In this document: piece after piece, positions 1 through 64,000 of the stretch
How the letters are laid out: each line of letters starts with the position of its first letter
Position numbering within the stretch: the first letter of the stretch is position 1
Assembly (NCBI RefSeq): GCF_001428335.1
Contig: NZ_LMSG01000021.1
Location: forward strand, 1 to 64,000
Source of the DNA: Arthrobacter sp. Soil762
Lineage (GTDB): Bacteria > Actinomycetota > Actinomycetes > Actinomycetales > Micrococcaceae
Direction of reading: 5' to 3'
DNA length: 64,000 bases
Notes under the pieces: model-generated
The model's database searches: none
Told to the model about the DNA's origin: nothing
What the model saw: the letters and a program-made list of their open reading frames with translations, nothing else
Translations under genes and position numbers: made by a program

Positions 1-83
1 CGTTGTCGCACCCAAGGGTGCTGACCAGAACACGCCGCTAGACGACCATTGGTGGCGTCCCGCCCGCCCCACAACCGCCTTAT

Positions 84-569
84 TCAGCAGCCTCCTAGGG
101 AGGCGGCGTTCCAGGCGGCGGCTTCGGATTCGGCCACTTCGGCGCCGAGCCAGTCGAACGCGTAAAGCGCGACGGCGGCCCGCATCTCGGTGCCGAGCCC
201 TTGGCCGTGGAGGGACTGCTTGAGCCAGGAGCCGGTGCTGACGGTCTTGAGGGTGGCAAAGTCCTTGGCGCCGATGTCTTGGCAGCCGATGAATTCGTCG
301 TGGTACCAGATGCCCAGGAGCAGGGTCCACTCCTCGGGTGTGGCCTGGCCGCGGCAGCGCCAGTACCACTGCGCCATGTTGTGCCCTAATGCTTCCGCCG
401 GCAGTTCCGTCCATGGAGTGCTGAAGGGGCTCAACCCAGTTTCGTGGACTCCGCTGGCTGCCGCTGCAACTGCGGCGGGAATATCGGCGTCGGTTATGGG
501 ACGAAGCACCAGGCGGGGTGTGGTCAGCTTGAGGCCGAAGAGGGGCCAGATGGAAGTCAGCGCGGTCAT
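84..569 (-). CDS. GNAT family N-acetyltransferase, probably clipped at the C-terminus
   Basis: RimJ/RimL-like GNAT fold expected to transfer acetyl from acetyl-CoA to an unidentified amine. The N-terminal 'TPRLVLRPITDADIPA' strand-helix start and the 'GSWLKQSLHGQGLGTEMRAA' acetyl-CoA loop (about residues 113-132) are clear. The protein stops after 161 residues at 'AAAWNAASLGGC', exactly where relatives run on through a 'S.G.SRKLGY..NG' strand and roughly 30 more residues. None of the other frames over bases 1-83 restores that ending convincingly, so a frameshift or deletion is likely. A TAGGCT box (576-581) lies six bases before the ATG, a leaderless arrangement. The acetyl-CoA site is present, but the missing last strand makes activity doubtful. 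Confidence 0.7.
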   Translation of the reverse strand: MTALTSIWPLFGLKLTTPRLVLRPITDADIPAAVAAAASGVHETGLSPFSTPWTELPAEALGHNMAQWYWRCRGQATPEEWTLLLGIWYHDEFIGCQDIGAKDFATLKTVSTGSWLKQSLHGQGLGTEMRAAVALYAFDWLGAEVAESEAAAWNAASLGGC

Positions 570-639
570 CAGGGAAGCCTAGCCCAGGGCGGGCGACGGG
601 AGCCTGTCAAACGCCGGTGATGGCGGGCAGGACCCGCGC

Positions 640-1434
640 TCAGGCGCGGATGTCCCAGGCGATGTGGCGGCGGACGTCCGTAAGGTTCATGGACTCGGCC
701 ACGAACAGGTCGTCGAGCATGTATTCGTCCACCGCGAGGATCCGGATCCAGTGCCCGTAATCCGGGGTTGCCGTTTCCAGCGACTGGCTGGCCACGCAGA
801 CGCCGGTTTCCACGTCGATCCGCACCCGGTTGCTGCCGGGCAGGCAAAGCGGAGCGGCAGGATCCGCGGGCCGGTAGGAGGCGGTAGGCGTCACGGTTGC
901 CTCCAGCGCCGGCCGGCCATTGTGATCCAGGCGGCGCACGGTGTCGATCTCCACAGCGTTGGTGCCCGGGAACTCAATGGGGACCGGTGCGTTCCCGGCC
1001 AGTTCCACGGGATCAAGCGCAGCCGAGAAACGGCCGTTCCCGAAGCCCGGTTCGCCGTATGCTGCCTCCGGCCGGCGCCTGACCAGGCCGCCGTCGTCGT
1101 AAACGGGCGCTACGAGGTGGGGCGGCAGCAGCCAGGACTTCCGGGTGGCGCTGACATACAACCCGTCCTTGGAATCGTTGATGCCGGTGGTGCTGTGGAG
1201 GACAAGCCGGTCGGCGGTTTCCAGGCGCAGCGCCCCGGGCCGGCGCAGCCAGGCGCGGACCAGGGGAGCGGACGGGTCGGGGACGTCGGAAAACGGTTCA
1301 TCCCAGTATTCAAAGCGCAGTGACTGCCACTTCCAAGGAGAAGACCGGCAAAGGTTCCGGAACATGGTGCTCAGGTCTGCAGCGGCGGCGCTGCCCTCCG
1401 GATCCGGCCGGCGCCTGGTGTCCCATGTCGACAT
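640..1434 (-). CDS. Conserved hypothetical protein
   Basis: A soluble protein of about 264 residues with no signal peptide or membrane span and no motif I recognise. It is rich in proline and arginine. Its mid-section ('LETADRLVLHSTTGINDSKDG', 'LEATVTPTASYRP', 'NRVRIDVETGVCVASQSLE') alternates strands like a small beta-sandwich or LolA-like fold, but that is inference. The start is set at the ATG at 1434 rather than the GTG at 1440, because TAAACT (1441-1446) lies exactly six bases upstream of it, the leaderless pattern common in this window. It is divergent from the prepilin peptidase, with about 60 bp between the starts. Confidence 0.65.
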   Translation of the reverse strand: MSTWDTRRRPDPEGSAAAADLSTMFRNLCRSSPWKWQSLRFEYWDEPFSDVPDPSAPLVRAWLRRPGALRLETADRLVLHSTTGINDSKDGLYVSATRKSWLLPPHLVAPVYDDGGLVRRRPEAAYGEPGFGNGRFSAALDPVELAGNAPVPIEFPGTNAVEIDTVRRLDHNGRPALEATVTPTASYRPADPAAPLCLPGSNRVRIDVETGVCVASQSLETATPDYGHWIRILAVDEYMLDDLFVAESMNLTDVRRHIAWDIRA

Positions 1435-1493
1435 ATCCACAGTTTACGCGTGGGCTCAGCAGTGCGGCGCGCGAATCCAGTAGCATCCGAGGG

Positions 1494-2051
1494 GTGATCC
1501 GACGACTCGATGGACTGTGGGACGCCACCCCGCTGGCGTTCTGGCTGGTGCTGGCCGCCTGTGCCTACTTTCTTGTTATGGCGGTCCGGCTGACGGTGAT
1601 TGACGTTCGCCACCATCTGCTGCCCAACCGGATTGTCTTCCCGTCCTACGGTGTGGCGGGGGTCCTGTTGCTCGCGGCGGCCTTGGTGCACGTGATCGCC
1701 GGTCCTGCCGCGCTCGTGGGGTCACCCGACGGTGCCGCCGAGCTCCTGGGGATCCCGGCGCTGCGCATCCTGGCGGGGGGAGCGGTTCTGTGGGCCTTCT
1801 ATTTTGTCCTGCGGATGGTTTACCCGCCCGGCATGGGCTTTGGCGACGTGAAGCTGGCCGGCGTCCTGGGGATGTACCTTGGCTATCTCGGCTGGGGGCA
1901 CGTTTTTGCCGGGACCTTCGCAGCTTTCCTGCTGGGAGGCCTCTGGTCCATGGCCCTGCTGGCGGCCCGCCGCGGCACCTTGAAGTCTTCCATCCCGTTC
2001 GGCCCGTTTATGCTCGCCGGCGCCGCTGCCGCCATGCTGCTGCCCGCTTAG
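1494..2051 (+). CDS. Prepilin peptidase, A24 type (short form)
   Basis: Aspartic membrane protease of the TadV/CpaA/PilD class, expected to cut prepilin leader peptides at the cytoplasmic membrane for type IV or Tad pili. At about 185 residues with five to six hydrophobic spans it lacks the N-terminal methylase domain of long PilD. Both catalytic aspartates can be read: 'VIDVRHHLLPN' near residue 32 and 'GMGFGDVKLAGVLG' near residue 120, the G.GD.K consensus. The GTG start follows TAGCAT (1481-1486) by seven bases. A longer in-frame start at 1425 would overlap the divergent gene and is less likely. No pilin genes lie nearby, so the substrate is elsewhere in the genome. Confidence 0.85.
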   Translation: MIRRLDGLWDATPLAFWLVLAACAYFLVMAVRLTVIDVRHHLLPNRIVFPSYGVAGVLLLAAALVHVIAGPAALVGSPDGAAELLGIPALRILAGGAVLWAFYFVLRMVYPPGMGFGDVKLAGVLGMYLGYLGWGHVFAGTFAAFLLGGLWSMALLAARRGTLKSSIPFGPFMLAGAAAAMLLPA

Positions 2052-2100
2052 ACGCGAGAGAGACACTTGCGGCCTCGGTCCGCAGGCGCCAGGAAAACAA

Positions 2101-2137
2101 CAGGGGCGCCGCAACCCCCAAGATCGCGGCGCCCCTG
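2101..2137. terminator. Bidirectional terminator hairpin
   Basis: A perfect 12-bp inverted repeat (CAGGGGCGCCGC / GCGGCGCCCCTG) with a 13-base loop lies between the convergent prepilin peptidase and MFS fragment. It can serve both directions. Confidence 0.75.
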
Positions 2138-2190
2138 CAGGGTTTTGACTGCGGCCTCCGCCGCTCTGGCATATAGCCTTGCGACGCCGG

Positions 2191-2835
2191 TCAGCGGCGC
2201 CGGGAGACCAGCTCGCCGTCGTCGTCATTCAGGCTGTCCGCGGGGTCAGGGACCGCGGCGGGTTCCTTCTCCGTTCCGCCGTTCAGCAGGGCCAGGTGCT
2301 CTGCCTCCAGGCGTTCTGCTTCCTCGCCGCCCACAGCCTCGCCCCGGGCCACCATGCCGGCAGTGTCCGAGAGCGGGATCTGCTTCAACGTGATGGCCAG
2401 GATCAGCGCGAGGGCGATGAACGGCACCAGGTACCAGAAGACCGGAGCAAGGGAGTCCGCGTAGGCGTTCACGATTGCATCGCGCAGCTGGTCCGGCAAC
2501 TGGCTCAGGGCCTGTGGGTCCAGGGTGCTGGTGGACTGCGAGGCTTGTTCCGCGGACGCTCCGGCGCCGGTGAACGCGCTGGTCAGTGACTCTGAGAGCC
2601 GGTTCGTGAAAATCGCGCCGAACACTGCCACGCCAAGGGACGCGCCGACTTCGCGGAAGTAGTTGTTGGTGCTGGTTGCCGTGCCGATCTGATTGGCGGC
2701 AACAGAATTCTGCACCACCAGGACGATGACCTGCATGATCGACCCCAGTCCTGCGCCGAACACGAACAGCTGGACGCAGATGACCCAGATGGGGGTTTCG
2801 GCGGTCAGGGTGGTGAGCCACAGCATCGCCGCCAA
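2191..2835 (-). pseudogene. MFS multidrug efflux transporter, C-terminal fragment (EmrB/QacA type)
   Basis: About 214 residues matching only the C-terminal part of a 14-span drug:H+ antiporter, a family normally above 480 residues. The last spans and the conserved 'VQNSVAANQIGTATSTNNYFREVGASLGVAVFGAIF' region are present (this stretch runs from about residue 41 to 76), followed by 'VFWYLVPFIALALILAITL' and a long acidic cytoplasmic tail. Everything before the tenth or so span is missing: only about 130 bp separates the fragment from the end of fumC, and that space holds a terminator and a repeat. The first possible start is a TTG inside a membrane span with no ribosome binding site. It is best read as the remnant of a deletion and should not transport anything. 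Confidence 0.8.
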
Positions 2836-2853
2836 AAAATACAGACACCACGT

Positions 2854-2901
2854 ACGACGGCGGCCGGCGCCTTCCGTGGGGAAGGTGCCGGCCGCCGTCG
2901 T
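2854..2901. terminator. Rho-independent-type hairpin downstream of fumC
   Basis: A 20-base arm (2854-2873) pairs with 2882-2901 apart from one G-U position, enclosing an eight-base loop. It lies past the fumC stop and adjoins the broken 5' edge of the MFS fragment. Confidence 0.75.
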
Positions 2902-2925
2902 TCGTAAAGGGGCCTCCGCCGCCGA

Positions 2926-2970
2926 GGGTTCCCTGGCTGAGCGGAGCGAAGCAAGGGAGGCGGTGGGGAC
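2926..2970. repeat. Dispersed intergenic repeat, copy 1
   Basis: A 45-bp GAGC-rich element opening GGGTTCCCTG and closing GGTGGGGACC. It resembles the element at 49173-49217, which has the same opening and closing blocks and a shared AGCGA/GCGAGC core. It abuts the fumC stop codon. Confidence 0.55.
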
Positions 2971-4392
2971 CTATGCCTTGTGCGGCGGGCGCGTCATGGA
3001 CATAACGTCCAGCGCGGTATCCAGCTGCTCTTCGGTGACCTCGCCGCGCTCCAGGAAGCCCATGGCGACGACGGTCTCACGGATGGTGAGGCCCTCGGCC
3101 ACTGCCTTCTTGGCGATTTTGGCCGCGTTCTCGTAGCCGATGTACTTGTTCAGCGGAGTCACGATCGAGGGGGAAGCCTCGGCCAGGAAGCGGGCGCGCT
3201 CCACGTTGGCGGTGATGCCGTCGATCATCTTGTCCGCCATGACGCGGCTGGTGTTGGCCAGCAGGCGGATGGACTCGAGCAGGTTGGCGGCCATCACGGG
3301 GATGCCCACGTTGAGCTCGAAGGCGCCGTTGGTACCGGACCAGGCGATGGCGGTGTCGTTGCCGATGACCTGGGCGCAGACCATGATGGACGCCTCGCAG
3401 ATGACCGGGTTGACTTTGCCCGGCATGATCGAGGAGCCCGGCTGCAGGTCCGGGATGGCGATTTCGCCGAGGCCGGTGTTGGGACCGGAGCCCATCCAGC
3501 GGAGGTCATTGTTGATCTTCATGAAGGAGATCGCGATGTTGCGCAGCTGGCTTGAGCCTTCGATGAGGCCGTCGCGGTTGGCCTGGGCCTCGAAGTGGTC
3601 GCGGGCCTCGGTCAGCGGCAGGCCGGTGTCCGTGGCGAGCAGTTCGATGACACGTTCCGGGAAGCCGGCCGGGGTGTTGATGCCGGTGCCCACCGCGGTG
3701 CCGCCGAGCGGAACTTCGGCAACACGGGGGAGGGCGGCGTTGATGCGCTCGATGCCGTAGCGGACCTGGGCTGCGTAGCCGCCGAACTCCTGCCCGAGTG
3801 TCACCGGGGTGGCGTCCATGAGGTGGGTGCGGCCGGACTTGACGACGTCCTTGAACTCCACGGCCTTGCGCTCCAGCGACTCGGCCAGGTAGCCAAGCGC
3901 CGGGATGAGGTCGTTGATCAGGGCAGAGGTGGCGGCAACGTGGACCGAGGTGGGGAAGACGTCGTTGGAGGACTGCGAGGCGTTGACGTGGTCGTTCGGG
4001 TGGACAACTTTGTCACTCCCGGCGGCTTTGAGGGCACGCGTGGCCAGCTCGGCGATGACCTCGTTCATGTTCATGTTCGAGGACGTGCCGGAACCGGTCT
4101 GGAAGACGTCGATGGGGAAATCGCCGTCGTACTTGCCGGCAGCTACCTCATCGGCAGCCGCAGCGATCGCCTTGGCCAGCTCGCCGTCGAGCACCCCAAG
4201 TTCTGCGTTGGCCTGCGCGGCAGCCTTCTTGACCCGGGCCAGCGCCTCGATGTGCGCGCGTTCCAGGGTCTTGCCGGAGATGGGGAAGTTTTCAACTGCA
4301 CGCTGCGTCTGTGCACGGTACAGGGCGTTCACGGGGACGCGGACTTCGCCCATCGTGTCGTGTTCAATGCGGAATTCTTCAGTGGAAGTCAT
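2971..4392 (-). CDS. fumC: Fumarate hydratase, class II
   Basis: Interconverts fumarate and L-malate in the TCA cycle; an iron-independent cytosolic homotetramer. At 473 residues the length is normal. The substrate-loop signature '[11 protein letters not shown]' is at 319-329, 'TSSNMNMNE' at 103-111 and the catalytic-histidine segment 'GRTHLMDA' at 187-194. TAAGCT (4399-4404) stands six bases before the ATG, so the mRNA is probably leaderless. The pairing with glpX and a DUF4245 gene is conserved in actinobacteria; here a carbonic anhydrase gene is interposed. Confidence 0.97.
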
Positions 4393-4467
4393 GGGGCTAG
4401 CTTAGGGCGACCAGGCATCCCATCGAAAACCGTGAACCGCATGCTACGGGCCCTGTTCCGGGCCGGG

Positions 4468-5082
4468 CTAAACCTCGCCGATTCCGGAAACCACGTTCGC
4501 GCGGCCCTCTGCCAGGCTGTAGGAGAGGCCGATCACCGCGGCGCGGCCGTCCTCGATTGCGGTGGAAATCACACGGGAGCTGTCCACCAGGCGCTTGGAC
4601 GTCTGCTTGACGTGCTCCACCACCATGTCATTGATCTCGTGCTCGCCGTTCCGCATGGACGTCAAGACAGAAGGCGTGATGCGCTCCACCAGGTCCCGCA
4701 TAAAGCCCACCGGCATGTTGCCGGTGTCCACAGCGGACTTGGTGGCGCTCACGGCGCCGCAGCTGTCATGCCCCAGCACCACGATCAGCGGCACCCCCAG
4801 CACGCTGATGCTGTACTCGAGGGAGCCCAGGACGGCGTCGTCAATCACCTGGCCGGCGGTGCGCACCACGAAGGCGTCCCCCAGGCCCAGGTCGAAGATA
4901 ATCTCCGCGGCGAGCCGGGAGTCCGAGCAGCCGAAGATCACGGCAAACGGGTGCTGGTTTTCCACCAGCGACGACCGGCGGGACGCGTCCTGGTTCGGGT
5001 GGGACGATTCGCCGGCAACAAAGCGCTCGTTGCCTTCGCGCATTCGGCGCCAGGCAAGGGCGGGGGTCAGGTAGGTAGCCAC
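4468..5082 (-). CDS. Beta-class carbonic anhydrase
   Basis: Cytosolic zinc enzyme for reversible CO2 hydration, supplying bicarbonate to carboxylases; PurE/PurK further along the window also handle the CO2/bicarbonate pair. The 204-residue protein carries the zinc ligands and dyad: C52-x-D54-x-R56 in 'GCSDSR', and H105 and C108 in 'GHDSCGA'. The GTG start is preceded by TAAAGT (5089-5094) with a six-base gap, a leaderless layout. It is co-directional with fumC 75 bp downstream, but fumC has its own promoter-like box, so the two need not form an operon. Confidence 0.95.
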   Translation of the reverse strand: MATYLTPALAWRRMREGNERFVAGESSHPNQDASRRSSLVENQHPFAVIFGCSDSRLAAEIIFDLGLGDAFVVRTAGQVIDDAVLGSLEYSISVLGVPLIVVLGHDSCGAVSATKSAVDTGNMPVGFMRDLVERITPSVLTSMRNGEHEINDMVVEHVKQTSKRLVDSSRVISTAIEDGRAAVIGLSYSLAEGRANVVSGIGEV

Positions 5083-5091
5083 GGGCTTACT

Positions 5092-5772
5092 TTACGGGGC
5101 GGTGCTGGCTGACGGTGAAACTGTGACGGCCGGGTTGGCGTCCATGGACTGTACGACGGCGGTGGCGAGCTCGGCGAATTCGTCCAGCTGGGCGCTTCCC
5201 GTCAGGACAACGGTGGTTCCGCGGTAATTCAGCACCATGCTCTTCTCGCCTTTGCCGGTGTCACGCAGCTCCCAGTCCTGTCCGCCCGCCGCACGCGTTC
5301 CCGTCACGGGAGCGCTCTTGGTCTGCTGGACGAGCCAGGTGGGGTTGGACTGGCGGGTCTGGACCAGGCCGATGAAGGACTCCTTCGGGGTCAGGTAGCC
5401 AACTTCCCAGGTGGGAACGCCGCTGCCGCTGCCAGACTCCCAGCGTGCGTAGTTGGACCTGAACGACTTGCCGGTGTCCGGTGTTACAGGTGTGAATCCC
5501 GCCACATCCGTGGCGTTCCGGGCCACTGCGCCGACGTCGATGTCCGGGCGGAATCCATCGCTCTTGGGGAGGGGGTTCATCAGGATGACGGGCAGGAAGG
5601 CGGCGATGCTGACCACCAGGGCAACGATCATGCCGATCACAGAGGCATTGGCGCGCTTCGCCGCTGCGGCGGGGATCACTGGGCGGACGGGGGCTGTTTC
5701 GGCAGTGCCTGCGCCGTCGCCGTTTGCTCCGGAGTCGGAGGGGTCGGGCCCGGGGCTGGTCTTTTCCTGCAT
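5092..5772 (-). CDS. DUF4245 family single-pass membrane protein
   Basis: Actinobacterial protein of unknown function. From the chosen ATG it has 226 residues: an acidic proline-rich cytosolic head (about 1-40), one membrane span ('SVIGMIVALVVSIAAFLPVIL', about 48-68) and an extracytoplasmic domain. The ATG at 5772 is preferred over the longer frame because GAGAGG sits eight bases before it. The stop is ten bases before the carbonic anhydrase start, so the two may be co-transcribed. It is divergent from glpX; the same pairing occurs beside glpX in mycobacteria as I recall, hinting at an envelope role, but no function can be assigned. Confidence 0.8.
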   Translation of the reverse strand: MQEKTSPGPDPSDSGANGDGAGTAETAPVRPVIPAAAAKRANASVIGMIVALVVSIAAFLPVILMNPLPKSDGFRPDIDVGAVARNATDVAGFTPVTPDTGKSFRSNYARWESGSGSGVPTWEVGYLTPKESFIGLVQTRQSNPTWLVQQTKSAPVTGTRAAGGQDWELRDTGKGEKSMVLNYRGTTVVLTGSAQLDEFAELATAVVQSMDANPAVTVSPSASTAP

Positions 5773-5976
5773 TTCACTCACCTCTCTATAGTCGCCCATG
5801 TTCAGGCGCAACTCACAGTCGGGGGAGTGCGGGAGGCTGAGGGCCCATGTTGCAGGAGTGCGTCATGCCACGCCCCGAAGGCGCCGCCACGACTATGATC
5901 AGTACCAGAGGAATCACCGCACCGGCTGAATCCGGCCGAGCGGGTCCAATGATCGCCACTCGAAGAAGAGGTTCAC

Positions 5977-7014
5977 GTGTCACCAGCGCCTATGACCCAG
6001 CAGTACTCCACGATTTCCCCCTCCCTGGCTGTGGGCATCGACGAGCCAGACCGCAACCTCGCACTTGAGCTTGTCCGCGTCACCGAGGCCGCGGCCATCG
6101 CCGGCGGCCACTGGGTTGGTTTCGGCGACAAGAACAAGGCCGACGGCGCAGCCGTTGACGCCATGCGCTCCTTCCTTCACACGGTCCACTTCAACGGCGT
6201 TGTGGTCATTGGCGAAGGCGAAAAAGACGAAGCCCCCATGCTGTTCAACGGCGAACGCGTTGGCGACGGCACCGGTCCTGAGTGCGACGTTGCCGTGGAC
6301 CCGATCGACGGCACCCGCCTGGCGGCCCTCGGCATCAACAATGCACTGGCAGTCCTCGCCGTGGCGGAGCGCGGCTCCATGTTCGATCCGTCCGCGGTGT
6401 TCTACATGGAAAAGCTCGTCACGGGCCCGGAAGCCGCCGACATGGTGGACCTCCGCCTGCCGGTCAAGCAGAACCTGCACCTGATCGCCAAGGCAAAGGG
6501 CGTGAAGGTCAACCAGCTCAACGTCATGATCCTTGACCGCGACCGCCACCGTCCCCTGGTCGAAGAGATCCGCGAGGCCGGCGCACGCACGAAGTTCATC
6601 ATGGACGGCGACGTTGCCGGCGCCATTGCCGCAGCCCGCTCCGGCACCGGCGTCGACGCCCTCATGGGTATCGGCGGCACACCGGAAGGCATCGTTGCTG
6701 CCTGCGCCATCAAGTCCCTCGGCGGCGTCATCCAGGGCCGGCTGTGGCCCACGAGCGACGACGAGAAGCAGAAGGCCATCGACGCCGGCCACGACCTGGA
6801 CCGCGTGCTGTCCACCAACGACCTCGTGTCCAGCGACAACTGCTACTTCGCGGCCACCGGCATCACCGACGGAGACCTCCTTCGGGGCGTCCGCTACTCC
6901 AAGGACAAGGTCCTCACGCAGTCCATCGTGATGCGTTCCAAGTCCGGCACCATCCGCTTTGTTGACGGCGAGCACCAGGCCAGCAAGTGGGAAGGCTACG
7001 CCCGCAAGAACTAG
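5977..7014 (+). CDS. glpX: Fructose-1,6-bisphosphatase, class II
   Basis: Hydrolyses fructose 1,6-bisphosphate to fructose 6-phosphate, the committed step of gluconeogenesis. At 345 residues it is normal for GlpX. The metal and phosphate motifs 'IGEGEKDEAPML' (78-89) and 'DPIDGT' (108-113) are intact. Start taken as GTG at 5977 behind AAGAGG; an ATG at 5992 is possible. A TATGAT -10-like box occurs about 80 bases upstream (near 5895). The transcript is followed by the large inverted repeat at 7039-7095, which can act as its terminator. Confidence 0.95.
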   Translation: MSPAPMTQQYSTISPSLAVGIDEPDRNLALELVRVTEAAAIAGGHWVGFGDKNKADGAAVDAMRSFLHTVHFNGVVVIGEGEKDEAPMLFNGERVGDGTGPECDVAVDPIDGTRLAALGINNALAVLAVAERGSMFDPSAVFYMEKLVTGPEAADMVDLRLPVKQNLHLIAKAKGVKVNQLNVMILDRDRHRPLVEEIREAGARTKFIMDGDVAGAIAAARSGTGVDALMGIGGTPEGIVAACAIKSLGGVIQGRLWPTSDDEKQKAIDAGHDLDRVLSTNDLVSSDNCYFAATGITDGDLLRGVRYSKDKVLTQSIVMRSKSGTIRFVDGEHQASKWEGYARKN

Positions 7015-7038
7015 CAGGTTCTTCAACCCGCGTACTCC

Positions 7039-7095
7039 TGCGCGAACGGACACTTGAGGCCCCGGAACTGTGGGCCTCAAGTGTCCGTTCGCGCA
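7039..7095. repeat. Perfect inverted repeat, 24-bp arms
   Basis: Arms 7039-7062 and 7072-7095 are perfectly complementary, with core GCGCGAACGGACACTTGAGG and a nine-base loop. It lies between the convergent glpX and the DUF559 remnant and would form a very stable hairpin in either transcript. A further copy of one arm occurs at 7547-7568. The right arm contributes the last codons and stop (-ARTDT*) of the minus-strand remnant. Confidence 0.85.
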
Positions 7096-7460
7096 TGTTC
7101 CCTGCCGCGGTAGCCATTGTGGACGTCCCCGGCGGCCCGGGCTGGCGAGGTGACGCGGACGCCGTCGTGCATCACCACTTCGCCCGGCTTGAACGTCATC
7201 CGGTGGCCTACGACGTTCTGGCGCCGGGGTCTGCTGCCTTCCCGCTCCCGAGCCACGTGGATCCGAAAGTCTTCCTGTAGCCACGGCGGCAGCCCTAACT
7301 CCCATATTCTGCCGCCCGAGTGATGCGTGAGCACCGACGTTTCGTCCAGCGCCGGGTACGCCCGGAGGTTGGCCGGGGCGCCGCCGCCGCTCTCCAGTGG
7401 GATGCGTACACCCCTGGAGGGAATAACGACGTCGGGCTGTCGCTGCCGTTTGCGCGACAC
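7077..7460 (-). pseudogene. Remnant of a DUF559 / AbiEi-like family protein
   Basis: The frame encodes about 127 residues ending 'MHDGVRVTSPARAAGDVHNG...ARTDT'. The segment 'G(V)RVTSPAR' is the hallmark, followed in full-length actinobacterial relatives by 'T..DLA' and a C-terminal DUF559 (Vsr-like) nuclease-fold domain. Here the homology stops at the repeat at 7072-7095, so the C-terminal half is gone. At the 5' side the coding sense continues in frame upstream of the GTG to about 7550 ('IPEELLTGSFTSATAAAFG'), but I find no ATG or GTG there, so the start is lost too. The gene is therefore degraded at both ends and bracketed by repeat copies. Any former defence or nuclease role is inference from the family. 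Confidence 0.6.
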
Positions 7461-7546
7461 CCCGAAAGCCGCCGCGGTGGCCGACGTAAACGATCCGGTG
7501 AGTAGCTCCTCAGGGATCCTTGCGGCCCGGGACAGAGCTGGGTGGG

Positions 7547-7568
7547 GGGCCTAAGTGTCCGTTCGCGC
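7547..7568. repeat. Single arm of the 7039-7095 repeat
   Basis: Matches the right arm at 7072-7094 except for one missing base (GGGCCT-AAGTGTCCGTTCGCGC). It overlaps the 3' end of the femX-like gene and encodes its last residues, '-ARTDT' and stop. Confidence 0.8.
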
Positions 7569-8519
7569 CGGGCGCGCGGAGGGGAGGGCGCGAAGCTTGT
7601 CGCGCAGCTTGCGGGCCAGCTGGTACGCGTTGTACCGGAGCTTTTGAACAGGGAGGTCCCAGGTGCCGGGGTACGCCACCTCGCGCCCGCCGAAGGACTT
7701 CTTGAACGCGGTGAATCCTGCCCATTTGTGGCTGGGCTGGTCCGCGGGCGCGACACCCCACAGGTCCACGTGTTTCAGGCCGCGGTCCTTGGCGTCCGCC
7801 ATCAGGGTCACCAGGAGCGGGATGCCTGCGCTGAGCTTGCGGTGAGTGTCATCCAAGGCCGCGTGGGCGTAGGTCCGCGTGTCCGCGGAATCGTAGGCCA
7901 AGGCCGCCGCGATCGGCTCGCCGTGCAGTTCGGCGATGAACATGGTGGCTGCGCCCGCGGGCATCAGGGAGGCTGCCACCTGGGTCAGGTACTCGTCGCT
8001 CTGCGGCTTGAAGCCGTTCCGCCGGGCCGTCATGTGCAGGAAGCCCAGCAGGATACTGATGTCGTCCGGGTCCTGCGACGCCCGGAATGTGACGCCCTTC
8101 TTGTGGATGTTCCGGTAGAGGTTCCGGTTCACGGGCTTCATCGCGGCGAGGACATCCTTGAAGTCACCTTCGAGGTCCACGATCCAGCTGAGTTCAGGCT
8201 GCTGGTTCACTGGTGCGGGCTGCAAGCCGCGCCGGTTGAGCTCCGTGGCGGCCGGCATCTCAAGCCCGGCGGACACCGGCTCAATCCGGACAAACACAGC
8301 GCCGCACGATCTGGCCGTTGCCACCAGGGCGGCCAGGGCGCCGTCGAACGCCTCCGCGGAGGATGCCACCGGCCCATAGGGGGCGTAGAGGACCTTTCCG
8401 GCCGGGTTCTTCTCCTCGACGGCCAGGAAGCTCCAGCCCGGGCCGGACTGCTGATGGACTATGCGGCCCAGCGACGACTGGACATCCGCCCAGGCAGGCG
8501 TTTGCAGGAAGAATTCCAC
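7551..8519 (-). CDS. FemAB/FemX-like peptidoglycan bridge aminoacyltransferase
   Basis: Expected to add an aminoacyl residue from a charged tRNA to the lipid II stem peptide at the inner face of the membrane, building the interpeptide bridge. The 322-residue protein has the double-GNAT FemAB layout: 'LQTPAWADVQSSLG' at the start, 'KPVNRNLYRNIHKKGVTF' (about 128-145) and the closing 'DLWGVAPADQPSHKWAGF' followed by 'FKKSFGG' typical of FemX. It is three bases downstream of manA on the same strand, with AAGG nine bases before the GTG. Its last four to five codons and stop come from the repeat at 7547-7568, so the native C-terminus may have been replaced; the catalytic folds look complete. Substrate amino acid unknown. 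Confidence 0.85.
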   Translation of the reverse strand: MEFFLQTPAWADVQSSLGRIVHQQSGPGWSFLAVEEKNPAGKVLYAPYGPVASSAEAFDGALAALVATARSCGAVFVRIEPVSAGLEMPAATELNRRGLQPAPVNQQPELSWIVDLEGDFKDVLAAMKPVNRNLYRNIHKKGVTFRASQDPDDISILLGFLHMTARRNGFKPQSDEYLTQVAASLMPAGAATMFIAELHGEPIAAALAYDSADTRTYAHAALDDTHRKLSAGIPLLVTLMADAKDRGLKHVDLWGVAPADQPSHKWAGFTAFKKSFGGREVAYPGTWDLPVQKLRYNAYQLARKLRDKLRALPSARPARTDT

Positions 8520-8522
8520 GGC

Positions 8523-9773
8523 TCAGGCCTTCAGGGATGTGGTCACGGCGAAGGCAACGGCAGGGGACTCGGCACCGGCCACCGGGTGGACATTGACCGG
8601 CGCTTCCGCGGCGGGAAGGAAAGCGCTGCCCCCGCGGGCCAGCTGCAGGTCGCCCTTGGGCGAATCGAGATACACCGATCCGGCAACGACAATAACGACG
8701 ACGGCACCCGCCTGGGCCAGCGGCACCGGCTCCGCGCCGGGTGCCAGTTCGATCCGCTGAAGCTGGAACTCCCGGAAGGGCGGCTGGTACAGCTCCTGGC
8801 CAAGGCCGGAGAATTCCGGCGTGAGCATGGGGACCGACACCGGCAGGAACTCGATGGTCCGCAGCAGTTCGGGCACATCGACGTACTTCGGAGTCAACCC
8901 GCCGCGGAGCACGTTGTCCGAGGACGCCATGACTTCAACACCCAAGCCGTGCAGGTACGCGTGCACGTTGCCCGCTGGGAGGTAGACGGCCTCGCCGGGG
9001 GCAAGCGAAATCCTGTTCAGCAGCAGCGAAATCAGCACGCCGGGATCACCCGGGTACTTCTCGTTGAGGCTGATCACCGTGGACAGTTCCGCCTGGTACG
9101 GTGCCAGCGGAGCGCCGGAGATCAGAGCCGCGGCCACCATGGCTGTGGTGTGGGAGACGTCTTCGCTGCCAGTGATCAGGCGCTCGAAGGCGCTCCTGAG
9201 GCCGGCGCCCTCGTCCGGGTTCTCCAGGACCTCAAGCAGCTCCACGAGCAGGGGCGGGACCCCGGTTTCCACCAGGTCGAAGCAGGCGGCAACGTGGAGG
9301 AGAATCTTCCGGGCTGATGCCGGCGCCCGGAACCCGCACAACGCTTCGAACGGCGTCAGCGCGAAGATCATTTCGGGCTTGTGGTTGTCATCGCGGTAGT
9401 TGCGGTGGGCGGCATCGGGCGCAATGCCTTCAGCATTCTCCCGGGCGAATCCCGCTTTGGCCTGGTCGATGCTGGGATGGACCTGGAGCGACAACGGCAG
9501 CGCGGCAGCAAGGATCTTGGTCAGGAACGGGAGCCGCGGGCCAAATTCGGCCACAGATTCGCCGCCCAGGAAATGTTCCGGATCTTCGGCAATCAAGGCA
9601 TCCAGCGGTGCCACGGAGCCGTCCACCCGGCGGGCCATCGAGGGGGCGCCGGGGTGGGCGCCGATCCAGAGTTCGGCTTCCGGCCGGCCGGACTCGGGGC
9701 GTCCCAGCAGCCCGGCGATGGCCGTGGTGGATCCCCAGGCGTAGTCGCGGAGGACGTTTTCAATTTCGTACAC
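8523..9773 (-). CDS. manA: Mannose-6-phosphate isomerase, class I
   Basis: Zinc enzyme converting fructose 6-phosphate and mannose 6-phosphate, feeding GDP-mannose for mannosylated envelope polymers and the protein O-mannosyltransferase at 29620. The 416-residue protein shows 'SLQVHPSIDQAK', 'NHKPEM' and 'VYLPAGNVHAYLHG', which supply the zinc ligands and active site. The start is a GTG (VYEIENVL); the open frame runs further upstream but loses similarity. In the syntenic actinobacterial block manA usually sits between manB and ahcY; here it has moved beside femX and manB is absent from the window. Confidence 0.93.
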   Translation of the reverse strand: MYEIENVLRDYAWGSTTAIAGLLGRPESGRPEAELWIGAHPGAPSMARRVDGSVAPLDALIAEDPEHFLGGESVAEFGPRLPFLTKILAAALPLSLQVHPSIDQAKAGFARENAEGIAPDAAHRNYRDDNHKPEMIFALTPFEALCGFRAPASARKILLHVAACFDLVETGVPPLLVELLEVLENPDEGAGLRSAFERLITGSEDVSHTTAMVAAALISGAPLAPYQAELSTVISLNEKYPGDPGVLISLLLNRISLAPGEAVYLPAGNVHAYLHGLGVEVMASSDNVLRGGLTPKYVDVPELLRTIEFLPVSVPMLTPEFSGLGQELYQPPFREFQLQRIELAPGAEPVPLAQAGAVVVIVVAGSVYLDSPKGDLQLARGGSAFLPAAEAPVNVHPVAGAESPAVAFAVTTSLKA

Positions 9774-9859
9774 AGCCGGTGTCCATTCTTGGTCTTCAGG
9801 TCTACGTAGTCTTGCAGTCAGGTGCCGCGGCCGGGTTTCCGGGCGGCGATGCGGCGGGC

Positions 9860-11506
9860 CTACAGCGGTGCGCACTGGCCGTTGGTGGCCACCAGTTGGC
9901 GGATAGCCTCTTCGTCGCCGCCGCGCTTGAGCTGGTTCAGCAGCTCCTCGGTAATCGGTTCGCCGTCCGGTGTGGTGGTCACCGGGGTGAAGTCCGACGG
10001 CGGCGGCGGCGTTTGCTGCACTGGCCACTCGGCTGCCAGGCCGGAGACAGGCCGCATCGGGGCGGACGCCTGAAGCTTCCCGCTGGTAGCGGACGCCTGC
10101 ACGATCCCGTCGACGGGTGCAGCAGCTTGGGGTCCTGATGCCGAGGCGAGCAGCCGGTCCACGCGGTTGTGGATGACGTCAAAGTCAGGCACGGTGGAGA
10201 AGGAGGCGTCAAAATCGGGCGGCCCGATGGTCAGCCGTTTGGCCTCCTTGCCCTTGGCCTTCATGGCGAGGTCCACAAAGCTGCCCAGCTGGGCCGAGGA
10301 GATGTTGGATTCCACCACCTTGGTGCCCGCACTGGCGATGTCCTCGAATTTGGACAGCAGCGTGGCCGGGTCCAACTGCTTCAGCATGGCCTGCTGCACG
10401 CACTGCTGGCGCTGGATCCGGGAGTAGTCGTCGACGTATTCGCGCGACCGCCCGTACCATAGTGCGTGTTCACCATCGAGTGTCTGTTCGCCGGCGGGAA
10501 TCCAGCCCAACGGCATGCCGTGAGTGCGCGTAGCTTCGTCGAAGAATCCGCTCATCGGAACCCAGCCGCCGGCCCTGATTCTGATGCCGCCCATGGCGTC
10601 GATGAGTTTGGCGAAGCCCGCCATATCCACCAGGACATAGGCCTGGACCGTGATCCCGAGGGTTCCCGATACCGCCTCAAGGGTGGCCTGGGCGCCGGGG
10701 TCTGCGACGCCCGGGTACAGGTCCGCGTGCTCGTTGGTCACTTCGGTGTTGATGGCATTGATGAGGCACGCGTCGCCGCAGTCGTAGCCGTCCGGGTAGA
10801 TCTCGCGCATGGGCGAGCCTTCGCTGAACTGGGCGTTCTGCAGGTTGCGCGGCACGGAGATGATGGCTGTCTGGCCGGTCTTTGCGTCCACGCTGAGTAC
10901 GGACAGGCTGTCCGGGCGCCTGCCTGTACGGTCGTCGCCGGCGTCACCGCCCATCATCAGGAAGTTGTAGCGGCCGTCCACGGGATCGATCGCTGGTCCC
11001 CCCGCGAAGATGGTGCCGATGGCGTTGCGGCTCACGTTCAGCAGGTACGCGGCATACCCAAGGGTGCCGCTGCTCAGGACCAGGGCGAGGACCAGGGCAA
11101 TGCCGACGGCGGGACGCGCCGCCGGTGCCAGCAGCACGGGGCGGATCAGCCGGAGGGTGTTGACGAACAGAAACGCCCATCCGAGCGCCAGGGCCACCAG
11201 GACGAGGATGATCACCAGCGAGGCAAACTGATTGGTGAGGATGTTGATCAGCAGCGACCGGTTCACAGCCAGCAGCAGCAGGGTGACCGCCAGCAAAGCC
11301 CAGGCGGTCAGGGTGACGCGCAGGGCAATACGGCCGAGCTTGCGGTCGCCGGCCACAATCTGGGCGCTGCCGGGCACCAGAAGGGTCATCAGGACCAGGG
11401 CAAAGCCCCGTTTGGTCCGGACGGGGGCTGAGGCGCTGGTCGGATACCGGACGGGATCAGTCATGACCTTGCCGGTTGCTGGCTGCTGCGGTTCGCTTCT
11501 GGACAT
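9860..11506 (-). CDS. LytR-CpsA-Psr (LCP) family cell-wall polymer ligase
   Basis: Transfers lipid-linked anionic or sugar polymers onto peptidoglycan outside the membrane. The 548-residue protein starts with an unusual block of about four membrane spans (residues 30-155), then the LCP domain: 'FLMMGGDAGDDRTGRRPDSLSV', 'IISVPRNL', 'VLVDMAGFAKLIDAMGGI' and 'LDGEHALWYGRSREYVDDYSRIQRQQ', which contain the polyprenyl-phosphate-binding arginines and aspartates. The tail is proline- and threonine-rich and low in structure. Start is the ATG with AAGGA seven bases upstream, ten bases after the purE stop; it probably belongs to the purK-purE transcript. An LCP gene in this neighbourhood is conserved (Rv3267 region in M. 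tuberculosis, from memory). Confidence 0.92.
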   Translation of the reverse strand: MSRSEPQQPATGKVMTDPVRYPTSASAPVRTKRGFALVLMTLLVPGSAQIVAGDRKLGRIALRVTLTAWALLAVTLLLLAVNRSLLINILTNQFASLVIILVLVALALGWAFLFVNTLRLIRPVLLAPAARPAVGIALVLALVLSSGTLGYAAYLLNVSRNAIGTIFAGGPAIDPVDGRYNFLMMGGDAGDDRTGRRPDSLSVLSVDAKTGQTAIISVPRNLQNAQFSEGSPMREIYPDGYDCGDACLINAINTEVTNEHADLYPGVADPGAQATLEAVSGTLGITVQAYVLVDMAGFAKLIDAMGGIRIRAGGWVPMSGFFDEATRTHGMPLGWIPAGEQTLDGEHALWYGRSREYVDDYSRIQRQQCVQQAMLKQLDPATLLSKFEDIASAGTKVVESNISSAQLGSFVDLAMKAKGKEAKRLTIGPPDFDASFSTVPDFDVIHNRVDRLLASASGPQAAAPVDGIVQASATSGKLQASAPMRPVSGLAAEWPVQQTPPPPSDFTPVTTTPDGEPITEELLNQLKRGGDEEAIRQLVATNGQCAPL

Positions 11507-11516
11507 GTCCGGTTCC

Positions 11517-12095
11517 TTAACGGCTGCCCCGGAGAAGACCATTGCCGTCGGCGAAGACTTCGCTGACTTTCTGCCTGAGGTTGGCTCCCTTGCGGGTGGC
11601 GACGTCGTTGAGTTCCTGGGCGAAGTCCAGGAGGTCGGCGCGGAGCGTGGCTGCCAGTTCGTCCGTGCCCGACGCGAGAATCCGGACTGCTAACAGGCCT
11701 GCGTTCCGGGCACCGGCAATGGACACGGTGGCTACGGGAACGCCGGCCGGCATTTGCACGATGGAGAGGAGGGAATCCATGCCGTCCAGGGTCTTGAGCG
11801 GGACCGGGACGCCGATAACGGGCAAGGGAGTCACGCTTGCCAGCATGCCGGGAAGGTGGGCAGCTCCGCCGGCGCCCGCGATGATGACCCGCAGTCCGCG
11901 TTCGTGGGCGGTCTGGCCGTACCGGATCATTTCGGTGGGCATCCGGTGTGCGGAGACCACATCGGCTTCAAAGGGGATGCCGAACTCAGCCAATGCATCC
12001 GCGGCGGCCTCCATGACCGGCCAATCCGAGTCTGAGCCCATGACCAGCCCAACGATGGGACGGGGGACGGTGCCGGTGGTGGTTTCGGTGGTCAT
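11517..12095 (-). CDS. purE: N5-carboxyaminoimidazole ribonucleotide mutase
   Basis: Moves the carboxylate of N5-CAIR to give CAIR in purine synthesis; works directly after PurK. The 192-residue class I protein shows 'GSDSDWPVM' (about 19-27), 'SAHRMP' (about 48-53) and '[11 protein letters not shown]' (about 73-83), the substrate-binding loops. The ATG has GAGGAG seven bases upstream inside the end of purK, and the two genes overlap by four bases, indicating translational coupling. Confidence 0.96.
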
Positions 12096-13288
12096 GCGTT
12101 CTCCTCGGAAATCCGTGCTGATTCTTCGGTGGGAACCCGGCCGTCGCGGATGATGGCCGCCACCCGGGTTGCGCGTTGCCGGACCGAGTCCACATCATCC
12201 GTGGAGGTCCCTACGAGGTTGACATGGCCAATCTTGCGTCCCGGACGCACTGATTTTCCGTAGCAGTGGACCTTGGCGGCCGGCTCGCTGGCGAGGGCGG
12301 CCGGGTAGGCGGAAAACAGGTCCTGGTTGTCGCCGCCCAGGAAGTTTTTCATGACCACTACCGGGCCCAGGATGTCGGTGGCACCCAGCGGCAGGTCCAG
12401 GACCGCCCGCAGGTGCTGTTCAAACTGGCTGGTAACCGAACCGTCCTGGGTCCAGTGCCCGGTGTTGTGGGGGCGCATCGCGAGCTCGTTGATCAGGAAG
12501 CCGACGCCGGAGCCCGGTGTTTCAAAGAGTTCCGCCGCCATGACTCCGGTGACGCCCAGTTCCGTGGCGACGCGCAGTGCCGCGTCTTCCGCAGCCGCGG
12601 CGACCTCGAGGGGGATGTCCAGGGCAGGGGCGATGACTTCGTCGCAGACGCCGTCCACCTGGATAGTGTGCACGACCGGCCAGGCTCTCGCTTCGCCGCC
12701 CGGGGTCCGCGCCACCAGCGCGGACAGTTCGCGGCTGAACTCAATTTTGGCTTCGGCGAGGAGCGGGCTCATGGCCTCGAACCACGGAGCAGCCTCTTCG
12801 GCGGCCTCGGCGGAGTCGATGATCCGCACGCCCTTTCCGTCGTAGCCGCCGCGGGGCATCTTGAGGACAACCGGCCAACCCGTTTCGTCGCCGAAGTCCA
12901 CGAGCGCAGCGACGTCAGCGACAGCAGCCCAGATGGGGTTTGGGAGCCCAAGGCTGTCGATGGCAGCCCTCATCACCAGTTTGTCCTGGGCATTAACCAG
13001 GGCGTCCGGACCGGGCTGGACATTCACGCCGGCGGCCAAAAGCGCGCGGAGGTGGTCCGTGGGGACGTGTTCGTGGTCGAACGTCATAACATCCAGGCCG
13101 TCTGCGAAGTCAAGGAGAGTCTGGAGGTCCTTGTAGTCACCCACCGGTGAAGTGGACACAGCAGACACGGCTGAAACGTCCTCACCCTCAGCCAGGACAC
13201 GGAGTTCAAAGCCAAGGGCGGTAGCGGCCGGGGCCATCATGCGCGCGAGTTGGCCGCCGCCAACTACGCCGATTACTGGAAAAGTCAC
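12092..13288 (-). CDS. purK: N5-carboxyaminoimidazole ribonucleotide synthase
   Basis: ATP-grasp enzyme that carboxylates AIR with bicarbonate and ATP. The 398-residue protein has the N-terminal PreATP fold ('[18 protein letters not shown]', residues 5-22), 'FDHEHVP' in the AIR-binding region, '[14 protein letters not shown]' as the ATP-grasp loop and '[15 protein letters not shown]' near the metal site. The GTG start follows TAGGCT (13296-13301) by seven bases, so it heads a probably leaderless purK-purE transcript that may include the LCP gene. The divergent neighbour is gtrA, the same pairing as in mycobacteria. Confidence 0.96.
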
Positions 13289-13461
13289 ATATGCCAGCCT
13301 ACAGAAAAGCTCACCGGATCCGGGCTTTGGGACGTCGAAGGGCCCGCTTTTCGGGTATTTCCGCGATCACCCTTCACTCCGCGTGGGGCGGGTTCACCGA
13401 TTTCGGGTCTAAAATAGACCTCTGGCCGTGTGGCCCAATGAACGGACGGCCATGGAGGGTC

Positions 13462-14046
13462 ATGTTTAGCGCACTTGCAGATCGTATCCGGGGGCTCGCC
13501 TCGCTATTTTGGCGTGAAGTGGCCAAGTTCGGAGCCGTGGGCGGTGTGGCCTTCGTCATTGACTCGGCCATCTTCATCTGGCTGTTCACCGGACCGATGC
13601 ACGGCAGCGAGGTCTGGGCCAAAGCGGTGGCAACCATCGTGGCAAGCATCTTCTCGTGGGTTGCCAACCGTTACTGGACGTTCAGACACCGCAAGCAGGC
13701 CAATGTGGCCCGTGAGGCCGCGCTGTTCGCCGTCATGAACCTGGTGGGACTGCTGATCGCCTCAGGCTGCGTCTGGTTCGCGAAGTACATCCTGGACCTG
13801 AACGACAAGCCCTCGCTCTTTATTGCCGGCAGCGTCGTGGGCCTGGTCCTGGGCACCATCTTCCGCTTCTTCGCTTACCGGTTCTGGGTCTTCAACGAAG
13901 AACTGGATCAGGAGCCGGAGTTCTCCCACGACCACGAGCTCATCGAACGGCACCATCGTGAGAAGGCGGCTGCCGCCGCGGCCGTCGCCCAGCACGGGGA
14001 GCAGCCGGAGGCAGACTCACCGGAAAGCCGCCGGCAGCAGCCCTAA
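13462..14046 (+). CDS. GtrA family membrane protein
   Basis: Small polytopic protein of the GtrA/teichoic-acid-glycosylation family, thought to help flip or hold polyprenyl-linked sugars. Four spans can be read ('FGAVGGVAFVIDSAIFIWLF', 'AKAVATIVASIFSWVANRYW', 'FAVMNLVGLLIASGCVWF', 'LFIAGSVVGLVLGTIFRFF') with the conserved 'NRYWTFR' and 'YRFWVF' motifs, then a charged, histidine- and alanine-rich tail of about 45 residues. ATG chosen at 13462; GGAGGG is only two bases away, so the ATG at 13438 is a real alternative. TAAAAT near 13410 looks like a -10 box. Confidence 0.87.
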   Translation: MFSALADRIRGLASLFWREVAKFGAVGGVAFVIDSAIFIWLFTGPMHGSEVWAKAVATIVASIFSWVANRYWTFRHRKQANVAREAALFAVMNLVGLLIASGCVWFAKYILDLNDKPSLFIAGSVVGLVLGTIFRFFAYRFWVFNEELDQEPEFSHDHELIERHHREKAAAAAAVAQHGEQPEADSPESRRQQP

Positions 14047-14065
14047 CCCAGCCGTGCCGGGAAAG

Positions 14066-14764
14066 CTACTTGCCGTGGATGCGTTCCGCGGCCAGCAGCT
14101 TGTCGGTCAGCTCCACATCGGGGTGCGCCAGTACCACCGAACCACCGTTGTGCCACGCGCCGAGTGAGTTCGCCAGCGCCGGCTCCAGCCCTTCAGAGGC
14201 CGGGACCAGAAGCCTGACGCCTTCCTCATGCGGCGCCGCAAAACCAGTGATCAGGCTTTCGTGGATGTGCTGCTGGCCTCCGCCGGCCCGAATTGCACAG
14301 CCGGCCGCCGAAGGGTCCGTGTGCGCCATAAAGACGTCGCCATGCGAGCGCACCTCGGCGGCGTAGTCGATGACCCCGGCAGGCAGGTCACCGGGCCACC
14401 GCATCGCCAGGGCTGGCAGCGCGACGGCGATAACGGCGTCGTGCTTCCCCTCAACGGTTCCGGGCCTGTCGGTGACCAGGAGCTCCGCCTCCCCGCCGTC
14501 CAGGACTGTTTCCATGCCCAGCTGCCAGGCGGCCAGGGCCCAGATCATTGACTTCCAGTGGGCTGGCAGGTCAAGAGTCAGTCGCATGCCGGGCTCGGCG
14601 TCGAGTTCGTCCTGCAGCAGGTTGCTGGTTTTGGCCACCCAGTTGTCCAGCACGCGACCGGAGAGTTCCACGCGCTCGGAGTCCGGGCCGTACCAGGTCA
14701 GGCGGGGCGACGTGGCGTGGCCGGAACGCAGGGTAGTCATCAGATCTATCACCGGGATGCTCAT
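14066..14764 (-). CDS. TIGR03089 family protein (partial AMP-binding-like)
   Basis: A 232-residue actinobacterial family whose members resemble the N-terminal part of acyl-adenylate enzymes ('LTWYGPDSERVELSGRVLDNWVAKTSNLL') but lack the ATP-binding P-loop and C-terminal lid, so enzymatic activity is unlikely. The end ('NSLGAWHNGGSVVLAHPDVELT') matches the family. It sits convergent to gtrA with a gap of 19 bases. Its place between the LCP gene and whiB in the conserved neighbourhood suggests an envelope-linked role, which is inference only. I see no clear -10 box before the ATG. Confidence 0.8.
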   Translation of the reverse strand: MSIPVIDLMTTLRSGHATSPRLTWYGPDSERVELSGRVLDNWVAKTSNLLQDELDAEPGMRLTLDLPAHWKSMIWALAAWQLGMETVLDGGEAELLVTDRPGTVEGKHDAVIAVALPALAMRWPGDLPAGVIDYAAEVRSHGDVFMAHTDPSAAGCAIRAGGGQQHIHESLITGFAAPHEEGVRLLVPASEGLEPALANSLGAWHNGGSVVLAHPDVELTDKLLAAERIHGK

Positions 14765-15058
14765 GGCTTTATCTTGTCACGGACCCAGTGCGGCGTCCTT
14801 GGCGGGGATACCGCGCACCGGGTCCCTAAGGGTCCCAGTCGCGTCCGGCCGGGCTGTGATTTCACTCACAGGAGTTTGTCATCTTATTTGTCTAATTCCG
14901 GCTGCGCCTGTATTTTTGGCAGCTATTCAGCGGAAACGGGATCCTTTTGGCCGCCGAAGCGGACCGCCGGGCGTCTGGCGCGCCGGGCCTTCGGAAAACT
15001 CCCGGGCGTGGCGTGACCGGGATTGGCCCGGAAAGTTGATTATTATCCCGTCCACGGC

Positions 15059-15088
15059 TTGACTCCCCAGTAGTTACACGCGTGTAAT
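15059..15088 (+). promoter_or_regulatory. Putative whiB promoter with overlapping palindromic operator
   Basis: TTGACT (15059-15064) and TGTAAT (15083-15088) are separated by 18 bases, a reasonable -35/-10 pair. A perfect 14-bp palindrome TTACACGCGTGTAA (15074-15087) covers the end of the spacer and the -10 box, where a repressor would act. The remaining 14765-15058 stretch holds no gene; it shows only a direct repeat of GGGTCCC near 14820. Confidence 0.5.
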
Positions 15089-15177
15089 TAGATATCGAAA
15101 GTCACTGCATAAATACGGACACGCCACCGAGTGTCCAAGTTTTCAGGCAAGGGCTGCAACATTTGGGGAGGGTCGCC

Positions 15178-15723
15178 GTGGGGCAAGCAGAGCGTATCCA
15201 TGAAGATGCCGTCGTCGCCGGACTGGCAACGGCAAAATACCGCGCACGGGGGGTGCCGAGCGACTGGTACGTCGATCCCGCGGATCCCGACGCCGCGGAC
15301 CGTTACAACCGCAATACCAAAGACCCCCTCCAGGACCAGGCCACAGCCTTCCTGGCGGCGCACGAAGCACTCCTTGACGGCGGACACGACCAGGACGATG
15401 ACGACCTGGATCCGCCCATGGAACTGCGCACCCCGGCACAGGGAACAAGTTCTCAGCCGGTGTGGATCGGACTGCCGTTCAGGCAGGACTTCGACGACGA
15501 AGGTGAACTCGGCTGGCAGGCTGATGCATTGTGCGCGCAAACGGATCCGGAAGCTTTCTTCCCGGAGAAGGGCGGATCCACGCGCGACGCCAAGAAGGTC
15601 TGCGGTGCATGCAATGTGCGGTCGCAGTGCCTGGAATACGCGCTGGCAAACGACGAACGGTTTGGCATTTGGGGTGGCCTTTCCGAGCGTGAGCGCCGGC
15701 GGCTAAGGAAGCGAGCAATCTAA
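15178..15723 (+). CDS. WhiB-family iron-sulfur transcriptional regulator (WhiB2/WhmD-like)
   Basis: Iron-sulfur-cluster protein expected to bind the primary sigma factor and control cell-division or development genes. From the GTG chosen (GGGGAGGG five bases before it) there are 181 residues: an acidic, poorly conserved N-terminal 110 residues, then the Wbl domain with cluster cysteines C119, C142, C145 and C151, the 'GIWGG' turn at 163-167 and a basic DNA-contact tail 'RERRRLRKR'. The N-terminal extension is long for the family. Neighbours (GT2, DUF5719, DUF3499, ahcY) match the whiB2 locus of actinobacteria. Confidence 0.93.
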   Translation: MGQAERIHEDAVVAGLATAKYRARGVPSDWYVDPADPDAADRYNRNTKDPLQDQATAFLAAHEALLDGGHDQDDDDLDPPMELRTPAQGTSSQPVWIGLPFRQDFDDEGELGWQADALCAQTDPEAFFPEKGGSTRDAKKVCGACNVRSQCLEYALANDERFGIWGGLSERERRRLRKRAI

Positions 15724-15752
15724 TTCTTCAGGAAGTACATGTCACTGCCGTT

Positions 15753-18700
15753 GTGGTGTCCCACAACGGCAGTGCCTATCTCCCCAGAATCCTGGCTGCC
15801 CTCGCGGACCAGACCCGGCCCGCGGACTCCCTCATCGGAGTGGACACCGGATCCCGCGACGACTCCGCCGTCCTCCTGGAACGGGCCTTCGGCGCAACCA
15901 ATGTGAGCACCTTTCCGCCCGGCAAGAGCGGCATGGGCGGCGCCGTGCGCGCCGGGCTCAACAAGCACGCGCCCTGGGAAGGCCAGGACCAGCGTGCCGC
16001 CACAGAGTGGGTCTGGCTGCTTCACGACGATGCGGCCCCGGCCCCTGAGGCGCTGGCCGAACTCCTCAGTGCCGTGGAGCGCGCACCGTCGGTGACCGTG
16101 GCCGGCTGCAAGCAACTGGACTGGCACTCGGAACGCCGGCTGATCGACGTCGGACTCTCCACTAGCCGCTGGGCCGAGCGGCTTACCCTGATCGATGCCG
16201 ACGAACTGGACCAGGGCCAGTACAACGGCCGCACTGACGCTTTTGCGGTGAACTCGGCCGGCATGCTGGTCCGCCGTGATATCTGGGAACTCCTGAAGGG
16301 CTTCGACCCCGCACTGCCGGGCACCGGCGACGACGTCGACTTCTGCTGGCGAAACCGCCTCGCCGGGCACCGTGTGGTGGTAGTTCCCACTGCACGGATG
16401 TTCCACGTAGCCCACCGGCCGCATGCCCAGGGAAACGCTTCCGCGGCGCGAAAAGCCCAGGTCCATCTGCGCCTCAAGCACGCCCCGCTGTGGAAGGTGC
16501 CCATCCATGCAGTCGGTGCGCTGCTTGGCAGCATTTTCAAACTCGTGCTCAGCATTGCGGTCAAGGATCCCGGGCACGGTTTCTCCCAGCTTGTGGCCAC
16601 ATTCGCTGCCCTGGCCCGGCCCGGTGCCGTGGCAAAGGCCCGCCGGACCGCGGCAAACAGCCGGCGGATCCGGCGGTCCGTCATCAAGAAGCTGCAGACG
16701 CCACGGCGTGAAGTCTGGAACCACCGCCGCTCCCTGATGGAAGCCCTGGGCGCCGACAACTCCACGGCCGATGGCCTGGTCCATGACCCCCTGGCGGACC
16801 AGCCCACGGGGGACTCATCAGATGATTTCGCTGCCCTGACCACCACCGAACGGGGTTGGGTGGGGACCGGCGCCATCGCCGCCATCATCATCGCGTCCGT
16901 GGCTTCCCTCACGGCGCTCACCGGGATGTTCCGGGCCGACGCTGTTTCCGGTGGAGGCCTCATTCCGGTGTCCTCCACCCTTGGCGAAATCTGGCACCAC
17001 GCCTCCAGCTGGTGGATCAGCCTGGGGGCAGGGCTTCCGGGCAAGGGCGACCCCTTCGGCTATGTGCTGTGGATCCTTGGCCTGCTCGGCGGGGGAGACG
17101 CCAACGCGGCCATGGCCTGGCTCCTGCTGCTCGCCGCCCCGCTTTCCGGCCTGACCGCATGGTTTGCGGCCGGAGGCCTGACCATCCGGCGCCGCTTCCG
17201 CCTCGTTGCCGCACTCTTCTGGGCGGCCGCTCCTGCCTTGCAGATAGCACTGAACCAGGGCCGGGCCGGTGCCTTGGTGGCCCACATCATGATCCCGCTG
17301 CTCGTCCTGGCACTCCTGCGCGCCACCGGGTCCGCTGTGGGCCATGGGCGGTTCATTGTCCCGTCCGCGGGTGACCGGCGTTTCACCGAAAAACCACCCG
17401 CACGGCCTGGGATCAACGGCATGCCGTCCTGGACTGCCGCGGCCGCCGCAGGATTGACGCTGGGTGTTGTGACCGCGTCGGCGCCTTCACTGCTAGTCCC
17501 GGCCGTTGTGGTTATTGTGCTCTGCGGGCTGATGCTTGGCCGTCGTGGCCGCACCGTGTGGTGGGCTCTTTTGCCCAGCGCCGCGCTCTTTCTTCCCTTC
17601 GGGATGTCCGTTATCGACCGGCCGCGGGCATTGCTGGCAGACCCGGGTGTTCCGCTGGGATTCGAGGCAGCCCCGCTGTGGCAGCAATTCCTGGGCCAGC
17701 CGCTGCTGTTCTCCGCCGAAGGTGGCCTGTCCGGCCTTCCGTTCTTCAGCGGCCAGGCGATCCCATGGGCACTCGTGCTGGCACTGCTGCTTGCCGTTCC
17801 CGTCCTGCTGCTTGCCGTTGCCGCCCTGTTCCTCCCGGGTAAGCGCAGCAGGACAGCACGTGTTCTCTGGGTGGCGGCTCTGGTGATCTTCGCCGGTGGC
17901 TGGCTCGCAGGGCACGTTGCCACCGGCGCAACTGCCGACACCCTCGTGACACCGTTCACCGGTCCAGCCGTCTCCGCCGCAGGGTTTGCCCTGCTCGGAG
18001 CCGCCCTGATCGGTGCCGAGCGTTTGCTTGATGCCGCGGACCGGGCAGCCTCGCCGAGTATTCGGCGCAACGTGGCCCTTCGCTCCGCGACGGCCCTTGC
18101 CATGGTGGTGCTGCTGGCCGGTCCGCTGGCCGGCATGGCTGTGTGGTCGGCGCAGAACCTGCTACGTTCCTCAGCCGTTGCCCTCCCGGCCGACGTGCCG
18201 GCAGGGCCCGCGCTGGGAACGCCGAGGCTGGTGCAGCCAGGCAGCGCCCGGACGCTTCCCGCCACCGCCATAGACCGTGGCGCCGGGCCGGAGCAGACAC
18301 GCACGCTGCTGATCAGCACCCACGAGAACGGCGCATTTGACGCGGCCCTGATGCGCGGTGCCGGGACCACCCTGGACAGCTTGTCAACGATTGCCGCCGC
18401 CCGGAACATTTTGGGCGCGCCCGGCCAGGAGACGGTCAGGGAGGACGACGACGTCACGGCGTCCATCCGCAGCGTGGTGGCCACGCTGGTTGCCGGCCAA
18501 GGCGTGGACCCCCGTCCCGAGCTCGAGCGCCTTGGTGCCGGATTCGTGGTGCTGCGCTCGGCGGACACCGCCGCCCAGCTCACGGCCAGCAGGATGGACG
18601 CAGTCCCGGGGCTCGTTGCCGTCGGCCAGACGGATGTCGGCTGGCTCTGGCGGATTACGCCGCTGAACCAGCCGGTTCTGCAGCCCGCCGACGTCGCCCA

Positions 18701-19085
18701 TCGCGTCAGGATCGTGGACGGCACCGGCGCCACTGTGGCGCTGGTGCCCTCCAAGTACGACGACGTCGACACCCCCGTGGCCGAGGGGCCGGAAGGGCGG
18801 CTGGTGGTGCTCGCCGAACGGGCGGACCCGGGATGGAGCGCCTGGTTCGACGGGCGAAAGCTCACTGCCACAACATCTGGCTCGGCCCAGGCCTTTACCT
18901 TGCCTGCCACCGCTGGCCAGCTGACCATCCGCTACGACACCCCTTGGGCCCTTTGGTCCGGAATCGCGCAGATCACGGTGATAGGACTCACTGCAATGCT
19001 CGCCATTCCCATGCCCGCGCGCCGGCCCAACACAGGGCTTTCGAGGGACGAGGGATCTTTGCGTAAGGAACACCAGAATGCATAA
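15753..19085 (+). CDS. Giant membrane GT2 glycosyltransferase
   Basis: About 1,110 residues. An N-terminal GT-A domain (1-250) carries 'SHNGSAYLPRILAALADQTR', 'GVDTGSRDDS', 'WVWLLHDDAAP' (the metal-binding DD) and 'GTGDDVDFCWRNRLAGHR'. It is followed by a basic linker, about a dozen membrane spans (roughly 365-830) and an extracytoplasmic C-terminal domain. It probably extends or exports an envelope polysaccharide; the acceptor is unknown. The GTG at 15753 removes the first strand of the fold. The coding sense extends in frame to about 15693 ('LILQEVHVTAVVV') without ATG, GTG or TTG, so the real start may be non-standard, for example ATT at 15723 touching the whiB stop. It overlaps DUF5719 by eight bases. 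Confidence 0.85.
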   Translation: MVSHNGSAYLPRILAALADQTRPADSLIGVDTGSRDDSAVLLERAFGATNVSTFPPGKSGMGGAVRAGLNKHAPWEGQDQRAATEWVWLLHDDAAPAPEALAELLSAVERAPSVTVAGCKQLDWHSERRLIDVGLSTSRWAERLTLIDADELDQGQYNGRTDAFAVNSAGMLVRRDIWELLKGFDPALPGTGDDVDFCWRNRLAGHRVVVVPTARMFHVAHRPHAQGNASAARKAQVHLRLKHAPLWKVPIHAVGALLGSIFKLVLSIAVKDPGHGFSQLVATFAALARPGAVAKARRTAANSRRIRRSVIKKLQTPRREVWNHRRSLMEALGADNSTADGLVHDPLADQPTGDSSDDFAALTTTERGWVGTGAIAAIIIASVASLTALTGMFRADAVSGGGLIPVSSTLGEIWHHASSWWISLGAGLPGKGDPFGYVLWILGLLGGGDANAAMAWLLLLAAPLSGLTAWFAAGGLTIRRRFRLVAALFWAAAPALQIALNQGRAGALVAHIMIPLLVLALLRATGSAVGHGRFIVPSAGDRRFTEKPPARPGINGMPSWTAAAAAGLTLGVVTASAPSLLVPAVVVIVLCGLMLGRRGRTVWWALLPSAALFLPFGMSVIDRPRALLADPGVPLGFEAAPLWQQFLGQPLLFSAEGGLSGLPFFSGQAIPWALVLALLLAVPVLLLAVAALFLPGKRSRTARVLWVAALVIFAGGWLAGHVATGATADTLVTPFTGPAVSAAGFALLGAALIGAERLLDAADRAASPSIRRNVALRSATALAMVVLLAGPLAGMAVWSAQNLLRSSAVALPADVPAGPALGTPRLVQPGSARTLPATAIDRGAGPEQTRTLLISTHENGAFDAALMRGAGTTLDSLSTIAAARNILGAPGQETVREDDDVTASIRSVVATLVAGQGVDPRPELERLGAGFVVLRSADTAAQLTASRMDAVPGLVAVGQTDVGWLWRITPLNQPVLQPADVAHRVRIVDGTGATVALVPSKYDDVDTPVAEGPEGRLVVLAERADPGWSAWFDGRKLTATTSGSAQAFTLPATAGQLTIRYDTPWALWSGIAQITVIGLTAMLAIPMPARRPNTGLSRDEGSLRKEHQNA

Positions 19086-20670
19086 GGACGCAGCCCGCAG
19101 GACCCCTCGCAAGCAGATGCTGGCAGGCCTGGTCTCGGCCGTGGCGATTGTGGCCGCAGCCGGCGCGGTGCTCGCAGCCTCCTCGGTCGCTCCGCAGCCG
19201 GCTGGGAGCCGCAGCATCCCGGCCGTGCTGGCTGCAGTTCCCGCAGGCGCCAGCGCAGGGGTATGTCCTGGCCCGGCCCGCCTGCTCGAAGGAACGGAGG
19301 CGGGCACCGACCCCCAGTTCAGCCCCGAATCCGCGACCGCCAAGAGCGCTGTCACGGGCGCCGTCCTGAGCGCCCCCGGCGGTGTCCTCCCCGGCAGCAG
19401 GCTCGCCGCCCTTGACGGGACTCCCGCCGTCGAGATCGCCAAGGACGGCAGCCAGCCCGGCCAGGGGACAGGTCCCCAGGACCTGACCGCCGGCGTCCTC
19501 GCCGGGCACAGCGTGGATGATGCCAGCTTCCTGAGCGCCGACGCCCAGGCAGGCCAGAAGCCCTCAGCCGCAGGGCTTATGAGATTCACTGCCACGGACG
19601 GTGACCTGCAGGGCTCGGCGGCTGCCAATTGCCAGCCGCCCGCCAACGACCTCTGGCTGTCCGGTGCCAGCACCACCGTGGGCCGCACCTCCGTTCTTGT
19701 CCTCAGCAACGCCTCAAGCACACCTGCCACCGTCAGCCTGGAGCTCTTCGGCAGCAAGGGTCAGATCCAGGCCCCGGGCAGCAGGGGGCTGCTGGTCGCG
19801 CCCGGAGGTACCCGCTCAATTGTCCTGGCTGGCCTGACCCCTGGTGAAGCCCAGCTCACGGTCCATGTCCGGAGCGCCGGCGGTCCGGTGGCCGCGGCCA
19901 TCCAGCAGAGTGTCCTGAGGGGACTGACGCCCGGCGGCGTCGACTTCATTGCTCCGGGCGCCGCACCTGCCGCACGCCAGGTCATGACCGGAGTGGACAT
20001 CCAAGACGCCGGCGCGATCTCCGCCTTCACGGGAAACAGCGGCTTCAACGACGCCGGCCCAGCGCTGGCCATCACGGTTCCGGGACCGTCGGACGCGGTG
20101 GTGGAGGTCAAGCTCTTCGGCCGGGACGGCCAGAAGGCCCTCCCCGGCGGCGGCGTTGTCACGGCAAAAGCCGGGGCCGTCACCGAGATCTCCCTGGCTG
20201 GTGTCCCAGCCGGCCACTACACGGTGTCCACCAGTTCGGACGTGTCATTTGTGGCCGCGACCCGCATCACCCGGGGCGTCACCAACGACAAAGCCTCGGA
20301 CGTCGCCTGGGCTGCCTCCGGTGTCCGGCTGGGAAGCCAGCATGTGGTGCCCGTGCCCCAGGGCGGTGACCGGACGCTCGTGTTCGGCGTCCTCGAGAAC
20401 CGTGCCACGGTCTCCTACGCTGCCATCACCGCGGACGGCAAGATCCGCGCGGCCGCCACTGCCGACGTCGCCGGCGGCACCACAACGTCCATCAAGGTCC
20501 CCGAGAAGGTGGACGAGTCGGAAGTGGTGGCGTACGTTGTCTCCGCGTCAGGTGACGCGGCCTACGGCGCGCTGCTCCTGCAGCAGGACGGCCGGGACGA
20601 CATCTCCACGGTGGCCTTCACGCCGGCGGCTTCAGGGCAGGAAAAGGTGCCGGTCTCCCTGGGATACTGA
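19078..20670 (+). CDS. DUF5719 family secreted/membrane-anchored protein
   Basis: A 530-residue protein with an N-terminal anchor or signal ('MLAGLVSAVAIVAAAGAVLAASS', about 13-35) and a long, alanine-, glycine- and threonine-rich extracytoplasmic part. The repeated beta-sandwich-like segments ('[25 protein letters not shown]', 'VVEVKLFGRDGQ', 'ISLAGVPAGHYTV') suggest Ig-like domains, which is inference. Its start overlaps the GT2 stop by eight bases, and the pair is conserved next to whiB, so it probably works with the glycosyltransferase at the membrane outer face. No catalytic motif visible. Confidence 0.83.
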   Translation: MHKDAARRTPRKQMLAGLVSAVAIVAAAGAVLAASSVAPQPAGSRSIPAVLAAVPAGASAGVCPGPARLLEGTEAGTDPQFSPESATAKSAVTGAVLSAPGGVLPGSRLAALDGTPAVEIAKDGSQPGQGTGPQDLTAGVLAGHSVDDASFLSADAQAGQKPSAAGLMRFTATDGDLQGSAAANCQPPANDLWLSGASTTVGRTSVLVLSNASSTPATVSLELFGSKGQIQAPGSRGLLVAPGGTRSIVLAGLTPGEAQLTVHVRSAGGPVAAAIQQSVLRGLTPGGVDFIAPGAAPAARQVMTGVDIQDAGAISAFTGNSGFNDAGPALAITVPGPSDAVVEVKLFGRDGQKALPGGGVVTAKAGAVTEISLAGVPAGHYTVSTSSDVSFVAATRITRGVTNDKASDVAWAASGVRLGSQHVVPVPQGGDRTLVFGVLENRATVSYAAITADGKIRAAATADVAGGTTTSIKVPEKVDESEVVAYVVSASGDAAYGALLLQQDGRDDISTVAFTPAASGQEKVPVSLGY

Positions 20671-20675
20671 TACGA

Positions 20676-20704
20676 CAGTACCGGCGGCGTCAGTACCGGC
20701 GGCG
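20676..20704. repeat. 15-bp tandem duplication at the metallopeptidase stop
   Basis: CAGTACCGGCGGCG occurs at 20676-20689 and again at 20691-20704. The right-hand copy encodes the last codons '-RRRY' and stop of the minus-strand gene; the other lies just beyond its stop. Confidence 0.7.
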
Positions 20705-21205
20705 GTAGACCGGATCCAGGGTTTCCGGCGCTACGCCGAGCATTTCGGCGGTGTGTTCCACCACGACGTCGTGCACGAGGTCCTGGAGTTCCTCCCGGCT
20801 GGCGCAACCCTGCTCAACCACCCGGCGGTACAGGGTGATCACCGGGCCTTTCTCTGCCGTGGCGGGGGTGTAGGCGCCCATGGGAGGCGGGGCGGCGTCG
20901 GCCACCAGTTGCTCCAGCTGCGGGGGTATTTCGTCGACGGCAAACCGGACGCCGTCGAGCGTTTTGCCCCAGATGTCGTGGAGCCGCTGCGCGGAATCCA
21001 GCACCATGTCGTCAAAGCGGTCCGACCGTGTCCTGTAACCGGGGTGCGTTGGCAACACCAGCTCCCCGCGCAGGCCGCGGCCGTGGCGGTTCCGGCGGCG
21101 CATCGCAAAGCTTCGGCCGGGCGAACCCGAACCCGTTTCTGCGGCGCGGTCATCCGGGTCAGCCAAACGGACCGTAAAAGCTGAATCATGGTTCGATGAC
21201 TGCAT
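20690..21205 (-). CDS. Metallopeptidase-family (PF06262-like) protein lacking HExxH
   Basis: A 171-residue protein resembling the 'metallopeptidase family protein' group beside DUF3499 in actinobacteria: 'FDDMVLDSAQRLHDIW...LDGVRFAVDEIP', 'PVITLYRRVVEQ' and 'LQDLVHDVVVEHTAEMLGV'. The last segment is where zincin relatives carry HExxH. Here only a spaced H...VEH is seen, so zinc peptidase activity is doubtful. The N-terminal 45 residues are basic and variable. Convergent to DUF5719 (19-base gap) and divergent from DUF3499. The 3' end carries the 15-bp tandem duplication. Confidence 0.78.
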   Translation of the reverse strand: MQSSNHDSAFTVRLADPDDRAAETGSGSPGRSFAMRRRNRHGRGLRGELVLPTHPGYRTRSDRFDDMVLDSAQRLHDIWGKTLDGVRFAVDEIPPQLEQLVADAAPPPMGAYTPATAEKGPVITLYRRVVEQGCASREELQDLVHDVVVEHTAEMLGVAPETLDPVYRRRY

Positions 21206-21326
21206 ACCTTGACTGTAAACCCGGGCGCAGAATTACGCGACATAACCGCGGTCTGCGTGCCGGGGCGCGGCGGCCGATTCGGCAAATACTCCGAACAAGT
21301 TGGGATACGGAGTAGTCTGTGATGTC

Positions 21327-21716
21327 GTGGGAGCTATCCGTCAATGTTCAAGGTCAGCCTGCCGTCAGTCGGCGGTGGCAACTTTGACGTACGTCTATGC
21401 CGACTCCACCGCCGTCCTGGGTCCGCTTGCCACCTACGCCGAGCCGCATTGTTACGATTTGTGCGAGCAGCACGCCGGGTCACTGACTGTGCCCCGCGGC
21501 TGGGAAGTGCTTCGCCTGGCGATGCCCACAAGCCCGCAGCAGCCCGGACCGGACGACCTCCTGGCCCTCGCCAACGCGGTCCGCGAAGCAGCGGCCCAGC
21601 CGCCCAAGTCGCAGACCACGCCGGGTCAGCGTGGCTCGCATTCAGCGCTGGAGGCCCCGGCCGGCACCGAAGGCGTCCGCCGGGGGCATCTGCGCGCCCT
21701 GCGCGAACCTTCCTGA
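21327..21716 (+). CDS. DUF3499 family protein
   Basis: A small actinobacterial protein, about 129 residues, with an N-terminal zinc-ribbon-like arrangement of cysteines ('RQCSRSACRQSA', then 'EPHCYDLCEQHAGSLT') typical of DUF3499, and a disordered C-terminal half. The function is unknown. The GTG at 21327 is the only start giving the conserved N-terminus; a TAGTCT box (21313-21318) lies eight bases before it. In relatives it is followed by a phosphomannomutase gene, which is missing here: the next gene is Trm112. Confidence 0.82.
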   Translation: MGAIRQCSRSACRQSAVATLTYVYADSTAVLGPLATYAEPHCYDLCEQHAGSLTVPRGWEVLRLAMPTSPQQPGPDDLLALANAVREAAAQPPKSQTTPGQRGSHSALEAPAGTEGVRRGHLRALREPS

Positions 21717-21794
21717 GGCGGATCTGGCGGTAGGCTGGAACCTGCTAATCAGTCAGCCAACGGCGCGAACGCGCCCCTGTCGGGAGCACCAATC

Positions 21795-22028
21795 ATGCCA
21801 AAGATCAGTCCTGAACTGTTGTCCGTCCTCCGCTGTCCCGTGACCGGATCGCCCCTGGTCCAGGAAGGCGAAGAGCTTGTGTCGACGGCGGCGGGAGATT
21901 CGGGCGTGAAGCTGCGCTATCCGATCGAGGACGGTATCCCGCTGCTGCTGCCGCCGGAACTTCTGCAGGCCGCCACGGCTGCCGGCTCGGACCAGCACGA
22001 TCCCCCCGTCCGGCCGGCCACGGACTAA
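21795..22028 (+). CDS. Trm112 family protein
   Basis: A 77-residue protein with the Trm112-like core: 'LLSVLRCPVTGSPLVQEGEELVS' at residues 8-30, and 'YPIEDGIPLLLPPE' near 42-55. Eukaryotic Trm112 activates methyltransferases; bacterial members are of uncertain role. Only one cysteine of the usual zinc pair is visible in the N-terminal knuckle. A TAGGCT box at 21731-21736 gives a leader of about 55 bases containing GGGAG before the ATG. It precedes ahcY by 130 bp; a methylation-related link with AhcY is plausible but inferred. Confidence 0.82.
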   Translation: MPKISPELLSVLRCPVTGSPLVQEGEELVSTAAGDSGVKLRYPIEDGIPLLLPPELLQAATAAGSDQHDPPVRPATD

Positions 22029-22157
22029 ACCCCGGCCACGGACAAAACCGCAGGTACTGCCCAGGCAGCGCCCGGACAACCCGCCCACCACCAGCAGTCG
22101 ACTTTCGCGCAGACGCTTCAACGCCGTCGCCGCCATCGGACAAAGCAAAGGAATCCC

Positions 22158-23636
<1,479 letters not shown>

Positions 23637-23644
23637 CGTGTGAT

Positions 23645-23671
23645 GCCCCGGGTGCAGACCGCGCCCGGGGC
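23645..23671 (+). terminator. ahcY terminator
   Basis: GCCCCGGG (23645-23652) pairs with CCCGGGGC (23664-23671) over an 11-base loop and is followed by TGTTAT, nine bases past the ahcY stop. Confidence 0.75.
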
Positions 23672-23699
23672 TGTTATGTCCAAGCATTAAGATCGGACT

Positions 23700-24938
23700 A
23701 TGGAACCTGTTGTTAGGCCACTCCGGCGGGGGACCGCCAAGAAGATTCTCTTGGTGGCAGCCGTGTGTGTCCTTGCCGCAACGGGCGGCGTCTTCGCCGC
23801 CGTCGCGCCGGGTTTTGCGCGCGGTGGCCTGGAGTCCGAAGCCAGCTCGGCAGTCCGGTCCGCACCGGGCGTCGCATCGCCCGTGGTGGCCCCGGTCAAG
23901 GTGGACGTCACGCCGGCCAACGCCGCAAAGCAGGTGAACCCGGCAATGCCGGTGTCGCTCAAGGTGGGCAACGGCAGGATCGAGAGCGTCACGCTGACCA
24001 GCACCACCGGCGAAGTAGTCCACGGCACCTTTGCAGGGGACGGCAGCAGCTGGACAGCGACAGACCCGCTGAAATTCAACACCGAGTACAGCTACACGTA
24101 TGTGGTCACTGACGGGGCGGGACGGGATACCAACACCACAAACTCGTTCAGTACGGTTTCGAGCACGCACGAGGCGGATGCTGCCATCTACCCGCTGGAT
24201 GGGATGAAGGTTGGCGTGGGCCAGCCGCTGCAGGTCATCTTCAGCGAACCGGTGGTCAACCGGGATGCCGTGGAGAAGGCCATCAAAATCACCTCCAGCG
24301 CGGGCCAGGCCGGGGCGTTCCACTGGTTCAGCAACACCATGGTCCGGTACCGCCCCGAGGCCTTCTGGGCGGCGAACTCCACCGTCACCATGGACATGCA
24401 GCTTTTCGGCGTGGACCTCGGCAACGGCCAGATTGCCAACTTCAACAAAAAGGTCACCGTGAATTTCGGTGACAAGCGGGTGGCTATCGCCGATGCCGCC
24501 GCGCACACTTTCACGCTCAGCGTTAATGACCAGGTAGTGAAAACCCTCCCGGTCAGCATGGGCGATCAGCGTTTCCCGTCAGCGCGCGGCTACGCGGTCC
24601 TGATGGAAAAGCACCGCTATGACCACTTCCGGGCGGCCAGCATCGGACTCAAGCCCGGCGATCCGGCCTACTACGGCGAAGTGGACGTGGAGTATGCCAT
24701 CCGCCTCACCCTGAGCGGCGCCTACATCCACCAGGCGCTGGAGTCCGCCTACCCCTTCATCGGCAACGCCAACGTCTCGCACGGCTGCATCGGGTTCGCT
24801 CCCGACGGCGCCGCCTGGGTTTTTGACAACATGACCACCGGCGATGTGGTTCAGATCATCAACACCGAAGGCGACTACGCCGCCGTCGACGACGGCTATG
24901 GCGACTGGAACATCCCCTGGGCGGAGTACAACAACTAG
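23700..24938 (+). CDS. L,D-transpeptidase (Ig-like domains plus YkuD)
   Basis: Forms 3-3 cross-links in peptidoglycan or attaches proteins, outside the membrane. 412 residues: an N-terminal anchor ('ILLVAAVCVLAATGGVFAAVAP', 16-37), two Ig-like domains (about 60-260, 'YPLDGMKVGVGQPLQVIFSEPV'), then the YkuD catalytic domain with H361-G-C363 in 'SHGCIGF' preceded by 'AYIHQALESAYPFIGNANV'. This is the LdtMt2-like layout seen in actinobacteria. TAAGAT (23688-23693) is six bases before the ATG, so it is probably leaderless and independent of ahcY. The usual asparagine after the motif is replaced ('HGCIGF'), as in many actinobacterial Ldts. Confidence 0.93.
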   Translation: MEPVVRPLRRGTAKKILLVAAVCVLAATGGVFAAVAPGFARGGLESEASSAVRSAPGVASPVVAPVKVDVTPANAAKQVNPAMPVSLKVGNGRIESVTLTSTTGEVVHGTFAGDGSSWTATDPLKFNTEYSYTYVVTDGAGRDTNTTNSFSTVSSTHEADAAIYPLDGMKVGVGQPLQVIFSEPVVNRDAVEKAIKITSSAGQAGAFHWFSNTMVRYRPEAFWAANSTVTMDMQLFGVDLGNGQIANFNKKVTVNFGDKRVAIADAAAHTFTLSVNDQVVKTLPVSMGDQRFPSARGYAVLMEKHRYDHFRAASIGLKPGDPAYYGEVDVEYAIRLTLSGAYIHQALESAYPFIGNANVSHGCIGFAPDGAAWVFDNMTTGDVVQIINTEGDYAAVDDGYGDWNIPWAEYNN

Positions 24939-25004
24939 GAACCGTTTGGCTCAGGACCAAGACTAGGCCCAGGACGAGGCCCAGGACGAGGACGAGGTTC
25001 AGGC

Positions 25005-25805
25005 CTATGGCCCGAACGGCAGGCGGTCCAACCGCTCCGCCGTGGCCGAGTTCCGGCGCCGGGCCTGCTGCAGCCGCGCGAGTTCACGGTAATGGCGTTC
25101 GGCGGTGACGGCCGCCAGGTACTGGTCCGGGCTGGTTCCCGGGGGCGGCGGAGGGGCCACATGCGCGGCCAGTTCCGTGGCGATCGACGCTGCCATTCCG
25201 GCGGCGGACAGCGGTGACATGCGTCCGGCCTGCCGGATGAATTGGGCGGCCTGCCGTGCGGTCGCATCTGGGATCCGGCCGATGTCCGCAGCTGTGGCCC
25301 AGCCCTGAAGCTGTGGGGGAACAAAGACGCGGACCGGTACCTCTGCCGGCACGCGCCGGCGCAGCGCATACGTGCCGGCAAGGATGTCGCCCAGCCGCTT
25401 GGAGCGGCTGTTGAAGAGGGCGACGCCGATGGCGAGGCCACCCAAGGTGAGGTAGATTTCCAGGAATCCAGTCAGCCCCCGGATCACGGCGTGACGGAAC
25501 CGGATGGCGCCGCCGTCGTCCCTGACCACACGCAGGCCGGCCGCCAGTTTCCCGAGCGAGAGCCCCCGGGTGAGGGTCTCCACGGCTACCGGGACAATCA
25601 CGAAGCAGAAGACCACACTCACCAGCGTCAGCGCCCGCATTGCTGCCTCGTCAAGGTCCTGGCCGGCGGCTGCGACGCCCAGCAGGATCAGGACCAGCAA
25701 GATGATGTTGAACAGGACATCCAGCAGCAGGCCAAGGGCGCGGGCGGCGAAGGATGCGGGGCGCAGTTCCAGGACAACGGCCTCGCCGGTGATTATCGAA
25801 CTCAA
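25005..25805 (-). CDS. RDD family membrane protein
   Basis: A 266-residue protein with an RDD domain in the first 160 residues: 'RPASFAARALGLLLDVLFNIILLVLILLG' (about 15-43) containing the arginine and aspartates, a second hydrophobic hairpin, and 'GLSLGKLAAGLRVVRDDGG' (about 104-122). The C-terminal 100 residues are cytosolic. The function is unresolved; some members are proposed ion transporters. The TTG start has GGGG seven bases upstream. It is divergent from the SpoIIM-like gene, and RDD/SpoIIM pairs recur in actinobacteria, often near MoxR/DUF58/transglutaminase genes; such an operon lies at 34065-39074. The 65 bp past its stop carry short GGACGAGG repeats. Confidence 0.85.
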   Translation of the reverse strand: MSSIITGEAVVLELRPASFAARALGLLLDVLFNIILLVLILLGVAAAGQDLDEAAMRALTLVSVVFCFVIVPVAVETLTRGLSLGKLAAGLRVVRDDGGAIRFRHAVIRGLTGFLEIYLTLGGLAIGVALFNSRSKRLGDILAGTYALRRRVPAEVPVRVFVPPQLQGWATAADIGRIPDATARQAAQFIRQAGRMSPLSAAGMAASIATELAAHVAPPPPPGTSPDQYLAAVTAERHYRELARLQQARRRNSATAERLDRLPFGP

Positions 25806-25873
25806 GCGGATACCCCAATCCCTTGTCAGCCGTCCTGCGGACCTTCACAGTCTATGGCGGCTAGGCTGTTGCC

Positions 25874-26866
25874 GTGGATATGGATGCCTTCTCCGCCGCC
25901 AACGGGGACAAGTGGTCAAGGCTGCACCAGCTCGCCCATAAGCGGCGCCTCAGCGGCGAAGAGGCCGATGAACTGCTGCGCCTTTACCAGTCGACGTCGG
26001 CCCACCTTTCCTTCATCCGGTCGATTGCCCCGGAGAGCGGCCTGTCGGCGTCCTTGTCCGCCACCCTGGCCCAGGCCCGGACCCGTTTCACAGGCGCACG
26101 GTCCAACGTGATGGCGGACCTGGCCCGGTTCTTCGTGGCTGCCCTGCCGGCGGCTTTGTACCGCCTGCGGTGGCTGACGGTGGCCTGCGGCGCCGCATTT
26201 ATCCTGGTTGCCGGCGCCTATGCGCTCTGGATCGGGACGTCCCCCGAGGCCCTGCGGTCCGTTGCCTCCGAGGCTGCGGTCCGGCAGTACGTCGAGGAAG
26301 ACTTCATTGGCTACTATTCGGAAAATCCTGCGGCCTCGTTTGCGGGGGCCGTCTGGACCAACAATGCCTGGATCAGCGCGCAGGCGGTGGCTTTGGGCAT
26401 CACCGGCTTCTGGGTACCCATGATTCTGTTCACGAACGCCCAGGGCGTCGGGATCGCCGCCGGAGTTTTCGCCGCCGTGGGCCGCCAGGACGTCTTTTAC
26501 AGCTACATCCTGCCGCATGGCCTGATGGAACTGACGGCTGTTTTTATTGCCTGCGCGGCGGGCTTGAGGATCTTCTGGGCCATGGTGTCCCCGGGACCAC
26601 GGACGCGGGGACGGGCCGTGGCGGACGAAGGCAGGTCGCTGATCACCGTGGCCCTGGGGTTGGTGCTGGTGCTGTTCGTTTCCGGATTAGTGGAAGGTTT
26701 TGTCACGCCCAGCCCGCTCCCGGTATGGGCCAAGATCGGCATCGGCCTGGCGGTGCTGGCTGCCTACTGGGGCTACGTCCTGGTTTGGGGACGGCAGGCC
26801 TATGACGCCGGTGAACGCGGCGACTTGGTGGCCGGCGACGCTGGATACAGCGAAATCGCCGCATGA
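25874..26866 (+). CDS. Stage II sporulation protein M-like (DUF95) membrane protein
   Basis: A 330-residue membrane protein with a cytosolic N-terminus ('DAFSAANGDKWSRLHQLAHKRRLSG EEADELLRLYQ' region, 3-38) and about five spans beginning near residue 98. The signature 'NNAWISAQAVALGITGFWVPMILF' and 'YILPHGLMELTAVFIA' regions define the SpoIIM/DUF95 family. The organism need not sporulate; non-sporulating actinobacteria carry it with RDD and MoxR/DUF58 proteins. TAGGCT (25862-25867) is six bases before the GTG, a leaderless start. A hairpin at 26886-26908 follows. Confidence 0.87.
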   Translation: MDMDAFSAANGDKWSRLHQLAHKRRLSGEEADELLRLYQSTSAHLSFIRSIAPESGLSASLSATLAQARTRFTGARSNVMADLARFFVAALPAALYRLRWLTVACGAAFILVAGAYALWIGTSPEALRSVASEAAVRQYVEEDFIGYYSENPAASFAGAVWTNNAWISAQAVALGITGFWVPMILFTNAQGVGIAAGVFAAVGRQDVFYSYILPHGLMELTAVFIACAAGLRIFWAMVSPGPRTRGRAVADEGRSLITVALGLVLVLFVSGLVEGFVTPSPLPVWAKIGIGLAVLAAYWGYVLVWGRQAYDAGERGDLVAGDAGYSEIAA

Positions 26867-26885
26867 ATCCGGTAGCGACGGGGTG

Positions 26886-26908
26886 GCTCCTCGCCCTCGT
26901 GGAGGAGC
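26886..26908 (+). terminator. Hairpin after the SpoIIM-like gene
   Basis: GCTCCTC (26886-26892) pairs with GAGGAGC (26902-26908), 20 bases past the stop. A TAGGCT -10-like box for the next gene follows at 26914-26919. Confidence 0.55.
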
Positions 26909-26989
26909 GGGCGGTAGGCTCGATATCAGATACACGGCGCTGCCCGGATCAGAGCCGGCGGCGTGGAACCCAACGGAAGTGACGCTGCT

Positions 26990-28087
26990 GTGAACGACAA
27001 TTCGCCGACCCCTGCCAAACGCACGGAGCCGCAGCCGGATCCGGACCTGGATACTTCGTCGGATTCGGAAGAGCCTGCTTTTGCCTGGCTGAAAGACTCC
27101 GGCTCCAGCACTCCCGACGTATCCCCAGCGCATAGCGCCGGTACCGGGCAGGGCGGTGTCACCCAGCCCGAAAGCCGCGCCGGCCGCAAAGCCGCGGAGG
27201 CCGCCGTCGAACCTCACGCCGCGGTGCCTTCCGTAGAAGAGTCGCTCCGCAAGGAACCGTCCGCCCAGGGTGCCACCCGAAACGGTGCCCACTTCAGCGA
27301 GCCGCTGCCCACGTCAGCGCTGCAGGTCCGTCCGCCGCAGGAGGAAGTGGAGCGCCGCAACGCGGAGCGCGAAAGCGCAGCCAACGCCAAGCCCGTGGCC
27401 CCGCGCATCTGGCAAGTCCTGCTGGCCCTTTTCTACCCGGTGATCCTGCTGGTGCTGGCCGTCCGCGCGGTCACCAGCCCGCTGTTCCTGTGGGCCGAGT
27501 ACAACAGGCCCGGGTTCCCGGGCGACGGGTACGGGTTCAGCACCGACGACCGGATGACGTACGGTTCCTACGCGGTTGACTACCTCAGCAACTGGGCGGG
27601 GCCGCGGTACCTGGGTGATCTGGTCAATCGCAGCGGCGGGGACCTTTTCAAGGACGGCGAAGTCGGCCACATGGCCGACGTAAAAGTTGTCATCCTTTCC
27701 GCGTTTGGCGGGGGAGCACTCCTGATCGTCCTCAGCCTCGTGGCCATCGCCTACCTGCGCCGCCGCAGCACCGGCGGTGTGCGCCGCGGCCTCTTCGCGG
27801 GATCCATTGTTGCGCTGGCGATCATCCTGGGCCTTGGCGCATTGGCCGTGCTCGGCTGGCAGCAGTTCTTCACCGAATTCCACCGGATCTTCTTCGCCAG
27901 CGGTTCCTGGACGTTTGCCCTTGAAGACACCCTGATCAGACTGTTCCCGGGCCAGTTCTGGATCGATGCCGGTATTGTCATCGCCGCGCTGGTCCTCCTG
28001 GCGTCCCTGGTGACGCTCGTCCTCACTTGGCCCACCCGCCGCCGTCGCGGCCTGGCCAAGGATGAGCCGATAGCCGCTGAGGCGTAG
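26990..28087 (+). CDS. TIGR01906/DUF1461 integral membrane protein
   Basis: About 365 residues: a 130-residue, low-complexity, acidic N-terminus, then a DUF1461 core with four spans. Family motifs seen are 'YNRPGFPGDGYGFSTDDRMTYG', 'AVDYLSNW', 'EVGHMADVK' and 'FHRIFFASGSWTF'. Biochemical function is unknown. The chosen GTG has GGAAG ten bases before it; a GTG at 26963 is the alternative. The gene ends 21 bases before the convergent truncated acyl-CoA ligase. Confidence 0.82.
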   Translation: MNDNSPTPAKRTEPQPDPDLDTSSDSEEPAFAWLKDSGSSTPDVSPAHSAGTGQGGVTQPESRAGRKAAEAAVEPHAAVPSVEESLRKEPSAQGATRNGAHFSEPLPTSALQVRPPQEEVERRNAERESAANAKPVAPRIWQVLLALFYPVILLVLAVRAVTSPLFLWAEYNRPGFPGDGYGFSTDDRMTYGSYAVDYLSNWAGPRYLGDLVNRSGGDLFKDGEVGHMADVKVVILSAFGGGALLIVLSLVAIAYLRRRSTGGVRRGLFAGSIVALAIILGLGALAVLGWQQFFTEFHRIFFASGSWTFALEDTLIRLFPGQFWIDAGIVIAALVLLASLVTLVLTWPTRRRRGLAKDEPIAAEA

Positions 28088-28107
28088 CCCCAGGCAACTG
28101 CACGTGC

Positions 28108-29553
28108 TCAGCCGTTTATTTTGGCGGGCTGCTTCTTGCGGCCGGTGATGGTCAGGAAGCCCTGAGGGTCCAGCTCGCCTAGGTCCCCGGTACGGAAGAA
28201 TCCGTCCACAAAGGCCTCGGCGGTGGCCGCTTCGTTGGCGTGGTAACCCTTGAACACGCCGATCCCCTTGACCAGCACTTCGCCGTCCTCGGCCACGCGG
28301 ATGGTGGTGCCCGGCAGGGGGACGCCCACGCTGCCCACCCTGGTCCGGGCGGGGGTGTTGGCCGTACAGGGGGCGGTTGTCTCGCTCAGGCCGTAGCCCT
28401 CAAGGACCAGGATCCCGGCGCCGCGGAAGAAGTGCGCGTCCTCAGGTGCCAGGGGGCCAGTCGCCGATACCGCGTAACGGACCCGGCCACCCAGAATCTG
28501 CCGGAGCTTCGGGTACACCAGCCGGTCGAAGACGGCATGCAGCGCCCGCAACGCCGGCCCGGGTCCGTGGCCCCCGTTGCGGGCCACGGTGTCCTGTGCC
28601 GTGGAAAAGCGGATGGCGGCGGCTGACGCAGCCCTGAAGATTTTGGCTTTCCCGGACCCGGCAGCCTGGTGCGCGGCGTCAGCCCGGACCTTCTCGAAGA
28701 TCCTGGGCACCGCCAGGAGGAACGTGGGTTTAAACGTGCCCAGATCCGCCCGCAGATCAGCAGGACGGCTGACGTGTCCCAGCGTGGCGCCCGCATGGAG
28801 GCACGCCACCTGGGCAGCGCGGGCGAGCACATTGGCCAGCGGCAGGAACATCAGGGTGCGCGCATTCTGCCCCTTGAGGACCTCCGGGAGAAAGGCGACG
28901 ACGTTGACGGCCACGAGCGCAAAGTTGCCGTGGGTGATGACGCAGCCATTTGGACGTCCGGTGGTGCCGGAGGTGTAGGCCAGGGACGCGACGTCGTCCA
29001 GGCCCGCGGCGGAGCGGTGGCGTTCCAGCTCGGCGTCCGTGACGCCCATTCCGGCAGCCGAGACGCTGGCGAGGTTCGGGGCGTCGCCGTCGTTATCCAT
29101 CCTCACGACGGTGACCAGCCGGTCCTTTAGCAGAGTGGAGGTCTCCAGGATGCCTGCAATAAGCGACACCTTGCCGCGGTCCTGGGCGAACACGCGGCGC
29201 GCGCCGGCGTCGTGCAGGATCCACTCCACCTGGCCGGGGGTCGAAGTCTCGTCGATGGGGACGCTCACGCCGCCGGCAAACCAGATGGCGAAGTCCACCA
29301 GGGCCCACTCATAGCGGGTGGCGGACATGACGGCCACGGTGTCGCCCGGCTCCAGGCCGCCGGCGATCAGTCCTTTGGCGAGGGCACAGACATCGTGCAG
29401 GAATTTTTGCGCCGGGACGTCGGTCCAGCCGTTGGGGCCTTTGCGCGCGTAGAGGGCGTGGGCCGGGTTGGCGGACTCCCGCTGGCGCAGGAGATCCGTG
29501 ACATTGCTGCCGGGCTCCAGCTCCACCAGGAGCTTTGTGCTTGCTTCTCGCAC
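28108..29553 (-). CDS. Long-chain acyl-CoA synthetase (AMP-binding), C-terminal lid missing
   Basis: Expected to activate fatty acids through an acyl-adenylate. The large N-terminal domain is intact: the P-loop 'LAYTSGTTGRPNGCVITHGN' (about 205-224), 'GYGLSETTAP' and 'FRTGDLGELDPQGFLTITGRKKQ'. After 'TGRKK' relatives of about 600 residues continue with 'E.IVT..GKNV.P' and a 110-residue lid carrying the adenylation lysine. Here the frame runs into 'PAKING' and stops, 481 residues from the GTG. There is no room for the missing part, since DUF1461 ends 21 bases further on. Thioester formation is probably lost. GGAG lies before the GTG. Confidence 0.82.
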   Translation of the reverse strand: MREASTKLLVELEPGSNVTDLLRQRESANPAHALYARKGPNGWTDVPAQKFLHDVCALAKGLIAGGLEPGDTVAVMSATRYEWALVDFAIWFAGGVSVPIDETSTPGQVEWILHDAGARRVFAQDRGKVSLIAGILETSTLLKDRLVTVVRMDNDGDAPNLASVSAAGMGVTDAELERHRSAAGLDDVASLAYTSGTTGRPNGCVITHGNFALVAVNVVAFLPEVLKGQNARTLMFLPLANVLARAAQVACLHAGATLGHVSRPADLRADLGTFKPTFLLAVPRIFEKVRADAAHQAAGSGKAKIFRAASAAAIRFSTAQDTVARNGGHGPGPALRALHAVFDRLVYPKLRQILGGRVRYAVSATGPLAPEDAHFFRGAGILVLEGYGLSETTAPCTANTPARTRVGSVGVPLPGTTIRVAEDGEVLVKGIGVFKGYHANEAATAEAFVDGFFRTGDLGELDPQGFLTITGRKKQPAKING

Positions 29554-29619
29554 GGGGGCGTCTCCGTTCCGCTGCCTCAACGCAGTTCGCGGCTGGTCAG
29601 GGTTTCATGCAATCCTGCC

Positions 29620-31302
29620 TTAGATCCAGGACGGCATCCACATCCGGTAGCGCCATTCCTGGTAGGGGATGGTCTCCGCCGTCCACACCGGGTAGAAAAA
29701 TGCGGACAACAGGACTGCCCCGGCGACGAAGAGTGCCACCAGGTAGACACCGGACCGCCGGCGCCAGAGCGGGTCGGTGTCCCGGCCCAGGACGAGGCCC
29801 AGGCAATACACCAGTGCGAGCACCAGGAAGGGCTCAAAGGAGACGGCGTAAAAGAAGAACATGGTCCGCTCCGGGTACAGGAACCACGGCAGGTAGCCGG
29901 CGCCCACGCCCGCAAGGATCGCCCCTGCGCGCCAGTCCCGGCGACCGGCCCACCAGAACAGCAGGACCACCAGTGAGATGGCCGCTCCCCACCAGATCAT
30001 CGGGTTCCCCACCGAGAGAATAGCTGAGGCGCAGTTGGGCACGTCGCATCCCGGGACGCCCTGCTCCGGCTTCTGGTAGAAGAACGACGTCGGCCGGCCC
30101 ATCACCAGCCAGCTCCAGGCGCTTGCCTCGTAAGGGTGTTCGGAGCCCAGTCCCTGATGGAACTTGTAGGCCTCCAGATGGTAGTGCGCCAGCGAACGCA
30201 GGGAGTCCGGCAGCCAGCCCCACTCCGCTGAGGGGTTGCTCTGGGCCCACCGCCGGAAGTAGGCGCCCTCGGAACGGAACCAGCCCGTCCAGGTGGCGGT
30301 GTAGACCACCGCCGCAACCGGAACCATGCTGACAAAGGCAGGCAGGCCATCCTTGATGATTCCGCCGCTGACCCAGCCGCGGATTCCCGCGACGCGCCGT
30401 GCATTGAGGTCCCACAGGACCGTCAGCACACCGAAGCCGGCGAGGAAAAACAGGCCCGACCATTTGGTGCCTATGGCGAGTCCCATGCACACGCCCGCGG
30501 CGAGACGCCACCAGCGGATCCCCAGCCACGGTCCCGCCAGCAGTTGGCTGGCCGGGGGCCGAGCGTTCCGGGACGCGGCCGCGAGCCGTCCGAGCCGTGC
30601 GGCCAGCCGCCGTCGTCCGTCATCGCGGTCCAGCAGCAAAGCTCCGAAGGCCGCCAGGAGCCAGAACATCAGGAAGATGTCCAGGAGTGATGTCCGCGAC
30701 ATCACCAGGTGGTGGCCGTCGACGGCGAGCAACAGGCCAGCGGCGGCAGCCAGCGGCACTGAGCGGAACAGTTTCAGTGCAATCAGTGTGAGCAGCAGGA
30801 TGGACAGGGTTCCGGTCAGTGCGGCCGCGAACCGCCAGCCAAACGGATTCTCGGCCCCGAAGAGCCACATGCCGCCGGCGATCATCCACTTGCCCACGGG
30901 CGGATGGACCACGTACTCGGGAGTGTCCAGGAGGATGGCCGGGTTGCCTGCGTTGAAGGAGTCGTTGGCCTTGTCCGGCCAGCCCCGTTCGTAGCCGCTG
31001 ACCACGTAGGAGTAGGCGTCCTTGACGTAATACGTTTCATCGAAGACCAGGCTGTGCGGCGTGTCCAGCCGGACAAAGCGGAGGACGCCGCCGATCACGG
31101 AGGTCAGGGCGGGCACCAGCCAGAACCAGAGACGCAGCGACGGCGGGTAATCCCGCCAGCTGCGGGTGCTGCCGATCAGGCGCTCGCGGAGGGCCGCGGC
31201 AGAGAAGGCCTCTGCCGGACGGGCGATCCACGGGCCTCGTGCCGGCGGGATGGTCTGGCCGGCCTCGGCAGGCCGCAAGGAGGTCTGCGTCACGAGCCCC
31301 AT
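29620..31302 (-). CDS. Polyprenol-phosphate-mannose protein O-mannosyltransferase (PMT)
   Basis: GT39 membrane enzyme moving mannose from polyprenyl-phosphomannose to serine or threonine of secreted proteins. About 560 residues with 10-11 spans. The catalytic 'LVFDETYYVKDAYSY' with the essential DE pair is in the first external loop, 'VVHPPVGKWMIA' follows, and 'PERTMFFFYAVSFEPFLVLALVYCLG' is a C-terminal family signature. Start at the ATG behind AAAGG; but TAGCAT overlaps this ATG and is seven bases before a GTG at 31293, which may be a leaderless start instead. Divergent from rsmI, as pmt (Rv1002c) and Rv1003 are in M. tuberculosis as I recall. Confidence 0.93.
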   Translation of the reverse strand: MGLVTQTSLRPAEAGQTIPPARGPWIARPAEAFSAAALRERLIGSTRSWRDYPPSLRLWFWLVPALTSVIGGVLRFVRLDTPHSLVFDETYYVKDAYSYVVSGYERGWPDKANDSFNAGNPAILLDTPEYVVHPPVGKWMIAGGMWLFGAENPFGWRFAAALTGTLSILLLTLIALKLFRSVPLAAAAGLLLAVDGHHLVMSRTSLLDIFLMFWLLAAFGALLLDRDDGRRRLAARLGRLAAASRNARPPASQLLAGPWLGIRWWRLAAGVCMGLAIGTKWSGLFFLAGFGVLTVLWDLNARRVAGIRGWVSGGIIKDGLPAFVSMVPVAAVVYTATWTGWFRSEGAYFRRWAQSNPSAEWGWLPDSLRSLAHYHLEAYKFHQGLGSEHPYEASAWSWLVMGRPTSFFYQKPEQGVPGCDVPNCASAILSVGNPMIWWGAAISLVVLLFWWAGRRDWRAGAILAGVGAGYLPWFLYPERTMFFFYAVSFEPFLVLALVYCLGLVLGRDTDPLWRRRSGVYLVALFVAGAVLLSAFFYPVWTAETIPYQEWRYRMWMPSWI

Positions 31303-31348
31303 GCTACCTTTTGCAGCTTGGGCCGCCGGCCAGCAGTACGCTGGGGGA

Positions 31349-32308
31349 GTGGACCCTAACCCCAGCACCTTCGCCGATTCCCGCCCCGCAGAACCTTCCG
31401 TTGCCGCCGGGGAGGAGCCAGAGACAGAGGTTCACGTGGCAGCGGACCCGGCTGCAGCGGCACCGGTCGCCACGGGGCCGGGCCGGATTGTACTGGCGGC
31501 AACGCCCATCGGGAATACGGGAGACGCGTCGGCCCGCCTGATCGAGCTCCTGGGGACGGCGGACATCGTGGCCGCCGAAGACACCAGGCGCCTGCACCGC
31601 CTTGTCCAGAGCCTCGGAGTCACCGTCGCAGGGCGGGTCATCAGCTACCACGAGCACAACGAGGCCACCAAGACCGCGGAACTGCTGGAGCACGTCCGGT
31701 CCGGCAAAACCCTGGTCATGGTCACAGACGCCGGCATGCCTTCGGTCTCGGACCCGGGGTTCAGGCTGGTGGAAGGCGCTGTGGCAGCCGGACTCACTGT
31801 GACCGCGGTCCCGGGCCCTTCCGCGGTACTGACCGCCCTGGCACTGTCCGGTCTGCCCACCGACCGCTTCTGTTTTGAGGGATTCCTGCCCCGGAAAGCC
31901 GGCGAACGGGCGTCGCGGTTGGCGGACCTTTCGGCCGAACGCCGGACCATGGTGTTTTTTGAGGCCCCGCACCGGCTGGAATCGATGCTGCGGGCCCTGC
32001 GCGAGCGTTTCGGTGCCGAGCGGCGGATCGCTGTCTGCCGGGAACTGACCAAGACCTACGAGGAAGTCATCCGCGGGACGGTCGGGGAACTGTTGCTGTG
32101 GGCCGAAGGCAACGAGGTCCGCGGCGAGATTGCCGTGGTGCTGGGCGGCGCCCCTGAACAGGCGCCGGGCACCCCCGAGGACCACGTGGCGGCCGTCAAC
32201 GAGCTGGTGGCCCAGGGAATCCGGCTCAAGGAAGCCGTGGCCGCCGTGGCCGAGGACGTCCGCGTCAGCAAGCGGGAGCTGTACTCGGCGGTCCTCGCGG
32301 CACGCTGA
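31349..32308 (+). CDS. rsmI: 16S rRNA (cytidine1402-2'-O)-methyltransferase
   Basis: Uses SAM to 2'-O-methylate C1402 in the decoding centre. The tetrapyrrole-methylase-like fold shows 'IVLAATPIGNTGDASARL', 'DIVAAEDTRRLHRL', 'YHEHNE', 'VMVTDAGMPSVSDPG' and 'VPGPSAVLTALALSGLP'. The 319-residue protein has a 45-residue low-complexity N-terminal extension. The GTG at 31349 lies six bases after TACGCT (31337-31342), which supports a leaderless start; a GTG at 31437 behind CAGAGG would remove the extension. metG, which normally follows in actinobacteria, is absent here. Confidence 0.94.
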   Translation: MDPNPSTFADSRPAEPSVAAGEEPETEVHVAADPAAAAPVATGPGRIVLAATPIGNTGDASARLIELLGTADIVAAEDTRRLHRLVQSLGVTVAGRVISYHEHNEATKTAELLEHVRSGKTLVMVTDAGMPSVSDPGFRLVEGAVAAGLTVTAVPGPSAVLTALALSGLPTDRFCFEGFLPRKAGERASRLADLSAERRTMVFFEAPHRLESMLRALRERFGAERRIAVCRELTKTYEEVIRGTVGELLLWAEGNEVRGEIAVVLGGAPEQAPGTPEDHVAAVNELVAQGIRLKEAVAAVAEDVRVSKRELYSAVLAAR

Positions 32309-32482
32309 GCGTACAAAAAGGCCAGCTGTGCAGCTGCACAACGAAATCTCGCTTCAGCAGTGCGTCCAGGCGTAGACCCTCTGGCGGCCGCGGCAGTAGT
32401 GTGACAGTAAATCAGCCAATACGGCAGGCCGCTTAGGCCCTGCGTCAAGGCTGAACCAAACCTTACTGACGAGGGAGTCACC

Positions 32483-33982
32483 GTGACTGTCACCGCACAG
32501 CCAGCTGTTACCGCGGAGCGCGAAATCGCACTGCTGGCCTCTGTTCCCACCGGATTGCTGATCAACGGCGAATGGCGCCCGGCGGCGTCAGGCAAGACGT
32601 TCGACGTCGAGGACCCCGCCACGGGCAAGGTGCTCCTCAGCATCGCTGACGCCGGCGCCGAAGACGGCAAGGCTGCTTTGGACGCGGCCGCCGCAGCGCA
32701 GGAATCGTGGGCGAAGGTCCCGGCCCGTGAACGCGGCGAAATCCTCCGCCGTGCCTTTGAGATGGTTACGGCGCGTGCCGAGGACTTCGCGCTGCTGATG
32801 ACCATGGAAATGGGCAAGCCGCTGGCCGAGGCCCGCGGAGAGGTCACCTATGGCGCCGAGTTCCTGCGCTGGTTCTCCGAGGAAGCCGTCCGTGCGTTTG
32901 GCCGCTACTCGGTCTCGCCCGATGGCAAGTCCCGCCTGCTGGTCACCAAAAAGCCGGTGGGCCCGTGCCTGCTGATCACGCCGTGGAACTTCCCGCTGGC
33001 CATGGCCACGCGCAAGATCGCCCCTGCTGTCGCGGCCGGCTGCACCATGGTGCTGAAGTCGGCCAACCTCACGCCGCTGACCTCGCAGCTGTTCGCCGCA
33101 GTCATGCAGGAAGCCGGCCTGCCGGCCGGAGTCCTGAACGTCATCCCGACGTCCACGGCAGGAGCCACCACCGGCCCGCTGATCAAGGACCAGCGCCTGC
33201 GGAAACTCTCGTTTACGGGCTCCACTGAGGTGGGCCGGCGCCTGCTCGCCGACGCGTCCGAGACCGTCCTGCGGACCTCCATGGAACTCGGCGGCAACGC
33301 CCCGTTTGTGGTGTTCGAGGACGCGGACCTGGACGCCGCCGTCGCCGGTGCCATGCTGGCGAAGCTGCGGAACATGGGCGAAGCCTGCACCGCGGCGAAC
33401 CGGTTCATCGTGCACGAGTCCGTCGCCGACGAATTCGCCCAGAAGTTCGCCGCGAAAATGGGTGAGATGACCACCGCCCGGGGCACCGAACCGGAGTCCA
33501 AAGTGGGTCCGCTGATCGATGCCAAGAGCCGGGATAAAGTTCATGAGCTCGTGTCCGATGCCGTGGCCTCCGGCGCCAAGGCCGTCCTGGGCGGCGCCCC
33601 GGCCGAGGGCCCGGGCTACTTCTACCCGCCCACCATCCTCACCGGCGTCACCGAAGGCACGCGGATCCTGTCCGAGGAAATCTTCGGCCCCGTCGCTCCG
33701 ATTATCACCTTCGGCACCGAGGACGAAGCCGTCCGCCTGGCCAACAACACCGAGTACGGTCTGGTGGCGTACGTCTTCACGCGCGACCTGAACCGCGGCA
33801 TCCGGATGGGCGAACGGCTCGAGACCGGCATGCTCGGCCTGAACGCCGGTGTCATCTCCAATGCCGCCGCACCGTTCGGCGGCGTCAAGCAGTCCGGGCT
33901 GGGACGTGAAGGCGGCCTCGAAGGCATCGAGGAATACCTCTACACCCAGTACATCGGCATCGCGGACCCCTACGCCGGCTGA
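32483..33982 (+). CDS. gabD: NAD(P)-dependent succinate-semialdehyde dehydrogenase
   Basis: Oxidises succinic semialdehyde to succinate, the last step of GABA or gamma-hydroxybutyrate catabolism. 499 residues of aldehyde dehydrogenase fold: 'TPWNFPLAMATRKIAPA', 'MELGGNAPFVVFEDADLDAAV' with the general-base glutamate, catalytic C302 in 'GEACTAANRF', and the GabD-type end 'GLGREGGLEGIEEYLYTQYIGIADP'. GGGAG is five bases before the GTG. There is no gabT beside it. Other short-chain semialdehydes remain possible substrates. Confidence 0.92.
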   Translation: MTVTAQPAVTAEREIALLASVPTGLLINGEWRPAASGKTFDVEDPATGKVLLSIADAGAEDGKAALDAAAAAQESWAKVPARERGEILRRAFEMVTARAEDFALLMTMEMGKPLAEARGEVTYGAEFLRWFSEEAVRAFGRYSVSPDGKSRLLVTKKPVGPCLLITPWNFPLAMATRKIAPAVAAGCTMVLKSANLTPLTSQLFAAVMQEAGLPAGVLNVIPTSTAGATTGPLIKDQRLRKLSFTGSTEVGRRLLADASETVLRTSMELGGNAPFVVFEDADLDAAVAGAMLAKLRNMGEACTAANRFIVHESVADEFAQKFAAKMGEMTTARGTEPESKVGPLIDAKSRDKVHELVSDAVASGAKAVLGGAPAEGPGYFYPPTILTGVTEGTRILSEEIFGPVAPIITFGTEDEAVRLANNTEYGLVAYVFTRDLNRGIRMGERLETGMLGLNAGVISNAAAPFGGVKQSGLGREGGLEGIEEYLYTQYIGIADPYAG

Positions 33983-33996
33983 ACGGATCGTCCTCC

Positions 33997-34024
33997 GGCT
34001 GACAGGATTATCCTCCGGTCAGCC
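33997..34024. terminator. Hairpin between gabD and the transglutaminase gene
   Basis: GGCTGAC (33997-34003) pairs with GTCAGCC (34018-34024), between two convergent genes. Confidence 0.6.
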
Positions 34025-34064
34025 GCTTCCTCCACCGCCAGTAGGTAGCCGCTGCGGCGAGCCG

Positions 34065-36551
34065 CTATTGGCTACCACGCGGCCGGAACAAGCCGCCGCG
34101 CGCCCTCGACCAGGAGCGTGCGGCGGCTTTTGCCGTCCGCCGCGCCAGCCTGTTGAGCCCTCTGAACGGGGCAGCCAGCAGCCAGGCCCAGCGGCCCAGA
34201 ACCGACGGCGGAAGCCAGTCGGCACGGAGGCGTCGAGGGAGCGAGGCGTTGGCACGCAGGGAATGCTGCACCGCCGCGATGCGTGGGGCAATGGCCCCTG
34301 TCCTGCCGCGGCCGGCTGTGTCCTGGACGGGCGGGCCGTAGTGCCGGCGTTCAAAATCGGAGGTGAGGCTGCGGATGGCTTGGTGCGCGGCGTCGTCCAT
34401 GCCGCCATGTTCGCCGAGCAGCGATGAATGGCGGAGCCGTGCGGAATACGTCCGGGCTGTTTCGCTGGAGTCCGGTGGCAGTCCGTAGTCGGTTCCGAGG
34501 TCACGGATTTCGGCCCACGCCAGCGGAATCACGTCCTCCCGCGCCCTGCCCTCGGTGCGGAGCCGCCGCACACGCCGCCCCACCCTCACCAGTCGCGGCG
34601 AGGCCGCCAGGAAGACGAGGCCCAGCGCGGCCGCCGTCCCCAGCAGCCATGGCAGGAGCAGCTGCCCCAGGTCCCCTGCGCCGCCACCTGCGCCGGGGAG
34701 GGGCACAGCCGTGGCGCTTGGCGTGGGGGTCGGGGCGGTTGCGCCGGGAAGGAGGTCGTCGTTATTACCCAGCGAACCGGGGATGCCGGATGTGCTGGTT
34801 TCCGTGGCGTACGCGGGTATAACACCACGCGAGGGCGTGGGTTCGAAGGGTACCCACCCCAATCCCTGGAAGTAGAGCTCGGGCCAGGCGTGGGCGTCCC
34901 GGGCGTCCACCTCATACTCCGGCAGCGCACCTTGCCCGGCCACTGAAACCGTGGAACCAGTGCTTCGGCCCGGCGCGTAGCCAACCGCGATCCGGCTGGG
35001 GATACCTTCCAGCCGGGCCATCACGGCCATCGCGGACGAGTAATGGATGCAGTATCCGCTCTTCTGAGTCAGGAAATCGGCCAGCACCGAGAGCCCGTTA
35101 CCGTCGTAGCCGCCCTGGACAGGTGACTGGAGCGAGTAGGTGAACTCCCCTGAGCGAAGGTATTTCTGGATGGCCATGGCCTTGGCGAAGGGTGTGTCAC
35201 TCGAAGCTGTCACCGTGTCAGCCGTGCTGCGGACGATGTCCGGGACGTTGCCGGGAACCCTGGTGAAGTCGGCAGGGATTCCCTGCACGGCCTGCGACGA
35301 CTGTTGAAGGAGGGTGGCCGTGAGCTTAGGCGCCGTGGACACCACAATGTATTGCTGTGTCCGCGTGTTGGTGTTGGAACCCTTGACGGCCAGGGTGGCA
35401 GGGTCCCATGTCCAGGCGCCATTGAGCCCGCGGATTGTTTCCGGCGCGTACGGCAACGGCAGGTACGGGCTGGTGAACGTGCCCGTATCCACGGCAGTCA
35501 CCTGGCGGAGCTGCTCCTCGGCGACGATGTCGTGGCCCGTCTCAAGCTGTCCGGCCACGGGGCGGCGCTCTGCGTCGCGGTCATCAGGTCCCCACGACTC
35601 GCCGTCGAAATTGTCAACAGTGACGGACCGCAGATACAGCGGCCCGGCCGCGTTGGTGGCATAGGTGATCCGCCCGCTTCCGGCCGGTGCCCGCAGGCTG
35701 TTTCCCAAGGTAATCATGGGGTTCAAGCCGGTCCCGGCGCCCCACGGGTTCAGCCGGGAGCCCTGCGGAAACGTGCCGTGGTCGAATCCGGGGATGGCCG
35801 CCGGCACTGCCAGTGTTGCCACCAGTGCAACGGTTCCGGTCAGCATGGCCCGCCGGAACTGGCCGGGATTCCGGCCGCTGTCGGCCGCAGTGCGGGAATC
35901 CGGTGCAAACCACTGGCTGAACGCGAGGATCAGGAGGTACCCGGCTGCCGTGGCAGTGAAGCCCCAAACCCCCACGCTCTGGGGCTTCACGGTGGCGGGG
36001 ACTATGAGGATGGCCAGCAGGCCCAGTCCGGTTGTTGCCGGCATGCCAAGCGGCACGGCCAGCGCATCGATGAGGATGACTGTCAGGCCCAGGGCTGCGC
36101 AGCTGACCATAACGATTCCGGCGTTGGGAGCCACCGGGGCACTTTCCGCAAGTACCGTCTCGCTCGCCCGGCGGACGAACCTGTCCACTTCAGCCAGGGT
36201 TGCCCCGGACGGGATGAAACCGGCAATGCCCGTGCTTCGGAAGAACGTCAGGGTGAGAATCGCGATCAGGGAGGCAAAGCCGCCGGCAGCCACCACGAGA
36301 GGATGGGCCCGCAGCGCGCGGAGCGTGGCGATGGTCAGGCAGACCACCACCACCGTGGTCAAGATGGGCAAGTACCAGGCCCAACCCCGCAGGACACCGT
36401 TGAGGGAAATCGCGGCGCCGGCCACGGACAGGGCGACGGCGCCGGCCATGGCCCAGGGGTACGCCCCGACCCGCGTCCGTGCCGGAACCTGGCCCGGGGC
36501 ACCTGTGGCTGTCGGCCCGCGGGACGCGTTGCGTTCCGGTGCCAGTGTCAC
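34065..36551 (-). CDS. TgpA-type membrane transglutaminase-like protein (DUF3488-transglutaminase-DUF4129)
   Basis: An 828-residue membrane protein: six or so N-terminal spans (about 30-250, DUF3488), an extracytoplasmic transglutaminase-like domain with Cys501 in 'SGYCIHYSSAMAVMARLEGIPSR', His554 in 'DARDAHAWPELYF' and the following aspartate/proline segment, a proline-rich linker, one more span near 645 and a DUF4129-like cytosolic tail. The role of the family is unsettled (cross-linking or proteolysis of envelope proteins). The GTG overlaps the DUF58 stop by four bases, so it is the last gene of a moxR-DUF58-tgpA operon. The tail is basic ('RRTAKAAARSWSRARGG'). Confidence 0.92.
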   Translation of the reverse strand: MTLAPERNASRGPTATGAPGQVPARTRVGAYPWAMAGAVALSVAGAAISLNGVLRGWAWYLPILTTVVVVCLTIATLRALRAHPLVVAAGGFASLIAILTLTFFRSTGIAGFIPSGATLAEVDRFVRRASETVLAESAPVAPNAGIVMVSCAALGLTVILIDALAVPLGMPATTGLGLLAILIVPATVKPQSVGVWGFTATAAGYLLILAFSQWFAPDSRTAADSGRNPGQFRRAMLTGTVALVATLAVPAAIPGFDHGTFPQGSRLNPWGAGTGLNPMITLGNSLRAPAGSGRITYATNAAGPLYLRSVTVDNFDGESWGPDDRDAERRPVAGQLETGHDIVAEEQLRQVTAVDTGTFTSPYLPLPYAPETIRGLNGAWTWDPATLAVKGSNTNTRTQQYIVVSTAPKLTATLLQQSSQAVQGIPADFTRVPGNVPDIVRSTADTVTASSDTPFAKAMAIQKYLRSGEFTYSLQSPVQGGYDGNGLSVLADFLTQKSGYCIHYSSAMAVMARLEGIPSRIAVGYAPGRSTGSTVSVAGQGALPEYEVDARDAHAWPELYFQGLGWVPFEPTPSRGVIPAYATETSTSGIPGSLGNNDDLLPGATAPTPTPSATAVPLPGAGGGAGDLGQLLLPWLLGTAAALGLVFLAASPRLVRVGRRVRRLRTEGRAREDVIPLAWAEIRDLGTDYGLPPDSSETARTYSARLRHSSLLGEHGGMDDAAHQAIRSLTSDFERRHYGPPVQDTAGRGRTGAIAPRIAAVQHSLRANASLPRRLRADWLPPSVLGRWAWLLAAPFRGLNRLARRTAKAAARSWSRARGGLFRPRGSQ

Positions 36552-37951
36552 CGTCCCACCCCCGCTCCGCGGCGTACGTCTGCCGCTGCCGTGGCCGGCG
36601 CAGCACCACCCTGGTCGAAGTGGGTCCAGGCGTCCGGGACCGGAACCGAGGTTGGCACCGCCACTGCCCGCCAGCCGCCCCGGCGGAGGGCCTCCAAAGA
36701 GTCCTCGGAATCCGCGGGCCTCTCGGAAACGATGATGGCGAAGGCATTTGCGCCATAACCCGCCGCCGGAGCGAGGGCTCTGGCCTCGCTCGGAGAGATC
36801 CTGCCGAGCACGGCAATAAGGGGCCCCCGCATCCGGTGGGCGGAGAGTTTGTCCATCAGGTGATCGTCGAAAACGGCCGGTCCGGCATCCTGGCCACTGT
36901 GGTCCCGGGCAGCATGGTGCGGACCGGACAGCTGGATGGCGGCGAGGCTTTCGGCGATCGACTGGAGCCCGGACGCTCCGCTGAACTCTTCCGCTTCCGG
37001 TTCCGGTGCGGACGGGGAGCGGAGGAACGCGGGTTCGCCGCGGGGGTCCAGGAGGCGGAGGGCGTAGTTCCGCTCCGACAGGTGCGTGCAGATGGAGATC
37101 GCGGCCACCACGGCCCACTCGAACGTGCCGCTGGTGATCATCTCGTGCCCGTCTACGGCCGCATTGCCACCAAAACCGGAGCCGTGCCCGCCGGAAAATG
37201 CCGCGAAGCGTTGGTCCAGGATGATGGTGGCCTCCGGCGTCGTGACGGACTCCTCCTGGCGCACCATCAGGGCGCCGTGGTGCGCGGTGGCTGCCCAGTG
37301 CACACGGCGCATGGGATCGCCCGGGCGGTATTCGCGGGTCATGATGTCGTCGTCGCTGGGGTTGGCACGGGTACGGGTTGCTGTGATGCCGTCGTTGCCG
37401 CGTGCTCCCGCGAGGCCCGTCACGGGAAGCTCGACGGCGGCGGGCGTCACGGTGAGTGTGTCGCCGTCGTCAATTGACCGCCGGTGCAGGGACAACCCGA
37501 ACGGATCCGTGAACTCGGCGGTTACCGGACCGATCAGGTACTGTCCGCGTTTGGTGGAACGCAAATGGTATTCGTACCTGCTGGTCCCGCCCTTGGCCGA
37601 GCGGGCGGGGAAATGGAAGGCCGGGGACTCGCCGAACCGTGGCGGCAGCCGTTCCTCCATGATCGCCCGGCCGCCCCCGTAACCGGTCCGTGCCACTGCG
37701 AGCCGCGCTGTGGTGGCGGCGGAGGTCTCCACCGGGGACGGGCTGAACTCGCGGTAAACCTGAAACCGGGGCTTGAGGAGCCTGATCCCGGCCAGCGAAA
37801 CCAGGGGAAGGACGATGAGCAGGACACTCAGGCTCAGCAGGTCCCGCCGCCCCATGATCTGCGCGGACAACAGGCAGACGGCGCCGGCGGCCAGGAGCCC
37901 CCAGCCACGCTCGCTGAACAGGTGCCGGGGTAGTCGGTCACGCAGCGCCAT
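36548..37951 (-). CDS. DUF58 domain protein
   Basis: A 467-residue protein with two N-terminal membrane spans (about 17-60), a beta-rich section, and the DUF58 segment 'DIMTREYRPGDPMRRVHWAATAHHGALMVRQEE' (its RP-D--R-I-W motif near residues 206-220) leading into a von Willebrand A-like fold ('ATIILDQRF'). DUF58 proteins act with MoxR AAA+ ATPases; the MoxR gene lies 14 bp upstream and the transglutaminase gene overlaps downstream, which is the classic trio. The assembled process is undefined. Confidence 0.9.
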   Translation of the reverse strand: MALRDRLPRHLFSERGWGLLAAGAVCLLSAQIMGRRDLLSLSVLLIVLPLVSLAGIRLLKPRFQVYREFSPSPVETSAATTARLAVARTGYGGGRAIMEERLPPRFGESPAFHFPARSAKGGTSRYEYHLRSTKRGQYLIGPVTAEFTDPFGLSLHRRSIDDGDTLTVTPAAVELPVTGLAGARGNDGITATRTRANPSDDDIMTREYRPGDPMRRVHWAATAHHGALMVRQEESVTTPEATIILDQRFAAFSGGHGSGFGGNAAVDGHEMITSGTFEWAVVAAISICTHLSERNYALRLLDPRGEPAFLRSPSAPEPEAEEFSGASGLQSIAESLAAIQLSGPHHAARDHSGQDAGPAVFDDHLMDKLSAHRMRGPLIAVLGRISPSEARALAPAAGYGANAFAIIVSERPADSEDSLEALRRGGWRAVAVPTSVPVPDAWTHFDQGGAAPATAAADVRRGAGVGR

Positions 37952-37964
37952 GTGCCGTCCCTGC

Positions 37965-39074
37965 CTAGTGGTTTCGGCGCAGTCCGGCCGGCGGCGCCGA
38001 TGACCGGGCCGGGTTGTTCACCGGGTCCTGGTTCACCGGGAGCCGGGAGAGGATGCTCTGGATGACGCTGTGCGGGGTCTCGCCGGCGCCGGCCGCCTTG
38101 CGGTCCAGGATAATCCGGTGGGCCAGCACGGATTCCGCCACGCTCACGACGTCGTCGGGCAGCACAAAATCACGGCCGTCCAAGGCCGCCGTGGCTTTCG
38201 CCGCCCGGAGCAGCTGGAGCATGGAGCGTGGGCTGGCGCCCAGTCGGAGCAGGGGGCTTTCGCGCGTTGCGCGGCCCACTGAGACGGTGTATTCCTTGAC
38301 GGCCTGGGATACGTAAACCTGCTGGACCGTGGCGATCATCGCTGCGACGTCCGCCGCGTTGACCACGGCGGAGACCTTGGCCAACGGGGAGGTTGCCTGA
38401 TGGGTCTCCAGCATCTCGATCTCGGAGTCCTTGTCCGGATAGCCCATGGAAATCCGCGCCATAAAACGGTCGCGTTGGGCCTCCGGGAGTGGATAGGTGC
38501 CCTCCATCTCGATCGGGTTCTGGGTGGCCACCACCATGAACGGTTCGTCGAGTTTGTACGAGTCGCCGTCCACCGTGACCTGGTGTTCCTCCATGCACTC
38601 CAGGAGGGCTGATTGGGTCTTGGCCGACGCGCGGTTGATTTCATCGCCAATGACGATGTTGGCGAACACGGCACCCGGGCGGAACTCGAACAGCCGCGAT
38701 GCCTGATTGTAGATGGACACGCCCGTCACGTCCGAGGGCAGCAGATCGGGAGTGAACTGAATTCGGCTTACCGTGCAGTCGATGCTCCGGGCGAGGGTTT
38801 TGGCCAGAAGGGTCTTGCCCACGCCTGGCACGTCCTCCAGGAGCAAGTGGCCTTGGGCCAGCAACACTGTCAGGGCGAGCCTGGCCGCATCCGCCTTTCC
38901 GTCGATGACGGTGTTTATCGATGCCAGGATCCGCTGGCTGGCCGCGTGGAATGCTTCCGTGTCCATGGCTGCTGCCTTGTGGCCGTTGAGGTGGCCCACC
39001 TGCTCCGTCACGGCGGTAAAGTTCCGGCTGGCAGGGGTGACCTCGTTGACGGCGGTGCGGCGGTGGGAGTCCAT
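37965..39074 (-). CDS. MoxR family AAA+ ATPase
   Basis: A 369-residue AAA+ chaperone-like ATPase. Walker A 'LLEDVPGVGKTLLAKTLA', Walker B 'ANIVIGDEINRASAKTQSALLECMEE' and sensor 'VVATQNPIEMEGTYPLPEAQRDRF' are all intact. A 45-residue N-terminal extension precedes the usual start. The ATG at 39074 has AAAGG seven bases before it. It heads the operon with DUF58 and TgpA and is divergent from tatD; probably it remodels the DUF58/transglutaminase membrane complex. Confidence 0.93.
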   Translation of the reverse strand: MDSHRRTAVNEVTPASRNFTAVTEQVGHLNGHKAAAMDTEAFHAASQRILASINTVIDGKADAARLALTVLLAQGHLLLEDVPGVGKTLLAKTLARSIDCTVSRIQFTPDLLPSDVTGVSIYNQASRLFEFRPGAVFANIVIGDEINRASAKTQSALLECMEEHQVTVDGDSYKLDEPFMVVATQNPIEMEGTYPLPEAQRDRFMARISMGYPDKDSEIEMLETHQATSPLAKVSAVVNAADVAAMIATVQQVYVSQAVKEYTVSVGRATRESPLLRLGASPRSMLQLLRAAKATAALDGRDFVLPDDVVSVAESVLAHRIILDRKAAGAGETPHSVIQSILSRLPVNQDPVNNPARSSAPPAGLRRNH

Positions 39075-39238
39075 CTGCAACCTTTCAGCCCGGGGATCAC
39101 CCGGAACGGGACAGCAGGCCTGCCTTCGCCCGGCGGTGGGCGTTCGCATCTGTTCCCACCAGCCTACTAACACAACTGCCCTGGCTGACAGAGAGTTCCG
39201 GGAATTCTGCGGTGATCCGCCGCCGCTAGGCTTGAGGG

Positions 39239-40141
39239 ATGTGCAATTCGCTGATTCCCGCCGCTTACCGTGCCGCCGGGGCGGACCCTGCAGATGCCGG
39301 GCGGCAGGCGCGGCAGGACTATCCGCCGGCGCCGGAGCCGCTGCCGGTCCCCGTGATGGACAACCATACGCACCTGGATTTCCCCGACGGCGAGAGCCCG
39401 GTGGGCATCGCCGCGGCGTTGGATGCGGCCCAGGCCGTCGGAGTACAGGGGGCCGTCCAGGTGGGCTGCGACCTGGAGTCCTCCCGGTTCACTGTCCGCG
39501 CCGTTGACCTGGACAGCAGGTTGCTGGGGGCCGTGGCATTACACCCCAACGACGCCCCGGGCTATGCCAGGCGAGGCGAGCTGGAGGATGCGCTGGCGGA
39601 GATTGAGCAACTGGCCGCCCACCCCCGGATCCGGGCCATCGGCGAGACCGGCCTTGATTTCTTCCGCACCGAAGGGGAGGGCCTGGCCCACCAGCGCTAT
39701 TCGTTCCGGCGGCATATCGATATTGCCAAGCGACTGGACCTGACGCTGCAGATCCATGACCGCGACGCGCACGACGACGTCGTGCAGGTCCTGCGCGAGG
39801 AGGGGGCTCCGGAACGGGTGGTGTTTCATTGCTTCTCGGGTGATGAGGCGCTCGCCAGGATCTGCAATGCCGCGGGCTGGAACATGTCCTTTGCCGGCAC
39901 GCTGACCTTTAAGAATGCGGCTAACCTCCGCGCCGCGCTGGCGGTGGCAGACCCGGACCTGGTGCTGGTGGAAACGGATGCCCCGTTCCTGACTCCGCAT
40001 CCGCACCGCGGCCGTCCCAACGCCAGTTATGTGGTGCCGTACACCGTCCGCGCCATGGCCGAATTGACAGGAACTGACCTCGCGGAGCTCTGCACCCGGA
40101 TTAGCGAAAATACCGTGCGGGCGTACGGATCGTGGGACTGA
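39239..40141 (+). CDS. tatD: TatD family metal-dependent DNase
   Basis: TIM-barrel hydrolase, 300 residues, with 'DNHTHLDF' (metal-binding HxH, about 41-48), 'IGETGLDFFR' , 'LQIHDRDAHDD', 'FHCFSGD' and 'LVETDAPFLTP' near the end. TatD enzymes are 3'-5' exonucleases or deacylases with a repair role. A 35-residue N-terminal extension is present. TAGGCT (39227-39232) stands six bases before the ATG, a leaderless start. rpfB and rsmA follow as in other actinobacteria; metG, its usual upstream partner, is replaced by unrelated genes. Confidence 0.93.
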   Translation: MCNSLIPAAYRAAGADPADAGRQARQDYPPAPEPLPVPVMDNHTHLDFPDGESPVGIAAALDAAQAVGVQGAVQVGCDLESSRFTVRAVDLDSRLLGAVALHPNDAPGYARRGELEDALAEIEQLAAHPRIRAIGETGLDFFRTEGEGLAHQRYSFRRHIDIAKRLDLTLQIHDRDAHDDVVQVLREEGAPERVVFHCFSGDEALARICNAAGWNMSFAGTLTFKNAANLRAALAVADPDLVLVETDAPFLTPHPHRGRPNASYVVPYTVRAMAELTGTDLAELCTRISENTVRAYGSWD

Positions 40142-40168
40142 TCCGGGCCTCGTCGCAGCGCTTGCTAC

Positions 40169-40183
40169 ACATACCTCGTATGT
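40169..40183. promoter_or_regulatory. Palindrome in the rpfB upstream region
   Basis: ACATAC-CTC-GTATGT is a perfect 6+3+6 palindrome. TATAAC (near 40201), a -10-like box, follows about 20 bases later, so the palindrome lies near the -35 zone. Between there and the gene is a leader of about 200 bases in which I see no known riboswitch. Confidence 0.4.
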
Positions 40184-40400
40184 AAATTTCTTGGCCGCTT
40201 TATAACGCTACGGTTACAGTGGAGAACTATTAGCCGGGGTCGGGGAAGGCCTTCGGATAATTTCACTTCATTCGCAGCAGGACCAGGCAGGACTTTGATG
40301 CCCTCTGCCTGCCGCGCGGAGTGTGGCGGCGCAACGGTGCCCGGAGCTTGTCCCCAGGGTCATGCGCCGGCTATTTCACTGCGTTTTTCCCCGTGCCCGG

Positions 40401-41576
40401 ATGGATCTAAAGTTACGGGCAATCGTGGTCAAGCTCTTCACAACGGACGGTAAGTTCAGTTTTGTCAAGGTGGGCACCCAACTGGTGGTGCTGTGTGCGC
40501 TGGTGTTGGGCCTCGTGGCCTTCGTCGGAAATAACAAAACCGTTACCCTCAACGTCGACGGAAAAGTGACTTCGGTCCAGTCCTTCGGCGGGACCGTGGG
40601 CCAGGTCGTAAAAAGCGCCAACGTCGAACTGAAGCCGGCTGACCGCGTCTCGCCCTCGGCGGACGCCAAAGTGGAGAACGGCACCGTGATCAACGTCAAC
40701 ATGGCCAAGGCCGTGAAGGTCAGCCTGGACGGCTCTGAAAAGACCATCAACACCACGGCGCCGGATGTTGCGGGCCTCGTCACCGAACTGGGAGTGGCCA
40801 GCTCCTCTTCCGTTTCCGTTCCGAAGGACGCCCAGCTCGCCGTGGCCGGATCGTTTGTCTCCATCTCCACGCCCAAGACCGTCAGCATCGTTGCCGACGG
40901 CAAGGCCTCCACGGCCACCACCACCGCGGGGACCGTCGCACAGGTGCTGAAGGACGCCGGCATCACCCTCGGCGTCGACGACCGTACGTCCCAGCCGGGC
41001 AACGCGCACGTGGTCAACAACATGGTGGTTAAGGTCTCCCGGGTGGATACCAGCCAGACTGCAGCCACTACCGAAGATGTTGCTTTCGACAGCATGGCCA
41101 CCGAGAGCGCTGAGCTCTTCAAGGGTGAGAAAGAGGTCACGCAGGCCGGCGTGGCCGGCAAGGTGGACAAGAGCTTCAAGCTGGTGATGGTTGACGGCCG
41201 TGAAGCCTCACGGACCCTGGTCTCCGAAACTGTTTCTGTCCAGCCCGTGACTGAAAAGGTCACGGTAGGCACCAAGCCAAAGCCAGCAGCCGCCGCCGGG
41301 ACGAACACCGGCGCCGCGGCCCCGGCCATGATGAACGAGGCCATGTGGGACAAGATCGCCCAGTGTGAGTCCACCGGAAACTGGTCCATCAACTCGGGCA
41401 ACGGCTACTACGGCGGCCTCCAGTTCGACATCCAGACCTGGATCGGCTCCGGTGGCGGCGCTTACGCCCCCAACGCCAGCCTCGCCACGAAGGCGCAGCA
41501 GATCGACATCGCCAACCGCGTGTATGCACAGCGTGGCCTGCAGCCGTGGGGCTGTGGCTGGGCTGCGACAAGCTAG
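40401..41576 (+). CDS. rpfB: Resuscitation-promoting factor, RpfB type
   Basis: Secreted or anchored muralytic enzyme that wakes dormant cells by cutting peptidoglycan. From the ATG chosen there are about 391 residues: an N-terminal span ('VGTQLVVLCALVLGLVAFVG'), DUF348-type repeats ('NKTVTLNVDGKVTSVQSFGGTVGQVV', 'KAVKVSLDGSEKTINTTAPDV', 'KTVSIVADGKASTATTTAGTV'), a G5 domain ('VTQAGVAGKVDKSFKLVMVDGREASRTLV') and a C-terminal transglycosylase domain with 'WDKIAQCESTGNWSINSGNGYYGGLQF', the catalytic glutamate and disulfide cysteines. Starts at 40323, 40362 and 40425 are possible; none has a clear ribosome site. Confidence 0.93.
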   Translation: MDLKLRAIVVKLFTTDGKFSFVKVGTQLVVLCALVLGLVAFVGNNKTVTLNVDGKVTSVQSFGGTVGQVVKSANVELKPADRVSPSADAKVENGTVINVNMAKAVKVSLDGSEKTINTTAPDVAGLVTELGVASSSSVSVPKDAQLAVAGSFVSISTPKTVSIVADGKASTATTTAGTVAQVLKDAGITLGVDDRTSQPGNAHVVNNMVVKVSRVDTSQTAATTEDVAFDSMATESAELFKGEKEVTQAGVAGKVDKSFKLVMVDGREASRTLVSETVSVQPVTEKVTVGTKPKPAAAAGTNTGAAAPAMMNEAMWDKIAQCESTGNWSINSGNGYYGGLQFDIQTWIGSGGGAYAPNASLATKAQQIDIANRVYAQRGLQPWGCGWAATS

Positions 41577-41632
41577 GCACCAATGAGCGCCTGCGCTGGC
41601 GGCAGCTGACCACAGCCGCCAGGCAATCAGAA

Positions 41633-41674
41633 GGCAGCGGCCGGTCCCGGATTGTCCCGGGGCCGGCCGCTGCC
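41633..41674 (+). terminator. rpfB terminator
   Basis: GGCAGCGGCCGG (41633-41644) pairs perfectly with CCGGCCGCTGCC (41663-41674). Confidence 0.75.
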
Positions 41675-41760
41675 GTTAAGCGGAAACGCACACCGCGTAA
41701 CACGCATGATCCGCCCGGTTAGCGGATGGCCCGTCACGGCGGCCGGGATAGGATACCTAG

Positions 41761-42633
41761 GTGACTGAACCGACTGCCGCCGCGCCCGCACCCCTCTTCG
41801 GTGCCTCCGACATACGCCGGCTGGCGGAAGAAATCGGTATCCGGCCCACCAAAACCCTGGGCCAGAACTTTGTCATCGATGGCAACACCATCCGCCGGAT
41901 CGTCTCGGTTGCCAACATCGGGCCAACCGAGACCGTGCTGGAAGTCGGACCCGGCCTTGGTTCGCTCACCCTGGGCCTGCTGGACGCCGCGCAGACGGTG
42001 GTCGCCGTCGAAATCGATCCGGTCCTGGCGGCGAAACTGCCCGAAACCGTCAAGGCGTGGCGCCCTGAAGCGGCGGACTCTTTCCACCTGGTCCAGGCGG
42101 ACGCCATGAAGGTGACGTCCCTCCCGGTTGAGCCCACCGCCATTGTGGCAAACCTGCCCTACAACGTGGCCGTGCCGGTGGTCCTGCACCTGCTCCAGCA
42201 CTTCCCCAGCCTGCAGCACGGGCTGGTCATGGTCCAGGACGAGGTGGCTGACCGGCTGGCTGCGGGGCCCGGATCAAAGACCTACGGGGTGCCCTCGGTC
42301 AAGGCGGCCTGGTACAGCAGCATGCGCAAGGCCGGCGTGATCGGCATGAACGTCTTCTGGCCGGCGCCGAAGATCCAGTCCGGACTCGTGGCCTTCACCC
42401 GGCGGGAACCGCCTGAAACAACCGCCACCCGTGAGCAGGTGTTCGCGGTGATCGACGCCGCCTTCGCCCAGCGACGGAAAACGCTGCGCGCCGCCCTGGC
42501 CGGCTGGGCCGGCGGCGCCCCGGAAGCCGAGCGCTGCCTTATCGCCGCCGGAGTTGCTCCATCGGACCGGGGCGAAGTCCTCGACATCCACGCTTTCGCC
42601 CGGATTGCCGAAGCCCGCGAGGCCGGGGCGTGA
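41761..42633 (+). CDS. rsmA: 16S rRNA (adenine1518/1519-N6)-dimethyltransferase
   Basis: KsgA: dimethylates two adenosines in the 3' hairpin of 16S rRNA during 30S maturation. 290 residues. SAM motif I '[16 protein letters not shown]' (about 60-75), acidic motif '[14 protein letters not shown]', and catalytic motif IV '[13 protein letters not shown]' (about 131-143), plus the N-terminal '[13 protein letters not shown]'. TAGGAT (41749-41754) is six bases before the GTG, a leaderless start. It overlaps ispE by four bases. Confidence 0.96.
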
Positions 42634-43592
42634 ACGCACCCGCCGGGAAGTTTCCCGCACGGACGGTCCGGGTGAAGGCGCCCGGCAAAGTCAACGTTTC
42701 CCTGGATGTGGGACCGTTGCGCGCGGACGGCTACCACTCCGTTGCCAGCGTCTACCTGGCAGTTTCCCTCTACGAGGAAGTGGCCGCCACCAGCACGGAG
42801 GCGCCGGGGATCACCGTCAGCATCAGCCCTGACAGCACCCTGGACCTGGACGACGTGGAAATTCCGCTGGATGAGAACAACCTGGCCTACAAGGCCGCGG
42901 CGATCATGGCCGATGTCTCCGAGCATTCCACCGGAGTGCACCTCGAAATCACCAAGCGGGTCCCCGTGGCCGGGGGCATGGGCGGGGGCTCGGCCGATGC
43001 CGCGGCCACGCTGCTGGCCTGCGATGCGCTGTGGAACAGCGGACTGTCGCGGGACGAGTTGGCACACCTGGCCGCCGAACTGGGTGCCGACGTCCCGTTC
43101 TCCCTCCTCGGCGGAACCGCCGTCGGGCTCGGCGTCGGCGATGACCTTTCGCCGGCCCTGGCCAAAGCCCAAACCGACTGGGTCCTCGTGGCTGCGGACT
43201 ATGGACTGCCCACCCCGGAAGTCTTTCGCACCCTGGACCGGCTCCGCGAAGCCGAAGGGCTGGACATTGCCGAGCCTACGGCCGTGGATCCCAAGATCCT
43301 GCAGGCGCTGCGGAGCGGGGACGCCGATGCCCTCAGCCGGGTCCTGGTGAACGATCTGCAGCGGGCCTCCATTGAACTTTCCCCGGCGCTCCGCGATACG
43401 CTGGGACGGGGTGAAGCGCTCGGCGCCCTGGCCGGAATCGTGTCCGGTTCCGGACCCACCGTGGCGCTGTTGACCCACAATCCGGCTGCCGCCGAAAACC
43501 TGGCGGAGGACCTGCGGCACTACGGGCTGACGGCGTTCCCTGTCCACGGGCCCGTGCACGGCGCGCGCATCATCTCCGATACTCTCCTTTAA
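42630..43592 (+). CDS. ispE: 4-diphosphocytidyl-2-C-methyl-D-erythritol kinase
   Basis: GHMP kinase of the MEP isoprenoid pathway, supplying polyprenyl carriers used by the envelope enzymes in this window. 320 residues: '[23 protein letters not shown]' at 14-36, the ATP loop '[19 protein letters not shown]' near 110-128, and the C-terminal '[13 protein letters not shown]'. The GTG start overlaps the rsmA stop (GTGA), an arrangement that couples translation. Confidence 0.95.
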
Positions 43593-43630
43593 GAGCCCCC
43601 TTCCTTATTGAGCAGCAGAAAGCAGTCCTC

Positions 43631-45457
43631 TTGGCACACCTTCTTGGCGGCGAAAACCTTACGGTTTCGTACGCAACGCGCACCGTCCTGGACGGCATCA
43701 CCCTCGGACTCGAGGAAGGTGACAGGATCGGAATGGTGGGCCGGAACGGCGACGGCAAGTCCACGCTGATGCGCCTGCTGGCCATGCGCTCAACCCCGGA
43801 TTCCGGCCGCGTGACCAAGCGCAGCGAAGTCAACATCGGCTACCTTGACCAGAGCGACGTGCTCGACGGCGACCTCACGGTCGGCGCGGCGATCGTCGGC
43901 GACCAGGCCGACTACGAATGGGCCCGCAACCCCCAGATCCGCGAAGTCATGGGCGGCCTGGTGTCCGACGTCGACTGGCATGCCAACGTCCATGCCCTCT
44001 CCGGCGGGCAGAAGCGGCGGGTGGCACTTGCCAAGCTGCTGATCGAGGACCACGACGTCATCATGCTCGACGAGCCGACCAACCACCTCGACGTCGAAGG
44101 TGTCGCCTGGCTGTCCAGGCACCTGAAGACCCGGTGGCGGGCCAACCAGGGCGCCTTCCTGGTGGTCACCCACGACCGGTGGTTCCTGGACGAAGTCTGC
44201 ACCAAAACCTGGGAAATCCACGACGGCATCATGGACCCGTTCGACGGCGGCTACGCGGCCTATGTCCTGGCCCGCGCCGAGCGTGACCGCGCGGCGAATG
44301 TCATGGAAGGCAAGCGCCAGATGCTCGTGAAGAAGGAGCTCGCCTGGCTGCGCCGCGGCGCTCCGGCCCGCACGGCCAAGCCGAAATTCCGCATCGAGGC
44401 CGCCAACGCCCTCATCGCGGACGTCCCCGAGCCGCGCGACTCCACAGCCCTGAGCAAGATGGCCACCGCCCGGCTCGGCAAGGACGTCCTGGACCTCGAG
44501 AACGTCTCGCTCGACTTCCTCGGCGGCGACCCCGGCCAGAAACTCTTCGACAACATCACACTGCGGCTTGCGCCCGGTGAGCGGCTGGGCCTCGTGGGCG
44601 TCAACGGCGCCGGCAAGACCACCCTGCTGAAACTCCTCAACGGCGAGATTGAGCCGTCATCCGGCAAGGTCAAGCGCGGCAAGACCGTGGTCACCGCCGT
44701 GCTGACCCAGGAGGTCAAAGAACTCGACGACGTCTCGGACCTGCGCGTGATCGAAGTCATCGAGCGCGAAAAGCGGTCCTTCAATGTGGGCGGCAAGGAA
44801 TTCACGGCGGGCCAGCTCGTGGAGCAGCTCGGCTTCACCAACGAGAAGCAGTGGACCCCGGTCAGGGACCTCTCCGGTGGTGAGCGCCGGCGCCTCCAGC
44901 TTCTGCGCCTGCTGGTGGGGGAGCCAAACGTGCTGATGCTCGATGAGCCCACCAACGACCTCGACACCGATACCCTTGCCGCGGTCGAAGACGTCCTTGA
45001 CGGCTGGCCGGGCACGCTCGTTGTGGTCAGCCACGACCGCTACCTGCTGGAGCGCGTGACGGACCACCAGATGGCGCTGCTGGGCGACGGCAAGATCCGC
45101 GCCCTGCCACGCGGCGTGGACCAGTACCTCGAACTCCGCGAAGGGGCTCTGGCCGGCTCCACCATCACCGGCGGCGGCAACCCCGTCACGGGTCCGAGCG
45201 GCAGCTCCGCCCCCGCGGCCTCCGGCTCCTCCGAAGCCGAAAAGCGCGACGCCCGGAAGGCCAAAAACCGGATCGAGCGCCAGCTGGGCAAACTGGAGCA
45301 GCAGGAAAAGAAGATCCACGACCAGATGGTCAAGAGCACCGCGGCATCCGACTTCGACGCCCTCGCCGACCAGAACAAAAAACTCAAGGACCTCGCCACC
45401 GACCGCGAAGCCCTGGAACTCGAATGGATGGAAGCCTTGGAAGTCCTCGGCGAATAG
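43631..45457 (+). CDS. ABC-F family ATPase (Uup-like)
   Basis: Soluble twin ATPase without membrane domain, of the ribosome-associated ABC-F type. 608 residues. First cassette: 'GRNGDGKST' , 'LSGGQKRRVALAKLLI', 'IMLDEPTNHLD'. Linker with a basic arm ('KKELAWLRRGAPARTAKPKFR'). Second cassette: 'GVNGAGKTT', 'LSGGERRRLQLLRLL', 'LMLDEPTNDLD'. A C-terminal coiled coil ('EKRDARKAKNRIERQLGKLEQQEKKI', about 535-600) is the Uup-type domain. The TTG start 38 bases after ispE has only a weak ribosome site. A translation or antibiotic-protection role cannot be told apart here; housekeeping is more likely given the conserved locus. Confidence 0.9.
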   Translation: MAHLLGGENLTVSYATRTVLDGITLGLEEGDRIGMVGRNGDGKSTLMRLLAMRSTPDSGRVTKRSEVNIGYLDQSDVLDGDLTVGAAIVGDQADYEWARNPQIREVMGGLVSDVDWHANVHALSGGQKRRVALAKLLIEDHDVIMLDEPTNHLDVEGVAWLSRHLKTRWRANQGAFLVVTHDRWFLDEVCTKTWEIHDGIMDPFDGGYAAYVLARAERDRAANVMEGKRQMLVKKELAWLRRGAPARTAKPKFRIEAANALIADVPEPRDSTALSKMATARLGKDVLDLENVSLDFLGGDPGQKLFDNITLRLAPGERLGLVGVNGAGKTTLLKLLNGEIEPSSGKVKRGKTVVTAVLTQEVKELDDVSDLRVIEVIEREKRSFNVGGKEFTAGQLVEQLGFTNEKQWTPVRDLSGGERRRLQLLRLLVGEPNVLMLDEPTNDLDTDTLAAVEDVLDGWPGTLVVVSHDRYLLERVTDHQMALLGDGKIRALPRGVDQYLELREGALAGSTITGGGNPVTGPSGSSAPAASGSSEAEKRDARKAKNRIERQLGKLEQQEKKIHDQMVKSTAASDFDALADQNKKLKDLATDREALELEWMEALEVLGE

Positions 45458-45535
45458 GCTGCCCCGAGTAGCCCGGCGCTAGTTGGGTTGGGTGCCGGAG
45501 CCGGCCCTTCCGCGTCGCTTAGACACGGCCCATAG

Positions 45536-45570
45536 GGAGCGCTTCGGTCGCTGGGCGACCTGCGCGCTCC
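45536..45570. terminator. Compound hairpin between the ABC-F gene and tetR
   Basis: Nested perfect stems: GGAGCGC (45536-45542) with GCGCTCC (45564-45570), and inside it GGTCGC (45546-45551) with GCGACC (45555-45560), with symmetric three-base internal loops. It sits between convergent genes and can end both transcripts. The rest of 45458-45726 shows no credible gene. Confidence 0.65.
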
Positions 45571-45726
45571 GATGTGCCGCGATGCGCTCCTTTCGGAAGG
45601 ACCGCCTCCAGCGAGGTACGTCACCTCACCGCCGTGGAACCGTAGGCGTCCCTGAACGGAACTTCGGCAAATAGCGGCGAAGGGTCACTGCGCCGCGACC
45701 ATGACCACCACCAAGTGCCCGGGAGA

Positions 45727-46353
45727 CTAACCGTCAGACTTTAGTTCGGGGACTTTTTGGAGGCCGGTGAGGCCGTTCCAGGCGAGGTTGACCAGGTGGG
45801 CGGCGACGGTTTGTTTGTCGGGCTGGCGGCTGTCCTGCCACCATTGGCCGGTCATGGCCACCATGCCTACGAGCATCTGGGCGTACATCGCGCCGTCCTG
45901 GGCGCTGAAGCCGCGGCGGTGGAATTCGTCGGACAGGATGTGTTCCACGCGGGCGGTGACCTGGGACAGCAGGGTGGAGAAAGCGCCTTCGGGCTGCGAT
46001 GGCGGTGCGTCGCGCATGAGGATCCGGAAGCCCTCCGCCCGGTCCTCGATGTACGTGAGGAGGGCCAGGGCGGCGCGTTCCACCAGGATGCGCGGTTTGC
46101 CTTCTTCGGTCAGGGCAGAGGTGATCGAGTCCAACAGAATGTGGAACTCGAAGTCCACCACCTGCGTGTACAGGCCCTCCTTGGAGCCGAAATGTTCATA
46201 GATCACGGGCTTGGAAACGCCGGCGCAGGCCGCGATTTCCTCAATGGTGGTCCCGTCGAGCCCGCGAGCGGCAAAAAGGCCACGGCCGACGTCGACCAGC
46301 TGGCTGCGCCGCTGTACGCCTGTCATTCGTGTCCGGGGTGGGTTGTTGCTCAC
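45727..46353 (-). CDS. TetR/AcrR family transcriptional regulator
   Basis: 208 residues. The N-terminal helix-turn-helix reads 'RRSQLVDVGRGLFAARGLDGTTIEEIAACAGVSKPVIYEHFGSKEGLY' (roughly 13-60), followed by an all-helical ligand-binding and dimer domain with C-terminal 'GMVAMTGQWWQDSRQPDKQTVAAHLVNLAWNGL'. The target and ligand are unknown. GTG start with GGAAA just upstream; a long open frame continues upstream but is antisense to glmU. A tetR gene between the ispE/ABC-F group and glmU matches Rv1019 in M. tuberculosis as I recall. Confidence 0.92.
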   Translation of the reverse strand: MSNNPPRTRMTGVQRRSQLVDVGRGLFAARGLDGTTIEEIAACAGVSKPVIYEHFGSKEGLYTQVVDFEFHILLDSITSALTEEGKPRILVERAALALLTYIEDRAEGFRILMRDAPPSQPEGAFSTLLSQVTARVEHILSDEFHRRGFSAQDGAMYAQMLVGMVAMTGQWWQDSRQPDKQTVAAHLVNLAWNGLTGLQKVPELKSDG

Positions 46354-46502
46354 ATTTCCATCATGCCCTAGCGCTGCTGAAACAGTTGGAACCGGTGGCG
46401 GTGCACTGGCCTGGCTGCCGTGATTCCTGCCAATGTCGCGGGCTGCCCTGAAGCCATGGCAAAATAAATACTTGTGCCTTGGCCTTTGCGCCTGTGGCAT
46501 GG

Positions 46503-46574
46503 TCCGCCCTGGTGTAATGGCAGCACCCCGGCCTTTGGAGCCGTGGAGTATAGGTTCGAATCCTATGGGCGGAA
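46503..46574 (+). tRNA. tRNA-Gln (anticodon TTG)
   Basis: A complete 72-nt cloverleaf: acceptor TCCGCCC pairs with GGGCGGA, D-arm region GGTGTAATGGCAGCACC, anticodon stem CCGGC/GCCGT with loop CTTTGGA (TTG), and T-arm ATAGG-TTCGAAT-CCTAT. CCA is not encoded. It lies 109 bp before glmU; AT-rich sequence at 46460-46480 may hold its promoter. Confidence 0.95.
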
Positions 46575-46683
46575 CTGCTGTGCGAAGACCGTCCAGTAGG
46601 ATGAACTCGGTGCCCCGCCGTGAATTTTGGCGGACAGGCACCGCGCCCAGCGCAACGCGCGACCAAGCAAGGAGAACCCGTAC

Positions 46684-48165
46684 GTGATCCCCGAGAATAC
46701 CGGCCCAGCCGCCGTCATTGTTCTGGCAGCAGGCGCCGGTACCCGGATGAAATCCCGTACCCCGAAGATCCTGCACGAAATCGGCGGCCGGTCCATGGTG
46801 GGCCACGCCCTGCTGGCAGCCCGCAGCATAAACCCCGGACGGCTGGCCCTGGTGGTCCGCCACGAGCGGGATCTGGTTGCCCGCCACCTGAACCAGCTGG
46901 ACCCCGAAGCCCTGATCGTGGACCAGGACGACGTCCCCGGCACCGGCCGCGCCGTTGAGGTGGCCGTGCAGGCACTGGACGCCCAGGAAAAACTCGCAGG
47001 CACCGTCGTGGTCACTTACGGTGATGTTCCGCTCCTGACCGGCAGCCTGTTGGCCGACCTGGTGGCCACACATGAGCGGGAGGCCAATGCCGTCACCGTG
47101 CTCACCGCGCTGCTGGATGATGCCACAGGCTACGGACGCATTCTCCGCGGAGATGACAGCTCCGTGACCGGCATCCGCGAGCACAAGGATGCAACGGAAA
47201 CCGAACGCCTGATCCGCGAGGTCAATTCCGGGATCTACGCCTTCGACGCCGATGTCCTCCGTGACGCGCTGGTCCACATCACCACCGACAATTCGCAGGG
47301 CGAAAAGTACCTCACCGACGTGCTGGGCCTCGCACGGCAGTCGGGCGGACGGGTTGCCGCCGTGGTCACCGAGGACCGCTGGCAGGTGGAGGGCGCCAAC
47401 GACCGTGTGCAGCTCTCCGCCCTCGGCGCGGAACTGAACCGCCGCACCGTTGAAGCCTGGATGCGCGCCGGCGTCACAGTGGTTGACCCCGCCACCACCT
47501 GGATCGATTCCACCGTCGCCTTGGATGAGGACGTCCGCATCCTGCCGAACACGCAGCTGCACGGCGCCACCACCGTGGCGAGGGACGCCGTCGTCGGCCC
47601 CGACTCCACCCTGACCGATGTCCGCATCGGCGAGGGCGCCAAGGTGACCCGCACCCACGGTTCCGGTGCCGTGATCGGCGCGGACGCCGCCGTCGGCCCT
47701 TTCACCTACCTGCGTCCCGGCACAGTGCTCGGCGACACCGGCAAGATCGGTGCGTTCTACGAAACCAAGAACGTCACGATTGGCCGCGGCTCCAAACTTT
47801 CCCACCTCGGCTACGCCGGCGACGCCGAAATCGGCGAGGACACCAACATCGGCTGCGGCAACATCACGGCCAATTACGACGGCGAGAAGAAGCACCGCAC
47901 GGTGATCGGCTCGGGCGTCCGCACAGGTTCCAACACAGTCTTTGTTGCACCGGTCACCGTGGGGGACGGTGCCTACAGCGGCGCCGGCGCGGTGATCCGC
48001 AAGGACGTCCCGGCAGGGGCGCTCGTCGTGTCCGTTGCAGCGCAGCGCAACGACGAGGGCTGGGTTGTGGCCAACCGCCCCGGCTCACGCTCGGCGGAAC
48101 TGGCGCAGGCCGCCGCCTCAGATTCCTCACATACCCCAGCATCGACAGAAGAGGACCAGCGATAA
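46684..48165 (+). CDS. glmU: Bifunctional UDP-N-acetylglucosamine pyrophosphorylase / glucosamine-1-phosphate acetyltransferase
   Basis: Makes UDP-GlcNAc, the first committed precursor of peptidoglycan. 493 residues: the N-terminal uridylyltransferase with 'LAAGAGTRMKSRTPKIL' (14-30), the 'EVNSGIYAF' segment, then a left-handed beta-helix acetyltransferase with 'GAFYETKNVTIGRGSKLSHLGYAGDAEIGEDTNIGCGNITANYDG' (spanning about 356-400). The GTG start is chosen because AAGGAG lies nine bases upstream. It overlaps prs by one base (TAATG), so the two are co-translated. Confidence 0.97.
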   Translation: MIPENTGPAAVIVLAAGAGTRMKSRTPKILHEIGGRSMVGHALLAARSINPGRLALVVRHERDLVARHLNQLDPEALIVDQDDVPGTGRAVEVAVQALDAQEKLAGTVVVTYGDVPLLTGSLLADLVATHEREANAVTVLTALLDDATGYGRILRGDDSSVTGIREHKDATETERLIREVNSGIYAFDADVLRDALVHITTDNSQGEKYLTDVLGLARQSGGRVAAVVTEDRWQVEGANDRVQLSALGAELNRRTVEAWMRAGVTVVDPATTWIDSTVALDEDVRILPNTQLHGATTVARDAVVGPDSTLTDVRIGEGAKVTRTHGSGAVIGADAAVGPFTYLRPGTVLGDTGKIGAFYETKNVTIGRGSKLSHLGYAGDAEIGEDTNIGCGNITANYDGEKKHRTVIGSGVRTGSNTVFVAPVTVGDGAYSGAGAVIRKDVPAGALVVSVAAQRNDEGWVVANRPGSRSAELAQAAASDSSHTPASTEEDQR

Positions 48166-49145
48166 TGAGCGAAATTACGGCACGCGGCGAGAAGAAGCTG
48201 GTGCTTGCCGCTGGGCGGGCGCACCCCGAACTGGCGCGGGAAATCGCCAAGGAGCTGGGTACCGAGCTGCTGCCCGTGGATGCCTACGACTTCGCCAACG
48301 GGGAGATTTACGTCCGCGCGGGCGAAAGCGTCCGGGGAACCGATGCGTTCGTCATCCAGGCCCACCCGGCTCCGCTGAACAACCACCTCATGGAACAGCT
48401 GATCATGATCGATTCGCTGAAGCGGGCCTCCGCCAAGCGCATCACCGTGGTGTCCCCGTTCTACCCGTATGCGCGGCAGGACAAGAAGGGTCGCGGACGC
48501 GAGCCTATTTCCGCCCGCCTGGTGGCGGACCTGTACAAGACCGCCGGCGCTGACCGCATCATGAGCGTTGACCTGCATACCTCGCAGATCCAGGGTTTCT
48601 TCGACGGGCCTGTGGACCACCTCATGGCCATCCCGCTCCTGGCCGATTACATCCGTACCCGCGTCGCCGCCGACAACGTCACCGTGGTGTCCCCGGACAC
48701 GGGCCGCGTGCGCGTCGCGGAGCAGTGGGCCGAACGCCTGGGCGGAGCGCCGCTGGCGTTTGTGCACAAGAGCCGTGACCTCACCGTTCCCAACCAAGCC
48801 GTCTCCAAGACTGTCGTGGGCCAGATCGAGGGCCGGACCTGCGTCCTGATCGATGACATGATCGACACCGGCGGCACCATTTCCGGAGCGGTCCAGGTCC
48901 TGAAGAACGCCGGGGCGAAGGACGTCATCATCGCCGCGACGCACGCTGTCTTCTCCGAGCCCGCGGCCCAGCGGCTCTCCGAGTCCGGCGCCCGCGAAGT
49001 GGTAGTCACCAACACGTTGCCCCTCACTGCGAATCAGCAGTTCCCGCAGCTGACAGTGCTGTCCATCGCACCGCTGATCGCCCGCGCCATCCGCGAAGTG
49101 TTCGACGACGGTTCGGTCACCAGCCTGTTCGACGGCAACGCCTGA
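48165..49145 (+). CDS. prs: Ribose-phosphate pyrophosphokinase
   Basis: Makes PRPP from ribose 5-phosphate and ATP for nucleotide, histidine, tryptophan and decaprenyl-phosphoryl-arabinose-type pathways. 326 residues, class I: 'RAGESVRGTDAFVIQ' , the catalytic flexible loop 'YPYARQDKKGRGREPISARLVA', 'SVDLHTSQIQGFF' and the PRPP loop 'CVLIDDMIDTGGTI' (about 227-240). Start ATG overlaps the glmU stop by one base. Confidence 0.97.
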   Translation: MSEITARGEKKLVLAAGRAHPELAREIAKELGTELLPVDAYDFANGEIYVRAGESVRGTDAFVIQAHPAPLNNHLMEQLIMIDSLKRASAKRITVVSPFYPYARQDKKGRGREPISARLVADLYKTAGADRIMSVDLHTSQIQGFFDGPVDHLMAIPLLADYIRTRVAADNVTVVSPDTGRVRVAEQWAERLGGAPLAFVHKSRDLTVPNQAVSKTVVGQIEGRTCVLIDDMIDTGGTISGAVQVLKNAGAKDVIIAATHAVFSEPAAQRLSESGAREVVVTNTLPLTANQQFPQLTVLSIAPLIARAIREVFDDGSVTSLFDGNA

Positions 49146-49172
49146 CGACACTGGGATGGGCCCACGCCAGCA

Positions 49173-49261
49173 GGGTTACCTGAGCGAGCTTGCGAGCTTA
49201 GGGGGCTGGTGGGGACCGTCGAAACCCGACAGGCTCAACCACTGCAATCAGGTTCAACCAC
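49173..49261. repeat. Dispersed intergenic repeat, copy 2, with AGGYTCAACCAC doublet
   Basis: The first 45 bases resemble the element at 2926-2970 (GGGTTACCTG ... GGTGGGGACC). The part after it contains GTCGAAACCCGACAGGCTCAACC and a near-repeat AGGCTCAACCAC / AGGTTCAACCAC 19 bases apart. It lies downstream of prs, before the rplY promoter region. Confidence 0.55.
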
Positions 49262-49292
49262 CGCCGTTTTCAGTAATTTGGCCCGGCGCTGG

Positions 49293-49435
49293 TAAGCTTT
49301 TTCACGATACCTTGGCGAGGGAGAGCATCCGGGAAACCGGACTGCAGGTCTCCGTTATCGACTGGGTCTGAATCTCCCTTCTGGAAGGGCCGCCTCACGG
49401 CCGCCCGGCGTTGAAGGTCGTAACAGACCTCCGCC
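49293..49435 (+). promoter_or_regulatory. rplY promoter -10 and structured leader
   Basis: TAAGCT (49293-49298) looks like a -10 box, giving a leader of about 165 bases. The leader holds three consecutive hairpins: CCCTT/AAGGG (49376-49389), GGCCG/CGGCC (49388-49402, sharing two bases with the first), and a two-part stem GGCG+AGGTC / GACCT+CGCC (49407-49435). The gene's ribosome site GAGGAGA follows. This could be an autoregulatory L25 leader; inference only. Confidence 0.4.
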
Positions 49436-49472
49436 CTTGCTGAACACCGTTTAGTCTTCCGAGGAGATACAC

Positions 49473-50063
49473 ATGTCTGAGCAGAAGCTCGCAGCAGAAG
49501 TACGCACCGAATTCGGCAAGGGCTTCGCCCGCCGCGCGCGCATGGCCAGCCTGATCCCCGCCGTCATCTACGGCCACGGCGCCGAGCCGATTCACATCAC
49601 GCTTCCGGCCAAGGCCACCACGCTTGCAGTCCGCAAAGCCAACGCCCTGCTGTCCCTGGACGTCAACGGCGAAGAGCACCTGGCCCTGGTCAAGGACGTC
49701 CAGCGCGACCCGATCAAGCAGATCATCGAGCACATCGACCTCCTGACTGTCATCAAGGGCGAAAAAGTCACTGTGGACATCCCGGTTCACATCGTTGGCG
49801 AACTGGCTCCGGGCAGCGTCTTCAACCAGGAACTCACCGTCATCTCCCTTGAGGCTGAGGCAACCCACCTGCCCACCGCCATCGAGGTCGACATCGAAGG
49901 CCGTTCCGCCGGACAGCACATCCACGCTTCCGACCTGGTCCTGCCGAAGGGTTCGATCCTGCTTGCCGACGCCGACGCCCTGGTTGTCCACATCTCCGAG
50001 GCCACTGAGGTCTCTGAGGAAGAGGCACAGGCTGACTCCGCAGCCGCAGTCGCAGGCGAGTAA
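49473..50063 (+). CDS. rplY: 50S ribosomal protein L25 / general stress protein Ctc
   Basis: Binds the 5S rRNA. 196 residues: N-terminal L25 domain (1-95, 'VRTEFGKGFARRARMASLIPAVIYGHG') and the C-terminal TL5/Ctc domain ('VFNQELTVISLEAEATHLPTAIEVDIEGR', about 105-185) with an acidic tail. This is the long Ctc form. Its ATG has GAGGAGA upstream. It lies between prs and pth as in most actinobacteria. Confidence 0.96.
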   Translation: MSEQKLAAEVRTEFGKGFARRARMASLIPAVIYGHGAEPIHITLPAKATTLAVRKANALLSLDVNGEEHLALVKDVQRDPIKQIIEHIDLLTVIKGEKVTVDIPVHIVGELAPGSVFNQELTVISLEAEATHLPTAIEVDIEGRSAGQHIHASDLVLPKGSILLADADALVVHISEATEVSEEEAQADSAAAVAGE

Positions 50064-50082
50064 TAACGGCACAGTTTGATAT

Positions 50083-50111
50083 GTGGCCGGGCCCTGTCGG
50101 GGTCCGGCCAC
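50083..50111 (+). terminator. rplY terminator
   Basis: GTGGCCGG (50083-50090) pairs with CCGGCCAC (50104-50111) with further pairing inside, 20 bases past the rplY stop. Confidence 0.75.
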
Positions 50112-50142
50112 AGCCATGTCCGGACCACCTTAGGATTGAATA

Positions 50143-50739
50143 ATGACTGACACCTGGCTGATCGTTGGCCTCGGAAACCCCGGGGCCGAATACAAGGGCA
50201 ACCGGCACAATGTCGGCCAGATGGTCCTGGACGAACTCGCGGGCCGGATGGGTGGCAAGTTCAAAACCCACAAGGCACGCGCCCAGGTTCTCGAAGGACG
50301 GCTGGGGATCGGCGGCCCCCGGGTGGTGCTGTCCAAGCCGATGAGCTACATGAATGTTTCCGGCGGCCCGGTGTCCAGCCTGGCAAATTTTTACGGCATT
50401 GACCCTGACCATGTTGTCGCGGTGCACGATGAGATTGATATTCCGTTCAACACCATAAAGCTGAAATGCGGCGGCGGTGAGGGCGGCCACAACGGCCTCA
50501 GGGACATGTCCAAGGCGCTGGCCACCAAGGATTACCTCCGGGTACGGGTGGGCGTGGGCCGCCCTCCAGGGCGGATGGACACTGCAGACTACGTCCTGCG
50601 CGATTTTGGCACTGCAGAGCGCAAGGACCTTCCGTTCGTGCTCGATGAGGCGGCTGATGCCGTGGAGATGCTGGTCAGGGAAGGGCTGACTGCGGCCCAG
50701 CAGAAGTTCCATCCCGCCAGGTCAGACGTTCAGGAATAA
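50143..50739 (+). CDS. pth: Peptidyl-tRNA hydrolase
   Basis: Recycles peptidyl-tRNA dropped from ribosomes. 198 residues. 'IVGLGNPGAEYKGNRHNVGQMVLDEL' at 6-31 contains the substrate asparagine and catalytic histidine; 'KPMSYMNVSGGPV' and 'VVAVHDEIDIPF' (the catalytic aspartate) follow, then 'GGGEGGHNGLRDM'. TAGGAT (50131-50136) lies six bases before the ATG, a leaderless start independent of rplY. Confidence 0.97.
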   Translation: MTDTWLIVGLGNPGAEYKGNRHNVGQMVLDELAGRMGGKFKTHKARAQVLEGRLGIGGPRVVLSKPMSYMNVSGGPVSSLANFYGIDPDHVVAVHDEIDIPFNTIKLKCGGGEGGHNGLRDMSKALATKDYLRVRVGVGRPPGRMDTADYVLRDFGTAERKDLPFVLDEAADAVEMLVREGLTAAQQKFHPARSDVQE

Positions 50740-50784
50740 AACTTAAAAACCGCCTGTCCCTGTTTACCTGCGTGTGCCAAGGGG

Positions 50785-50837
50785 TAGTCTTCTTCCTAAG
50801 CGGGGGAGCGATGGGGCTTATCCCGCTTTAGTGGGAT
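50785..50837 (+). promoter_or_regulatory. Promoter -10 and alternative-hairpin leader of the first LuxR gene
   Basis: TTTACC (50763-50768), a 16-base spacer and TAGTCT (50785-50790) form a plausible promoter, placing the mRNA 5' end near 50797. The leader can form AAGCGGG/CCCGCTT (50798-50804 with 50822-50828) or ATCCC/GGGAT (50820-50824 with 50833-50837). These share the CCC at 50822-50824, so they exclude each other, and the second is close to the ribosome site. Confidence 0.4.
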
Positions 50838-50852
50838 GTAGGGGACAAGTTC

Positions 50853-53591
50853 ATGTCAATCGAGCCACTCAGCTGGGGACGTGGGTCACCGCTCAACGAC
50901 CTTGAGCTGCGCACCGACACTGCAGGCGTGTCAGAGCCGCAGCGTTGGTCCGTGCCCGCACGGAGCGCCAACCTCGAAGCGGTCCGCGCCGCCCTGACCA
51001 GCCCCGACTCCCTGGGAGTCGTCATCACCGGCGGACGCGGTGTAGGTAAGTCATCCTTGGCCAGGACAGCTGTCGCCGACCTTGGCCCGGATATCTGGAC
51101 GTTGCAGCTGCGCAGCGGACCGTCGTCCGGCAGAACACCTTACGGTTGCCTGGCATTCCTGCTGGCGCGTCTTCCCCAGGCGTACATGGGGTCGCCCACA
51201 GCCATTCTCCGTGGCATTACGTCGCTCATCAAAAGCGATGCCGCGGGGCGCCAGTGTGTCATCACCCTGGACACCGCCGGCAGCATTGATGATATGAGCG
51301 CTGGCGTCCTGCTCAACATCCTCCTGACCGGGACCGCCCGCATGGTGGCCGTGGCGCCTATGGTCAGTGATCTACCGGCCGACTTCCACTGGCTCCTCAA
51401 CGACCGCCGGCTCACCGAGGTCAGGCTGGACAACCTCAATGAGCTGCAGACCCGCCAGGTGCTGCTTTCCCTGCTGGGCCACCGCGTTTCGGCCTCCCTG
51501 GTCAGCACTTTCCACACCATGGTTGGCGGCAACCCCCTGCTCCTGAAAGCGCTTGTAACCGAGCAGCAGCATTCGGGGAACCTGGTTCTGTCGGACTCCG
51601 TCTGGACTCTTCGGGACAAGGTGGTGCTCGACGGCGCGGCCAGCCTCGACGACATCGTCCGGTCCCAGTGGACCCGGAAGTCTCCTGAGGAACGGGATGT
51701 CATCGAGATGCTCTCGTGCGCCCGCAGCGTGGAACTGTCCAGGCTGACCAAAGTGTACGGTGCCGGTGTGGTGGCTGACATGGAAGATTCGGGCCTGCTG
51801 GAGATCGATTCCTCGGACAACCGATGGGTTTCACTGCGTGAAAAGTACCTCGGCGACGTTGTCCGCTCCTGGCTCAGCATCACTCGGCGAAGGGAACTGC
51901 GGAGCCTGCTCCTGGGCGGCAAGGAACCTGACCCTGCCACGATGACGGTGGAAGAACTGATGGCGTTCGGCGCCTGGACCCAGGAATGCGAGGCCGAGCT
52001 GAGTCCGGCCATGGCGCTGGCCGCCGCCGAAGCCGCAGTGCAGCTCTTTGACCCCCATTTTGCACTCAAGTATGCCGACACTCTGAAGCGGAACGACCCT
52101 CAATGGGTGCCTGCCCAGCGGCAGAAAGCGGCAGCGTACCTGCTCATGGACCTCCCGGTGCAGGCCATGGCAGCACTGGACGATATTTCCCAGCCGCAGC
52201 TGGACAACCTGGACGTTGAGGAGTTCGCCCGGGTGGTCGAGGCCAAATCCCGGGTCATGGTCTGGCTCCCCGAATACACCGCCCGGGTGCCGGCGCTGCT
52301 GCAGACGGCACGGGAGCGGCTGGGCGTGGAACCAGGAATCGCGAAGGGCTGGCCGGAGCCGCTGGCTGCTGCGGCCAACCGGATCAGCCTCAGCGAATTC
52401 GAGTACCAGGCTTTTGTGGGGGACTACGCCTCCGCCTTGACGGCACTGGAAGCCGCTGCGGACCCCGGGCAGAATCCGGACACCTGGTTCAGGATGAACT
52501 CAGCAGTGATCCTCATGAGCGCCCTGTCCATGGCCGGGCGGGAAATGGACGCGCTGAGCCTGATGAGGCAGCTGGGCGGGCAGATCTCGGACGCTGCCGA
52601 CATCGTGGGGCTGCGCGAGAGGTTCGCCGGCCGGGCGTACAACGTGCTCCTGATGGCAGGGCAATGGCGCCGGTGCATCGACCTCCTGGATCCGCCTTCC
52701 GCGCGCGAGTTCCACCGGCTCCCTTACCGGAGCGCCGCCGCGGAGCTAGCGGCCGGCATCGCCTACGTGTACTCGGGCCGCGGCGCCGTTGCCCTTGATT
52801 CGCTGCTCTCGGCCGCTGCACAGCTGGAACTGCGGCCCGTCCAGAGCCTGCTCCGCGCCGCCTACGCCGCCATCGCCTTCGCGTATGCGCAGATCGGCAA
52901 TGCCGGGCAGTCCCGGCAGTATCTTGACCGGCTGCAGCGGACGGCGGGTGCCGCTGACCATGCCACCCGGAGCCGTACTGAATTCTGCGCTGACATGGCC
53001 GCCCGATGGCTGGGGGACAATGACGCAGCCACCCGCCTCAAGCAGTCAGCCCGCCGTGACATCGCAGCAGGCAGGTTCACCCTGGCCGGGATCAGCCTGC
53101 TCGGAGCCACGGTCAACGGCACGGAAGCGGACTTCCGGCTGATGGAACAAGTGGCCGGGCAACGCCAGGGCCCCTTGGCGGAAATTTCGCGGCTTGTCGC
53201 CGTGGGCAGCCGCACCCACGACGCCAAAACGTTGCTTGCCGGCGGGGAACTGGCGGCCACCCTGGAACTGGATGCCGTTGAGGCCCGGTGCATGGCGCTG
53301 GCCGTGGACTACGCCCGGCAGGCCGGTGATTCGGTTTCCGCCAGGACTGCACAGGCCCGATTGGACATCCTCGCAGCCACCGTGGCAAGCCTGCCGATCG
53401 TGCCGAGCAGCGGCAGCCCGCTGCTGACCGCCAGGGAGAGGCAGATCGCGCGGCTGGCCGGCCGGGGCGCGTCCAACCGCGATATCGCCGTGGAGATGGG
53501 CGTGTCCGTGCGCACTGTGGAAGGCCACCTTTACCAGGTCTTTACCAAGCTCGGAGTTACATCCAGGGGTGATCTGACTGGACTCGTCTAA
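50853..53591 (+). CDS. Large ATPase/LuxR-type transcriptional regulator (first of pair)
   Basis: 912 residues. Walker A 'GGRGVGKSS' at 60-68 and a Walker B-like strand 'VITLD' at 136-140, where the second acidic residue expected next to the aspartate is replaced (LDTAG). A long helical-repeat (TPR-like) middle runs from about 350 to 830, and the C-terminal LuxR helix-turn-helix is 'LTARERQIARLAGRGASNRDIAVEMGVSVRTVEGHLYQVFTKLGV' (about 854-898). This is the LAL/STAND layout in which a ligand and ATP switch DNA binding. Its targets and inducer are unknown. GGGGAC precedes the ATG. The following gene overlaps its end by 14 bases. Confidence 0.88.
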   Translation: MSIEPLSWGRGSPLNDLELRTDTAGVSEPQRWSVPARSANLEAVRAALTSPDSLGVVITGGRGVGKSSLARTAVADLGPDIWTLQLRSGPSSGRTPYGCLAFLLARLPQAYMGSPTAILRGITSLIKSDAAGRQCVITLDTAGSIDDMSAGVLLNILLTGTARMVAVAPMVSDLPADFHWLLNDRRLTEVRLDNLNELQTRQVLLSLLGHRVSASLVSTFHTMVGGNPLLLKALVTEQQHSGNLVLSDSVWTLRDKVVLDGAASLDDIVRSQWTRKSPEERDVIEMLSCARSVELSRLTKVYGAGVVADMEDSGLLEIDSSDNRWVSLREKYLGDVVRSWLSITRRRELRSLLLGGKEPDPATMTVEELMAFGAWTQECEAELSPAMALAAAEAAVQLFDPHFALKYADTLKRNDPQWVPAQRQKAAAYLLMDLPVQAMAALDDISQPQLDNLDVEEFARVVEAKSRVMVWLPEYTARVPALLQTARERLGVEPGIAKGWPEPLAAAANRISLSEFEYQAFVGDYASALTALEAAADPGQNPDTWFRMNSAVILMSALSMAGREMDALSLMRQLGGQISDAADIVGLRERFAGRAYNVLLMAGQWRRCIDLLDPPSAREFHRLPYRSAAAELAAGIAYVYSGRGAVALDSLLSAAAQLELRPVQSLLRAAYAAIAFAYAQIGNAGQSRQYLDRLQRTAGAADHATRSRTEFCADMAARWLGDNDAATRLKQSARRDIAAGRFTLAGISLLGATVNGTEADFRLMEQVAGQRQGPLAEISRLVAVGSRTHDAKTLLAGGELAATLELDAVEARCMALAVDYARQAGDSVSARTAQARLDILAATVASLPIVPSSGSPLLTARERQIARLAGRGASNRDIAVEMGVSVRTVEGHLYQVFTKLGVTSRGDLTGLV

Positions 53592-56298
53592 CGGCCACGC
53601 TGCCAAACAGGGAACGCCATATCGACTGCTCACGGGCCGGCGTGAGCCGCTGGACCGGATCTGCAACATCATTCGCAGCCGCACGAGCCAGGCCGTGTTC
53701 CTCATGGCGGGCCCGGGCATCGGGAAGTCAACGCTGACCGAGGCCATCACCGAGCGGCTTTCCCAGGAGATGATTATTGTTCAGATCCATGGAAGTTCGT
53801 CGCTGTCCGGCGTTCCCTTTGGAGTTTTGGCGCCCTACACGGCGGAGCTGACGGCCGAAGACTCCGTGTCTTCGGTGGCTGTGCTGCGGTCCGTGTGGAG
53901 GTACTTTGAGAAGCTGAAAGCCGGCAGGGATACCCCGTTGCTTCTGATGATGGATGACGCCCATCACCTGGACGAGGCAACGGCCAGCATCGTGGCCGAC
54001 ATGATCTCCGCTGGCTGGGCCACAGTGCTTGCTGCCGGCAGGCCGCGGCCCGGGCTGCCTCAGCCGCTCGCTCAGCTCTGGTATGACGGCCTGGCTGACC
54101 GTGTGGATCTCCGACCCATGAACCGGGAGCAGGTAGAGGAAGTCCTCTCCCACGCACTTGATGGAACAATCCCCTCCGGAACCATTGACACAATCTGGAG
54201 CGCCTCTGGCGGAAATCCGCGGATTCTTGATGCCTTGCTGCATGACGCCGCGGAGCGGGGCGAACTCGCAAAGCGGAACGGGATCTGGATGCTGCTGGGC
54301 CCGTTGCCTGCCGACGGACCCAGGCTCGCCGAGGTGGTGGTGAAGGACATGCTCCGCCGCAGCCCGGAAGAGCAGGAAGTCCTGAAACTTGTCGCCCTCG
54401 CCGGGCCCGTGAGCCGGAAGGTGATCGAGGATATTTTTGGCGCTGAAGTAGTGCGCACGTTGCTGGACCAGCAGATGATGGTGGAAAGTTCCGGCATTCC
54501 AGCCGATCTCCGGATCTGGAACTCCGTGTTCGGCGAGGCGCTCCGCACAAGTATCTCGGTGTCCCGGAGCCTGCAGCTGCTTGAAAAGATCCAGGATCAG
54601 CTGGGAACCGCTCCCGAAGGGTCTGAAGGCAGGATGAGGGCCGTGGAATGGGCCCTTGAATGTGGATTGAAAATATCCGATCCCGAGCTGCTTGAGGCGG
54701 CCGGCACTGCCTTGGTCCACTCGCGGAACCGGAGCAGCCGGATGATGGCGGCGAAGGTCGCGGACCCGGACCTCGTGCCGCAGGCACAGGCCGTCCAGGG
54801 ACGCGCCTTATTCAATGAAGGCGACTTTGCGGGTGCGGCCAAGCTCCTGGACGGATGCTGGCTGCAGCTGGGGAACGGGGCCTGGGCTGTTCCGGTCCTG
54901 ATGCTCAGGGCCATGGCACACCAGGCTCTGGGAACGCCGTTGTCAGTATTCGCGGCCGATTCCCGTGAAGCGCTTCAGGGCGCAGGCGCCATGACGGCTG
55001 GCCCGGATGCTGTGCCGCCGGATTCCCAGGAGACCGCCGGTGCGCTGGCCGGGCCCTGGCAGGAGCGCTTGCTTTGCCTGCTGGAACTTTGCGAAGCAGG
55101 CAACCACCAGGCCTTGGAGGCAGAGGTCCAGGAACTTCGGAGCAGCCGCGCCGGCGATGCCACGGACGACGCCCTGTGTGCCGTGGGCCTGGCGCTGCTG
55201 GCCCATTCGCTCGCCCCGGCCGGACGGGCCGTCCAGGGGCTGGATGCCGCATTGCTGGCCGTCTCGGAACTTCCCTCACTGCAGGGTGGCGTGTTCTTCT
55301 TCAATGAATTTGTCCTTGGCCGCCTGGTGGCAGATTACCTGGCCATGGGGGAGTGGGACTCGGCGGAACGGGAGTTGGCGAACTATGCTGCCGGGCAGCC
55401 GCGGGGTGTCGCCTATTTCGGCGGCAGCCTCGAGGTACTCCGTGGCTACTCGCTCCTGCGGCAGGGGCGGATGGAACGCGCCTACCAAACGCTGCTGCCG
55501 GCGGTGGAGACCCTGAGGCTTAACGATCCGCTGCAGATGTTCCGGTTTGGTTCCGGGCTGGCGTTTTATGTAGCGGCGAGGCTCGGCGACGCCGCCCAGG
55601 CCGGCCGGCTTGAGCTGGATTACAAGGATTCACCGCAGGGCTCCACCGGCTACGGACTCCTTGCGAGGGCGTACGCGGCAGCGGCATCGGAGTATGTGGC
55701 GCATGACGGAAAAGGCCTGGCGCGCCTCCACACACTGGCCACCACGCCCGAGGTGACCACCCGGGCCGGGACACTCCTGGAACTCTTGGCTCTCTGCTGG
55801 GACCTGGGCGACCATTCCGTGATCCCGTTGGTCCACTCACTGGCGGGGAGCGTCGAAGGCCGCTGGGCCGCGGCAATGCTCACCCTGGCTGGGCATTGGG
55901 AGTCCGAGGACGCCGATTCCATCATGGAAACGGCAGCCATGCTTGAAGGCGCGGGATTCGTTAACCTTGCGCGGGAAGCCTACGCGCGGTCGAGCACCGT
56001 CCTTGAGAGCTCCGGTGAGCGCCGGCGGGCCCGTCAGGCGGTTGCCCTGCGGGAGAAGTGCGACCACGAACTGGGCGAGCGGTTCCGGGAAGGCCACTTC
56101 ATCGCCGCAGCACCCAGCGTGCACCTCACCCGCCGGGAACAGGACATCGTAGAGCTCGCTGTGAAAGGTCTCACGGACCGGGAGATCGCACAAAGACTCA
56201 TGGTGTCCGTGCGTACTGTGGAGGGCCACCTCTACCGCACGTACGTCAAACTCGGCGTGCGGAGCCGCGACGAACTGGCTACAGCCCTTCCGCACTAG
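53578..56298 (+). CDS. Large ATPase/LuxR-type transcriptional regulator (second of pair)
   Basis: 906 residues from a CTG start. The next possible start, GTG at 53695, is only six residues before Walker A 'GPGIGKST' (45-52) and would delete the preceding helix 'RREPLDRICNIIRSRTSQAVF', which belongs to the fold. CTG at 53578 has AGGGG eight bases upstream and overlaps the previous stop. Walker B 'LLLMMDDAHHLDE' (121-133) is complete, unlike that of its partner. Helical repeats span roughly 370-830, ending in a LuxR domain 'LTRREQDIVELAVKGLTDREIAQRLMVSVRTVEGHLYRTYVKLGVRSRDEL'. Co-translation suggests the two proteins work together; function unknown. Confidence 0.86.
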   Translation: MDSSNGHAAKQGTPYRLLTGRREPLDRICNIIRSRTSQAVFLMAGPGIGKSTLTEAITERLSQEMIIVQIHGSSSLSGVPFGVLAPYTAELTAEDSVSSVAVLRSVWRYFEKLKAGRDTPLLLMMDDAHHLDEATASIVADMISAGWATVLAAGRPRPGLPQPLAQLWYDGLADRVDLRPMNREQVEEVLSHALDGTIPSGTIDTIWSASGGNPRILDALLHDAAERGELAKRNGIWMLLGPLPADGPRLAEVVVKDMLRRSPEEQEVLKLVALAGPVSRKVIEDIFGAEVVRTLLDQQMMVESSGIPADLRIWNSVFGEALRTSISVSRSLQLLEKIQDQLGTAPEGSEGRMRAVEWALECGLKISDPELLEAAGTALVHSRNRSSRMMAAKVADPDLVPQAQAVQGRALFNEGDFAGAAKLLDGCWLQLGNGAWAVPVLMLRAMAHQALGTPLSVFAADSREALQGAGAMTAGPDAVPPDSQETAGALAGPWQERLLCLLELCEAGNHQALEAEVQELRSSRAGDATDDALCAVGLALLAHSLAPAGRAVQGLDAALLAVSELPSLQGGVFFFNEFVLGRLVADYLAMGEWDSAERELANYAAGQPRGVAYFGGSLEVLRGYSLLRQGRMERAYQTLLPAVETLRLNDPLQMFRFGSGLAFYVAARLGDAAQAGRLELDYKDSPQGSTGYGLLARAYAAAASEYVAHDGKGLARLHTLATTPEVTTRAGTLLELLALCWDLGDHSVIPLVHSLAGSVEGRWAAAMLTLAGHWESEDADSIMETAAMLEGAGFVNLAREAYARSSTVLESSGERRRARQAVALREKCDHELGERFREGHFIAAAPSVHLTRREQDIVELAVKGLTDREIAQRLMVSVRTVEGHLYRTYVKLGVRSRDELATALPH

Positions 56299-56301
56299 GC
56301 C

Positions 56302-56346
56302 TGCGTACGGACGCCATGCGTCCGGGACCTTGCGTACGGACGTCCG
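56302..56346. terminator. Repeat-hairpin downstream of the LuxR pair
   Basis: TGCGTACGGACG occurs twice (56302-56313, 56331-56342). The first copy forms CGGACG/CGTCCG (56308-56324, five-base loop) and the second ends in the palindrome CGGACGTCCG (56337-56346). Placed directly after the stop, it probably ends the luxR transcript. Confidence 0.5.
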
Positions 56347-56524
56347 GAAACGCGTAGCCCCGGTGCAAAAAAGTAGAGTACTGCCTACTCGTGTGCTGAC
56401 CTTCAGCATGCGATTGACTTAGCGCGGCAGGAAAACACGGAGCCACCAAAACCGCGGACCGGCCAACAGACTTTCAGGCCTCATTTTGAAGCAAACTTCC
56501 GGCCCCTGGGGCTGGATCGAAGCG

Positions 56525-56645
56525 GGGCCGGCGACGTCAGAGTCTTCTGAGACCGAGACTCTCCCCCCAGCCGTCGCCGGCCCTCACTTCCGCGGGCTGA
56601 AGCCCGGAGCTGCTGTGGCGGTTGCCCATCGGGCCGCCGCCACAG
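56525..56645. other. Cluster of strong hairpins upstream of sufS
   Basis: Three structures in 120 bases. First, a compound hairpin: a 12-bp outer stem (56525-56536 with 56572-56583) and a 7-bp inner stem AGAGTCT/AGACTCT (56539-56545 with 56556-56562). Second, GGGCT-GA-AGCCC near 56594-56605. Third, CTGTGGCGG/CCGCCACAG (56613-56621 with 56637-56645). None has a U-tract. Possibilities are terminators in series, a small RNA, or a folded suf leader. The rest of 56347-56699 has no gene; a palindrome ATTGA-GTG-TCAAT lies at 56661-56673. Confidence 0.5.
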
Positions 56646-56699
56646 TGGTGTTGTGGGACAATTGAGTGTCAATCCATTGGCATCTCAAGGAGTTTAGCT

Positions 56700-58025
56700 T
56701 TGGCCCTAGTATCAACGCCTGCCACGCTGGAACGCGCAGTGCCGGCCATGGATAACGCCGAAGTCCTCAGGATTCGAAACGACTTCCCCATACTTGGCCA
56801 GCTGGTGAACGGCCAGCGCCTGGTGTACCTCGATTCGGGCGCCACCTCGCAAAACCCGCTCAGTGTCATCGAAGCTGAGCAGGAGTTTTACGAACAGCGC
56901 AACGCTGCCGTGCACCGCGGGGCCCACTACCTTGCCGTGGAAGCCACAGAGGCTTTCGAAGACGCCCGCCAGACCATAGCGGACTTCATCGGTGCCGGCT
57001 ACGCGGAAACGGTGTGGACCTCCAACGCCACCGAAAGCCTGAACCTGCTCAGCTACGCGCTGTCCAACGCCGCGCTGTGGGCGGCGCAGGGGCGCGGCGA
57101 CGCCCGGCTGAAAGACCTCGCAGTGGGCCCGGGTGACCAGATCGTGGTGACCGAAATGGAGCACCACGCCAACCTGATCCCTTGGCAGGAACTGGCGTTC
57201 CGCACCGGCGCCACGCTTCGTTACATCCCCATCGACGACGCCGGTGCCCTGCGGCTGGACATGGCGGCCGAGATCCTGGGAAGCAAAACCAAGGTCCTCG
57301 CATTCACCCACGCCTCCAACGTGCTGGGCACCATTAATCCCGTACAGGAACTGGTCGCGCTGGGGCGGCGGGCCGGAGCCCTGGTGGTCCTGGACGCCTG
57401 CCAGTCCGCACCGCACATGCCGTTGAACGTCAAGGAGCTTGACGTCGACTTCGCCGTCTTCTCCGGCCACAAGATGCTGGCGCCTACCGGAATCGGTGTC
57501 CTTTACGGCAAGCAGGACCTCCTGGACGTGCTGCCACCGTTCCTCACCGGAGGTTCCATGATCACCACCGTGACCATGGAGCGGGCCGAGTACCTGCCCG
57601 CGCCGCAGCGCTTCGAGGCCGGTACCCAGCGCATCTCGCAGGCCGTTGCCCTGGCCGCCGCGGCCAACTACCTCACGGAAACCGGCCTGGACCGCGTGCA
57701 CCGCTGGGAATCGGAGCTCGGCCAGCGGATGGTGGCGGGGCTGGAGTCCATTCCCGGCATCCGGGTCCTGGGGCCCGCCGCGGGACAGGAACGGATCGGC
57801 CTTGCCGCGTTCCACGTCGACGGTGTGCACGCGCACGACGTCGGGCAGTTCCTGGATTCCCGGGGCATCGCCGTCCGCGTGGGTCACCATTGCGCCCAGC
57901 CGCTGCACCGCCGCTTGGGCCTGACCGCAACCACCAGGGCAAGCGCCTACTTGTACAACACCACCGACGACGTCGATGCCTTCCTGGAAGCCGTCGCCGG
58001 AGTCCGCTCCTACTTCCGCGTCTAG
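56700..58025 (+). CDS. sufS: SufS-type cysteine desulfurase
   Basis: PLP enzyme taking sulfur from cysteine for iron-sulfur cluster assembly. 441 residues: 'YLDSGATSQNPLSVIEAE', 'RGAHYLAVEATEAFE', the PLP lysine in 'VFSGHKMLAPTGIGVLYGK', and 'GIAVRVGHHCAQPLHRRLGL' containing the catalytic cysteine, followed by the SufS-like C-terminus. The TTG start has AAGGAG seven bases upstream (56687-56692). An N-terminal extension of about 25 residues precedes the core. Followed by sufU after 24 bases; the full sufBCD operon is not in the window, so this is a separate SufS-SufU pair. Confidence 0.94.
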   Translation: MALVSTPATLERAVPAMDNAEVLRIRNDFPILGQLVNGQRLVYLDSGATSQNPLSVIEAEQEFYEQRNAAVHRGAHYLAVEATEAFEDARQTIADFIGAGYAETVWTSNATESLNLLSYALSNAALWAAQGRGDARLKDLAVGPGDQIVVTEMEHHANLIPWQELAFRTGATLRYIPIDDAGALRLDMAAEILGSKTKVLAFTHASNVLGTINPVQELVALGRRAGALVVLDACQSAPHMPLNVKELDVDFAVFSGHKMLAPTGIGVLYGKQDLLDVLPPFLTGGSMITTVTMERAEYLPAPQRFEAGTQRISQAVALAAAANYLTETGLDRVHRWESELGQRMVAGLESIPGIRVLGPAAGQERIGLAAFHVDGVHAHDVGQFLDSRGIAVRVGHHCAQPLHRRLGLTATTRASAYLYNTTDDVDAFLEAVAGVRSYFRV

Positions 58026-58049
58026 CGCGATCACCGAAGGTACACCACC

Positions 58050-58499
58050 ATGAGCCTTGACCAGCTGTATCAGCAGATCATCCTTGACCATTCCAAAGCC
58101 CGTCACGGCAGCGGACTGGCAGGCATCGCCGCGCCCGCGGGGGCGTCCATGGGTCAGTCCCACCAACTCAACCCGGTCTGCGGCGACGAAGTAACGCTGC
58201 GGGTGGCTGTGGAAGACGGCAAGGTGGCGCAGATTTCCTGGGACGGCGAAGGGTGTTCCATCTCGATGGCATCGGCGTCGGTCCTCAGCGAACTCGCGGA
58301 GGGAATGACCGTGGACGAGCTCCACGCCGTCATTGGCAACTTCCGCGAAGTGCTCCGCTCACGCGGGAAGATCCATGCCGATCCCGAGATCCTGGGCGAC
58401 GCCGCGGCTTTCGAGGGTGTGGCCCGCTACGCCGCGCGCGTTAAGTGCGCCATGATTTCCTGGGTTGCCGCCGAGGACGCCCTGAACCAGGCAGCCTAG
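58050..58499 (+). CDS. sufU: SufU iron-sulfur cluster assembly sulfurtransferase
   Basis: Zinc protein receiving the persulfide sulfur from SufS. 149 residues: 'LDQLYQQIILDHSKARHGSG' at the start, Cys in 'LNPVCGDEVTL' (about 44), Cys in 'GEGCSISMASASVLSE' (about 70) and the third in 'ARVKCAMISWVAAEDAL' near the end, i.e. the three conserved cysteines plus aspartate that hold zinc. Its GC-rich start region follows sufS by 24 bases, so it is co-transcribed. Confidence 0.94.
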   Translation: MSLDQLYQQIILDHSKARHGSGLAGIAAPAGASMGQSHQLNPVCGDEVTLRVAVEDGKVAQISWDGEGCSISMASASVLSELAEGMTVDELHAVIGNFREVLRSRGKIHADPEILGDAAAFEGVARYAARVKCAMISWVAAEDALNQAA

Positions 58500-58552
58500 G
58501 CCTTCACCGTCCTAAGCCAGCCCGAACCCGGGCCGGAGCCCAACCGCGGCCT

Positions 58553-59866
58553 TCAGCCCCGGTGCTCGAAAACGTCCGGGATGCCGTCGCCGTCAGCATC
58601 ATGCCGTTCCGCAAGTTCCACTGCGCGGTAATGCCGGTTCCGCAGCCGGAGCACCACGGCGGCGAGCAGGGCGGCAACCAGTGATCCGGTGAGGATGGCC
58701 ACCTTCGCGTGGTCATCGTGGGCCGAGCCCGCACCAAAGCTCAGCTCGGCGATCAGCAGCGACACCGTGAAGCCCACTCCGGCCAACATCGCAAGGCCGG
58801 CAACATCGATCCAGGCCAGGCCGTCGTCGAGCTTTGCCCTGGTGGTCTTAGTGATCAGGTAGGTAGTGCCGAACACTCCAATCGTTTTACCGGCCACCAA
58901 GGCGGCCACAATTCCCACCGCCACCGGATCCGCCAGGGCAGACCGGAAGCCGTCGAGGCCACCCACGGCAACTCCGGCGGAAAAGAAGGCGAAGACCGGG
59001 ACGGCGAAACCTGCCGAAAGCGGGCGGAGCCGGTGTTCCAGGGACTCAGCCATACCGGAACCCGCCTCACCGCGTTTCCGCGACGCCAGCACCGGGACGG
59101 CAAAAGCGAGCAGCACACCGGCCACCGTGGAGTGGATGCCGGAAGCGTGCACGAGTCCCCAGGTGGCGGCGGCCAGCGGCAGCAACAGGTACCAGCTGCG
59201 GACCCTCCTCTGGGCCAGCAGGGTAAACAGCCCCAGCGGAACCAGTGCCGCCAACAGGAAGAGCGGCTGCAGTCCGGACGAGTAGAAGAAGGCGATGATG
59301 CCGATGGCCAGCAGGTCATCCACTACGGCCAAGGTGAGCAGGAAGGTCCGGAGGGCCGCAGGCAGGTGCGTGTTGATGACGGCCAGCACGGCCAGGGCAA
59401 AGGCGATATCGGTGGCTGTGGGAATGGCCCAGCCCCGCAGGCTCTCGGCGTCCTGGCCCAGGTTCAGCAGCGTGTAGATCAGGGCCGGAACTGCCACGCC
59501 GCCCACGGCCGCGGCCACCGGAACCACCGCCTTGGACACTTTGCGGAGTTCACCGGTAACAAACTCCCGCTTGAGTTCCAGGCCGGCCAGGAAGAAGAAG
59601 ATGGCCAGAAGACCGTCTGACGCCCAATGCCCCACGGAGAGCCGGAGGTGCCAGGGCTCATAGCCGATTTTCAGGTCACGCAGCGCGAAGTAGCCCTCAG
59701 CCGCCGGCGAGTTGGCCCAGATGAGGGCCGCGGCTGTGGCCAGCAAAAGGAGGGCACCGCCGGCTGTTTCCAGCCTGAGGATCTCTGAGATCCGCAGGAA
59801 TTCGGCGTAGCTTGAGCGGCTGAGGACTTTGGCAGTGAAGGCGGGGCGGGACGGGCGCTTGGCCAT
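58553..59866 (-). CDS. nhaA: Na+/H+ antiporter NhaA
   Basis: Exports sodium in exchange for protons for pH and salt tolerance. 437 residues, 11-12 spans. The TM4-5 region '[43 protein letters not shown]' (spanning about 140-183) carries the two transport aspartates in 'VVDDLLAI', and '[19 protein letters not shown]' matches the family. The last 30 residues form an acidic tail ending in '[15 protein letters not shown]', which resembles a calcium-binding thrombospondin type 3-like DxDxDG motif; this extension is unusual. AGGAG precedes the ATG. Convergent to sufU. Confidence 0.95.
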
Positions 59867-59937
59867 GGGTGGCTCCTGGAATTAAGGGGTCGGCAAAACT
59901 GTTGCCGACCAGACTTCCCGGCGCACCTGTGTCCAGC

Positions 59938-60159
59938 CTACCCGAGCAGGCCCATAACCCCGATCACGGCAGTGGCAGCTCCCAGCACCATCGAGATGCT
60001 GACCAGCACCACGTGAACGGTGAGGAACTTTGTGGCCTTGCCGGCAGCGTCCCGCGCCCTGGGATCCTTCATCACGCGGCGCAGGAACTGCGGCCAGACC
60101 ACCAGGGACCAGAGGCCGGCGATGGTCAGGACCACGCCCGCAAACAGGGGGAGTTGCAT
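59938..60159 (-). CDS. SCO4848 family small membrane protein
   Basis: 73 residues with two membrane spans ('LFAGVVLTIAGLWSLVVWPQFL' and 'VHVVLVSISMVLGAATAVIGVMGL') around a charged loop 'RRVMKDPRARDAAGKATKF'. It matches the actinobacterial SCO4848 family of unknown role. Its ATG is six bases past the DUF2505 stop, so they are co-transcribed. Confidence 0.82.
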   Translation of the reverse strand: MQLPLFAGVVLTIAGLWSLVVWPQFLRRVMKDPRARDAAGKATKFLTVHVVLVSISMVLGAATAVIGVMGLLG

Positions 60160-60164
60160 GGGCC

Positions 60165-60662
60165 CTAGTGGCTTTCGAGCCAGGCCTGGGCCTGCTGTGA
60201 CTGGATGTTCAGGGCCTTGGCCACCATGGGCTCAGCTGCCTCGGCGATCTTGCCGCCCAGGAACGGGACGGAGGAGGTCACGTTGCCTTCGAGTTCAATG
60301 CGCGTGCTGCCGCCCTCCGCGACGAGCCGCTGGACCGCGGTCACATCAAGGGGGGCGCCGGCGATCTTCAGCGTGATGTTGCTCTGGCGGGAACCGTCGG
60401 CCGCCGGGGCGTCCCAGTTCTCCACCTGCGTCACCGTGAGCTTTTCGCCCACGAACTTACGGGCGATTTCCGGCAGCCGGGTTGTGGGCAGCGTGCGGAC
60501 CGAGGTGGTGCTGAACACTCCGTCAACGTCTCCGGCCACCTCGAAGGATTCAAGTGTTCCGCCAACGAATTGGCTCGTGTGCCGCTGGAAGTCCTCGTTG
60601 ATAAAGACGGCAGCGACGCTGTCGACGGCGTGCGGAAGGGTAGTGGTTGCACTCAGTGCCAT
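60165..60662 (-). CDS. DUF2505 domain protein
   Basis: 165 residues. A START/SRPBCC-like hydrophobic-pocket fold is likely ('AVFINEDFQRHTSQFVGGTLESFEVAGD', 'RKFVGEKLTVTQVENWD', 'GSTRIELEGNVTSSVPFLGGKIAEAAEPMVAKAL'). The last two segments with 'GNV..SVP..G..E' match the DUF2505 signature. Function unknown; lipid or polyketide binding is inferred from the fold class. GGAGG lies before the ATG. It heads a pair with SCO4848 and follows the SDR-DUF2867 gene on the same strand. Confidence 0.82.
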   Translation of the reverse strand: MALSATTTLPHAVDSVAAVFINEDFQRHTSQFVGGTLESFEVAGDVDGVFSTTSVRTLPTTRLPEIARKFVGEKLTVTQVENWDAPAADGSRQSNITLKIAGAPLDVTAVQRLVAEGGSTRIELEGNVTSSVPFLGGKIAEAAEPMVAKALNIQSQQAQAWLESH

Positions 60663-60709
60663 GGGTCCTCCAGTGATGTGTAGGTCAGAACGCTTTTGCT
60701 CCCCACATC

Positions 60710-62263
60710 CTACGGGGAGCGATGCGTGTTGTTGGAACCGGCTTCCGCGCTGTCGGCGCTGGCGATTTTCTGTGCCGCCGTGGTGATGTTCCGTGCCATG
60801 GCCGGAAATATGAGGCTGTGGAAGGGCAGCACGGCAAGCCAGTAGAGCTTTCCGCTCAGGCCCTTGGGGAAGAAAATGGCCCGCTGCCGGTAGCGGCTGC
60901 CCGTCCCGTCAGGTTCCACGGACAGTTCAAGCCAGGCGCGTCCGGGGGCGCGCATCTCCGCGCGGAGGCGCAACAGTTTTCCACGCTCGATCTGTTCCAC
61001 GCGCCACCAGTCCACCACTTCGCCCGAGGCCAGGGTGCCGGGGTGCCTTCGTCCCCGCAGCAGGCCCGCGCCGCCGGTGAGCTTGTCCAGCCAGCCACGT
61101 ACCCGCCATGCCAGCGGCAGGGAATACCAGCCGTTCCGGCCGCCGATTCCTTCGATGATGGTCCACACGTGGGCGGGATCAACATCGCCGTGGAAGGTCC
61201 GCTCATCCACGTAGACCGTGTGGCCTGCCCAGTCCGGATCGCTGGGCAGCGGATCGGCGTCGGCCCCGGCATTTGACCATGTGGTTTCCACCTGGCCGTC
61301 ACGCTCCTTGCCCAGGGCGAGGGCAACGGCCCGCCGGTACGGGGTCAGGCCGCCCGCCGGCACCGGGATATGGGCGTCGATGTCGTGCTCGCGGGACACG
61401 GCATCGTGCTGCAGCGACTCGACGAGCGGGAGCGACATGGACAGCGGGATGGGCGTGGTCAGGGCCACCCACATGCCGGCGAGCCTCGGGGCGGGAATGG
61501 GCAGAGCCAGCACCACCCGGTACGGCAGCCCGGCCTCGGCGGCGTATTCCTTCATCATGCCCGCGTAGCTCAGGACCTGCCGGCAGCCGATGTCGAAGGT
61601 GCGGTTGACGGGCCCGTCCAAGGATGCGGCGCCCACCAGGTAGTGCAGCACGTCCCGGACGGCGATTGCCTCGATCTTGTTGCGCACCCAGCTCGGGGCC
61701 GGCATCAGCGGAAGCGTTTCGGACAGGTGGCGGATCATTTCGAAGGACGCGGACCCGGAACCGATCACCACCCCGGCCTGGAAGACCACCGCGTCCACCG
61801 TGCTGTCCAGGAACATCTTTCCCACGGCTTCCCGGGACCGCATGTGGGTGGACAGTTCCACGTTGGCCGGGTGCAGGCCGCCCAGGTAGACGATCCGGCC
61901 CACGCCGGCTGCGGCAGCGGCTGTGGCCGCCGTTTCCGCCATGGCCTTTTCCTTGGATTCGAAGCCGGCGCCGGAGGCCATGGAGTGGACGAGGTAGTAG
62001 AGCACGTCGACGCCGGCCAGCGCCTGCTCCAGGGCTCCGCCGTCGTCGAGACTGCTCTCGATGACCTCAACCTTGCCCAGCCACGGCACGCCGGCGATCT
62101 TTGCCGGGGTCCTGACCAGGACCTTGACGGTGTGCCCGGCCTCCAGCAGCCGGGGGACCAGGCGGCCGCCGATGTAGCCGGTGGCGCCGGTCACCAGGAC
62201 GGTTCGCGCCATCCCCGGTGCCACGGTGGGGGGAGTGTCGCTCGGACTATTGCTATCGCTCAC
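60710..62263 (-). CDS. SDR family NAD(P)-binding protein with C-terminal DUF2867
   Basis: 517 residues. An atypical SDR domain (about 20-320) has 'VLVTGATGYIGGRLVPRLLEAGH', the dinucleotide loop, 'YYLVHSM', and a late catalytic-like region without a canonical YxxxK, as in NmrA-like proteins. A DUF2867 domain follows ('EVVDWWRVEQIERGKLLRLRAEM', 'FHSLIFPAMARNI', about 340-500). The enzyme reaction is unknown. GTG start chosen for GAGGAG six bases upstream. Divergent from mfd; the shared spacer 62264-62441 has a TAGGCT box at 62359-62364 for mfd. Confidence 0.88.
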   Translation of the reverse strand: MSDSNSPSDTPPTVAPGMARTVLVTGATGYIGGRLVPRLLEAGHTVKVLVRTPAKIAGVPWLGKVEVIESSLDDGGALEQALAGVDVLYYLVHSMASGAGFESKEKAMAETAATAAAAAGVGRIVYLGGLHPANVELSTHMRSREAVGKMFLDSTVDAVVFQAGVVIGSGSASFEMIRHLSETLPLMPAPSWVRNKIEAIAVRDVLHYLVGAASLDGPVNRTFDIGCRQVLSYAGMMKEYAAEAGLPYRVVLALPIPAPRLAGMWVALTTPIPLSMSLPLVESLQHDAVSREHDIDAHIPVPAGGLTPYRRAVALALGKERDGQVETTWSNAGADADPLPSDPDWAGHTVYVDERTFHGDVDPAHVWTIIEGIGGRNGWYSLPLAWRVRGWLDKLTGGAGLLRGRRHPGTLASGEVVDWWRVEQIERGKLLRLRAEMRAPGRAWLELSVEPDGTGSRYRQRAIFFPKGLSGKLYWLAVLPFHSLIFPAMARNITTAAQKIASADSAEAGSNNTHRSP

Positions 62264-62441
62264 TGAAAGCTCCTCAGGCCGGCAGGCGGAGGCGCACAAC
62301 AGGCGCGCTTCCTCAGCAAGCTTAGCAACGGGGTGCCCGGCGGGCCCCGGGGCAGGGGTAGGCTGGGATGACCCGGGATTCGAAGTGAATTTCGGGCTTT
62401 CGTGTTGCCTGCGATCCCATGAACCCACAGGAGTTTCCGCC

Positions 62442-64000
62442 ATGAGCCCCACTGGCCCGTCCCATCCTGGCCCGTCCAACGGTGGTCCCTCGCTGACCGG
62501 ACTGCGCCGTGTCCTGGCAGAAGACCAGACGTTCGCGCGGGTCCAGGCGGAGGCGGCCAGGGGTTTTGACGTCCGGGGCCAGGACTACCAGATCAGCGCG
62601 CCGGCCGGACTCCGCGCCGTCCTGCTGGCGGAAATGGCAGACGGCCTGGACGCCGGCTCCGACGAAGGAACTCCCGAAGGCGGGCTCCCTCCTGTAGTTC
62701 TGGCGGTCACCGCTACGGGACGCGAAGCGGAGGATCTGACATCAGCCCTGCGCGCTTACCTGCCGGCCGATTCAGTGGCCGAGTTTCCCAGTTGGGAAAC
62801 CCTGCCGCACGAACGGCTCTCGCCCCGCTCGGACACCGTGGGCCGCCGGCTGTCCGTCCTGCGCCGCCTGGCGCACCCGGAAAGTTCGACGGCGGGCCGG
62901 TTGCGTGTAGTGGTGGCACCGGTCCGCGCGGTGGTCCAGCCGATCGTCGCCGGGCTGGGTGACCTGGTTCCGGTCACCCTGAAGGTGGGACAGGACATGC
63001 CGTTCTCCAGCGTGGTGCGGAGCCTTGCCGATGCCGCCTACGCACGCGTGGACATGGTCACCCGCCGTGGCGAGTTTGCCGTCCGCGGCGGCATCATCGA
63101 CGTCTTCCCGCCCACCGAGGACCATCCGATCCGCGTGGAGTTCTTCGGTGACGAGGTGGACCAGATGCGCTGGTTCGCGGTGGCCGACCAGCGCTCGCTG
63201 GCGGCGCCCGGGGTGCACCACCCCGCCGAGCTCCACGCCCCGCCCTGCCGCGAAATCCTCATCACGCCGTCGGTGATGTCGCGCGCGGCCACCCTGAAGG
63301 CGCAGCTTCCCGCGGCCGCGGACATGCTGGAGAAGATCGCCGGCGGCATCGCCGTGGAAGGGATGGAATCCCTGGCCCCGGTGTTGGTGGACGCTATGGT
63401 CCCGTTCGTGGAGCAGCTGCCCGCCGGGTCCATCTCGGTGATCATTGAACCGGAAAAGGTCCGCCGGCGCGCACATGATCTTGCGGCCACCAACGAGGAG
63501 TTCCTGGAAGCAGCCTGGTCCACGGCCTCGGATGGCGGCACGGCTCCACTGGACCTCAGTTCGCAGGCGTCGGCAGCTTTGCACTCAGCCAGCTTCCGTT
63601 CCCTGGCCGAAACCCGGAGCTTCTCGCTGGAGCACGAGGTGTCCTGGTGGTCCATCACGTCGCTGGCCACTGACGAGGAGCTGCTGCCCGAGATTGACGT
63701 CCTGAACCTCCGCGCCCGCGAACCGCGCGGGTACCAGGGTGATGTGGCCGAGATGATGGACTTCATCGGCTCCCACGTCCGGGACCAGTGGCGGATCGTA
63801 GTGGCCACGGAGGGTCCCGGCCCGGCGCAGCGCCTGGCGGAACTTTTCCACGACGCCGACATCCCCTGCGCCAGGGTGGACACCCTTGAGAAGGAGCCGC
63901 AGGCGGGCATCATCGAGGTGACCACTGCCGCCGTCGGACGCGGTTTTGTCCTGGACAGCCTCAAGCTGGGGCTGCTCACCGAAGCGGATCTGCTGGGACG
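62442..64000 (+). CDS. mfd: Transcription-repair coupling factor Mfd, N-terminal part
   Basis: Removes stalled RNA polymerase and recruits UvrA to lesions. About 519 residues are in view before the window ends; the protein is normally above 1,100. Seen so far: the UvrB-like N-terminal module ('FPSWETLPHERLSPRSDTVGRRLSVLRRL' and 'RRGEFAVRGGIIDVFPPTEDHPIRVEFFGDEVD') which forms the UvrA-binding region, then the D3 and adjacent segments. The RID and translocase domains lie beyond the window. CAGGAG is eight bases before the ATG, and a TAGGCT box lies about 75 bases upstream. The neighbouring order glmU-prs-rplY-pth-mfd is conserved. Confidence 0.95.
   Translation, partial: MSPTGPSHPGPSNGGPSLTGLRRVLAEDQTFARVQAEAARGFDVRGQDYQISAPAGLRAVLLAEMADGLDAGSDEGTPEGGLPPVVLAVTATGREAEDLTSALRAYLPADSVAEFPSWETLPHERLSPRSDTVGRRLSVLRRLAHPESSTAGRLRVVVAPVRAVVQPIVAGLGDLVPVTLKVGQDMPFSSVVRSLADAAYARVDMVTRRGEFAVRGGIIDVFPPTEDHPIRVEFFGDEVDQMRWFAVADQRSLAAPGVHHPAELHAPPCREILITPSVMSRAATLKAQLPAAADMLEKIAGGIAVEGMESLAPVLVDAMVPFVEQLPAGSISVIIEPEKVRRRAHDLAATNEEFLEAAWSTASDGGTAPLDLSSQASAALHSASFRSLAETRSFSLEHEVSWWSITSLATDEELLPEIDVLNLRAREPRGYQGDVAEMMDFIGSHVRDQWRIVVATEGPGPAQRLAELFHDADIPCARVDTLEKEPQAGIIEVTTAAVGRGFVLDSLKLGLLTEADLLG

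Follow-up and report, generated by a model that had tools for sequence, protein, structure and literature searches.

An overlapping pair of STAND-type LuxR regulators in Arthrobacter, with a candidate palindromic operator and a conserved structured RNA

Two adjacent STAND-type LuxR genes

The window analysed here (the whole stretch of 64,000 nts from Arthrobacter sp. Soil762) carries two consecutive genes, called alpha and beta, that encode large regulators of similar architecture. The features of the pair are the following.

50785..50790, + strand: TAGTCT, the -10-like hexamer of a candidate promoter in the pth-alpha spacer; most relatives have TANNNT (39-row alignment of the spacer, judged by eye)
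50853..53591, + strand: alpha, STAND/LAL-LuxR protein of 912 aa with an ATG start, an intact P-loop and Walker B DT
51030..51053, + strand: alpha Walker A GGRGVGKS, with K66 unchanged across 46 aligned rows
51255..51290, + strand: alpha Walker B region CVITLDTAGSID; conservation of D140 is 90% or more, and T follows it here
53424..53579, + strand: alpha C-terminal GerE/LuxR HTH, residues 858-909
53578..56298, + strand: beta, STAND/LAL-LuxR protein of 906 aa (codons) with Walker A and B intact
53710..53730, + strand: beta Walker A GPGIGKS
53938..53973, + strand: beta Walker B LLLMMDDAHHLD, both acids (D126 and D127) being invariant across 46 aligned rows
56125..56283, + strand: beta C-terminal GerE/LuxR HTH, residues 850-902

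The reading frames confirmed the original prediction of a pair sharing a P-loop/LuxR layout and overlapping by 14 bases. The two homologous proteins, of 912 and 906 aa, are 22% identical over 863 columns. Since each gene was matched in all 121 genomes of the genus (121/121 for alpha and for beta, E 1e-60), chance can be excluded as the origin of these open reading frames.

Both proteins are of about 900 aa with an N-terminal P-loop ATPase and a C-terminal LuxR HTH, as expected of LAL regulators. The N-terminus is of the AAA_16 type in both, above the Pfam gathering score in beta and below it in alpha (27.3 bits for a threshold of 32.6), where the assignment is supported by the fold; the GerE HTH scores above its gathering threshold in both. 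The top-ranked structural matches were TPR proteins such as APC/C subunits, and CED-4, NLRs and MalT domain III were also matched. Beta residues 14-364 align with CED-4 (Z 18.6, 322 residues, rmsd 5.1) and residues 484-830 with MalT domain III (Z 16.8, 314 residues, rmsd 4.5). The best Foldseek matches listed for alpha were 6MFV (E 8.4e-9), which is PH0952, a STAND protein with a TPR sensor, and 8BOB (E 2.3e-6), from the maltose system, with a query TM-score of 0.19 each. These matches to CED-4, NLRs, PH0952 and MalT domain III bear out the suggested STAND type, and the models predict in both proteins the NBD-helical-winged-helix core and TPR-like sensor of STAND/NOD proteins. The full set of Walker A plus both Walker B acids is found in beta and not in alpha; for want of the second acid, alpha is classed as a STAND homolog whose site is incomplete. 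Among the NCBIfam equivalogs, neither protein reaches the curated cut-off for MalT, AbsR2 or IniR: AbsR2 is the best match for both (95.7 and 116 of 850 bits), IniR is matched by beta only (54 of 750 bits) and MalT in the HTH region only (26.3 and 22.3 of 537 bits).

The palindromic promoter and the RNA after beta

The region 3' of beta contains three further elements.

56376..56393, + strand: palindromic element GAGTACTGCCTACTCGTG, candidate alpha-beta operator
56414..56419, + strand: TTGACT, a -10-like hexamer exactly 20 nt past the palindromic element
56524..56584, + strand: conserved structured RNA element with two nested helices and a C-rich strand

The palindrome has the consensus GAGTAC-N4-TACTCGTG and is followed exactly 20 nt on by a -10 hexamer in 70 of 78 cases, while a TTGACA/TATAAT scan found no promoter at the palindrome region. 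Of the 93 motif matches in 2.0 Mb of locus DNA, 88 lay within 700 nt 3' of beta, where control motifs gave 0. Within the genus, 119 exact sites were found in 36 of 41 genomes, compared to one match for the control, and 21 of the 119 are located 62-310 nt ahead of a GAF-ANTAR match. The motif showed no over-representation in 120 family genomes beyond the genus (30 matches, 59 for the reversed control), nor any excess in its own genome when two mismatches were permitted (26 for the motif, 30 for the control).

The RNA element shows strong covariation and is present in 92 of 100 family loci; it is probably the 3' part of a small RNA spanning roughly 56426-56590. A search of Rfam 15 gave no match to the element at E 1, and seven matches to the narrow stretch at E 10, all far under their gathering scores; assignment to a known Rfam family was rejected, as nothing scored above the gathering score. 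An ANTAR-target RNA was also rejected, its loop being unlike the pair of A1/G4 hexaloops that characterises such RNAs in the excerpted description of PMC8164766, with which it was compared by description. Pairing of the C-run with a G-run in the alpha 5'UTR was noted and dropped, and is not claimed here because three loci (L120, L124 and L128) have lost the G-run and kept the C-run. Among 40 RNA copies examined, 16 have no palindrome upstream (with up to 3 mismatches allowed), and these include all seven copies that follow pth or precede a first LAL.

The original prediction saw no obvious target for the pair apart from the downstream suf genes. This is probably wrong, in that the stretch 3' of beta contains a conserved promoter and a structured RNA. 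The gene after beta varies over the family (a third LAL, the RNA and then suf, or others) and the linkage of motif and beta persists. The suf genes as sole output were rejected because the promoter and RNA persist after beta even when a third LAL comes next or the examined stretch has no sufS match. The formerly missing target is probably the palindromic promoter with its RNA, and the conserved placement suggests that alpha-beta may bind the palindrome. The candidate promoter of alpha was discarded as a shared operator: its -10/5'UTR block around TAGTCT is present in a single copy in its own genome.

The palindromic promoter and RNA might instead belong to a different regulator, with alpha-beta merely adjoining them and controlling something else. 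The alignment of the region upstream of alpha, judged by eye, shows no copy of the motif, 96 of the 119 copies in the genus lie elsewhere than 3' of beta, and 75 of the 119 are without an assigned gene, all of which leaves room for another factor. We nevertheless regard this as somewhat unlikely, as the linkage to beta holds family-wide despite the changing next gene, and beta is present in 18 of 19 motif-bearing family genomes, a count to which the 11 of 30 matches lying beside LAL genes themselves contribute.

Asymmetry and probable coupling of alpha and beta

Walker A is intact in both proteins, and Walker B reads VITLDT in alpha (D140, T141) vs LLMMDD in beta (D126, D127). The second Walker B acid is indeed absent from alpha, T141 following D140, and a substitute acid, sought at the alpha motif only, was not found there. 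The motif had been called degraded; one residue is changed, but alpha retains its P-loop Lys and first Asp. Similarly, of the proposed inactive/active pair, the asymmetry stands as a conserved pattern of one intact and one crippled partner, but "inactive" is too strong for alpha because the ATP-binding P-loop is kept.

Exactly one partner carries all three motif residues in 115 of 122 pairs (beta in 103, alpha in 12); in five pairs neither is intact and in two both are. By the same rule, neither partner is intact in two pairs beyond this set (L202 and L208). The role swaps amount to only about two independent events (sign test p 0.5); one clade has its intact site in alpha and a beta that has lost the Walker A lysine. 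LALs alone in their stretch are intact in 26 of 28 cases, 27 of the 28 coming from outside the family. Fifteen extra LAL copies stand unpaired at family loci, seven intact, seven without the second acid and one unscorable, so the one-intact rule follows clade no less than pairing.

Co-occurrence was complete in the genus, where no separate occurrence of alpha and beta was seen among the 121 genomes. In the family, 10 of 120 genomes had beta without an alpha match at E 1e-30, and all five of these that were examined had a divergent alpha-type neighbour. In a tree of 177 of the 261 proteins (90 alpha-type rows, 67 of them first-position, and 87 beta-type rows, 66 of them second-position), one branch with an SH-aLRT of 100 splits alpha-type from beta-type proteins. 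Duplication appears to have proceeded mostly as whole alpha-beta pairs. Combined, the comparisons support an ancient pairing.

The junction of the two genes is organised as follows.

53565..53591, + strand: alpha-beta junction, the last nine alpha codons and the most synonymous-constrained window of alpha
53565-53574, + strand: SD-like AGGGGTGATC, within the junction
53575-53577, + strand: TGA, directly before the beta CTG
53578-53580, + strand: CTG, start of beta, supported by relatives
53589-53591, + strand: stop codon of alpha

The 14-base overlap is present in the reading frames and is real only if beta initiates at a codon other than ATG/GTG/TTG, namely CTG 53578. The earliest in-frame ATG/GTG/TTG of beta is GTG 53695, five codons ahead of the GPGIGKS loop, and gene callers restricted to these codons would remove the beginning of the P-loop strand of beta. 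CTG or TTG occupies the start position in 60 of 61 loci. In 47 loci, synonymous conservation over the last 9 codons of alpha is 0.93 vs a mean of 0.64, the top of 818 windows. The relatives support initiation of beta at CTG 53578, inside the last codons of alpha. A selenocysteine at the TGA, an idea that came from the TGC found there in other clades, was set aside as needless, since the identical base change is explained by alpha's own codon (ACT or CCT).

An ordinary tandem duplication could also have left two independent homomeric LALs, the Walker B change in alpha being tolerated drift or an adjustment towards slower switching. Homomultimers are described for STAND proteins, APAF1 among them, in the excerpted text of PMC6468293, alpha retains its P-loop and HTH, and unpaired copies of both types exist at family loci, the alpha-type ones mostly without the second acid too. 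This explanation is unlikely given that adjacency and order survived several block duplications, that one partner exactly is intact in 115 pairs and that the junction is under synonymous constraint.

Less probable still is a pseudo-ATPase brake, by which alpha would hold beta off DNA in inactive mixed assemblies until a signal arrives. Such a role would suit a partner that has lost ATPase motifs, and the loss goes further in the alpha of L208, L209, L210, L212 and L213 (Walker A Lys->Arg with the second Walker B acid gone); however, the alpha HTH is intact and conserved in relatives, and the clade with an intact alpha and a lysine-less beta would reverse the roles.

A beta without a start of its own, read through a +1 frameshift into a fused product of about 1,815 residues, is very improbable: the junction AGGGGTGATCTGACTGGACTCGTC is near-invariant and 18 of 38 TGA-type loci have no ATG/GTG/TTG ahead of the P-loop strand, but an SD-like AGGGG lies 8 nt 5' of the CTG, TTG replaces it at the same position in other clades, and in more distant pairs the two genes start separately, across a gap or a short overlap.

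A proposed two-subunit switch and its known counterparts

We lean slightly towards the proposal that a single MalT-like STAND transcription factor, with alpha and beta as its two subunits, acts at the palindrome promoter. The subunits would be synthesised in step, as the CTG start of beta is embedded in the last codons of alpha. Both could bind ATP and, judging from the motifs, only beta would hydrolyse it in the usual case. An inducer at the TPR-like sensor would allow the ATP forms to co-assemble; the hydrolysis-poor alpha would remain ATP-bound and nucleate or stabilise the assembly, and hydrolysis by beta would reset the switch. The similar LuxR HTHs of both subunits would contact DNA at GAGTAC-N4-TACTCGTG, whose centre near -42, together with its linkage to beta, suggests activation of transcription. 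The outputs, placed by observed positions, would be the small structured RNA after beta, the gene of a GAF-ANTAR RNA-binding regulator and a few other promoters. The wider reading is tentative and falls short of an even chance: a self-contained, undescribed module of Arthrobacter and relatives, in which a coupled heteromeric STAND factor with one ATPase-competent subunit has its own palindromic promoter element at an activator position, a dedicated RNA as first output and GAF-ANTAR as second, forming a TF-to-RNA relay.

Actinobacterial LAL regulators are numerous and many are without a known target or mechanism. The family is called poorly studied in an excerpt of PMC3282765, and the searches of open-licence literature turned up nothing about paired LALs of which one is crippled, about the palindrome or about the RNA after beta. 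The linked promoter and RNA offer a ready reporter for alpha-beta, so that what the pair senses becomes directly testable.

MalT of E. coli shares the NOD-type ATPase, the helical sensor and the C-terminal LuxR HTH, and is structurally similar through its domain III (beta) and 8BOB (alpha); it is a single protein, whereas alpha and beta are two divergent homologs in a pair. Its hydrolysis is reportedly treated by Marquenet and Richet (2007, 2010). The actinomycete LALs AbsR2, RevU and VemR share size, ATP-binding N-terminus and LuxR HTH, but RevU and VemR are single regulators in the excerpts describing them, and alpha-beta is paired. The RNA resembles 6C and other actinobacterial sRNAs with C-rich loops, which are short and structured with a run of C, and differs in having no Rfam match at E 1. 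Plant NLR pairs are encoded together, one partner having degenerate nucleotide motifs, and NAIP/NLRC4 likewise consists of two STAND proteins working together. Alpha-beta resembles the plant type as a linked pair with, by its motifs, one catalytically intact member; the likeness is one of logic and of the NOD fold only, with no claim of family, and the output here would be DNA binding. If confirmed, alpha-beta would be a counterpart of plant paired immune-type switches in Arthrobacter-related soil bacteria, and a fixed ATPase-poor partner would mean that bacterial transcription control, too, evolved the sensor/executor division of immune receptors.

Start and fold of the two proteins

Two overlapping genes for large ATP-binding LuxR regulators (LALs), termed alpha and beta, are adjacent in the window:

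50853-53591, + strand: alpha, ATG start, 912 aa
53578-56298, + strand: reading frame of beta, 906 codons

An N-terminal AAA_16-type ATPase region and a C-terminal GerE/LuxR HTH are present in alpha and beta alike (Pfam), and by this architecture both are members of the LAL/STAND group; the AAA_16 score of alpha is below the Pfam gathering score, and alpha lacks the complete ATPase site expected of STAND proteins. AbsR2 was the top NCBIfam match for both, with a score far below the cut-off. The two proteins share 22% identity across 863 columns in a profile comparison. A search of their own genome with alpha as query recovered alpha and beta, and every other match was a short C-terminal one.

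AlphaFold models built on 46-row alignments had a mean pLDDT of 83.7 for alpha and 85.5 for beta, and TPR proteins were the top-ranked structural matches of both predicted models. Below these, residues 14-364 of beta matched CED-4 (Z 18.6) and plant NLRs (Z about 15) and residues 484-830 matched MalT domain III (Z 16.8); for residues ~27-344 of alpha, Z was 14-15 with Cdc6/ORC, NRC resistosomes, Apaf-1 and CED-4. The best Foldseek matches of alpha were PH0952 (6MFV) and 8BOB, a maltose-system entry that we take to be MalT, with low whole-chain TM-scores for both. On the structural matches of both models, we interpret alpha and beta as MalT-type STAND proteins.

In the beta frame, a TGA (53575-53577) abuts CTG 53578 on its 5' side, with no ATG/GTG/TTG thereafter until GTG 53695, which lies five codons ahead of the motif GPGIGKS. 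Across 61 loci (the window and the fetched stretches L074-L133), the codon at this position was CTG in 48, TTG in 12 and ATG in one, L131, where it is out of the beta frame. The TGA precedes it in 38 of the 61 loci; 18 of these 38 have no ATG/GTG/TTG from the CTG up to the P-loop strand, and the remainder have such codons at varying positions. The SD-like sequence AGGGGTGATC lies 5' of the CTG, with a spacing of 8 nt from AGGGG to CTG. Synonymous conservation (47 loci) was highest, among 818 windows, over the last nine codons of alpha (0.93 for a mean of 0.64), with the first windows of alpha ranking next. From the conservation of the start codon, the SD-like sequence and the synonymous constraint at the end of alpha, beta most likely begins at CTG 53578 and is translationally coupled to alpha; provided that it does, the 14-base overlap in the original prediction is right. 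Gene callers restricted to ATG/GTG/TTG would trim about 39 residues off beta, into the P-loop strand. The beta frame has GTG-ATC-TGA at 53569-53577 in 38 of the 61 loci and TGC instead of TGA in 18 others, a difference suggesting the possible loss of an earlier GTG start.

Distribution of the pair and its ATPase motifs

The expected co-occurrence of the two genes was borne out in the genus, as alpha and beta each had a match in 121 of 121 genomes (E 1e-60); adjacency was observed in the fetched stretches, which represent a part of these genomes. In 120 genomes of the family Micrococcaceae, 49 had a match to alpha and 59 to beta (E 1e-30), counts that take in paralogs and cross-matches, with at most seven candidates scored per genome. 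That the genes do not occur separately held in part: ten family genomes matched beta only, and all five of those fetched (L208, L209, L210, L212, L213) have a divergent alpha-type neighbour.

A pth match was present in 94 of the 100 family stretches fetched (15-20 kb each), and the order glmU-prs-rplY-pth-alpha-beta was seen again in many genera (we assume the names of these neighbours, and of sufS and sufU, from similarity). Since this order recurs with pth, the locus is probably old and vertically inherited. Named relatives are Pseudarthrobacter, Arthrobacter and Paenarthrobacter. In L145, L146 and L152, sufS and sufU matches are flanked by two alpha-beta pairs.

From the window and the family stretches (101 loci), 261 proteins of at least 700 aa were kept, and 177 entered a tree after exclusion of 34 near-duplicate loci and of rows with X-runs. 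This quick, midpoint-rooted tree with several long branches divided into 90 and 87 rows (SH-aLRT 100). The larger clade holds 67 first, 20 third and 3 later genes, and the smaller one 66 second, 16 fourth or later and 5 third genes. This split by gene position suggests that duplication was mostly of whole alpha-beta units. LALs fetched outside the family were mostly solitary, with similar scores to the alpha and beta profiles; further families of the order also have alpha-beta-like pairs (L197, L202, L203, L205).

The original prediction described an asymmetric pair, the first protein lacking the second Walker B acidic residue (second acid). A partner was scored as intact if it retained the Lys of Walker A together with both acidic residues of Walker B; 123 adjacent pairs were found, one being unscorable because of an X-run. 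Exactly one partner is intact in 115 of the 122 scored pairs (beta alone in 103, alpha alone in 12), both are in 2 and neither is in 5. DT and DN are the usual Walker B residues of alpha. Outside the two pairs with both partners intact, an intact alpha is accompanied by a beta that has A or V in place of the Walker A lysine or, in L133, has itself lost the second acid. In the five divergent loci L208, L209, L210, L212 and L213, the Walker A lysine of alpha is Arg and the second acid is gone (SQ, EN, EH, GS, GK); beta is intact in four and lacks the first acid in L208. Neither partner is intact in L202. Lone LALs in a fetched stretch (27 outside the family and L211 inside) were intact in 26 of 28 cases, the exceptions being L207 and L211, and both members of the L184 tandem, outside the family, are intact. 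Evidence against the pattern comes from 15 unpaired further LALs at family loci: the second acid is missing in seven, another seven are intact and one is unscorable. Its loss therefore tracks the alpha clade as well as pairing. On the tree, competence changed six times in alpha and three times in beta, and pair counts are thus not independent; role reversal arose independently about twice, not often enough for significance.

In MalT, loss of the second acid is reported to block hydrolysis and leave activation intact. By analogy, alpha is best read as a predicted ATP binder without turnover.

Palindromic promoter and structured RNA after beta

Alignment of the post-beta stretch (31 sequences including the window; 11 rows inspected) revealed a near-invariant palindrome, GAGTAC-N4-TACTCGTG, and a conserved hairpin further 3':

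56376-56393: palindrome, candidate promoter/operator
56524-56584: structured RNA element downstream of the palindrome promoter, outer 13-bp and inner 7-bp helix

The 101 loci (2.0 Mb, both strands) were scanned with 13 fixed bases and at most one mismatch. We obtained 93 matches, 88 of which, from 77 loci, lie 3' of the stop of a beta gene at a distance of up to 700 nt; in the same 2.0 Mb the reversed, complemented and half-shuffled motif matched 2, 2 and 9 times, never near beta. On the gene strand there were 78 matches, near-palindromy meaning that some sites may count on both strands. The motif also follows beta where another LAL comes next (L117, L131, L134-L142, L148, L149, L151; at most two mismatches). 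A T[AT]NNNT hexamer begins exactly 20 nt past the motif in 70 of the 78, which puts the palindrome centre near -42 of the putative promoter, the usual site of LuxR-type activators.

The Soil762 genome has four exact copies; these and one near copy are preceded by an A-run and followed, after 20 or 21 nt, by a -10-like hexamer (by eye). With two mismatches permitted, 26 matches were found in this genome versus 30 with the motif reversed; weight is therefore given to exact copies alone. In 41 genomes of the genus, 119 exact copies were found across 36 genomes versus one control match: 23 lie 3' of beta (picked by eye, then checked), at least 21 sit 62-310 nt ahead of a GAF-ANTAR match, in 20 genomes, and the other 75 fall in neither the beta nor the listed GAF-ANTAR class. 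One Soil762 copy (C12:642862; L293:1501-1518) is an exact palindrome between two GAF-ANTAR genes, ahead of one of them (Pfam ANTAR). The 13-base motif was not over-represented in the 120 family genomes (30 matches in 19 genomes versus 59 for the reversed control); beta is present in 18 of these 19, and 11 of the 30 matches adjoin LAL genes. This control and the 15 unpaired LALs slightly lowered our overall confidence. Linkage, position and HTH type suggest alpha-beta as the putative regulator of the candidate promoter.

Directly behind another exact copy, L291:1029-1475 encodes a small protein that has hydrophobic stretches and matches no Pfam family. Contig C2 has an exact copy and a near copy (L292:1501-1518 and L295:1501-1518), about 17 kb apart, ahead of a gene for a glycosyltransferase 2 and of a P-loop-like ORF, possibly in a surface-polysaccharide cluster. 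The alpha 5'UTR (50780-50852) is conserved, with GCGGGGGAG and a short hairpin ahead of the SD, and its G-run complements the C-run of the RNA.

A 226-nt stretch around the RNA folded better than 200 of 200 shuffles (z -4.1); the inferred transcript was less clear (z -2.6). With 25 sequences aligned by plain MAFFT, 99.6% of pair cells were paired and 6 of 20 pairs had changes on both sides, exceeding all shuffles and slid controls; the count of further pair types was not above shuffles. A covariance model found the RNA in 42 of 42 loci (L074-L115) and, at E 1e-3, in 50 of 58 others (L116-L173), together 92 of 100 family loci; the matches listed all share the strand of the LAL genes. Across 48 matches, in an alignment fitted to the model, 17 of 20 pairs had double changes and 97.8% were paired. 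This covariation shows a conserved RNA structure, which includes a UGAGACC-type loop and a C-run. At E 0.1 the RNA was found neither in the fetched loci of LALs outside the family nor at the other Soil762 promoter copies tested, and it had no Rfam match at E 1 and weak ones only at E 10. A second GC-rich hairpin (56600-56650, GTGGCGG...CCGCCAC) lies between the RNA and sufS and is seen in close relatives. In some genera (L161, L165-L170), a second, variant RNA copy follows pth:

L161:3577-3644, variant RNA copy
L169:3716-3783, variant RNA copy
L166:1444-1511, variant RNA copy
L167:1712-1779, variant RNA copy

Most of these four have strong T-runs, and the palindrome was not found upstream of them. 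As several RNA copies terminate in a T-run, the likeliest form is a small RNA ending in the 56524-56584 hairpin. As the window has no T-run there and its terminator scan was negative, the element may instead be a leader of sufS.

Proposed working and known systems

Activation of STAND proteins, in the available text of PMC6468293, involves release of autoinhibition and ATP-driven multimerisation. By coupled translation, alpha and beta would be made in step; the nucleotide-binding parts would open on a signal perceived by one of the helical domains or by both, and the ATP-bound forms would co-assemble. Through its HTHs, this putative assembly would bind to the palindrome and so activate transcription of the RNA, of the GAF-ANTAR gene and of a few further targets. 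Hydrolysis by beta would reset the switch, and alpha would prolong or nucleate the active state.

A search of open-licence papers found no earlier description of the pair, the palindrome or the RNA; the available text of PMC9659744 reports an Arthrobacter with three ATPase-type LuxR-related sequences and describes no pair. Alpha-beta would work in the manner of paired NLRs, relatedness being claimed for the fold alone.
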